Source: a virus
Strand: one strand, 5' to 3'
DNA: 21,761 nt
IMG/VR virus record: IMGVR_UViG_3300025579_000001
Span: 1-21,761 of that record
Shown here: positions 1 through 21,761 of the stretch, piece by piece
Layout of the letters: the number at the start of each line of letters is the position of its first letter
How positions within the stretch are numbered: position 1 is the first letter of the stretch
Made by a program: the position numbers and the translations under genes
The notes under the pieces: generated by a model
Seen by the model: only the letters and a program-made list of their open reading frames with translations
The model's database searches: none
What the model was told of the DNA's origin: nothing

Positions 1-1613
1 GTCCACGTAGCGGTAGCCCAGCCAACGTCGATGTGGCCCGGCATCAACTGGATGCCGACCGCCTGCGGCCCCCCGGTGGCGACCTTCGCCTTGATGTAGA
101 CACGACACCGAGCCTTGGGGAAGGTGTGCCCAACGAGCCACCCCTTATCGCCCCCTCCCATCTCCCAATCGCCATACCAGTTGCCAGCAGTACCCAGCAT
201 CCGGAACGCCATGCCAAAGTCCGTGGTCGCGTCTGCGACAATCTCCCAATCCACGCCCTCCGTCATCCCGTTCGGGAGGATGCCGAGGGGTGCTAGGAGA
301 AGATCCGTGAGATTGACCGGCATCGGATCGACATGCCCGAAAATCGCGGGAAGTGCCTCGCGGGAGTTCAGCACCCGACCATCAAGGAGGTCCTGTGTCG
401 TCTGCCGCGGCAGGCCCCCGTGACCGGTGTACCGGACAGCCTCGACGCTATTGCCTATTCCGCGATCTTCGATCTGACCGGCCGATATCAGGGTCGCGTT
501 GCGAATGGTATTCATGTTGCCGGTCAGGATGACCGACGGATCACGGGCGGGGCAGATAAGCGAGATTTCGTTGAAAAAGGAGTTTGAGCATCCAAGCTCC
601 ACTGGCGCAGTCCCGACGATCGAACCCAGGGCGATCATGGTCCCCGTTATATGCTGGACCGTGCCGCTCCATGAGAACGGGACGAGGCCGTTCTCGATCG
701 TCAGTCTGTTGAGCGTCAGGTTCTCTAGGGACTCACGCCCAAATGGTCCGGTCGCAATGCCAACGAAGAAGAATGGATTGTCGCAAGAGTGGAATGTGGT
801 GTTGGTAAGGACGTTCCCCTCCCAGTTGACCATGCGCCAGCCGTTGCCAACCCCGTTGAAGTAGACGCTGTCCCAGTGAGACTCGTCGCAGGAGATTTCG
901 GTCGTAGCAAGGTTGGTAAGCGGATAGTCGCACCACAATCCATAGGCCAAACGATAAAAGAACAGGTTGCGGAGGCGCCCTAGGGCGAACGTACCAGCTT
1001 GAAGGTAGAAGCCGGCCGAGGCGTTCTGGCCCTGCATCGTCCAAGACGACGCCTCCACGCGGACGTTGCTCATTTCCATGTTGTGCATGAGAAGCGGCTG
1101 GGGGTCCGATCCGTCGGCAAAGTCCGAAGCGAAGCCCGCGTTGCCCACGCCGCCGCGATGCGGGAAGGAAGCATGGGCATCCGCCGAGTCATCGACGCGC
1201 AGCGTGAAGTCGCGCCAGTGCATCCCTACGACATCGAAATAGCCGACCGTCGGGTCAACGTGGAGGATGTCCTGACCCGCCTTGCCCAGCAGCACGGATA
1301 GGCCCATCCCCGCACCGCGGATCGACTGGCCCTTGTAATTGATCGTGCCAACGAGGAGGGTCCCCGGCGGCAGGATAACCTCGCCTGCCGCCGGCGCGGC
1401 GGCATCGAAGGCAGCCTGAACCGCCGTAGTGCTCTCCGTCGCGCCGGTCACGTCCACATACCCGTAGCCCCGCACGTCGAAGGCGCCCGTGGCATACGCC
1501 GCGACCTGGGCGACCGTCAACTTCTTCGACGTGCCCGTCTCGTTGGCGAGGAGTTCATCAGTACCAACAGCGACCGAGGCGGCGGGGAGGGCGGAAAGCT
1601 TGGTGCCAGTCAC
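1..1613 (-). CDS. Tailspike with beta-helix (partial, runs off left edge)
   Basis: This ORF begins at GTG 1613 with ribosome binding site GAAAGGA seven bases upstream, 20 bases after the hub stop, and stays open to the left edge, giving at least 537 residues. Residues 1-40 are the TKLS...GTSKKLTV module, 24 of 40 identical to the 500-aa fibre. Residues about 58-110 match the entry to pectate lyase-like beta-helices (STTAVQAAFDAAAPAAGEVILPPG, then GQSIRGAGMG). The helix continues with Asn-rich turns to roughly residue 400. Near residue 450 onward, a region with WEIVADATTDFGMAF, GNWYGDWEMGGGDKGWLVG and CRVYIKAKV looks like a second beta-sandwich, possibly carbohydrate-binding. It probably digests or binds a host glycan. 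The C terminus lies outside the window. Confidence 0.86.
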   Translation of the reverse strand, partial: MTGTKLSALPAASVAVGTDELLANETGTSKKLTVAQVAAYATGAFDVRGYGYVDVTGATESTTAVQAAFDAAAPAAGEVILPPGTLLVGTINYKGQSIRGAGMGLSVLLGKAGQDILHVDPTVGYFDVVGMHWRDFTLRVDDSADAHASFPHRGGVGNAGFASDFADGSDPQPLLMHNMEMSNVRVEASSWTMQGQNASAGFYLQAGTFALGRLRNLFFYRLAYGLWCDYPLTNLATTEISCDESHWDSVYFNGVGNGWRMVNWEGNVLTNTTFHSCDNPFFFVGIATGPFGRESLENLTLNRLTIENGLVPFSWSGTVQHITGTMIALGSIVGTAPVELGCSNSFFNEISLICPARDPSVILTGNMNTIRNATLISAGQIEDRGIGNSVEAVRYTGHGGLPRQTTQDLLDGRVLNSREALPAIFGHVDPMPVNLTDLLLAPLGILPNGMTEGVDWEIVADATTDFGMAFRMLGTAGNWYGDWEMGGGDKGWLVGHTFPKARCRVYIKAKVATGGPQAVGIQLMPGHIDVGWATATW

Positions 1614-1632
1614 GTTCGTATCCTTTCAGGCG

Positions 1633-3030
1633 TCAATTGGCGGCCAGGAGGCGAACCAACGACTTGGGCAACTCACCGTAGGACACCGTGTAGTGGCGCT
1701 TTCCCGTCCCGTCGAGGAAGTCCATCTCGACCTGGCTGATCTGGAAGGTCCAGCCCGGCGGTGTCACGGTCCCGGTGTCGAACGTCGCCGGGTCGAACGT
1801 CAGCGGGTCGAACGTCCCTCCGCCACTCCCCGGTCCGCCACTCCCCAGATCGAGCCCTCCCAAGCCATCCTCCAGCAGATAGTCGTCGCCCGACTCGAGG
1901 AGGAGGTCCCCCGAGACGCCCTCCGTCAGCAGGACGCCCGAACTATCCTGCAACAGATAGCCGTAGGTCCCCGCCTCGAGGAGAAGGCGGACAGGCGCGC
2001 TTCCGCTCCCCGTCGGCGTCCCGAGGTTTAGCGCGGCGTTCGTGATCGACACGGCCTGACCCGATCGCCAACCGTCCTTGTTCGTGACCGTGAAGGACCC
2101 GCGGATCACAGGCTGCGAGACCTTGGCGAGGTAGGCGGATCCGTACAGCGCGATCTTGGCGGCGTCCGTCGCATCGTCATTCTGGAGCGTCGTCTCGCGG
2201 CGCCCGTAGAGGGTAATGGAGTCGACGTCGAGCACCCAGTCCGCAGCCACCGGAAGATTGGTGATGGGATCCGTTGGCCCGACTACCCACACGGCATTGA
2301 GGATGCCCGACTCGTCACTCTCATGGGTCAGCGTCTCGGCGGCGATCGAAGTCGTCCCGTCAGGGGTGTCGCTGATCGCGTAGGGCGCGACGAACGCGCT
2401 GGTGTAGCCGTAGTTGATCCGGCTCAGGTAGTCGACCCACCACGTGCGATTTGCACCCGCTGCATCGGCGACCTGTGTGAGCGCCTTGGCGAGGGTGGCG
2501 ACGGTGAACGTCAGCGCCGGCATCGATGTGTTCGTGACGTTGACGAGCAGGTCGGGTGCCCGGAGTCCTGTGTAGGCATAACGCGAGACGAGATACTGGA
2601 CGACCGCCCGGTCATCCCATCCCGCGGGGGTAGCGTCTGAGCCGATGTAGGTCGCGTCGGCGTCCGGCTGGAGATCCGAAGCTTCGACGTCGATGGTGAA
2701 CCCGGCGGGTGAGATCGGCGCGAAACTCCGGCTGATGACGCGGCCCGTCCAGATCAAGGTCCCCGTCGCATCGACGACCTCGGTATAGGCCCGTGCGGGG
2801 ATCGTGAAGGCCCTAGTCGGGTCGAAGTGCTGTACCGAAAGCCTGCTCGCCGCACCTGGCCCCGAGTCCGTGACGCGCAGCGTCGTCAGGTCGTCCCGAG
2901 CCGTGTCATCCGTTCCGTCGAAAAGGATGTGCCAGGCTCCCGCCGCGAAGATGCGCGGCGCGAAATAGTCGGGCGTCGCCGTCCGCAGAGCCGACGCCCC
3001 GAGGGCCGAGCGGAGCGTGAAGACGCCCAT
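1633..3030 (-). CDS. Hub-like minor tail protein with repeat insertion
   Basis: This 465-residue protein resembles tail hub proteins: GAWHILFDGTDDTARDDL at the N terminus, a central barrel region (FTIPARAYTEVVDATG, LIWTGRVISRSFAP), and a C-terminal domain split by an insertion. The flanks are WRSGQAVSITNAALN (about 321-335) and WTFQISQVEMDF...RHYTVSYGEL (about 427-453), which in related hubs are close together. The insert, about 338-426, holds four or five L-L-E-S/D-G strands, a Gly/Ser linker (GGPGSGGGT) and the FDPLTFDPATFD tag. It may project from the tail tip. The hub assignment is by fold pattern. The ATG is 8 bases after the glycine-rich gene stop. Confidence 0.78.
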   Translation of the reverse strand: MGVFTLRSALGASALRTATPDYFAPRIFAAGAWHILFDGTDDTARDDLTTLRVTDSGPGAASRLSVQHFDPTRAFTIPARAYTEVVDATGTLIWTGRVISRSFAPISPAGFTIDVEASDLQPDADATYIGSDATPAGWDDRAVVQYLVSRYAYTGLRAPDLLVNVTNTSMPALTFTVATLAKALTQVADAAGANRTWWVDYLSRINYGYTSAFVAPYAISDTPDGTTSIAAETLTHESDESGILNAVWVVGPTDPITNLPVAADWVLDVDSITLYGRRETTLQNDDATDAAKIALYGSAYLAKVSQPVIRGSFTVTNKDGWRSGQAVSITNAALNLGTPTGSGSAPVRLLLEAGTYGYLLQDSSGVLLTEGVSGDLLLESGDDYLLEDGLGGLDLGSGGPGSGGGTFDPLTFDPATFDTGTVTPPGWTFQISQVEMDFLDGTGKRHYTVSYGELPKSLVRLLAAN

Positions 3031-3038
3031 CTACGCCG

Positions 3039-3821
3039 TCATCCGATCGCCACGACGACGATCCCGGAACCGCCTGAGTATCCAGCGAGGGGACTGCTGC
3101 TGAATCCAGCCCCGCCCCCGCCGCCGCCAGTGTTGGCAGTGCCAGCGGTTCCACCCGTGCCAGAACCGGAGGTGACACCGGCCTGCCCGTGGCCGCCCCC
3201 GCCGGTTCCTCCAGCGCCTCCCCCGGATCCACTTAGCGATCCCCCGCCCCCGCCGCCGCCACAATACGATTCCGCCGCGCCCGTGATCGAGTTGGACACG
3301 CCCGCCCCACCCGCCCCGCCGGTGGTGCCAGCGGTCTGTCCGACCTGCAACTGTCCACCGCCGCCATCGTGAGTGGTTGATATCCCGCCATTCTGTCCCT
3401 GCCCAAGTTTGGCTACGCCGCCGGGTCCGCCGGAGCCGCCATCGCCGCCGTTGACATAGGCCCCGTTGTAATACGAACCGAAACCCCCGCCAAGAGCAAC
3501 TATCCTGCCGACGCAAGAGGGCTCGCCCGAGCCGCCCACCGTAACAGTCAACGTACCGGCCGGAAGAAGCGCCACAAGATCGTAGACGTATCCACCCGCC
3601 CCGGCGCCACCTGCTGAACCGCCCCCCGTTTGAGGCCCCCCATTACCGCCGCCACCCACAACCAAGACCTCGGCGTGGCCGGCATTCTTGATGACGAGGG
3701 TGCCGGAGCCGGTCCACGTGTAGATGGTCTTGCCGAGCCGGCTCGCGGTATCGACGGTCGCGCCCGAGGATGACGCCACGGTCGCCGCCGGGATGTTGGG
3801 CGGGAACGCTCGGACGCTCAT
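3039..3821 (-). CDS. Glycine-rich tail adhesin
   Basis: This 260-residue protein is about one third or more glycine. Residues 1-50 (for example RLGKTIYTWTGSGTLVIKNAG) form a beta entry. From about 54 on it reads VLVVGGGGNGG, GAGAGGYVYDLVALLPAGTLTVTVGGSG and then long Gly runs with scattered Ser, Thr and Ala up to GGSGIVVVAIG. This matches the 'glycine-rich domain' tail proteins, whose Gly runs can pack as polyglycine helices, as in the S16 gp38 adhesin tip. A receptor-binding role is inferred. The single Cys residues near 102 and 188 could pair. The low-complexity run is likely prone to expansion and contraction. Confidence 0.85.
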   Translation of the reverse strand: MSVRAFPPNIPAATVASSSGATVDTASRLGKTIYTWTGSGTLVIKNAGHAEVLVVGGGGNGGPQTGGGSAGGAGAGGYVYDLVALLPAGTLTVTVGGSGEPSCVGRIVALGGGFGSYYNGAYVNGGDGGSGGPGGVAKLGQGQNGGISTTHDGGGGQLQVGQTAGTTGGAGGAGVSNSITGAAESYCGGGGGGGSLSGSGGGAGGTGGGGHGQAGVTSGSGTGGTAGTANTGGGGGGAGFSSSPLAGYSGGSGIVVVAIG

Positions 3822-3822
3822 G

Positions 3823-4167
3823 TCAGGAGATCGCCACGCCCGACGCGATGACGTCGAGCGCCGAGGCCGTGCCCGAGTAGACGATCAGCTTCTCGGTCGC
3901 GTTCATGACGATGCCGGTAACCTGGAAGATGGCCCCGCCCGACACGCTGTAGTCGTAAGCGATCGACGCCTTGATGGTCCCGCCCGTTGGCTCGCCGCTG
4001 GACCAAGAGGTGTCGGCGACATAGGCCCGGAAGGCCACGGTGTTCACCGTCCGGTTGGTGACGTTCAGGAGGAGGTTCCACGTCGTCAAGGCGGGCACCG
4101 TCCCGAGCGACGTGTACGTCATGCCGAGCGCGGTCGCGACGCCAAAGCGAGTTTCAATGCGAGCCAT
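3823..4167 (-). CDS. Small beta-sandwich virion protein, 114 aa
   Basis: This 114-residue protein has a pattern of strands: a start MARIETRFGVATALG, then LTTWNLLLNVTNRTVNTVAFRAYV, GTIKASIAYDYSVSGGAIFQV and a closing EKLIVYSGTASALDVIASG. It matches the jelly-roll 'LYTVP...N.....FRAYV' type modules seen at the ends of phage fibres. Here the module is a separate gene. It probably belongs to the tail tip, and a role as a carbohydrate-binding or stabilising piece is inference. It has a good ribosome binding site (GGAGGCGAC) and sits 8 bases after the 154-aa stop. Its stop is one base from the next ATG. Confidence 0.72.
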   Translation of the reverse strand: MARIETRFGVATALGMTYTSLGTVPALTTWNLLLNVTNRTVNTVAFRAYVADTSWSSGEPTGGTIKASIAYDYSVSGGAIFQVTGIVMNATEKLIVYSGTASALDVIASGVAIS

Positions 4168-4175
4168 GTCGCCTC

Positions 4176-4640
4176 CTAGAACCAGACATACGCGAGGTAG
4201 GTGTCGTCACGCAGGATGGCGACGCGCTTGTCAACGATCTGGTTGCTCTGGACCGTGGCGTTGTTCGCCGGGACGTAGACCGCATGGAGAACGATGGACG
4301 CGCCCGGGATCGCGGGGAAGACCGGGTTGGCGGCGGCGATTCCGGCCACCACTGATTTCGTGCCAGAGGTATTGGCGACGATGAGGTCAAACCGCGGATT
4401 GGTCGCGTTGCCCGCACCGATCGCTACTGTGCCCGAGGCGACGATGACATCCCTGCTGCCGATGATGACCACGCCCGCGGCGATCGTGACGTTGAGGTCC
4501 GCGCCCGTGACGGAGGCGGCGCAGCCCGAGGTGACACCCGTCAGCCCGTGGCCGGCCGCAAGGATGGAGAGGTCCCCGGAGTCCGGGCTGGCCTGCGCCG
4601 GGAAGGCGGCGTCCGCGTAGTTCGGGATCTGAAAGGGCAT
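4176..4640 (-). CDS. Tail-tip or baseplate-associated virion protein, 154 aa
   Basis: This 154-residue protein starts MPFQIPNYADAAFPAQASPD. A beta-rich body follows with the conserved-looking segments DLNVTIAAGVVIIGSRDV, NPRFDLIVANTSGTKSVV, NPVFPAIPGASIVLHAVYVP and NNATVQSNQIVDKRVAIL. I recognise this arrangement as a common small protein in tail-fibre regions of siphoviruses, with a repeat-like beta domain thought to link the tail tip to fibres. The exact role is not established. It is encoded just downstream of the tape measure gene, where tail-tip proteins belong. Its ATG is about 10 bases after the tape measure stop. Confidence 0.75.
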   Translation of the reverse strand: MPFQIPNYADAAFPAQASPDSGDLSILAAGHGLTGVTSGCAASVTGADLNVTIAAGVVIIGSRDVIVASGTVAIGAGNATNPRFDLIVANTSGTKSVVAGIAAANPVFPAIPGASIVLHAVYVPANNATVQSNQIVDKRVAILRDDTYLAYVWF

Positions 4641-4649
4641 CGTCGTCTC

Positions 4650-7385
4650 CTAGGGGGTCGCCCCGCCGCGGGCGGCGGTCCGGTAGCTGTAGAACAGGCG
4701 CTCGTCCACCACGCGGGCCAGCGTGCGGCCGTCAACGGTCAGGTTGATGACGACGGGCTGCCCCGAGGATCTGCCCCCGGAGCTCGGCGTGACGTACCCC
4801 GTCCCACCCCGCATCGTCAGCCGCTCCGGCCCGTTCTCTCCGACGAGGTAGTCGCCGAACGGCGCGATCGGCCCGCCGGCGGCTCGAGGCGCCGTTACGC
4901 CTGGGCTGGTCCATACTTGCGTCCCCGCGTCGACCGCGGCCTGCTGGAGCGCCCCGCCGGCCTGCCCCGGCCCGAAGCCAAGGCCCTGGGCGATGAGCGA
5001 TGCCAGGGCATTGTTGCCCGATTGAGCTGCGGCCTTCTGGGCGGCCGACGTGAGCGCGGATACTGCCCCCTTCGAAATCAGGTCCATTGCCTGCTGGATG
5101 TTCGTCAGCGATGCCGTGACCCCGGCGGCCACGCCGTCGCCGATAGCCGTTCCAAGGTCGGTACCCGCCACGAGGTAGTCGCCCTTGGCGTCGGAGAGCA
5201 GGGCGAGGATCGCCGCCCGGGCGGTGGTATACGACGCACCCTGCTTGTCGAGTTGGGCCTGGAGGGCGTCGGATGCCTTCTTCCAATGGTCGACCTGCAT
5301 CTGGTACAGGTTGTCTTCGGCCGTCTTGGCGGAGTCGAACTGCTTGTCCTGCGCCGTCTTCTGGACGTCGAGCGCCTTTACCTGCGCGTCGGATTGAGTC
5401 TGGAGTTGCTTGGTTTGGGTATCAGCGGCGGTCTGGAGTTGCTTGAGATGCTGGTCCTCGAGGAACGTCGTGAGAGCCGCTTCGGCGGTGGCCCTGTCGT
5501 CGGCTGTCGCGGCGGTGCTGACCGCAGACTCGAGCTGCGCCTGCTGTTCGGCGTCGCGCTTTGCCTGCAACTGGTCGCTATACGCCTTGACTGACGCGTT
5601 GATTGCGTCGATCTGCGCCTGGGTCTGCCCGTTGATGGCGTCGACCTGAACCTGGTACTGCTCGTCATAGAGCGTTCGGGCGTCGTCGATGGCCTGGAGG
5701 TTCTTGGTGTGGACCGCATTGAAGTAGGCGTTGGCACTGGCAGTGATCCGGGTGAAGGCGTCCGTGATCTGCTGCTTGACGGTGTTCATCGCCGCGCCCG
5801 CCGACTTCGCCGCCGATGTGATCTGGGGCAGGAAGGTGGAGCCGGAGGCGAGCGGCTTGAATGCTGCGACCGTTGACTTGGCGGTGGCCGCGAGTCCCTG
5901 GAGCGCCATGTTCGTCCCGCGGGCCTCGCTCGGAGTGTCCCCGACGAGCATCGTCGAGCGCCAGCCGGCGTTCCAATAGAGCGCCGCAGAGACGGCCTCT
6001 GCGTAGGCCGGGCCCTTGAGCGCGTCGAGTTGGGCGACGATGGCGGTGACGGTCTCATACGTGGCGGCAAGGACGTCCGGCTCGGCGCTCTGGAGCCCCT
6101 TGGCGATGGACTGCCCGAACAGGAGCCCACCGAGTCGTGACACCTGCTGCGTGCTGGTCAGCGAGGTTTTGAGGACGTCCTCGAGGTTCTTCATGGCCGC
6201 GTCGACATCGGTCATTCGAGAGCGGAGCCCGTCGGCATAGCCCTTCGCGCTCTTGGCCGCGGTGTCGAAGTATTCCTGGCTGAGTTGCACGAGGACCGGA
6301 ATGATCCCGTTCCCGAGGGCATCCGCCGCCGCGTGGGCAGACGTGACCATGATCGACTGCTGATTGGTCAACTTGCCCGCGGCAGCCGCGGTGCGGTTGG
6401 CCTGCTCCTCATAGGACTGGAAGGAGTTGACGGTCGTGTCCGTGTAGTGCGCTACCTCGAGGTTCGCGCCGCTCAGTTCCTTCTGCGCGGTCGCCAGCGA
6501 TGTGGTTGCGGCCACGACCCCGGCGATTAGCCCGGCGACCGCTGCGAACGGAGCCCATAGCTCGATCGTCGCTGCGGCGAGCGCAATGAAGCCGGCCGTG
6601 ATGATCCCGATCGCTGCCGAGTAGTCGCTCGCGTGGTCGGCAAGGGAACCGAGCGAGTCGAGGAAGTCGGCGACCCCCTTCTCGGCATCCGTCAGGACCG
6701 GCAGGAGGACGTTACCGAGCTTCTCCTGCAACCTGTCCCATGTCGCGCCGAGTCGGGCCTGCGCCCCCTCGTAGGTGTTGGTGAACGCCTCGCCCTGCCC
6801 GGCGACGACCTTCTCCACCTCGGCCAGCGCGATCATCGGATCGGTCCCGGCCTTGACCGCAAGACCCAGTGACTTCAGGGAACGGAACTGACCGGCGAGG
6901 ACCATCACGAGGCTCTGCGATGCCGTGGCGAGGTCTTCGTGTTTGTAGCGGGCGAGGTCCATCGCGATCGACTCGATGTCGAGCGCCTTGCCGACGTCAT
7001 GCGTCGCGCCGACGAGGATCTGCATGGCCGCGGCCGTATCGGAGTCCATGTATCCGAGCTGGACCCCTGCCGCCATCCGCTTCTCGATGGCCGCAGTGTC
7101 ACCGTCCCACGCCGGGACATTGGCCGCGAGAGTGGCGCGCAGGCGTTCCATGACGGCCTGCTCTTCGCCCGCCTTGGCGATCGACTCGGTGAAGACGTCT
7201 CCGAGGCCCTTGATGGCCTGGATCCCGGCATTGAACGCCGCGATGCCGATGCCCATCTCCGCGCCCTGGATGAGGCTCTTCCAACCGGCCGAGGTCGTGA
7301 GCGACGCGAAGTCCTTCTGGATCTTCTGGACCTCGCTCGACGCGGTGTTCTTGGCGCCGATCTGGATGTTGATGCTGTTCGGCAC
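4650..7385 (-). CDS. Tape measure protein
   Basis: This 911-residue protein sets tail length and lines the tube before DNA exit. Initiation is at a GTG (7385) with GGAG about 8 bases upstream. Residues about 1-250 are helical, with the common N-terminal pattern of variable helices. A hydrophobic stretch at about 256-297 (IGIITAGFIALAAATIELW onward) may insert in the host membrane. A long Gln/Ala/Asp coiled coil covers about 560-710. The C terminus has the family-typical Gly motif AAGGPIAPFGDYLVGENGPE followed by VTPSSGG. At roughly 1.5 angstrom per residue, the tail would be about 135 nm. No lytic domain is visible. Confidence 0.93.
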   Translation of the reverse strand: MPNSINIQIGAKNTASSEVQKIQKDFASLTTSAGWKSLIQGAEMGIGIAAFNAGIQAIKGLGDVFTESIAKAGEEQAVMERLRATLAANVPAWDGDTAAIEKRMAAGVQLGYMDSDTAAAMQILVGATHDVGKALDIESIAMDLARYKHEDLATASQSLVMVLAGQFRSLKSLGLAVKAGTDPMIALAEVEKVVAGQGEAFTNTYEGAQARLGATWDRLQEKLGNVLLPVLTDAEKGVADFLDSLGSLADHASDYSAAIGIITAGFIALAAATIELWAPFAAVAGLIAGVVAATTSLATAQKELSGANLEVAHYTDTTVNSFQSYEEQANRTAAAAGKLTNQQSIMVTSAHAAADALGNGIIPVLVQLSQEYFDTAAKSAKGYADGLRSRMTDVDAAMKNLEDVLKTSLTSTQQVSRLGGLLFGQSIAKGLQSAEPDVLAATYETVTAIVAQLDALKGPAYAEAVSAALYWNAGWRSTMLVGDTPSEARGTNMALQGLAATAKSTVAAFKPLASGSTFLPQITSAAKSAGAAMNTVKQQITDAFTRITASANAYFNAVHTKNLQAIDDARTLYDEQYQVQVDAINGQTQAQIDAINASVKAYSDQLQAKRDAEQQAQLESAVSTAATADDRATAEAALTTFLEDQHLKQLQTAADTQTKQLQTQSDAQVKALDVQKTAQDKQFDSAKTAEDNLYQMQVDHWKKASDALQAQLDKQGASYTTARAAILALLSDAKGDYLVAGTDLGTAIGDGVAAGVTASLTNIQQAMDLISKGAVSALTSAAQKAAAQSGNNALASLIAQGLGFGPGQAGGALQQAAVDAGTQVWTSPGVTAPRAAGGPIAPFGDYLVGENGPERLTMRGGTGYVTPSSGGRSSGQPVVINLTVDGRTLARVVDERLFYSYRTAARGGATP

Positions 7386-7389
7386 GGGG

Positions 7390-7896
7390 CTACTCCAGTC
7401 CCTGCGTCAGGTTGATGCTCTCGGCCATGCTGTTGGCCTCTGGCTTGAGTTGGCGGTAGGTGTCGCGGAACATCCAGAGCGGCGTCTGACGCTGGCCGCC
7501 GCGGGTGATCTTCGTCCGGGTGCGGACCTTGACGCCCTTGGCGGTGACCCGCGCCGTCGTGACCGATGTCTCGTGGCGCGCGTATTGCCCGGACTCCATC
7601 ACGGCCGCCACGATGTACGGGGCGCGCGGGTTGTCATCACCCGAACGGAACAGGTCCGGCTTCATGCGGACCTTGCCCCAGATCGAGTAGGGGCCCGAAT
7701 GGAAGAACTCGACCCCGCCGCGCGTCTGCCCGGTCGCGACGTGCGGGGTCACGCGCGACTGGACCGCGCGGAGCGCCTTCTCGCCGATGTAGACGATGGC
7801 CCGGGCGATGTTGCGGTTCAGGGTGGCGTTGGCGTCCGGCTGGAAGATCGGACCCTCGACCGTGATCTGCGAACCTCCAGCCTTGAGATCGATCAT
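7390..7896 (-). CDS. Tail-associated protein, HK97 gp10-like
   Basis: This 168-residue protein starts at the ATG that overlaps the stop of the frameshifted chaperone. The segment NRNIARAIVYIGEKALRAVQ followed by VTPHVATGQTRGGV resembles HK97 gp10-like neck or tail proteins, which have an N-terminal helix, then 'P..TG.....' and then beta strands. The later part has SGPYSIWGKV and RAPYIVAAVMESG. Such proteins normally sit in the neck cluster. Here the gene lies between the chaperones and the tape measure, so it may instead be a small minor tail protein. The role is therefore tentative. The open frame upstream (to 8139) lies in the chaperone genes and is not coding in that frame. The stop is four bases before the tape measure GTG. 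Confidence 0.68.
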   Translation of the reverse strand: MIDLKAGGSQITVEGPIFQPDANATLNRNIARAIVYIGEKALRAVQSRVTPHVATGQTRGGVEFFHSGPYSIWGKVRMKPDLFRSGDDNPRAPYIVAAVMESGQYARHETSVTTARVTAKGVKVRTRTKITRGGQRQTPLWMFRDTYRQLKPEANSMAESINLTQGLE

Positions 7897-8380
7897 GGTT
7901 GCTGCTCTCGGGATGTCAGATAGTCGGCCCGGCCCATGATCTGTATCACGACGGCCGGAGTCGACTGGAGGTCCGTCCACGACCAACCGGGATGGGTCTT
8001 GAGCCAGATGGCGTCCAGGAGGTCGGGCTCGGCACTGGTCACGGGGGCACCCTTCACCCAGGCCCGGAGGTCGCGGTCGAAGCGTTTGGGTCGGCCCTCG
8101 CGATCTGCATCTCGAGCGCGCCCGCGGTGAGCAAGTCAACGACCGTCTGCGACAGGGCGTCGAACGCCGTGGTCGGCGGACCGTTCACGGCGTCCACGTC
8201 ACCGACCGACCAGGTGGCGACGTAAGCCGCCGCCACCTCCACGTTGAAGTCGAGCATCTGCTCGAGTGTCGGATGATCCCCGGCGCGCGACATCTTGCGG
8301 ACGATCCGCATTCGCCGCGCGTGGGTGATCCGCGGCTCAAGTTCGGCCCAGCCGCCGGGCCATTCGATCCGCTTAGACAT
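7893..8380 (-). CDS. Tail assembly chaperone, frameshifted form (gpGT-like)
   Basis: This is a fused product of 162 residues made by a -1 frameshift. Residues 1-99 come from the gpG-like frame (8380-8084). The ribosome then slips back one base at CCCAAAC and reads 63 more codons from 8084 to the TGA at 7893-7895. The added part begins RFDRDLRAWVKGAPVTSAEP and contains DLLDAIWLKTHPGWSW and VVIQIMGRADYLTSREQ. That pattern is typical of the T part, whose job is to contact the tape measure protein. The T frame has no start codon of its own in a suitable place, which supports expression by shifting. The TGA overlaps the next gene's ATG (ATGA). Confidence 0.85.
8054..8380 (-). CDS. Tail assembly chaperone, short form (gpG-like)
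   Basis: This 108-residue protein, largely helical, begins MSKRIEWPGGWAELEPR. It is located between the tail tube and tape measure genes, which is the diagnostic place for tail assembly chaperones. These bind the tape measure and recruit tube subunits, and they are absent from the finished virion. The last nine residues (ASTATSGPG) are made only if the ribosome stays in frame. A slippery CCCAAAC covers codons 98-99 (Pro-Asn), and a -1 shift there gives the longer form. The start uses an ATG that shares its first base position with the end of the tail tube gene. Confidence 0.88.
   Translation of the reverse strand: MSKRIEWPGGWAELEPRITHARRMRIVRKMSRAGDHPTLEQMLDFNVEVAAAYVATWSVGDVDAVNGPPTTAFDALSQTVVDLLTAGALEMQIARADPNASTATSGPG
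8084..8090 (-). promoter_or_regulatory. -1 programmed frameshift site CCCAAAC
   Basis: The minus strand reads C-CCA-AAC in the gpG frame, a canonical X-XXY-YYZ heptamer. Slipping back one base re-pairs CCC and AAA. An AGGG-type Shine-Dalgarno-like stretch lies 5 bases upstream. No strong downstream pseudoknot was obvious by eye. Confidence 0.85.
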
Positions 8381-9378
8381 TACGTGATCGTCAGCAATCC
8401 GCTGTCCACGAGGTAGATGTACGAGCTCGTGGCCGTCGTGTCATAGACGCCCTCGAGGGTGAAGGTCTGGAAGCCGAGGTCGTTCTGCTCCTCGTTCTTC
8501 ATGGCGGTGTAGACGCCATAGAGGTCGAGCTGGATGTAATAGGTCGAACTGCCGATGGTCGGGCCGACGCTCTTGATGCGGACCTTGCGCGGCGTCTTGG
8601 CGATGTAGCAGTCCCACTCGGTCTTGTTGGCGTAGTACCGGGAGCCTTCCAGCTTCCAGCCGACCGGCCCGGGGCGGAAGGTGGCCGTCGCCGACGTCGT
8701 GTTGTTGAGCGTGTAGAGGTTCTGGAAGCCGTTGTCGAGCGTCCACTTGAGGCTGGACCAGTACGTGTCCGCCGTGGTCCCGATCGTGGTGGTGTCGATC
8801 GTCACGGCCGTCGTATTGGCCGAGGCGACGTAGGTCGAGCCGATGGCGGCGGCAGCCCCGGTGAAGGCCGTAGTCTGCACGGCTGCGTTGGGCGTTACGA
8901 ACTTGGCGTCATAGGTAACGAGCCCTTCGCCGGACTTGTCGAAGGTGATCGCGAGGCTGTCGCCGAGCAGGTTCTTGAGCGTAACGACCGGCGCGGTCGC
9001 CCCGATGCCGTCGGAGTAGCCGAACTGGGAGGAGAAGGACGAGAGATCGTCGGAGGTGTGGGTCGGGAGGTACGTCCAGAGGTAGTCGACGCCGACGCCC
9101 TTGACGCCCGTTACGGCACCCTTGCAGAAGACTTGGCCGAGCCAGAGCGCCATGTCGTAAGACAGGACGCCGCTCATCTCGAGGGTGTTGGTCTCGGTGC
9201 CGGCGGCGGCGGTGTTGTAGCCCTCATAGGACCCGGTGAGCCGCAGCGGGCGGATCGTCTGGACGTCCTGCTGCCAGAAGGCCGTGTCGAACTCGAGGGC
9301 GTGGGCCATCGCCGTGGCCGCGGCGGTACGGGTGGCATCGATGCCCTCCCGCCCACTTTTGAAGATCTTGAGGGCCAA
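8380..9378 (-). CDS. Major tail tube protein
   Basis: This 332-residue, beta-rich protein is rich in Thr, Tyr and Gly. It is placed exactly between the neck genes and the tail assembly chaperones. Features of tail tube proteins are the early FKSGREGIDATRTAAATAMA, SYDMALWLGQVFCKGAV near residues 73-89, and C-terminal strands such as IQLDLYGVYTAMKNEEQ and TFTLEGVYDTTATSSY. Hexameric rings of this protein stack to make the tail. The size, at the larger end for the family, suggests an added domain near residues 160-230 (NAAVQTTAFTGAAAAIGST and after) that is Ala/Thr-rich. The start comes just after the 60-aa stop and the gene shares one base with the chaperone start. Confidence 0.88.
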   Translation of the reverse strand: MALKIFKSGREGIDATRTAAATAMAHALEFDTAFWQQDVQTIRPLRLTGSYEGYNTAAAGTETNTLEMSGVLSYDMALWLGQVFCKGAVTGVKGVGVDYLWTYLPTHTSDDLSSFSSQFGYSDGIGATAPVVTLKNLLGDSLAITFDKSGEGLVTYDAKFVTPNAAVQTTAFTGAAAAIGSTYVASANTTAVTIDTTTIGTTADTYWSSLKWTLDNGFQNLYTLNNTTSATATFRPGPVGWKLEGSRYYANKTEWDCYIAKTPRKVRIKSVGPTIGSSTYYIQLDLYGVYTAMKNEEQNDLGFQTFTLEGVYDTTATSSYIYLVDSGLLTIT

Positions 9379-9379
9379 C

Positions 9380-9562
9380 TCATGCCTCCTTTACCGGCTC
9401 GGCCGGCTTCTCTGTCTTGGGCGGCGACTTGGAGTAGCCGCCCGGATGCTCGGCGACGAGGCGGTCTGCCTCTTCCGGGGGAACGTGGAGCGGAACGGGT
9501 GCGAAGCCGAACCCGAGGACGAACCCCGGCCGCGGCCAGACCGTTACGAGCTTGCCTGCCAT
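9380..9562 (-). CDS. Small tail-module protein, 60 aa
   Basis: This 60-residue ORF has a compact beginning (KLVTVWPRPGFVLGFGFAPV), a short helix (PPEEADRLVAEHP) and a Lys/Pro/Glu-rich tail. The ATG at 9562 has a strong site (AGGAGGG). The open frame reaches 9706, but that part lies inside the tail terminator gene. Small proteins like this, just before the tail tube gene, are frequent in siphoviruses and lack a known role. Its stop is one base from the tail tube start. Confidence 0.78.
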   Translation of the reverse strand: MAGKLVTVWPRPGFVLGFGFAPVPLHVPPEEADRLVAEHPGGYSKSPPKTEKPAEPVKEA

Positions 9563-9572
9563 GCGGTCCCTC

Positions 9573-9995
9573 CTACGGGGTGAATGCGCTCGGCTCTTGC
9601 ACGAGCACGGAGAGCGTGAAGTCGATGACCTGGTATTGCGCCTGCCCCACCTCCGCGTACAGGTCGGTGTTCCATTGCACGATCTCGGCCTTGGCGACCG
9701 TGCCACTCAACGTGATCCCCGCCTCGAAGGCCACGACGAAGGCGTCCACGAGGTTGTTGATGACGGTCGACGTCTGGTCGGCATCGGCTGTCCGCTCGAC
9801 GTAGGCGTGGATCGGGAACGTGTAGTCGATCCTCCGCCTCCCGAGGGTCCCGCCGGCGCTCTCGGCGTGGTGCGAACCCACCACGGCCCAGGGCGAGGCG
9901 GGGATCGTGTCCGGTGGGCGCGGCGACGTGCCGCGGATCCCAGCGACGCCCGCGGCCTTGGCTGCTACCGCGACGCAGATGGCGTTGGTGTTCAT
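9573..9995 (-). CDS. Probable tail terminator or tail completion protein
   Basis: This 140-residue protein starts at an ATG overlapping the connector stop. The open frame continues upstream to 10244, but that part lies inside the connector gene and is rejected. The segment from about 55 to 135 (IDYTFPIHAYVERTADADQ, TVINNLVDAFVVAFEAG, QYQVIDFTLSVLVQE) has the alternating strand, helix, strand order typical of tail terminators, which cap the tail tube and join it to the neck. Position between a connector and the tail tube gene fits that role. A second connector (stopper) is the main alternative. Confidence 0.75.
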   Translation of the reverse strand: MNTNAICVAVAAKAAGVAGIRGTSPRPPDTIPASPWAVVGSHHAESAGGTLGRRRIDYTFPIHAYVERTADADQTSTVINNLVDAFVVAFEAGITLSGTVAKAEIVQWNTDLYAEVGQAQYQVIDFTLSVLVQEPSAFTP

Positions 9996-10864
9996 CCGAC
10001 CATCACATCGGTATAGGCCGCCAGCGCCGGGATCTTGTCCGTCGTCAGGACGCGTTGGTAGGTCCGCTCGCCTTCGACGCCGATCGTGAAGCTGGACGTT
10101 CCGCCGGAGCCGCGAGCCCGGTAGCGGGACACCACCAGCATCTCGGCGATGTCGCGGATGACCGGCGGGACGGTGGCCCAGCCGAAGGCACCCGTGAGCT
10201 TGATGGTCCGCCTGCCGCGGTAGAGCCGAAACCCCGACACCCAACCGAGCGAGAGCCGCGTGGCCGGCCAGCCCGGCGACCGGCGGAGGTCCGGCGGGTC
10301 GAGGTAGTAGCCCGTCGTGACTTCGGTGTACGTTCCCGTGCTGTCCGGCTGGTCGATGGCGGCAACCCCGAGGTAGGTCACGGAGCGGATGCCGCGCGGC
10401 AGGAAGAGCGTCATCCCGTCGCCGAAGTAATCGAGGTACACCGTCTTGGTACCGCTCGGCGGATCGGGGAGGAAGCTGCGTCCGGTCACGCTCTGGATTT
10501 CATCGGTCACCGATGCGATGGCGCTCAGGAGCCAGGGATCATCGCCGGTGTCCGGGATCGCGAGCCTCCGCTTGACGTCCTCGAGGTCGCAGAGGCCCGC
10601 CTCGCCAAGCTGGAACGCGGCATCGTAGGCGCTGAAACTTGTTCCCCCGGAGTCGCTGTACCGAACGCGATACCAAGCGGTCGTGGTGCCCGTGGAGTCC
10701 CAGTAGATGTACGTCGTCGTCCCCGCGAGCAGCGCCATCGTGTCGATCTCGGTGTACGGCCCTGCCTGGAGCGTCCCGCGCTCGATACGAAGCACGGCGC
10801 CCGCGCCGTAGGTGACGAGGAGGGCTGCCGGGGTGGCGACCGGGAGATTGAGCATCACGGCCAT
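9992..10864 (-). CDS. Head-tail connector with N-terminal beta domain
   Basis: This is a 290-residue neck protein. Residues about 90-290 have the gp6-type connector pattern: CDLEDVKRRLAI, then DPWLLSAIASVTDEIQSVTGRSF, and later PPVIRDIAEMLVVSRYRARG. Such proteins form the ring under the portal. The first 85 residues are different: IERGTLQAGPYTEID, TTTYIYWDSTG and TAWYRVRYSDSGGTSFS read like a fibronectin III-type beta-sandwich, an extra domain often used for weak carbohydrate binding on virions. The start has a good site (AGAAAGGG). An ATG four codons later is an alternative. The stop overlaps the next ATG (ATGA). The gene follows the GH16 gene after 55 bases. Confidence 0.87.
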   Translation of the reverse strand: MAVMLNLPVATPAALLVTYGAGAVLRIERGTLQAGPYTEIDTMALLAGTTTYIYWDSTGTTTAWYRVRYSDSGGTSFSAYDAAFQLGEAGLCDLEDVKRRLAIPDTGDDPWLLSAIASVTDEIQSVTGRSFLPDPPSGTKTVYLDYFGDGMTLFLPRGIRSVTYLGVAAIDQPDSTGTYTEVTTGYYLDPPDLRRSPGWPATRLSLGWVSGFRLYRGRRTIKLTGAFGWATVPPVIRDIAEMLVVSRYRARGSGGTSSFTIGVEGERTYQRVLTTDKIPALAAYTDVMVG

Positions 10865-10919
10865 GTCAGCCCTTTCTTGCGTTCTCGTCAGCAGTCAGCG
10901 GCATCGCGCCTACTCCCGG

Positions 10920-11642
10920 TCATGCCTGAACCCGCACCCAGTCAACCCGCATGTCGGCGGGCGATGGCGTGGATACCGTCGATAGTTGGGTCCAGTTGCC
11001 GACCACATGGCTGAGGACCATGAACATCGGGACAGATGGCACGTTCGTCGTGGCCCGTGCCATCTCAACTCCGTCTAGGAGACTGGCGACAAACCCCGCG
11101 CGCCACTCCATCTCGAACGTGTGCCAGCCGGTCGTAAGGTCCGTGCCGGCGTCGATGGTATGGGTATCACTCACCGGGGTATCGTGCGGACCGTAATGCA
11201 CCGTGAACGCGTAACGACTTACGCCGGGCCACGGTGACGAGGTGCTCGGGTAGTTCGAGGTATTCGGGTACCCCTCCAGCACGTCGAGTTCAGGTGGCCA
11301 GGAGTCGTCGATCGGCATCAGCCAGAACGCCGGCCAGAGTCCGTCGCCCGTTGGATATCGGATGCGTGCTGAAAAGTTGCCGTACAGTTGACTGAACAGA
11401 CCCTTAGTCGCGATAACCCCCGCCCCCCATGCGCGGCCAGAAGGCGTCGTCATCCGCTCACAACGGATCGTCAGGGCGCTGTTGGCGACACTTGCCTGTC
11501 TCGTGTCGGTAAAGCAGTCGGACTCTAACCCGAGTTGGGTGCTATTCCACTGACCCATCGTCCACTTGGCCGCGTCGAGCGACGAGCCGGTGAAGTTATC
11601 TTCGAAGGTATATGTCCGACCAGACGCCAAACGGTGAGTCAT
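10920..11642 (-). CDS. GH16-type glycoside hydrolase (probable depolymerase)
   Basis: This is a 240-residue single-domain enzyme. It has the GH16 signature E-x-D-x-x-E at E118-L-D120-V-L-E123 (PELDVLEGY), the nucleophile and acid/base pair of the beta-bulge type, preceded by the family-typical GLWPAFWLMP at 101-110. A C-terminal MRVDWVRV matches the last strand. GH16 enzymes cut beta-1,3/1,4-glucans and galactans. The substrate here is unknown. No signal peptide is present, so it should act as part of the virion or after lysis. The ATG at 11642 overlaps the fibre stop (ATGA). The open frame extends upstream to 11825, but those 61 codons lie inside the fibre gene and look like out-of-frame sequence. 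It is probably bound to, or co-made with, the fibre. Confidence 0.88.
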   Translation of the reverse strand: MTHRLASGRTYTFEDNFTGSSLDAAKWTMGQWNSTQLGLESDCFTDTRQASVANSALTIRCERMTTPSGRAWGAGVIATKGLFSQLYGNFSARIRYPTGDGLWPAFWLMPIDDSWPPELDVLEGYPNTSNYPSTSSPWPGVSRYAFTVHYGPHDTPVSDTHTIDAGTDLTTGWHTFEMEWRAGFVASLLDGVEMARATTNVPSVPMFMVLSHVVGNWTQLSTVSTPSPADMRVDWVRVQA

Positions 11643-13141
11643 GCGAGGAACACAACGGCGAAGTTCTGCGTCGTCCCCGCCGCAAGGGTCAGTGGACCGG
11701 CCGGAAGCGGGAAGGACGTGGCGACTTCTCCATACCATAGGCAGTCGGAGTCCTGCGGTCCAGGGCCCGCGCCGAGCGCCGCCCTGACAGTGATGGTTGC
11801 GTTGTCCGCCGCTATCGAAGCCCAATACTTCACGCCCGGAACGAGCGCAAGGCTGCCCGTGAGATTGATTGTCTGAGTCGACCAGGTGCCTGAGGCAGCC
11901 GTCGATCCGGTGGATGCCAAACGGTGGAAGGTGGCATCGTAGATGCCCAGGTCAATGTTCCCCGAGGTGGCCTGGCCGATGTAGGTTCGCGCCTTCGTGA
12001 CGGTTATCGGGTGGTTGACCTGAAAGGCGCACAGCATTGCCTTGTTGGCGGTTGGGATGGTGACGTTGTACGTACCGCAGAGCCGTGGGTCGAACGGACC
12101 GACCCAGAGATCAAGCAACGCCGGCATGGCGTGTTTGTGATCGGTCATCGCGGCGGCCGGACCGGTACCAGTCGCAGCGGAGTCCCCGAATGCTTGGGTC
12201 GAAGGCGTCCCGGCGCCCGTCGCATGGACGTGATCCGACTTGCTCGGCGTCGTGGCCGACCCACCTGCCGAGGTCCCGACGGCAGCGGCCGTCGTCCCGA
12301 GAGCGGGCATCGCGTGCTTGTGGTCGCGCCGAGCAGCGACCGTGGCCGCGCCGACGGCAGCCGAGTCCCCGAACGCCTGCGTCGAGGGAGCCGTGGCGTC
12401 GAAGGCGAGGATCGTGGCATCGGTGGCGAGCGCCGTTGTCGCGGAACCCGTCGCGTTGGTCGTGCCGAGGGTCAGGGCGGGCGTGGCGGTTGCGAACGCG
12501 CCGGGATGGACGTGGTCCTCGTGGCTGGCAGATACGGCGGTCCCTGCCGTCCCCGCACCGGACTCGACGATCGGGGTAGCCGTGCCGAGGGCCGGCATGG
12601 CGTGCTTGTGATCGCGGTGGGCAGCCGTCAGGGCCGTGCCCGCCGCAGCGGAGTCTCCAAATGCCTGCGTCGAAGGTGCCGTTCCGTCATGGATGGGCTT
12701 CCACGTCGGGGTGGTTTCGCCGTTCACGACGCCGAGCACTTCGAGGATGTTGGCGGCTGGGACGGTGAGGGTGAGCTTCCCAGCGGTATCGGCGCCGGTT
12801 CCGACCGCGAGATCACCTGCGGCGTCCCACAGGGGATCGGTAGCCATCGCCCCGCCGCCAGTGGGAGCGGCCCATACGGGTACGTGTGTCGACGCGCTGA
12901 TCGTCAGCACCGTCCCGTCTGCGCCCTTGCTCAACTTGGCGGCGGTATCCGCGCCTGACCCAACTGCGAGATCGCCCGCGGCGTCCCAGAGAACATCGGT
13001 GGCGACCGACTTCGCCCCGACGTATGTCTTGATCTGATCGACCGTCAGTTTCTTGCTCGTGCCCGCCTCGCTGATCGGGAGTTCATCTGCCCCGAGCGCT
13101 GCCGAGGCTGCGGTGAGATCGGAAATCTTCGTGTCGCTCAT
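11639..13141 (-). CDS. Repeat-containing tail fibre with five His-x-His motifs
   Basis: This is a 500-residue fibre protein. Residues 1-40 carry the TKIS...GTSKKLTV module shared with the left-edge tailspike. Two copies of LWDAAGDLAVGxGADTA follow at about 51-66 and 105-120. Three copies of PSTQAFGDSAAxG lie at about 156, 252 and 313, each leading to DHKHAMPAL. His-x-His pairs occur at 178/180, 210/212, 274/276, 304/306 and 335/337. In T4 gp37, HxH sites bind iron along the fibre axis, and metal binding here is inferred from that. Residues about 345-500 look like a beta-sandwich receptor-binding tip. The ATG is 26 bases after the spike stop, with a weak ribosome binding site. The stop overlaps the GH16 start (ATGA). 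Confidence 0.88.
   Translation of the reverse strand: MSDTKISDLTAASAALGADELPISEAGTSKKLTVDQIKTYVGAKSVATDVLWDAAGDLAVGSGADTAAKLSKGADGTVLTISASTHVPVWAAPTGGGAMATDPLWDAAGDLAVGTGADTAGKLTLTVPAANILEVLGVVNGETTPTWKPIHDGTAPSTQAFGDSAAAGTALTAAHRDHKHAMPALGTATPIVESGAGTAGTAVSASHEDHVHPGAFATATPALTLGTTNATGSATTALATDATILAFDATAPSTQAFGDSAAVGAATVAARRDHKHAMPALGTTAAAVGTSAGGSATTPSKSDHVHATGAGTPSTQAFGDSAATGTGPAAAMTDHKHAMPALLDLWVGPFDPRLCGTYNVTIPTANKAMLCAFQVNHPITVTKARTYIGQATSGNIDLGIYDATFHRLASTGSTAASGTWSTQTINLTGSLALVPGVKYWASIAADNATITVRAALGAGPGPQDSDCLWYGEVATSFPLPAGPLTLAAGTTQNFAVVFLA
12121..12680 (-). repeat. Diverged long repeats in the fibre gene
   Basis: Three related units of roughly 75-90 bp lie near 12121-12210, 12301-12390 and 12591-12680. 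Each encodes the PSTQAFGDSAA...DHKHAMPAL block. A different repeat (LWDAAGDLAVG) is duplicated near 12790-12840 and 12950-13000. They are likely sites for unequal recombination. Confidence 0.8.
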
Positions 13142-13167
13142 GCGTGAACCTCAGAGGGCTGCATGTG

Positions 13168-14367
13168 TCAGCCGGCTTGGATGTTCGTTGCGGTGCAACT
13201 GGTCGTCGAGACAAGCGTCCCGCTGTGGGCCTGCGTGTTGCCGGTGACGGTCAGGCCGTCAATGTTCTGGAACTTGAGGAGTGGGCCGGAGCCGCTGGTG
13301 TCGGACGTGTTGTTCGTGAAGGTGATGTTGGACATGCGGGCGCTGGTTGGCTGGGCCCAGCGAACGTCCAGAACGGCACCCGTGATCGTGTTGGAGTCAA
13401 CTAGGACGTTGCTCACGATCTTACCGCTGTGTACGCCATCCACCGAGATGAACGAGTTGCCGAAGGTGCTGAAGGTGTTCCGCCGGAGGACGATGTTGCT
13501 GATGTTCGCGATGCTTAGAGACTCGGGCTCGATGTCAAAACCGCAGTAGCCGCTCGGCCCGAAGGTGTTGTCCTCGATGGTGATGTCATGGCCGCACATG
13601 ATCGAGACGCTGGCCTGCCGTCCGGCGTTGGCAATCGCGTTGTTGTGGACCCAGACGTAGGACGAGTTCTCGTTGAGCGTCACGAAGTCGCCGTAGTAAC
13701 CGCCACCGACGATCCCGCTGATCTCTAGGTACGTGCCACCATCAAAGTTGGCGAAGGCCGTGAACTCGTAAGCGTAGGAGACGCCCGGACTCGGGTTGTG
13801 CGCGGTCGAGATGAAGTTCTGGATAGTGATGTGGTTTGGCTTCGTCTCGGTCCACTGCACGTAAAACGTGGACTTCTGGAAGTCGGCGATGGTCGTGCCG
13901 GTCGGGACGCCGACGTTATTGAGCGTCGTGTTGTTGTGCCCCTCGAAGATCAGGTTGTTCCGCCCGACGACGAGAAGCCGCGAACTGATCTTGTACGTCC
14001 CGCCGAGGGTGAAGTCGATGATCGAGCCGTCTGGCACAGTGGCGATGTAGGCGTTCAGGGCCGTGGTAACGTCGGTCGCGCCGGTATGGTCAATGGTGTC
14101 CGGTACGGTGTGTGTTGCCGTCGTGACCGGGAGGGGAAACATACGGGTCGTCCCTACCGGACCCGGGATGATCCCACCCTCAAGGGCCGCAATCCGCGCA
14201 TCGAGGGCCGCGGCCCGCGCATCGAGGGCCGTGGCCCTCGCTACCAGCGTGATGAAGTCCGCATCCGTCGTAAGGCCGATGTGGCCGGCGTTCCACTTCG
14301 ACTTGCCGACAAGCGACGCGTCCGCTGGGTCCGGCTTGGTGTCTATGTAAGCGTGGGTGATCGGCAT
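13168..14367 (-). CDS. Tailspike-like protein with right-handed beta-helix
   Basis: This 399-residue protein is probably a trimeric spike that binds, and may cut, a surface polysaccharide. The first 40 residues (HAYIDTKPDPADAS and after) may be an anchor. Residues about 44-63 form heptads (ARATALDARAAALDARIAAL) encoded by 21-bp tandem repeats. From about residue 95 on, short repeated strands with Asn-rich turns (for example ITIEDNTF, IVLRRNTFS, VLVDSNTITG, ITFTNNTSD) show the parallel beta-helix of pectate lyase-like spikes. No single catalytic pair can be fixed by eye. It belongs to the adhesin cassette between the capsid and neck genes. A head fibre is also possible. Confidence 0.85.
   Translation of the reverse strand: MPITHAYIDTKPDPADASLVGKSKWNAGHIGLTTDADFITLVARATALDARAAALDARIAALEGGIIPGPVGTTRMFPLPVTTATHTVPDTIDHTGATDVTTALNAYIATVPDGSIIDFTLGGTYKISSRLLVVGRNNLIFEGHNNTTLNNVGVPTGTTIADFQKSTFYVQWTETKPNHITIQNFISTAHNPSPGVSYAYEFTAFANFDGGTYLEISGIVGGGYYGDFVTLNENSSYVWVHNNAIANAGRQASVSIMCGHDITIEDNTFGPSGYCGFDIEPESLSIANISNIVLRRNTFSTFGNSFISVDGVHSGKIVSNVLVDSNTITGAVLDVRWAQPTSARMSNITFTNNTSDTSGSGPLLKFQNIDGLTVTGNTQAHSGTLVSTTSCTATNIQAG
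14179..14241 (-). repeat. Three 21-bp tandem repeats encoding coiled-coil heptads
   Basis: Three adjacent 21-bp units (14179-14199, 14200-14220, 14221-14241) encode successive ALDAR-type heptads in the spike. The last two differ at only a few bases. The exact seven-codon unit suggests growth of the coiled coil by duplication. Confidence 0.85.
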
Positions 14368-14376
14368 GACGAACTC

Positions 14377-14565
14377 CTATGCCGTGTGGAACGTGAGCGG
14401 GTCGAAGGTCGCCGCGTCGAAGGTCCCCGCGACCGTGGGCGGCGGCACGGGCGGCTTCTCGAGGAGGGCAACCCGCGCCGCGAGGGCGTCAATCTTTGCC
14501 TGGAACGCAGCCTCGGCGGCAAGCGCCCGAAGGTACTCGGCCTTGATCGTGGTCGGCGTCGTCAT
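14377..14565 (-). CDS. 62-aa coiled-coil protein with FDPxTF tag
   Basis: This 62-residue ORF has a helical half with heptads (residues about 8-36, LRALAAEAAFQAKIDALAARVALLE), a short Pro-rich hinge (KPPVPPP), and a C-terminal tag GTFDAATFDPLTF. The tag matches the FDPLTFDPATFD stretch in the hub-like protein (residues about 407-417). Coiled coils of this kind trimerise fibres, so this may be a separate oligomerisation or linker piece for the spike encoded next. Its TAG stop overlaps the ribosome binding site (TAGGAG) of the beta-helix spike gene 10 bases further on. It has no known function as a stand-alone protein. Confidence 0.7.
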   Translation of the reverse strand: MTTPTTIKAEYLRALAAEAAFQAKIDALAARVALLEKPPVPPPTVAGTFDAATFDPLTFHTA

Positions 14566-14566
14566 C

Positions 14567-14644
14567 TCAGGCCAGCGTGAGGACCGTGCCGCCGTTCGAG
14601 CCGACGGTGGCTGCGGTCAGGGCGGAGATCTTGCTATCAGGCAT
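14567..14644 (-). CDS. 25-aa ORF matching a fibre N-terminal module
   Basis: This ORF of 25 codons begins MPDSKISALTAATVG. The start closely matches the first residues of the 500-aa fibre (MSDTKISDLTAAS) and of the left-edge tailspike (MTGTKLSALPAAS). It sits one base after the stop of the 46-aa ORF and one base before the ATG of the 62-aa ORF (TGAGATG). It is either a remnant of a fibre gene that lost the rest of its body or a minimal anchor peptide. The conserved module and the tight packing are seen directly. That it makes a stable product is uncertain. Confidence 0.5.
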   Translation of the reverse strand: MPDSKISALTAATVGSNGGTVLTLA

Positions 14645-14645
14645 G

Positions 14646-14786
14646 TCAACTCTCCATCAGGAAAACGCCGGAGCCGTCCTCCAGCAAAATCCCATTCCCG
14701 TTTTCCAGGAGGATTTCGGACTTGGCAGGCGCGCTGGACTCGGCGGGCTTCGGTGATAGGAGTAGGAGCGTCGTCAGGGCGTCCAT
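14646..14786 (-). CDS. 46-aa ORF with L-L-E-D-G repeat
   Basis: This short ORF starts MDALTTLLLLSPKPAESS and ends with two copies of a beta-type unit: EILLENGNG, then ILLEDGSGVFLMES. The same unit occurs four or five times in the hub-like minor tail protein (residues about 347-390). The ATG lies two bases after the stop of the 202-aa gene, and its own stop lies one base before the next ATG. That spacing supports real translation by coupling, although there is no separate strong ribosome binding site. It may be a small strand-swap or trimer-building peptide. The function is not known. Confidence 0.6.
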   Translation of the reverse strand: MDALTTLLLLSPKPAESSAPAKSEILLENGNGILLEDGSGVFLMES

Positions 14787-14788
14787 CG

Positions 14789-15397
14789 CTACATCGCGTA
14801 ACTGGACGGCATCGAGCCGGTGTGGACGAGGGTCACGTCGGAGGCAGCGCCGAGCGTCACCGAGAGGTAGCCCGAGAAGTTGACGAGGAACGGATAGACC
14901 CCTTCGCCGATGCTGGCCTTGAGGGTGGCGATGGTGCCGCTAGAGTCGGCGAGGATGATGGTTCCGGCCGCCGTCGTGTTGACGATGACCGAGACGAGGG
15001 TGCCAGTGCCCTGGGCGACGATTGCAGCGGCGGCACATCCCACGACGATCGTGTCATTCGTGGAGGTTCCGGCGTCGATGACCCAGCCCGAACCTTGGAC
15101 GGATGCGACAGATGCGAAGTACTTCGTGCCGGTGACGAGGACGGTATGCGCGCCCACCGTGAGGGTGTCGGTGATCGTGTTGCCGAGGAGATCGGTGCCG
15201 GTCACGAGGATCGTACCCGGCGTGTCAGCGTTGCCGGCAACCGTGCGGGTACAGGTGACGAGGCGAGCGCCGGCCGTCGGCATGGCGCCAGCGTTGGCGA
15301 GGGTGTACGCCGTCGCCACCTTCATGTTGGCCGAGGTCACGAAACGGTTAGTGACCGCCGCGGTAGCCGCCGAGAAGTTGGTGTGTCCGAAGCCCAT
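14789..15397 (-). CDS. Beta-rich virion protein, possibly head decoration or fibre
   Basis: This 202-residue protein is rich in Thr, Val, Ala and Gly and low in charge. The alternating pattern in segments such as ITDTLTVGAHTVLVTGTKYF and the terminal LSVTLGAASDVTLVHTGS is typical of beta-sandwich virion proteins. No signal peptide or catalytic motif is seen. Its place just after the capsid gene is where decoration proteins or head fibres are often found. That role is inferred from position only. A tail-associated structural protein is an alternative. It follows the 74-aa gene by two bases and its TAG stop is two bases from the ATG of the 46-aa ORF. Confidence 0.8.
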   Translation of the reverse strand: MGFGHTNFSAATAAVTNRFVTSANMKVATAYTLANAGAMPTAGARLVTCTRTVAGNADTPGTILVTGTDLLGNTITDTLTVGAHTVLVTGTKYFASVASVQGSGWVIDAGTSTNDTIVVGCAAAAIVAQGTGTLVSVIVNTTAAGTIILADSSGTIATLKASIGEGVYPFLVNFSGYLSVTLGAASDVTLVHTGSMPSSYAM

Positions 15398-15399
15398 CG

Positions 15400-15624
15400 T
15401 CAGCCTCGCTTCTCGCCGGGGGCGGCGGTGGCCTGCTCGACCTTCGGTTCAGCGACTCGCTTGACGGGGTGCGGGAAGACGAACGGCCCGAACGCCGCCT
15501 TATGCTGCTCGATCATCGGGTCGTCGGGATGGACGACCTCGCCCTTGCGGTACAGGACGCCGGACTCGGTGACGAAGGAGTCCAGCACGACATACAGGGC
15601 GGGCGTCTCGACTGCCTTCGCCAT
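15400..15624 (-). CDS. Small virion-module protein, 74 aa
   Basis: This is a 74-residue protein of unknown function. An N-terminal segment (LYVVLDSFVTESGVLYRKGEVV) looks like a small beta-barrel. It is followed by a charged tail rich in Lys, Glu, Pro and Ala. Small proteins of this shape, with a short beta domain reading roughly 'G..Y..G..v...dp', are common between capsid and neck genes of siphoviruses and are usually left as hypothetical. A strong ribosome binding site (AAGGAGG, 7 bases before the ATG) indicates good expression. Its stop lies two bases before the next ATG, so the two genes are probably translationally coupled. Confidence 0.8.
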   Translation of the reverse strand: MAKAVETPALYVVLDSFVTESGVLYRKGEVVHPDDPMIEQHKAAFGPFVFPHPVKRVAEPKVEQATAAPGEKRG

Positions 15625-15640
15625 CTCGGTTCCTCCTTGT

Positions 15641-15664
15641 GAGGGGCGAGTCGCCCCGCCCCTC
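15641..15664 (-). other. GC hairpin just before a strong ribosome binding site
   Basis: GAGGGGCG (15641-15648) pairs with CGCCCCTC (15657-15664). An alternative 6-bp stem (15643-15648 with 15652-15657) competes with it. The structure sits between the 45-aa stop and the AAGGAGG site of the 74-aa gene. It could influence translation or mRNA ends. No T-run follows. Confidence 0.4.
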
Positions 15665-15678
15665 GCTCGACTACGGGT

Positions 15679-15816
15679 TTACTTGGGATCGACCGGCTTC
15701 TCCTGCCACTGAGGAGTCGTGACCACGGGCTGGCCCGGCTTCGGCTCGACAGGCTTCGGTGGGGTCGTCGGGGCGGGTGCTGTCTTGGTGAACTCGGGCT
15801 TCTTGGGCTCTGGCAT
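15679..15816 (-). CDS. Small Pro/Lys-rich protein, 45 aa
   Basis: This 45-codon ORF begins MPEPKKPEFTK and ends EKPVDPK. About a third of its residues are proline, with many lysines and glutamates, so it is probably disordered. A good ribosome binding site (AAAGGGGA) lies 6 bases before the ATG. The ORF fills most of the space between the capsid gene and the 74-aa gene. It has no recognisable domain. The Pro/Lys composition resembles the C-terminal tail of the 60-aa protein at 9380-9562 (SPPKTEKPAEPVKEA), so both may be structural linkers or small head-associated peptides. Function is unknown. Confidence 0.6.
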   Translation of the reverse strand: MPEPKKPEFTKTAPAPTTPPKPVEPKPGQPVVTTPQWQEKPVDPK

Positions 15817-15849
15817 CGCAGTGTCCCCTTTGTGGGTTGTCTCCAGGAG

Positions 15850-15876
15850 GGAGGAGCGGGAACGTCCCGCTCCTCC
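15850..15876 (-). terminator. Perfect hairpin after the capsid gene; possible attenuator
   Basis: A 12-bp perfect inverted repeat (15850-15861 and 15865-15876) with a 3-base loop starts 12 bases after the capsid stop codon. The stem is GC-rich. No T-run follows on the minus strand, so it is not a textbook intrinsic terminator. It could act as a partial terminator or as a 3' stabiliser of the capsid mRNA. Confidence 0.6.
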
Positions 15877-15888
15877 ACTTGTCTGGGC

Positions 15889-18231
15889 TTACGCAGTGAC
15901 GGCGAGCTGGCGCCCGGCGTCGATGTTGGACGGCTTGGCGGTGTTCCTCCACCAAGCCAGGATGCCGCGCTGAAGGGTCGGCAGGTTGCCCTGCCCGGCG
16001 CCGAAGATGTGCGGCACGACCTCGACCGTCATGCCGATGCGGTCGATGATGAAGTAGGACTTGGGGTCGATCAGCGCGCCGATGATGTAGTCGTCGACGA
16101 GCCCCGTCACGGCGGACGGAACCTCGTTCACCGGGTAGCCCAGCAGCCGGAGGCCGGTGTTACCCGTGGGGGAGTTCGCCGGGTATCCGACCGCGTTGTA
16201 GTACTGGCCGCCGAAGAGCTGGCCACCAGTGGTCTCGAGTGCCTGGATGGAGCGGATGGTCGCCCGGCCCATGAACCACTGCGCGTTCTGGCGGTAGCGC
16301 AGCGGGAGCGCGGCCTCGACGTTGTAGAGGTCGCCGATGGCGAGCGTGTTCCCCGTGGTCGTGCCGACGTGGGTGTAGGCGCCGGCCGTGGCGTGCGCCG
16401 CGAGGACGCCGATTGGGTTGAAGCCTGCGCCGAGCGCATCGCCGACGCCGAGGGTGAAGACAGACTCCTCCTCGGTGTCCTTGGCCTCGGAGATGAGCGA
16501 GGCGATGTCGGAGGTCCAGTTAGGACGGTCCTCAAGGGCCTCGACGGAGATCGTGACGAACCCAGAGACCCTGCCCACGATGGCGGTGATCTGGCCGATG
16601 GCCGGGCCACCCTCGGTGACCGCTGCGGCCTCCGCGGCTCGCGTGACGGTGACGGCCCCGGCGGTCACGCCGTGGAAGGTGTCCGTCCCGGAGATCTGGA
16701 TGGTGCGACAGTTGGTTCGGTAGGGGTTCTCGCTCGTCCAAGCGCCGACGTGGACGAGGGTCGGGTCGAAGTAGAACGGCACGCCGAATCCGCCGGTGGC
16801 GTCCGTCTGGACGGTCATGGCGGCGGCGCGCGCCTCCTCCACGGTCATCGGGCGACCCTGGAGGAACTTGGCGAAGGCCCGGAGGTATGTCGGCGAGCCG
16901 GTCGAGAGGACGCGGCGGGCGAGCTCCTTGTCACGCGAGTCCGAGTCGATCAAGCGAAAGATCGAGGCGCGGGTCTTGTCCACGTCAGCGTCGGGATGGG
17001 GGTACTTGGCGATCTCCACGGCGCGCATCGCGTTGTCGCGCTGCGCCTGCGCCCACTGCTCGGTCGAGCGGTAGCGGTAGGGCTCCTGGAGGACCGGATC
17101 GTAGATGTCCGTCTCGGTCTTGCGGGAGAACGACGCAACCGGCTCGTAGGCGGCCGTCCGGTTGTCCTGGTTCTCGGCGATCTGCTCGGCGTAGTTGATG
17201 CGCTTGTCCCACGCCTCGATGGCGGCGTTGAGCGCGTTGCGCTCCGAGGTCTTCTCGTCCCACGCGCCCTGGTCTGTATTCGACAGGACGCCGGGAAGTT
17301 CGGCCATGCGGGCGATCTCCGGGTCGAGCTCGCGCCGGCGGGCGCTCATCTCGTCGCGGGTCTTGTACTGCGTGATGTCCACTGGAGTGGTCTCCTTCGG
17401 TGTCGGGGCTGCGATGGTCTCCGGCTCATCGCGGCGCTCCGGCTCGAGGTGCGGCGGTGCCGCGGCGTCGAGGGAGGGTGCTACCGGGTCGGGCGTTGGG
17501 ACCCGCATCTCGTCGGTGATGGACCGAAGGGACACGGAGGCCGACGGGTACGCCGGCCAGGTGACGGGGCCAAGCTCGGGGAGCTTGGCCTCGGTGATGG
17601 TGCGTTCGGGGAGACGGTCTGGGTTATGCAGGCCCCCCCCGGGCAAGTACTTCGGGGATTGCACCCAGTCCTCGCGTACAACGCTGAACCGATGCGACGC
17701 GCCGTAGACGCCCTTGCGAAGACCATCCACCACAAGCGGCGGCACGCCTTCAAGGATCGTGCCTCGGGCAAACGGGCTGATCTCGTCCTCGCCCACTTCG
17801 TCGGTCGTGGCGATCGGCTTATCGCCGATCTGCGGGTCCTTGCCATGTTGGAAGAGGATCTTGGGGAGGTGATCGGCCATCGTCTTCTTGTAGGCGGTCC
17901 GGCTGAACCGCTCCATGAAGTGGCCCTCTACCTTCGAGTTGATCTCGGCCCACTGGTCTGCCGGCGCCAGCCGAACGGTGAGGGTACGGCCGTCCTCGGA
18001 CGTGACGCCACCCGCCATCGCTCGGTAGAGGTCGTCTCTCGGCGCGATAGAACGCCCGCCCGTGTGGCTGTGCCCGGACGGAGCGGTGTCCGCGCTGTGC
18101 ATCGTGTCGTGCGTGGCCGTCATATCGGCCGCCGTCGCGTCAGGGGGCGTGTCAACTCCGTGGCCGTCCGGCGGTTCGGCGGCGAGATGCTTCCGCATCC
18201 CGGCAGCATCGGCCGGCATGTCCATCATCAT
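15889..18231 (-). CDS. Prohead protease fused to major capsid protein
   Basis: One 780-residue ORF encodes two HK97 head proteins. Residues about 60-240 resemble the S78 prohead protease: H129 (FQHG) and S179 (YGASHRF) are the likely catalytic pair at a spacing of 50, followed by the LPELGPVTWPAYPSA strand at 217-231. Residues about 245-285 form a Pro-rich linker. Residues 287-440 are charged and helical, like the HK97 delta (scaffold) domain. Residues about 445-780 are the capsid fold, with TGGFGVPFYFDP at 479-490 and SYFIIDRIGMTVEV at 725-738. The first 60 residues are rich in Met and His. In HK97 these are two genes, so the fusion must be self-processed or reduced by internal initiation. 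The ATG overlaps the portal stop. A G8 run lies in the protease part (17633-17640). Confidence 0.93.
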   Translation of the reverse strand: MMMDMPADAAGMRKHLAAEPPDGHGVDTPPDATAADMTATHDTMHSADTAPSGHSHTGGRSIAPRDDLYRAMAGGVTSEDGRTLTVRLAPADQWAEINSKVEGHFMERFSRTAYKKTMADHLPKILFQHGKDPQIGDKPIATTDEVGEDEISPFARGTILEGVPPLVVDGLRKGVYGASHRFSVVREDWVQSPKYLPGGGLHNPDRLPERTITEAKLPELGPVTWPAYPSASVSLRSITDEMRVPTPDPVAPSLDAAAPPHLEPERRDEPETIAAPTPKETTPVDITQYKTRDEMSARRRELDPEIARMAELPGVLSNTDQGAWDEKTSERNALNAAIEAWDKRINYAEQIAENQDNRTAAYEPVASFSRKTETDIYDPVLQEPYRYRSTEQWAQAQRDNAMRAVEIAKYPHPDADVDKTRASIFRLIDSDSRDKELARRVLSTGSPTYLRAFAKFLQGRPMTVEEARAAAMTVQTDATGGFGVPFYFDPTLVHVGAWTSENPYRTNCRTIQISGTDTFHGVTAGAVTVTRAAEAAAVTEGGPAIGQITAIVGRVSGFVTISVEALEDRPNWTSDIASLISEAKDTEEESVFTLGVGDALGAGFNPIGVLAAHATAGAYTHVGTTTGNTLAIGDLYNVEAALPLRYRQNAQWFMGRATIRSIQALETTGGQLFGGQYYNAVGYPANSPTGNTGLRLLGYPVNEVPSAVTGLVDDYIIGALIDPKSYFIIDRIGMTVEVVPHIFGAGQGNLPTLQRGILAWWRNTAKPSNIDAGRQLAVTA

Positions 18232-19697
18232 GGCTTCCCTCCTGCGGGCATCGGGGACGGCTTGGTAGGCGCGGCGGGCAACCCCGCCGCAGTCGGCATG
18301 ACCGCAGGCTTCTCTGGACCGGTCCCGTCGCCGACCGGAACCTCGCCGGGGGCCTCGCCCTGCGGCATCTTGGTAGAGCCGGGCGCCTGGAGCTGAACGC
18401 TGAACAGGCCGGTGTGGTGGCCCTTGAGCCGCCCGAGGTCGTTGGCGGTGATGGCGTCGATGACGGCATCCGCCTCGAAGCCCGTATCGATGAGCGACCG
18501 GACCGCCTGCGAGTTCTGGGCCTGCACCGCAGCGGTCGACACCACGTCATCCTTGAGCGCCGGGATGTGGCGGTCGTCGTACCAGAGCTCCGCTGCGCCG
18601 GGTGCCGGGCAGACAACCTCGAGCGAGGCGCAGGCGTTGCGCCACAGCGGGCGGATCGTCAGGTCTGCGAACATCCGCATCGAGGCGCTGAAGTTGCCCG
18701 CGTTGAGGCTCGAGCCCTGGAGCCCCTCGGAGATGAGCGCCACCGGAGCGGGGACACCGGCCGCCGCCGACATGCGCGTCTCGCCGGCGCCCTGCGTCAC
18801 CTTGAAATCAATCTCGGTGAAGTTCGAGCCGACCTTCTCGACTTTCGCGCCGCCCGTCAGAAAGAGCGTCTTGTAGGCGTTGCGCGCCCCCTCGTGGCCC
18901 TTGCGGATCGCGTCTACGGCCTTATCGAAGACTTCCCCCCGCACCGACGGGTCGAACGTGACGACCATGTTCGGGGTCGCTCCGTTCCGCATGAACGCCG
19001 ACTTGTGCTCGGTCATGGCGATGTCGGAGCTGATCTCGCGGATGATCGGGGTCAGCCAGGACATCCCGCGCGACGGCATGAGCGGATCGGGTGTCGGGGC
19101 GAAGTGAGCGACCTGTTCACGTAGGAAATAGATCGGCGCGATGCCACTGCCTGGGCCGCCCGGCATGTAGACGAAGGCCACGACGCGGGAACTCACGACC
19201 CACGGGTTCTCGCCGCTCGACACGATCGTCACCCAGTCGGGCCGAAGGTGCATGAGGCGGGCGGGCGACCCGACGCGAGCCGTGAAGGAGTTACCGGCGA
19301 GGTCGACGTCCTGGATCATGTGGGCGAGCAGGTCGCTCGTGGTCGCATTCGGCCACGGGTTCTCGAGGATGGAGAGGTCGGCATTGCCGAAGAGGTCGCC
19401 CGGCACGCCACCGCGAAGTTGGCGGAACTGGAACCGAGCCTCGGTGAACAGTGACGCCCGGCGAGCCATCAGGGCGTGGACAATCGCGTTCGACCGGTAG
19501 GCCCACGCCACGAACCCGCCGTAGCCGGGGTCCGGCTTCTCCTCGTTCCCGATCAGCGTCTGCTGGAGGGTGAGCGGGTAGTCGTTCCCGCCGAAGTTGA
19601 GCGGGTAGGCGTTCCCGCCGAAGTTGAGCATCGGCCAGAAGTCCCGCGTTTCCTGCGGCGTGCGGACAGCAGTGCGCAGCCGGTCGATCATCCCCAT
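18228..19697 (-). CDS. Portal protein (HK97 type)
   Basis: This protein forms the dodecameric ring at the capsid vertex through which DNA enters and leaves. It has 489 residues, slightly longer than HK97 portals. Family-like features are the early segment around residues 60-75 with SNAIVHALMA, the LLAHMIQDVDLAGNSF region around 122-140, and a central stretch on local structure and selection of nonredundant epitopes (SEGLQGSSLNAGN, roughly 340-355). The C-terminal 60 residues are Pro/Gly-rich and probably disordered. Residues 25-42 are two copies of a nine-residue unit, NFGGN(A/D)YPL, from a 27-bp tandem duplication. The start follows the HNH stop with a one-base overlap. The stop overlaps the capsid gene start (ATGA). 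Context between terL and a protease-capsid gene supports the call. Confidence 0.92.
   Translation of the reverse strand: MGMIDRLRTAVRTPQETRDFWPMLNFGGNAYPLNFGGNDYPLTLQQTLIGNEEKPDPGYGGFVAWAYRSNAIVHALMARRASLFTEARFQFRQLRGGVPGDLFGNADLSILENPWPNATTSDLLAHMIQDVDLAGNSFTARVGSPARLMHLRPDWVTIVSSGENPWVVSSRVVAFVYMPGGPGSGIAPIYFLREQVAHFAPTPDPLMPSRGMSWLTPIIREISSDIAMTEHKSAFMRNGATPNMVVTFDPSVRGEVFDKAVDAIRKGHEGARNAYKTLFLTGGAKVEKVGSNFTEIDFKVTQGAGETRMSAAAGVPAPVALISEGLQGSSLNAGNFSASMRMFADLTIRPLWRNACASLEVVCPAPGAAELWYDDRHIPALKDDVVSTAAVQAQNSQAVRSLIDTGFEADAVIDAITANDLGRLKGHHTGLFSVQLQAPGSTKMPQGEAPGEVPVGDGTGPEKPAVMPTAAGLPAAPTKPSPMPAGGKP
19572..19625 (-). repeat. 27-bp tandem duplication inside the portal gene
   Basis: Two adjacent 27-bp copies (19572-19598 and 19599-19625) differ at one base, a T/G change that turns Ala into Asp. 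They encode NFGGNAYPL and NFGGNDYPL at portal residues 25-42. The near-identity implies a recent in-frame duplication. Confidence 0.92.
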
Positions 19698-20176
19698 CAG
19701 GCACCCCCGGCGCGTTCTCGCGTCAGATAGGCGATCGCATCCAAGAGACGAGCGGGACTATCTCCAAGATTGCCGATCCCGAGGTTGCACGGGTTGCAGA
19801 GCATCCCGCGGATGACGCCAGTCCGATGGTCATGGTCGATTACGAGGCGCAGGTCATCCCGGCCGCAGATTGCACACGCCCCATTCTGTTGCGCGATTAG
19901 TGCGGCGAAGTCCTCGGGCGCCATTCCATAAGCAAACCGGAGCCAATCCCGGTGCGGCTTGTCCGGGTTGCGGGCGTAATATTCCCGGCTCGCCTTTCTT
20001 GCGTCGGCCAGTCGGGCCGGGTCGGTTCGTCTCGCTCGATAGATGACGCCGGCATAGCACCTCTTGCATAATCCCTTAGCACAATGCGGGCGTTCGGGAT
20101 GGCACGTAGGAGTCGCGGGACCGTTCGGCCATCGGGCCGCACTCGCGCTCACTAGAGACTCGGGTCTCATCCCCAT
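19697..20176 (-). CDS. HNH nuclease, recombination endonuclease VII type
   Basis: This is a probable zinc-binding nuclease of 159 residues. The C-terminal half has the endonuclease VII pattern: C101-x2-C104, then DHDH at 114-117, then C127-x2-C130 followed by N131. In the T4 enzyme the equivalent cysteines bind zinc and the Asp-His and Asn positions form the active site. A second Cys cluster near the N terminus (C25, C32, C37, C40) could hold another zinc. The family resolves branched DNA, and HNH proteins beside terminase genes can also assist packaging-related cleavage. Which role applies here is inference. The gene overlaps terL by 10 bp and the portal by one base (TGATG). A second ATG at 20170 would give an ATGA overlap with terL and is an equally good start. 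Confidence 0.85.
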   Translation of the reverse strand: MGMRPESLVSASAARWPNGPATPTCHPERPHCAKGLCKRCYAGVIYRARRTDPARLADARKASREYYARNPDKPHRDWLRFAYGMAPEDFAALIAQQNGACAICGRDDLRLVIDHDHRTGVIRGMLCNPCNLGIGNLGDSPARLLDAIAYLTRERAGGA

Positions 20177-21729
20177 GCCATGAGTACCTCGGCCGCTGCC
20201 CCCTCGGAGAGCCCGGCGACGGCTTGCGAGTGAACCATCGCGGCGGCCGTGAGGGCATCGATGACTCGGCGCTCCTGCTCGGCGCTCTGGCGCGTCTGGG
20301 ATGGACGATCAAACCGCGCGTCGCCGTGGGGCAGGACTCGGGCGATGGCGTTCTGAGCATGGGCCGTCAACTCGGCGTCGCCCGAGTGGAGGAGCCAGCC
20401 GTTTCGGAGCGCATCCATGAACCGCTCGTAGTCCTGGACGGCGAAGGTATTCGTCTGCGGGCGATCCACGACGACGCAGCCGAACTCGGACTCGGCCCAC
20501 TGGGCGAGCTGCTCGGCCCGGCTCGTATCCATGACGAGGGTGTGGATCGGGTTGCGCTCGTGGATCTGCACGAGGGCGCGTTCCACAAGAGACGGGTCAA
20601 GGGAGGTTCCATCGCGGGGCGGCACGAGGACGGTGGCAGGCCCGAACAGCCGATACTTGGGATCGCGCATCCAGAACGGGACGGCGGCCGTCGTGTCCCA
20701 CTTCCATGCCACGTCGAGCCCGAGCCAGATCGGCTCGCCCTTCGGGATCCTGTCCTTGGTGGCGGCCCTGCGCCACTCGGCCTCTTGGATCGCGGCGTTC
20801 TCGGCCCGCGTCGGGCGGTTGCAGACAAAGCGGAGCCAGTGCTGCATCGTCATGGTCGGCGAGCGGTACTTGGAGCGGAGCATTGGGACTGTGAGGCCGC
20901 TGAACGGGTTCGCAGCCTTGACGGCCTTGAAGTCATCGGGGTCCGTCTTCGGCGGCACGGCCCATTCGTGAAGCACCATCCGCGTCGAAACGGCCCGAAC
21001 GTGCGACCCGGTGCGGTAGACGTGGGTGGCGCGCTGGCGGATGCGCTCTCGGGTCTGCTCGAACTCGCTGCCGGGCTCGCCAGCCGTCGAGATGGCGACG
21101 ATCTGGCCGCCGCGCTTCGCCAACTTGCCCGCCCAAGTGCGGTAGAGCGCCAGATCGCGGTGCCGGTGAAGCTCGTCGAGGATGCCGAGCGTCGGGATGA
21201 CGCCATCGCCCGTTCGATCATCGGCCGCGAAGACCTGGATGCGTCCGCCCTGGTAGTGATTGATGCGCCGATAGCCCTCGAGGGTCACGAAACGGGGCAC
21301 ATCGGTCTTCTTCTTGCCCTTCGCCTGCTGGATCTGCGAGTGAACGGGCTGATAGAGCCGCTCGGAGCGCAGGACGAAGCCCTCGGCCTGCCGGTACATG
21401 ATTTCGGCCTGCTCGCGGGAGCTCGCAGCGACCGGAACGGACGCATGGGGCCGATGTTCACAGTGGTAGAGCGCCAAACCGGCCACCAGCGTCGTCTTGC
21501 CGTTGCCTTCGGGCACGACGAGCCAGCATTCGGGGCATCCGGTGAACACATCCTCGATAAAGGCGTCCTGGAATGGCTCAGGATGCCAACTTTCGCCCGT
21601 GTCGAGGATCAAATCGGACGCCCACGCGCGGAAGTGGGCGAGGGTGAATGGTGCGGCTGGTTCGGGCAACGGGCGCCTGCGTGGCTCTACGGGCCGCGTG
21701 CGGGCAACGGGCGCCAAGACGAGCGTCAC
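20167..21729 (-). CDS. terL: Terminase large subunit (packaging ATPase-nuclease)
   Basis: This is the motor that pumps phage DNA into the prohead and cuts the concatemer. The 520-residue length is usual for the family. The ATPase half has a Walker A at about residues 73-80 (PEGNGKTT, K78) and a Walker B at 181-186 (LGILDE, D185 and E186). The C-terminal RNase H-like nuclease shows acidic residues in family context: D339 (GLDVAW), D401 (VMDTSR) and D491 (DALTAAAM). The start is a GTG at 21729, just after a TAG in another frame (21734-21736) that may end an upstream gene outside the window. No strong ribosome binding site is visible, so a slightly different start is possible. It overlaps the HNH gene by 10 bp and opens the visible head module. 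Motifs and position next to the portal make the call secure. Confidence 0.95.
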   Translation of the reverse strand: MTLVLAPVARTRPVEPRRRPLPEPAAPFTLAHFRAWASDLILDTGESWHPEPFQDAFIEDVFTGCPECWLVVPEGNGKTTLVAGLALYHCEHRPHASVPVAASSREQAEIMYRQAEGFVLRSERLYQPVHSQIQQAKGKKKTDVPRFVTLEGYRRINHYQGGRIQVFAADDRTGDGVIPTLGILDELHRHRDLALYRTWAGKLAKRGGQIVAISTAGEPGSEFEQTRERIRQRATHVYRTGSHVRAVSTRMVLHEWAVPPKTDPDDFKAVKAANPFSGLTVPMLRSKYRSPTMTMQHWLRFVCNRPTRAENAAIQEAEWRRAATKDRIPKGEPIWLGLDVAWKWDTTAAVPFWMRDPKYRLFGPATVLVPPRDGTSLDPSLVERALVQIHERNPIHTLVMDTSRAEQLAQWAESEFGCVVVDRPQTNTFAVQDYERFMDALRNGWLLHSGDAELTAHAQNAIARVLPHGDARFDRPSQTRQSAEQERRVIDALTAAAMVHSQAVAGLSEGAAAEVLMAWG

Positions 21730-21761
21730 GCGACTATTTCTCGCGGAGACGGGGACTTGGG

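Follow-up and report, generated by a model that had tools for sequence, protein, structure and literature searches.

Between the head genes and the gene for the head-tail adaptor, the phage described here and its relatives have a recurrent accessory slot for host-surface genes, a conclusion well supported by the comparison of gene order. The receptor-binding genes of siphoviruses are usually sought after the tape measure gene, and this phage has a set of adhesin genes there as well as the set in the slot. The window, by which we mean the whole stretch of DNA that was analysed, is a 21,761-base IMG/VR fragment and not a finished genome. In the sections below, we describe the gene order of the window and the contents of its slot, the variability of the same site in related and unrelated phages, and the readings that may be given of where the products attach.

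Gene order and the contents of the slot

All structural genes of the window lie on the minus strand and are packed tightly, in agreement with the initial annotation, which had described the genes of this region as closely spaced and running in the direction of the head block. In minus-strand order they are TerL, endonuclease VII/HNH, portal, a protease-capsid fusion, g45, g74, g202, g46, g25, g62, g399, g500, GH16 and the head-tail adaptor, and downstream of the adaptor come tail genes, the tape measure and then the second adhesin set at 1-4640, which was confirmed as a set of its own. The features are these:

19697-20176: endonuclease VII/HNH gene, between terminase and portal (phrog_2914, 7.5e-29)
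15889..18231, minus strand: head maturation protease - major capsid protein fusion, 780 aa (PF05065, 2.2e-19; PF04586, 7.6e-9; phrog_10); left border of the head block
15400..15624, minus strand: g74, conserved small head/connector gene (phrog_9538, 1.8e-4), with homologues in 61 loci
14789..15397, minus strand: g202, conserved head-block protein, directly after g74 in 43 loci
14646..14786, minus strand: g46, small ORF, like g465 residues 334-380
14567..14644, minus strand: g25, 25-aa ORF with a start like the KIS docking tag
14377..14565, minus strand: g62, like g465 residues 393-420
13168..14367, minus strand: g399, with WNxxH tag and sub-cut-off PF13229 match
11639..13141, minus strand: g500, with KIS tag, HxH repeats and DUF4082-like C-terminus
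10920..11642, minus strand: predicted GH16 beta-glucanase domain, 240 aa (PF00722)
9992..10864, minus strand: head-tail adaptor (connector), right border of the slot (phrog_442, 3.3e-14; PF05135, 1.1e-6)
9573..9995, minus strand: putative tail terminator, by position; homologues after the connector in L002 and L047
4650..7385, minus strand: tape measure protein (phrog_1533, 1e-10)
1633..3030, minus strand: g465, tail protein, hub-like by position, its C-terminal segments echoed by g46 and g62
3..1613, minus strand: tail-end spike with KIS docking tag, cut by the window end, its N-terminus common to g500

The set of adhesins and a depolymerase that had been placed between capsid and neck genes is real, in that g399, g500 and the GH16 gene stand between the head genes and the head-tail adaptor. 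The set follows the major capsid protein, g74 and g202, a capsid-adjacent position of the kind looked for in head fibre genes, and it lies before the adaptor, not downstream of the tape measure, where tail spike and fibre genes are placed. The names first given to the individual parts fared unevenly: the GH16 domain scores above its cut-off and the HxH fibre is present, whereas the beta-helix call falls just under cut-off and the tail terminator, named from its position and its homologues in L002 and L047, had no family match in a family profile search. In the same type of search, g465 likewise had no family match.

The enzyme is a GH16 family member by profile score and motif: PF00722 matches it at 50.8 bits against a Pfam cut-off of 22 (E 1.8e-13), the catalytic EXDXXE motif is intact as ELDVLE and aligned in the same region to the PDB laminarinase u155541, and the closest solved relatives are laminarinases or endo-1,3-beta-glucanases (PDB sequences, 4e-15). 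Its start is set at the ATG at 11642, which gives 240 aa and an ATGA overlap with g500 and replaces the start of a 301-aa ORF. The predicted activity is that of a beta-glucanase, and the enzyme would cut a beta-glucan-type matrix, its putative substrate, near the host. Neither a signal peptide nor a docking tag was seen in the GH16 protein, which may be absent from the virion altogether.

The 399-aa protein g399 joins an N-terminal WNxxH tag to a predicted coiled coil and the features of a right-handed beta-helix spike; its match to the beta-helix family PF13229 (3e-5) reaches 24.1 bits against a Pfam cut-off of 25.9, which makes it a probable, sub-threshold beta-helix protein, and its AF2 fold from the single sequence (pLDDT 43) is too poor for use. 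The 500-aa g500 consists of a KIS N-terminal docking tag, HxH repeats and a C-terminal DUF4082-like domain, whose match is also below cut-off (2.9e-5; 24.5 bits against 28.4). Residues 1-40 of g500 are 60% identical over 40 aa to the N-terminus of the tail-end spike of the same phage (E 3e-9) and the remainder is unrelated, the pattern that two proteins docking at one site should show; among the cassette proteins, g500 is the only one to have a docking segment in common with a tail protein of its own phage.

Two further small ORFs, g46 and g25, lie upstream of g62. In BLASTP searches among the window proteins, g46 resembles residues 334-380 of g465, including an LLEDGSG motif (8e-4), and g62, which has a heptad-like stretch and a TFDxxTFDPLTF tail, resembles residues 393-420 (0.002), such that the pair matches consecutive segments of one tail protein. 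The ORF between them, g25, begins like the KIS docking tag (MPDSKISALTAA) and has a weak match to residues 1-13 of g500 (E 0.036, among window proteins).

The slot in related and unrelated phages

By searches with the connector and capsid proteins, about 70 related loci were collected, in which iterated profile searches found g202 (43 loci) and g74 (61 loci) right after the capsid gene. Because it keeps this place in 43 loci, directly after g74, g202 is a core head gene outside the variable cassette, and not the cassette member for which it had been taken. Its AF2 model (pLDDT 90.9) has two domains and is all-beta; the fold was considered as a clue to anchoring and set aside, the model being good yet having no informative match (none in the PDB at E<=1e-3). 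The good-score relatives of g202 are only unnamed proteins from uncultured phages, and it is possibly a decoration or anchor protein of a large uncultured phage group. In phage records, no match was found to g202, g399 or the LamG protein of locus L045, and the A1 capsid alignment found no relatives among the genome contigs searched.

In the 31 loci with both borders visible, among which a few near-identical contigs may remain, the interval from the head genes to the connector ranges from 0 to 7,723 bases, holding at least 1 kb of accessory genes in 12 loci and measuring at most 0.5 kb in 16. When both distances are taken from the same 13 loci, the head-to-connector interval has a coefficient of variation (CV) of 1.00, against 0.14 for the 3.4-5.5 kb from connector to tape measure. 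Additional contigs end within a filled slot, and the cassette is absent in three cultured relatives, REQ1, Madraxi and Nymphadora (~32% capsid identity). The comparison of gene order with related contigs, which had been proposed as a check, accordingly shows one site that recurs filled or empty as a variable interval beside the head genes, and the neck block varies by presence and absence among relatives (0 to 7.7 kb) in the manner of the nps genes of 936 phages.

An assembly join or chimeric contig is very hard to credit as the source of the window's arrangement. Nothing was found in its favour, the window merely being an IMG/VR fragment rather than a finished genome; this explanation and that of a chance arrangement were rejected because the site recurs, either occupied or vacant, in independent contigs. 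Many such contigs agree, L002 (connector 56% identical) has the same site occupied by other genes, and within the window the spacing is tight and the codon bias similar across the junctions. The idea that compact tail tips offset filled slots was also considered, and the nine tail modules gave no clear pattern.

The contents of the slot differ yet fall into adhesin, enzyme or virion-modifying types; 11 protein families are common to two or more slots, and 35 groups are limited to one locus. L002 has a beta-helix protein, L033 a 574-aa protein that contains Big_5 and is pectate lyase-like by eye, and L044 (5986-6492) a 168-aa matrixin-like zinc metalloprotease (PF00413, 3.4e-5) with a signal-peptide-like N-terminus; LamG-like proteins, long repeat proteins that resemble annotated minor tail proteins, and phrog_644 proteins are found in further slots. 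Proteins of the phrog_644 type occupy six slots and also close the tail modules of MooMoo and Ariel, the LamG protein of the L028 slot is related to a tail-module protein of L049, where the slot is empty, and in L054 a similar gene pair stands just after the connector. In the same interval of a distant relative (L019, 11488-16886), glycosyltransferase-, methyltransferase-, deacetylase- and acyltransferase-like ORFs were noted by sequence inspection, with a possible role in glycan modification of the virion or cell surface.

In unrelated siphoviruses, too, related genes occupy this block. In L238 (8833-13437), an unrelated siphovirus with a different capsid type and few capsid relatives in IMG/VR, the stretch from the adaptor gene Ad1 to the head closure gene Hc1 encodes a GH12 protein, a fibre with the KIS tag, a repeat protein with LLEDGSG and a phrog_26662 protein. 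In the Streptomyces phages Hiyaa and Galactica, the interval from capsid to adaptor includes a phrog_26662 gene and the gene for a 'minor tail protein' of 1.1 kaa; in cultured Hiyaa (L289, 9071-12871) the protein so annotated is a 1110-aa LamG-like plus repeat protein, and residues 1-287 of Hiyaa gp13 are homologous to the L028 slot protein (28%, 3e-10). Hiyaa, Galactica, Spocter and Keanu are like the window in that gp12 and the 1110-aa protein stand between the major capsid protein and the head-to-tail adaptor, with a phrog_644-type neighbour, but they belong to a different lineage, and their annotated interval lacks both GH16 and a KIS-tag fibre. Another locus, L083 (MW202496, 2065-6286), whose annotated virion genes look podovirus-like, encodes a glycosyltransferase and a 'b-glycanase' and has an ORF that bears the WNxxH tag, all placed after the capsid gene and before the neck genes.

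Docking tags and the site of attachment

The WNxxH and KIS tags look like reusable docking modules. That of g399 is present in the cassettes of L002, L047 and L053 as well (four slots in all) and in 0 of the 9 tail modules of the group. An IMG/VR-wide pattern scan placed WNxxH near the ORF start in 76 of 80 cases, as befits a generic N-terminal tag, and in the few contigs with a mapped capsid or tape measure gene its place varies: behind the tape measure in G032, upstream of the capsid in G053, elsewhere in others. Its generic spread across phages and its position in G032 speak against a head-specific tag, and it does not decide between a head and a tail location. KIS-type N-termini like that of g500 (56% over 41 aa with MEP402) are found in the Methylophilales phages MEP401/402 and the Roseobacter phages CRP-4/5, on proteins annotated as tail fibre, fibre or structural protein; unlike in the window, the gene in MEP402 (Zobellviridae) lies within a fibre array and not between capsid and adaptor. 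Across IMG/VR, both WNxxH (VxPSDWNxxH) and KIS (KISxLTAA...EaGTSKK) occur widely on fibre-like proteins of phages (L087-L165, L206-L285).

The reading that we prefer, to which we give close to an even chance, is that of a modular accessory slot supplying virion appendages, with docking to the tail slightly ahead of docking to the head or neck. The slot between capsid, g74 and g202 on one side and the adaptor on the other would take interchangeable late genes whose products bind or degrade the host surface; in the window, a spike (g399), a fibre (g500) and the GH16 enzyme would be made together with the structural proteins, and short N-terminal tags would mount g399 and g500 on the virion, into which slot products are likely to be incorporated. 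The clue with most weight is g500: since the docking segment is common to both, it would most likely dock at the site of the phage's own tail spike, and tail docking of this protein is slightly favoured. The echoes of g465 in g46 and g62, the LamG relative in the L049 tail module and the phrog_644 proteins of MooMoo and Ariel likewise favour tail-type modules. Against tail docking, the shared tag could bind a target other than the tail tip, WNxxH is found in slots and in none of the group's nine tail modules, KIS and LLEDGSG modules stand also in the neck block of the unrelated L238, and in 936 phages the products of optional genes close to mtp form structures at the neck.

Attachment to the head or neck, as the initial annotation had suggested for this second adhesin set, would mean that the slot products are anchored as head fibres or neck whiskers, with the capsid, g202 or the adaptor as their base, and give the phage another means of adhesion in addition to its tail tip; this is possible, though rather unlikely. 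Its premises hold, in that the set is separate from the adhesins after the tape measure, which the phage already has, and occupies a recurrent variable interval by the head genes; the position between core head genes and adaptor recurs in the group, in L238 (Ad1-Hc1) and in cultured Hiyaavirus (MCP-adaptor), and 936 nps whiskers, HFTV1 turrets and phage 7-7-1 capsid fibres offer precedents. Of head or neck attachment itself no sign was found: g500 carries the docking tag of a tail spike, the LamG and phrog_644 slot families are found in tail modules elsewhere, and some slots have non-structural genes, namely the glycosyltransferase-like ORFs and the matrixin-like protein with its signal-peptide-like N-terminus. 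A broader proposal, that several siphovirus lineages share a neck-block slot whose exchangeable fibres and glycosidases sit on the head or neck, perhaps via g202 or the adaptor, and so provide variable adhesion devices at head or neck in addition to the tail tip, seems to us unlikely.

The same non-structural genes bear on a further explanation, that the slot is a late-expressed moron site, the products of which are free at lysis or on cell surface and virions and are not fixed virion parts. The untagged GH16, the matrixin-like protein of L044 and the L019 ORFs, which were named from sequence only, agree with it; the N-terminal tags and fibre-like repeats of g399 and g500 are, however, typical of virion appendages, and the slot repeat proteins are like annotated minor tail proteins, and we consider a moron site quite improbable.

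Known systems and significance

Optional adhesin genes in the neck block are already known from the lactococcal 936 phages, and the slot of the window is a variant of such an arrangement. The optional nps genes of these phages, upstream of mtp, make neck whiskers, as seen by immunogold (PMC4759559). Like the genes of the window slot, they are an optional part of the structural module close to the neck genes, and closely related phages differ in whether they have one and of which type (PMC4759559); unlike those genes, they lie directly upstream of mtp and not before the adaptor, their product is proven at the neck and they have no glycosidase cassette. The two are likened by gene arrangement. 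The capsid turrets of HFTV1 (gp30/gp31), with carbohydrate-binding and deacetylase-like domains, are located on the capsid by cryo-EM (PMC12494034), and phage 7-7-1 has capsid fibres (PMC12796354); both indicate that the head of a tailed virus can bear adhesins. The turrets resemble the window slot in pairing an adhesin with a carbohydrate-active domain, which is proposed to work on the host surface while part of the virion (PMC12494034), but HFTV1 is an archaeal virus with a capsid location shown by cryo-EM, and the window is likened to it at the level of domain content. A 913-aa minor tail protein of a Curtobacterium phage also places GH16 in a phage structural block, but there the domain belongs to a large protein whose gene lies upstream of that for the terminase.

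The Hiyaa-group Streptomyces phages are cultured and carry a homologous slot, and therefore the question of whether this position predicts head, neck or tail attachment is directly testable. In many genomes, genes for host range and depolymerases may escape notice or receive the wrong name, given that a second slot of such high variability precedes the adaptor.
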